Assembly: GCA_900557255.1 (NCBI GenBank) | Contig: USSA01000187.1 | Span: forward strand, 1-5,525 | Reading direction: 5' to 3' | Source of the DNA: an uncultured Prevotella sp. | GTDB lineage: Bacteria > Bacteroidota > Bacteroidia > Bacteroidales > Bacteroidaceae | DNA length: 5,525 bases | Shown here: one piece after another, positions 1 through 5,525 of the stretch | Layout: every line of letters begins with the position of its first letter | Position numbering within the stretch: the stretch's first letter is position 1 | The notes under the pieces: model-generated | The model's database searches: none | The model's input: the letters and a program-made list of their open reading frames with translations, nothing else | Told to the model about the DNA's origin: nothing | Position numbers and translations under genes: made by a program

Positions 1-368
1 ACTGGCTGTATGTCGAAGACCACTGCAAGGCCATTGACCTGATTATCCACAAGGGTCGTGTGGGCGAAGTCTACAACGTCGGCGGTCACAACGAGAAGCA
101 GAATATTGAGATCGTGAAGATTATCTGCAAGGAGCTGGGCAAGCCGGAAAGCTTGATCACTCATGTTGGTGATCGCAAGGGTCACGATATGCGTTATGCT
201 ATTGATCCGACCAAGATCCACAATGAGCTGGGCTGGCTGCCGGAGACCAAGTTTGAGGACGGCATTAAGAAGACCATCCAGTGGTATCTCGATAACCGTG
301 AGTGGTGGGAGACCATCATCAGTGGTGAGTATCAGAACTATTACGAGAAAATGTACAGCAACCGCTAA
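1..368 (+). CDS. rfbB: dTDP-glucose 4,6-dehydratase, C-terminal part (5' end outside window)
   Basis: This is the end of RfbB/RmlB, a cytoplasmic NAD+-dependent extended short-chain dehydrogenase. It converts dTDP-glucose to dTDP-4-dehydro-6-deoxyglucose, the second step of dTDP-L-rhamnose synthesis. The reading frame is open from base 3 (base 1-2 finish a codon) to TAA at 366-368, about 121 residues. Family signatures visible are [12 protein letters not shown] at the left edge, VYNVGGHNE, and [17 protein letters not shown] followed by ELGW, which belong to the substrate-binding C-terminal region. The catalytic YxxxK and the NAD-binding GxxGxxG lie upstream, outside the window. A GTG at base 60 is internal and not a start. 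rfbD follows after 21 nt with its own Shine-Dalgarno site, so this is one operon. The assignment is strong because neighbouring rfbD and rfbC complete the pathway; rfbA is presumably upstream. Confidence 0.95.
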
Positions 369-389
369 GAAGCCAAAGGAGGAAAGAAC

Positions 390-1304
390 ATGAAGTTTTT
401 TGTAACAGGCGTTGGCGGTCAGTTGGGTCATGATGTGATGAACGAACTGCTGAAGCGCGGTCATGAGGGTGTTGGTTCTGATATTCAGGAAAACTACAGC
501 GGTGTGGCAGATGGTTCTGCGGTAACAAAGGCACCGTATGTGGCTCTGGATATTACGGATAAAGACGCTGTCGAGAAAGTAATTACAGAAGTAAATCCGG
601 ATGCCGTGATCCACTGTGCAGCATGGACTGCTGTGGATATGGCAGAGGATGACGATAAAGTTGCAAAAGTTCGTGCTATCAATGCTGGAGGCACTCAGAA
701 CATTGCAGATGTCTGCAAGAAGCTGAACTGCAAAATGACCTACATCAGCACAGACTATGTGTTCGATGGTCAGGGCACTGAGCCTTGGAAGCCGGACTGC
801 AAGGATTACAAACCTCTAAATGTGTACGGCCAGACGAAACTGGAAGGGGAACTGGCAGTCAGCCAGACGCTGGAGAAGTATTTCATTGTCCGCATTGCAT
901 GGGTGTTTGGTCTGAATGGTAAGAACTTTATCAAGACTATGCTGAATGTTGGCAAGACCCATGACACTGTCCGTGTGGTCAACGATCAAATCGGTACACC
1001 GACCTATACATATGATTTGGCTCGACTGCTCGTTGATATGAATGAAACCGAGAAATATGGCTACTACCATGCAACCAACGAGGGCGGCTACATCAGCTGG
1101 TACGACTTCACGAAAGAAATCTACCATCAGGCTGGTTATAAGACAGAAGTCCTGCCGGTGACCACAGCAGAGTATGGCCTGAGCAAGGCTGCTCGTCCGT
1201 TTAACAGCCGCCTGGATAAGAGCAAGCTGGTGAAGGCTGGATTTACTCCGCTTCCGACCTGGCAGGATGCGCTGAGCCGTTACCTGAAAGAGATAGAACA
1301 GTAA
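390..1304 (+). CDS. rfbD: dTDP-4-dehydrorhamnose reductase
   Basis: RfbD/RmlD is a cytoplasmic NAD(P)H-dependent reductase that reduces dTDP-4-dehydro-L-rhamnose to dTDP-L-rhamnose, the last step of the pathway. The product is 304 residues, normal for the family. The N-terminal Rossmann motif VTGVGGQLG (residues 5-13) binds the dinucleotide. Further family landmarks are HCAAWTAVD (75-83), STDYVFDG (120-127) and the catalytic YGQTK (Tyr146, Lys150). DQIGTPTYTYDLA further on is also typical. The ATG at 390 is preceded by AAAGGAGG at 375-382, a near-ideal ribosome binding site, which fixes the start. It sits between rfbB (21 nt upstream) and rfbC (15 nt downstream), and no terminator separates them, so the three are co-transcribed. 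Confidence 0.97.
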   Translation: MKFFVTGVGGQLGHDVMNELLKRGHEGVGSDIQENYSGVADGSAVTKAPYVALDITDKDAVEKVITEVNPDAVIHCAAWTAVDMAEDDDKVAKVRAINAGGTQNIADVCKKLNCKMTYISTDYVFDGQGTEPWKPDCKDYKPLNVYGQTKLEGELAVSQTLEKYFIVRIAWVFGLNGKNFIKTMLNVGKTHDTVRVVNDQIGTPTYTYDLARLLVDMNETEKYGYYHATNEGGYISWYDFTKEIYHQAGYKTEVLPVTTAEYGLSKAARPFNSRLDKSKLVKAGFTPLPTWQDALSRYLKEIEQ

Positions 1305-1319
1305 GAGGAGATAGAGAAA

Positions 1320-1928
1320 ATGGGACAGATTAAAGTTGAGAAAAATGTAGGCGGCATCGAGGGTCTCTGTGTTATTGAGCCTGCTGTTCATGGTGATGCC
1401 CGTGGTTATTTTATGGAAACCTACAATGAAAAAGATATGAAGGAGGCTGGCATCGACATTCACTTCGTGCAGGATAACCAGTCAATGTCCACGAAGGGCG
1501 TGCTGCGTGGCCTGCACTTCCAGAAACAGTATCCGCAATGCAAGCTGGTGCGCGCTGTGCGCGGCACTGTGTTTGATGTTGCTGTTGATCTCAGAAGCAA
1601 TTCCGAAACCTATGGAAAGTGGTATGGTGTGACCCTTTCTGCTGAGAACAAGAAGCAGTTCCTCATTCCAGAAGGCTTTGCGCACGGTTTCCTGGTTTTG
1701 AGTGATGAGGCAGAGTTTTGCTACAAAGTCAACGACTTCTGGCATCCGAACGATGAGGGCGGCATGGCTTGGAACGATCCTGAAATCGGCATCGAGTGGC
1801 CGCAGCTGAAGGGCGAATACAAGGGAAGTGCAAGTGCAGAGGGCTACACTCTGGAAGATGGAACTGCGCTGAACTTGAGTGATAAAGACCAGAAGTGGCT
1901 GGGACTGAAGGATACCTTTAAGTTTTGA
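1320..1928 (+). CDS. rfbC: dTDP-4-dehydrorhamnose 3,5-epimerase
   Basis: RfbC/RmlC is a cytoplasmic cupin-fold enzyme that epimerises C3 and C5 of dTDP-4-dehydro-6-deoxyglucose and supplies the substrate of RfbD. The protein is 202 residues, at the long end of the family. Visible signatures are HGDARGYFMETYN (residues 24-36), QDNQS (51-55), KGVLRGLHFQ with the catalytic His66, FDVAVDLR (85-92), IPEGFAHGF with His122, FCYKVNDFW with Tyr135, and WNDPEIGIEWP (151-161). LSDKD at 186-190 probably carries the Asp of the His-Asp dyad; this is an alignment from memory. AGAGGAG at 1304-1310 lies 9 nt before the ATG and overlaps the rfbD stop codon. It is the last gene of the rhamnose cluster and is followed by a hairpin and a ribozyme instead of a T-tailed terminator. 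Confidence 0.97.
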   Translation: MGQIKVEKNVGGIEGLCVIEPAVHGDARGYFMETYNEKDMKEAGIDIHFVQDNQSMSTKGVLRGLHFQKQYPQCKLVRAVRGTVFDVAVDLRSNSETYGKWYGVTLSAENKKQFLIPEGFAHGFLVLSDEAEFCYKVNDFWHPNDEGGMAWNDPEIGIEWPQLKGEYKGSASAEGYTLEDGTALNLSDKDQKWLGLKDTFKF

Positions 1929-1936
1929 TTAAAAAG

Positions 1937-1956
1937 CCGTGTGAGAGTTCACACGG
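1937..1956 (+). other. perfect 8-bp hairpin at the 3' end of the rfbC message
   Basis: CCGTGTGA (1937-1944) and TCACACGG (1949-1956) form a perfect 8-bp stem with a 4-nt GAGT loop, 8 nt after the rfbC stop codon. No T-run follows (next bases are TAGTTGCTC), so it does not look like a standard intrinsic terminator. It ends two nucleotides before the predicted ribozyme cleavage site between 1958 and 1959. I infer that, after cleavage, it would be the terminal structure of the rfbBDC mRNA and could protect it against 3' exonucleases. Residual termination activity cannot be excluded. Confidence 0.75.
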
Positions 1957-1958
1957 TA

Positions 1959-2031
1959 GTTGCTCGGATAATCACACACCTCTTCGTGGTGAGCAGCAGG
2001 CAACGATCCATTTTGATCGGCTGAGATGTGA
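1959..2031 (+). ncRNA. HDV-like self-cleaving ribozyme, copy 1
   Basis: The sequence folds into the nested double pseudoknot of the hepatitis delta virus ribozyme family. P1 is 7 bp: 1959-1965 (GTTGCTC) with 1991-1997 (GAGCAGC), including one G-U wobble. J1/2 is 1966-1971. P2 is TCACA 1972-1976 with TGTGA 2027-2031. P3 is ACC 1978-1980 with GGT 1988-1990, closed by the 7-nt loop L3 TCTTCGT, matching the delta pattern UCnUCGY. P1' is followed by AGGCAAC (1998-2004), nearly the GGGCAAC of genomic HDV. P4 is CGATC 2004-2008 with GATCG 2015-2019. J4/2 is GCTGAGA (2020-2026), with C2021 in the place of catalytic C75. Predicted cleavage is just 5' of G1959. It lies in the leader of the nucleotidyltransferase gene. 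HDV-like ribozymes are known from F. prausnitzii (drz-Fprau-1, next to glmM). Activity is inferred from the fold. Confidence 0.9.
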
Positions 2032-2042
2032 AAAACGAAACT

Positions 2043-2048
2043 TATAAT
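2043..2048 (+). promoter_or_regulatory. possible -10 box before the nucleotidyltransferase gene
   Basis: A perfect TATAAT lies 35 nt before the ATG at 2084, in a short AT-rich stretch after ribozyme copy 1. A convincing -35 box is missing: the 16-bp-spaced candidate is CTGAGA (2021-2026), inside the ribozyme, and TTGATC (2013-2018) is 24 bp away. It could be a weak promoter that yields a ribozyme-free transcript, or a chance match in AT-rich DNA. Confidence 0.3.
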
Positions 2049-2083
2049 AAAAGAATATTGTCAGAAAAAGGTATAAAAAAACT

Positions 2084-2986
2084 ATGAATACAACATTACT
2101 TATCATGGCTGCTGGTATCGGTAGCCGCTTCGGAACAGGAATCAAGCAGTTGGAGCCGGTTGATGATGCTGGACATATCATCATGGATTACTCAATCCAT
2201 GATGCGATTGAGGCTGGTTTCAACCATGTAGTATTTATCATCCGTAAGGATATCGAGAAAGAATTCAAAGAGGTCATCGGTGATCGCATTGCCTCCATTT
2301 GTTCTTCTCATAATGTAACTGTTGACTATGCTTTCCAAGATATTAATGATATCCCGGGAACTCTGCCAGAAGGCCGTACAAAACCTTGGGGAACCGGTCA
2401 GGCTGTGCTTGCAGCGAAGAAGGTCATCAAGACTCCGTTTATCGTTATCAATGCAGATGATTACTATGGCAAGGAAGGCTTCAAGGCGGTTCATGAGTAT
2501 CTAGTGAATGGCGGCGAGTCCTGTATGGCAGGCTTTGTGCTGAAGAATACTCTGTCTGATAATGGCGGTGTGACCCGTGGCATCTGCAAGATGGATGATC
2601 AGAACAATCTGACTGAGGTTGTGGAAACCAAGAACATCGTCAAGACTGCGACTGGAGCAGAAGCAGACGGCGTGGTTGTTGATGTAAATTCTCTGGTATC
2701 TATGAATATGTGGGGACTGACACCTGATTTTCTTGATGTACTGGAAGAAGGCTTCAAAGAATTCTTTGAGAAAGAAGTCACGGGCAATCCTCTGAAGGCA
2801 GAATACCTGATTCCCATCTTCATCGGTGAGCTGCTGGAGCAGGGCAAGATGTCTGTGAAGGTTTTGAAAACCAATGATACTTGGTATGGTATGACCTACC
2901 ATGAGGACGTTGCAGCAGTAAAGGACAGCTTTAAGAAGATGTTGGAGAACGATGTGTACAAAGCTGACTTGTTCAGTAATCTGTAA
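2084..2986 (+). CDS. sugar-phosphate nucleotidyltransferase-like protein
   Basis: This is a 300-residue protein of the NTP-transferase (GT-A-like) superfamily, expected to transfer NMP from an NTP to a phosphorylated substrate. The substrate cannot be read from the sequence. The N-terminal nucleotide-binding signature is MAAGIGSRFG (residues 8-17) followed by KQLEPV (21-26). PWGTGQAVLAAK (101-112) is the second nucleotide-contact region, and NADDYYG (123-129) supplies the metal-binding Asp pair. ETKNI and MNMWGLTP (207-214) resemble the sugar-phosphate side of the pocket. It is not a typical RfbA, which has GGSGTRL and a longer helical tail. The ATG at 2084 has only a weak upstream AAAAGG, so translation may be modest. 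An HDV-like ribozyme lies 52 nt upstream, and a VanZ-like gene starts 3 nt downstream. Location beside rhamnose genes suggests a role in surface glycan or teichoic-type precursor synthesis (inference). Confidence 0.85.
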   Translation: MNTTLLIMAAGIGSRFGTGIKQLEPVDDAGHIIMDYSIHDAIEAGFNHVVFIIRKDIEKEFKEVIGDRIASICSSHNVTVDYAFQDINDIPGTLPEGRTKPWGTGQAVLAAKKVIKTPFIVINADDYYGKEGFKAVHEYLVNGGESCMAGFVLKNTLSDNGGVTRGICKMDDQNNLTEVVETKNIVKTATGAEADGVVVDVNSLVSMNMWGLTPDFLDVLEEGFKEFFEKEVTGNPLKAEYLIPIFIGELLEQGKMSVKVLKTNDTWYGMTYHEDVAAVKDSFKKMLENDVYKADLFSNL

Positions 2987-2989
2987 ACG

Positions 2990-3604
2990 ATGATGAAAGA
3001 AACGATTGATTTACTCGGAAAGATCTTCACAAACATCCTGACTGCTCTCTATGAACCGTTTGGATTCTCACTCTTTCTTTCCTTCCTAGCCATGTTTTTC
3101 TATCTATATGCCTATGAATCTATTGGAGCCGGAAAAGGCTGGAAGATTGCCATGATGACATGGTATCAAAAATTCAAGGAGAGCGTGTTCTTTCGGAAGC
3201 TTTTTTTCTTAGCTTTTGTGACCTCACTTGTTCTGTTCCGAACTTTGTTAAACCGTCAGCTGTGGATGAACCCGTTGAGTGATGTCATGGGCGGCTGGGG
3301 CATCTGGGAGACCGTGAACGGAGAGAGACAGCTAACCACTGAGTGCATCGAGAACGTGATCATGATGGTGCCGTTTTCAGCAGTAGTGGCGTGGACATTC
3401 GGAGAGAAGATAGGAAGCGGCTGGAAGAAGATACTGTGCTATAGCGGAAAGATAGCATTTATCTTTTCGGTGAGCATTGAGATGCTGCAGTTATTGCTGC
3501 GGCTAGGAACGTTCCAGCTATCAGACATCTTCTATAACACAGTCGGCGGAGTGCTAGGCGGATTGATGTATTGTGCGTTGATGAAGGCAAGAAAGCGTCT
3601 GTAA
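2990..3604 (+). CDS. VanZ-family integral membrane protein
   Basis: This 204-residue hydrophobic protein carries the VanZ-like pattern. Predicted membrane segments by eye are about residues 24-43, 69-85, 121-137, 147-163 and 178-197. FRTLLNR (83-89) follows the second segment. ENVIMMVPF (121-129) and EMLQLLLRLGTFQLSDI (164-180) followed by N183 and GGVLGG are the conserved VanZ signatures; Glu164, Gln167, Arg171, Asp179 and Asn183 are the recurring polar residues. VanZ of Enterococcus gives low-level teicoplanin resistance by an unclear mechanism; most relatives, including this one, have no known job. The gene starts 3 nt after the nucleotidyltransferase stop, with two adjacent ATGs (2990 and 2993) and no clear Shine-Dalgarno sequence, so translation is probably coupled to the upstream gene. 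A short cytoplasmic tail KARKRL ends the protein. Confidence 0.88.
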   Translation: MMKETIDLLGKIFTNILTALYEPFGFSLFLSFLAMFFYLYAYESIGAGKGWKIAMMTWYQKFKESVFFRKLFFLAFVTSLVLFRTLLNRQLWMNPLSDVMGGWGIWETVNGERQLTTECIENVIMMVPFSAVVAWTFGEKIGSGWKKILCYSGKIAFIFSVSIEMLQLLLRLGTFQLSDIFYNTVGGVLGGLMYCALMKARKRL

Positions 3605-3628
3605 AATGGGATGAAATTGTGATATACT
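3600..3628 (+). promoter_or_regulatory. candidate extended -10 promoter for the ribozyme-SEC-C transcript
   Basis: TGATATACT at 3620-3628 fits an extended -10 element (TG-N-TATACT, one mismatch to TATAAT). With a 17-bp spacer the -35 position is TGTAAA at 3600-3605, a poor match that an extended -10 can tolerate. Transcription would begin near 3635, roughly a dozen bases before the predicted cleavage site of ribozyme copy 2. This would place the ribozyme at the very 5' end of the SEC-C message. It overlaps the vanZ-like stop codon. Confidence 0.45.
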
Positions 3629-3644
3629 GGGAGCGGATGCTACC
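3629..3644 (+). other. short imperfect hairpin before ribozyme copy 2
   Basis: GGGAGC (3629-3634) and GCTACC (3639-3644) pair with one internal G-A mismatch around a GGAT loop. It ends three nucleotides before the predicted cleavage point between 3647 and 3648. This mirrors the hairpin that stands two nucleotides before copy 1. It is much weaker and overlaps the likely transcription start, so it may be chance. Confidence 0.3.
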
Positions 3645-3647
3645 TAC

Positions 3648-3727
3648 GCTGCTCTGATAAGTCACACACCTCTCCGTGGTGAGCAGCAAGCAACGGTCTA
3701 TTATAATCGGCGTCGGCGAAGATGTGA
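3648..3727 (+). ncRNA. HDV-like self-cleaving ribozyme, copy 2
   Basis: This is a second copy of the ribozyme at 1959-2031, with about ten substitutions and two indels, folding the same way. P1 is a perfect 7 bp: GCTGCTC 3648-3654 with GAGCAGC 3681-3687; the G-U pair of copy 1 is C-G here, a compensated change. J1/2 is TGATAAG. P2 is TCACA 3662-3666 with TGTGA 3723-3727. P3 is ACC 3668-3670 with GGT 3678-3680 and L3 is TCTCCGT. AAGCAAC follows P1'. P4 is weaker: CGGT 3694-3697 with ATCG 3706-3709, including a G-U pair and a possible short extension. The catalytic strand ends GGCGAAGA, as in genomic HDV GGCGAAU, with C3717 in the C75 place. A 6-nt duplication lengthens P4-J4/2 and may reduce activity. 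It lies 19 nt before the first possible SEC-C start. Confidence 0.85.
3707..3718 (+). repeat. 6-nt tandem duplication (TCGGCG x2) in the catalytic strand of ribozyme copy 2
   Basis: TCGGCG occurs twice in direct succession where copy 1 has a single TCGGC (2017-2021). The duplicated unit contains the end of P4 and the catalytic cytosine, so copy 2 has two candidate catalytic cytosines, C3711 and C3717. Only C3717 is followed by GAAGA directly in front of P2', the expected arrangement. A replication slippage origin is the simplest inference. Confidence 0.85.
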
Positions 3728-3746
3728 AAAGGTTGGATATGTGTAA

Positions 3747-5021
3747 ATGATGAATATACGGAGGAAGTTTTGGGATATAAAAATGAAAATATTTTCACTA
3801 CTAAATAAAGACGCAAAAATTCTTTATGACACAATGAAGGAACTTCAAATTCCAGAGAATCAGCTGTATTTGCATGACGATGAAAGTTGTCCGTGTGGAT
3901 CAGGAAAATCATACAAGGATTGTTGTAAAGGAAAAAGCGATGATGGCCCGGTGAATTCAAAGAAACCTGTTGAAGTTCTATTGATGGAAGAAATGAGAAA
4001 AGGATTTAAACAGGATAAGGTGTGCTTACATCCGGATCAGTCGAATTGCAAGGGAAAAATCAAAGAAGCACATGCTTTACAAAATCATAAGATTATTTCA
4101 TTGCTTGCAAGTGCAGATAATCATGTGATAATGCAAGATCCAGCTAAGCAACCTATAGTGATTAAAGAAGATCCTGTAAATCCAATACTGATTGTTCCGT
4201 TTACAAGAGTAAGTGGTAATAAAGCAACTACGCAAAGTTGCTTTTGCGATGTGCATGACACACAAGCGTTTAAGGTAATTGAAGCTGGATCACCTGACTT
4301 TGACGCAAATAATGATGAAATGAAGTTTGTGTATGCATATAAAGCTTTTGTTTTTGAATATGCAAAACAGAGACACTTGATGTGGCTATTTAGAAGAATG
4401 TTTTCAAAACGGCCGGGTGTATTCGCTTTGCCAGAGCAAGTGAAAGAGTATCGAATCCAATGCCTACGAATGGAAGAATTTGAAACGGTTAAGAAAAAGT
4501 TTGATGCAGAAATTTTAGCTGGAACACATGACGGTATAAGTACGGTTGTGGTTACAATTCCGTATAAGTTGGGATTTGCGAATTATGCATATATAGCCCC
4601 AGATTATGATATAGATGGAAATAGAATAAAAAGTATTGATAATAAGGGAAAAATGCATAGATTGGCAATAACGGTATTGCCGGAAGTGAATCAGTCGTAT
4701 ATTTTAATGAGTTGCTTAGATAGCGAAGAAGAATTTTACCGTTCATTTTTCCAATCAATAAAAACAGCTAACCTAGAAAAAATACTTTTCTATTTTAATT
4801 TGATGCTTCCGCTTTTTTCCGAGAATGTTATATTAAGTGAAGCTCTGTGGAATGCGTTAGATGAGAAAGGTCAATTTGGATTAACACATATGGCAAATTT
4901 GACGGGTGATGATCAGCTTAAACTTAGTCAGACACTAGGAATGGCACTTAGAAATGCTGCCCACAAAAAGAACTTTGATTATTCTAAACGAATGGGATTT
5001 GACCTTTTTCAGCAGGTGTAA
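3747..5021 (+). CDS. SEC-C zinc-motif protein of unknown function
   Basis: I do not recognise a named function for this protein of up to 424 residues. A SEC-C zinc motif, CPCGSGKSYKDCC, is at residues 48-60; this finger occurs in SecA and many nucleic-acid or protein-binding proteins. A second set of likely metal ligands follows: CLHP (93-96), Cys101, KEAHALQ with His109, His114, and CFCDVHD (165-171) with Cys167 and His170. That C/H spacing is reminiscent of HNH-like zinc folds, but no catalytic assignment is justified. FVYAYKAFVFEYAKQ (194-208) looks helical. No signal peptide or membrane span is seen, so it is probably cytoplasmic. The start is uncertain: ATG at 3747, or in-frame ATG at 3783 giving MKIFSLLNKDAK; GGAGG at 3760-3764 is 18 nt before the latter, too far for comfort. 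Its codons are far more AT-rich than those of rfbBDC, suggesting horizontal origin. Ribozyme copy 2 is in its leader. Confidence 0.85.
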   Translation: MMNIRRKFWDIKMKIFSLLNKDAKILYDTMKELQIPENQLYLHDDESCPCGSGKSYKDCCKGKSDDGPVNSKKPVEVLLMEEMRKGFKQDKVCLHPDQSNCKGKIKEAHALQNHKIISLLASADNHVIMQDPAKQPIVIKEDPVNPILIVPFTRVSGNKATTQSCFCDVHDTQAFKVIEAGSPDFDANNDEMKFVYAYKAFVFEYAKQRHLMWLFRRMFSKRPGVFALPEQVKEYRIQCLRMEEFETVKKKFDAEILAGTHDGISTVVVTIPYKLGFANYAYIAPDYDIDGNRIKSIDNKGKMHRLAITVLPEVNQSYILMSCLDSEEEFYRSFFQSIKTANLEKILFYFNLMLPLFSENVILSEALWNALDEKGQFGLTHMANLTGDDQLKLSQTLGMALRNAAHKKNFDYSKRMGFDLFQQV

Positions 5022-5093
5022 ATGACTATATTGCTCTCACCCCCAACACAGTGCTATACCTAAACAACTATAAAAGGAAAGAGGTTATCACCT

Positions 5094-5213
5094 ATGCCCA
5101 GAACGAAAGGCAGCAAAAACCGTCCTAAAACCAATATCACCAAAGACTACGCAACCCAGATTGCAGAAAAGCAAGAAAAGCAGCAAGAAGAAATTTTAAT
5201 CAAAATTAATTAA
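5094..5213 (+). CDS. small basic protein, AT-hook-like N-terminus (39 aa)
   Basis: The frame encodes 39 residues beginning MPRTKGSKNRPKT and continuing with a Gln/Glu/Lys-rich helical stretch (residues 18-33) to a short ILIKIN tail. The start resembles the PRxKGSKNKPK motif found at the N-terminus of many small Firmicute and phage proteins and is related to the AT-hook minor-groove DNA-binding motif. Supporting evidence for translation is AGAGG at 5080-5084, 9 nt before the ATG, and an intrinsic terminator starting immediately after the TAA. It lies 72 nt after the SEC-C gene, possibly on the same transcript. A DNA-binding role is inferred from the motif only. Confidence 0.7.
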   Translation: MPRTKGSKNRPKTNITKDYATQIAEKQEKQQEEILIKIN

Positions 5214-5214
5214 T

Positions 5215-5243
5215 AAAGACTCACGATTATTCGTGAGTCTTTT
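5215..5243 (+). terminator. strong intrinsic terminator, probably bidirectional
   Basis: AAAGACTCACGA (5215-5226) and TCGTGAGTCTTT (5231-5242) form a perfect 12-bp stem with a TTAT loop, ending in TTTT. It begins one base after the stop codon of the 39-aa gene. The A-rich left arm gives a T-rich end on the other strand too, so it could also terminate the convergent gene that ends at 5261. Confidence 0.92.
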
Positions 5244-5260
5244 AGTTATAAATTATCTTT

Positions 5261-5525
5261 TTATTCCTCTATACTAACCCTATCGCTACCAGCAATTTCC
5301 TTAAATTCATTATATATTTGTTCATTTATAAAAATTCCGCCAGACATAACAGATGTATCTCCATTTATTATTTTTACAGCAATATTATTTCTATCTCCTG
5401 CAAAAAATTTTATTGCTCCTCTTAATTTTTCTTTTTGCTCTTCAGATATATCTGTAATATCTATTTTTAAAATTCTAGAGCTTTTACTTCCAAACTTAGT
5501 AATTTTATTTGCAACAATTTTTGTA
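5261..5525 (-). CDS. C-terminal end of a very AT-rich gene, possibly DNA polymerase III alpha-like (5' end outside window)
   Basis: Read on the - strand, the frame is open from the window edge for 87 residues to a TAA at 5263-5261. It runs from TKIVANKITKFG through IDITDISEEQKEKLRGAIKF and FAGDRNNIAVKI to FKEIAGSDRVSIEE. The layout, strand, helix, GD followed by V-rich strand, then xxFKEIxGxxxV at the very end, resembles the C-terminal OB-type region of bacterial DnaE (replicative polymerase alpha subunit), where endings such as ELKELLGEENV are common. This is a by-eye likeness, not a firm match; another nucleic-acid-binding protein could share it. The gene is convergent to the rest of the window and faces the terminator at 5215-5243. 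Its extreme AT content (ATA, AGA, TTA codons) differs strongly from the rhamnose genes and suggests foreign origin. Confidence 0.6.
   Translation of the reverse strand, partial: TKIVANKITKFGSKSSRILKIDITDISEEQKEKLRGAIKFFAGDRNNIAVKIINGDTSVMSGGIFINEQIYNEFKEIAGSDRVSIEE

Follow-up and report, generated by a model that had tools for sequence, protein, structure and literature searches.

Hairpin and HDV-like ribozyme units at operon junctions of gut bacteria: a proposed co-transcriptional message splitter

Introduction

The closest described relative of the RNA analysed here is the Rfam family HDV-F-prausnitzii (RF02682), which we take to be drz-Fpra-1, located upstream of glmM. The F. prausnitzii glmM ribozyme has been linked to glucosamine 6-phosphate, and to our knowledge the role of bacterial HDV-like ribozymes is mostly open. 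Integron gene cassettes, exchangeable genes with attC sites, and RiboJ, whose ribozyme is a hammerhead, offer two further points of comparison. The theta ribozymes of gut phages are HDV-like and minimal, without P4; they are associated with phage tRNAs and have been proposed to process tRNA 3' ends (PMC10879173). RiboJ is a synthetic insulator derived from sTRSV with a hairpin downstream of the ribozyme (PMC6206723). Another paper mentions F. prausnitzii as carrying an HDV-like ribozyme (PMC8256844), and a further one counts candidate structured RNAs near integrase, sortase or phage domains, which the text consulted does not term ribozymes (PMC8040213). Among the matches listed, the open-access titles and beginnings of abstracts, a set that subscription papers mostly lie outside, describe neither the hairpin nor the defence and sortase junctions presented below.

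The ribozymes of the present set share with RF02682 the sequence, the fold and the catalytic cytosine, and include copies before glmM. They differ in that the family here reaches the junctions between nucleotidyltransferase (NTase)-VanZ genes and variable cargo genes, and comprises a pilin-sortase subgroup that scores below threshold. Like theta ribozymes they are HDV-like, and their cut would fall at the 3' terminus of a structured RNA, which for theta is a tRNA; unlike them, they keep P4, follow a hairpin and lie in bacterial operons. Copy 1 of our locus has a 5-bp P4, and the place directly upstream, which a tRNA would occupy in a theta ribozyme, is taken by the rfbC open reading frame (ORF) and the hairpin. 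Theta ribozymes are the nearest natural precedent. The likeness to RiboJ consists of a ribozyme and a hairpin at a junction and of a fixed downstream 5' end whatever lies upstream; here, however, the ribozyme is of the HDV type and the hairpin lies upstream, on the other cleavage product. With integron cassettes the units share exchangeable genes, each beside a structured repeat, but the repeat is here a ribozyme on the RNA strand. No integrase was found among the Pfam-scanned genes, a minority of the locus genes. A retrotransposon-type 5' ribozyme with a single conserved element was rejected as an explanation, as 42 groups of downstream sequence can be told apart among 70 copies.

Results

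The window, that is, the whole stretch of 5,525 nt that was analysed, carries on its plus strand an rfbC-like gene (1320..1928, named so by the first-pass annotation), a hairpin, ribozyme 1, an NTase gene (2084..2986, PF00483), a VanZ-like gene (2990..3604, PF04892), a weak hairpin, ribozyme 2, a 424-aa cargo gene with a SEC-C motif in Pfam (3747..5021) and a 39-aa ORF beginning MPRTKGSKNRP (5094..5213). By its letters and by comparison of loci, the last is a truncated relative of an MPRT ORF of ~109 aa found after the cargo in many loci. A partial 87-aa ORF lies on the minus strand at 5261-5524. The closest DNA relatives found belong to the genus Faecalibacterium (G017, G026).

The first-pass annotation had read an HDV-like ribozyme of the F. 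prausnitzii kind from position 1959 and called for a covariance-model search. With Rfam release 15, cmscan of the window returned a full-length RF02682 match at 1959-2033 (+) with 82.4 bits and an E value of 8.4e-15, the gathering score being 44 bits; the second copy, at 66.0 bits, also exceeds it. The family assignment is thereby confirmed, as is the start of the ribozyme, while its end moves from 2031 to 2033, where the Rfam match stops. Every helix that had been named, and the catalytic-type cytosine after P4 in J4/2 (C2021), could be read from the letters where it had been placed: a 7-bp P1 (1959-1965/1991-1997), a 5-bp P2 (1972-1976/2027-2031), a 3-bp P3 (1978-1980/1988-1990) with the L3 loop TCTTCGT (1981-1987), and a 5-bp P4 (2004-2008/2015-2019). 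Overlooked in that reading were P1.1 (1982-1983/1998-1999), which completes the nested double pseudoknot (P1, P2, P3, P1.1, P4), the second copy at 3648-3729 and the hairpin at 1936-1957. Cleavage is predicted between 1958 and 1959.

Comparison of copies supports this fold. In an alignment of 34 copies, both window copies included, 96.0% of cells are paired under the structure that includes P1.1 and the P2 pseudoknot, compared with 24-60% when it is slid, and P2 and P4 show two-sided base changes. Across 69 copies P1, P1.1, P3 and P4 pair in 97.5% versus 26-70% slid, in an alignment biased towards P1, P3 and P4, the helices to which it had been fitted. The cytosine at the catalytic position is present in 69/69 aligned copies; P1.1 pairs in 68/69, as CU/AG (60), CC/GG (4) or UC/GA (4); and 67/69 could form a P2 of at least 4 bp, a count made without a chance control. 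The structure line of RF02682 contains neither P1.1, P2 nor the upstream hairpin, and the model begins at the cleavage site. Chance resemblance to a ribozyme is ruled out by the RF02682 match together with the slid and shuffled controls, and copy 1 is expected, from its sequence, to be active.

From 1710 to 2160 the window is almost identical to genome G017, within surroundings of ~87% identity. An identical run of 337 nt (1710-2046) spans ribozyme 1 and is probably a recent recombination tract covering it; that ribozyme 1 matches G017 at 100% was discarded as proof of selection, because the ribozyme lies inside this run.

Copy 2 (3648..3729, +), recognised by the covariance model and by its letters, looks less intact. 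One pair of its P1.1 is broken by the AA at 3688-3689 (CU/AA), the sole such case among the 69 copies, and TCGGCG is duplicated before the J4/2 strand, a duplication absent in L096, which holds the closest relative of the cargo. C3717 is the candidate catalytic cytosine. The preceding hairpin (3628..3646, +; flank fold and letters) is weakened by a mismatch and fails the strict test described below. Judging by these changes, copy 2 is expected to be partly decayed, weak or impaired.

Relatives were collected with an exact-pattern scan. A genome collection of 84,980 species gave 28 stretches, with Faecalibacterium, Blautia, Coprococcus, Clostridium fessum, Ruminococcus bromii and Anaerotignum among their sources, and a viral collection gave one. 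RF02682 was found in 18/20 of the first loci (22 matches; absent in L015 and L016) and in 9/9 of the remaining ones (10 matches). The genus Faecalibacterium has a match in at least 11 of 31 genomes and the Blautia family sample in at least 17 of 397, at least 12 of them above the cut-off, these being lower bounds since scoring covered a portion of the first-look candidates. Searches with model R2 matched 3/391 genomes of a class sample (one new), 16/397 of a further sample of the family to which G054 belongs (none new), 4/6 in the genus of G096 (two new), 2/41 of a Blautia genus sample (one new) and 1/2 in the genus of G053. No match was found in plasmids. Two unannotated faecal phage records match in part; in viral_contigs, a scan for the sortase-type core gave no match, and one for the main type returned L029 again and nothing further.

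Several relatives are altered. The copy at L109 2532-2609 is without the P1 5' strand and the hairpin, its downstream DNA resembles the Kiwa locus L007, and it looks like a recombination scar within the ribozyme. L192 453-522, which stands in front of an NTase start and scores 44.7 bits with model R2, has an altered J1.1/4 strand and P4 and looks decayed. A degenerate HDV-like RNA of 17.9 bits lies between NTase and glmM at L168 2519-2598 (= L119 4441-4520). In L115, L122 and L127 a hairpin-like insertion of ~21 nt in J1/2 displaces the covariance-model start.

A 9-bp hairpin (1936..1957, +) stops 1 nt short of the predicted cut by ribozyme 1; the 36-nt flank folds at -14.6 kcal/mol. To score such hairpins we used a strict test, chosen after inspection of the data, which asks for a perfect stem of at least 6 bp with at least 3 GC pairs, a loop of 3-9 and an end 0-4 nt before the cut. 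Two copies had been removed before counting (L109 2532, which has no P1, and L128 5213, judged a false positive), and the starts of L115, L122 and L127 had been shifted by 21 nt owing to the J1/2 insertion. The test is passed by 48 of 64 distinct flanks, which do not amount to 64 independent cases because many of them are related, versus 447 of 12,800 dinucleotide shuffles (3.5%). Of the 40 upstream 5-nt bins listed, the other 38 contain at most 6 flanks each. Mean flank fold energy is -13.4 kcal/mol, versus -6.2 in the shuffles. A lenient criterion, passed by 60/64 flanks, was discarded because 2799/6400 shuffles and 109/319 windows farther upstream passed it too.

The 3' arms of the hairpins are of 24 kinds, and the stems vary between subgroups. 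Each of the six loop-proximal pairs shows four to six pair types among 23 distinct arm pairs, a descriptive count given that the stems were selected for pairing. Four copies were found later with model R2; three pass the strict test, one of them (L186) not independent since its stem is the common GGGAGC-type, and the fourth has a mismatched hairpin. The 16/64 flanks that fail, that of window copy 2 included, comprise several with bulged or long-loop hairpins and two with almost none (L115_0, L092_0). An intrinsic plus-strand terminator at the hairpin of the window was rejected: no T-run follows it, and the terminator-like match there (1956-1937) is on the minus strand. Some stem types have arms that, by eye, could pair with ribozyme strands in a switch-like manner.

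The gap between the rfbC stop and ribozyme 1 is 30 nt, and that between ribozyme 1 and the NTase start 50 nt. With genes of the same strand on both sides and no plus-strand terminator-like match found between rfbC and NTase, a separation of two messages by the predicted cleavage would fit the anatomy of the joint. A promoter-like match occurs at 2021-2048 (10 of 12), such matches being no commoner than in shuffles. A place before an NTase is not peculiar to the window: a ribozyme precedes the same NTase also in L090, L097, L025 and L192. Likewise, the glmM setting cited for this family does occur (L091, L092, L093, L100, L101), as one of several.

In another, the ribozyme follows NTase-VanZ or NTase directly, usually 47 nt past the last sense codon of VanZ or 29-30 nt past that of NTase. 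The variable cargo genes behind it number from none to two or more, and many loci then continue with the MPRT ORF, a glyoxalase-family gene and a gene of ~260 aa. At L102 9797-9868 the MPRT ORF lies ~117 nt downstream with no cargo gene recognised between, an apparent empty cargo site. A further setting has a pilin gene upstream and a sortase gene downstream (L121, L184, L185, L187-L191), with SpaA-type and LPXTG-anchor domains in 7/7 upstream genes scanned and sortase in 8/8 downstream genes scanned. These eight copies score 33.7-41.8 bits, below the Rfam threshold of 44, and are a candidate for a new Rfam subfamily. Genome G053 holds four copies (L106 7162-7233, L106 13780-13852, L107 369-442 and L108 10045-10115), two between proteins of ~2,100 aa and two after such a protein and before another gene; both large proteins scanned have a phosphodiester-glycosidase domain, and the genes adjoining the ribozymes encode surface proteins or glycosyltransferases. 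Some copies match none of these settings. By crude gene calls, the first downstream ORF is on the ribozyme strand in 64 cases, on the opposite strand in 3 and absent within 400 nt in 5. The gap to the next start is often ~10-57 nt, leaving little space for a promoter, and longer in some loci.

The neighbours of the ribozyme differ between loci. Counting as shared at least 120 nt of similar DNA on a side, 1177 locus pairs, which are not independent, divide into 198 that share the upstream side only, 29 the downstream side only, 12 both sides and 938 the ribozyme region alone. In 182/198 upstream-only pairs similarity stops around the ribozyme 3' end, from 40 nt ahead of it to 29 nt past it; in 28/29 downstream-only pairs it begins around the 5' end, from 31 nt ahead to 16 nt past. 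One upstream group, 19 copies that come after VanZ-type DNA, leads into 13 downstream groups, and 9 of the downstream groups occur behind several upstream groups. Four different upstream groups precede the SEC-C cargo: besides the window, three loci have a ribozyme followed by similar cargo (91-97% DNA identity), and their DNA upstream is different. Judged on sequence, a ribozyme of the self-cleaving type would thus stand at a junction with interchangeable neighbours, as an insulator would. Other joints of these operons, such as that with the gene before NTase, vary as well and have no ribozyme; as gene order varies elsewhere, the ribozyme need not drive the exchange.

Close NTase relatives tend to have the ribozyme. 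Among the Faecalibacterium-genus NTase loci fetched, a count that leaves out a few further high-identity copies, 7/7 with 92-97% identity carry it in the fetched flank and 0/23 at 41-80% identity do. In the Blautia family sample it accompanies 8/10 NTase loci of at least 92% identity (in L168 it is degenerate and in L165 none lies within 1.5 kb) and 0/4 at 72-83%. This pattern suggests that the ribozyme moves together with an NTase lineage that has spread horizontally.

PADLOC matches were found in 18/40 cargo-side proteins at E<=1e-3, 12/40 at E<=1e-6 and 9/40 at E<=1e-10, against 1/20, 0/20 and 0/20 controls (one-sided Fisher p 0.001, 0.004 and 0.018). The 40 proteins, from crude gene calls and with second genes included, were chosen by eye as non-redundant; the controls were ten conserved neighbours and ten randomly drawn genes, half of the draw and its first part, located over 5 kb away from a ribozyme. 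Clear PADLOC assignments comprise Kiwa KwaA and KwaB (L007), Pycsar PycTM and PycC (L089), AbiH (L099), AbiGii-like (L125), PDC-S45 (L122) and ATPase-Toprim-like proteins (L092, L117); Pfam adds a Schlafen AlbA_2 domain (L109) and a RES domain (L105). The majority of the scanned cargo proteins have no clear defence assignment, and several cargo genes downstream of the ribozyme matched no Pfam or PADLOC family. The cargo of the window, whose best PADLOC match (E 0.00058) covers the SEC-C stretch, likewise has no clear defence assignment.

Discussion

We think it reasonably probable that the hairpin and the ribozyme form a unit that splits messages co-transcriptionally inside operons. RNA polymerase would transcribe the upstream gene, the hairpin, the ribozyme and the next gene in one pass, and the ribozyme would cut a few nucleotides (usually 0-4) past the hairpin. 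The upstream message, the rfbC-like one in the window, would be left with a terminal stem-loop resisting 3' exonucleases, and the downstream message would begin with a 5'-OH and the folded ribozyme, so that two genes would be transcribed together and yet differ in stability and translation. At places where strains differ by swapped neighbours (NTase-VanZ and cargo, defence genes included), the incoming gene would get a defined leader and the upstream gene a defined end; the action of the ribozyme at a surface-sugar/defence junction would resemble that of the synthetic insulator RiboJ.

What is observed is the fold with its covariation, the abutting hairpin, the placement at junctions and the differing neighbours; from these we infer cleavage in the cell, protection from exonucleases and an effect on protein ratios. 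The family match, the covariation, the hairpin statistics, the same-strand placement and the short gaps to the next start speak for message splitting. Its best fit is provided by the pilin-sortase operons, because they need far more pilin than sortase. Against it stand the persistence of copies that look damaged (window copy 2, L109 2532-2609 and L192), the 16 flanks without a hairpin of the strict kind, the longer gaps to the next gene in some loci and the promoter-like match at 2021-2048.

The hairpin could instead serve folding rather than stability. In silico, the P1 pairing probability is 0.65 with the native flank, 0.57 with a shuffled one and 0.77 with no flank, in a comparison that left out L109 2532, L128 5213, L115, L122, L127 and L092 8670. 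This slight advantage of the native over the shuffled flank, seen in 47/65 copies (Wilcoxon p 5e-4), together with the variety of upstream modules, would suit a hairpin acting mainly as a folding insulator that ties up variable upstream RNA, with the ribozyme just cleaning the downstream 5' end. We regard this as unlikely: the effect is small, the value without a flank is higher still, the fold model ignores the pseudoknot, and folding insulation alone leaves unexplained why the stem ends so near the cut. Even less probable, in our judgement, is a metabolite-controlled switch for amino-sugar genes that has been retained by linkage beside other genes. Such a switch would account for the recurrence of glmM, glmS and NTase next to the ribozyme, but the neighbours are surface-protein and sortase genes in the pilin-sortase subgroup and surface-protein or glycosyltransferase genes in G053, and none of the open-access literature matches listed on the F. 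prausnitzii ribozyme concerns glucosamine control.

The exchange of neighbours invites a reading at the level of DNA, in which hairpin and ribozyme would primarily be a recombination adaptor, a conserved repeat of ~100 bp for cassette swaps, with RNA activity secondary. The distribution of shared sides among pairs (198/29/12/938), the upstream group with 13 downstream groups and the 9 downstream groups with several upstream ones are in its favour. However, the RNA covariation and the conserved catalytic cytosine point to selection on the RNA, ribozyme-less joints of these operons vary too, the pairs overlap in their members and so are not independent, and family scans of neighbours brought no recombinase to light. 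We hold this reading, too, to be highly improbable.

A broader proposal is conceivable, which we put forward tentatively and as something short of probable: in gut Clostridia, hairpin-plus-HDV ribozyme units may be standard RNA connectors, a natural insulator giving context-independent message ends, by which defence, capsule and pilus genes are plugged into running operons. Were this true, anti-phage genes could be swapped horizontally without promoters or terminators of their own.

In summary, the abutting hairpin and the recurrent junctions (pilin/sortase and surface-sugar/defence) would turn a vague regulatory role of these ribozymes into a testable one, the making of 3' ends and the splitting of messages. 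The ribozyme junction may also mark a hotspot in which to seek new phage-defence genes of gut bacteria.
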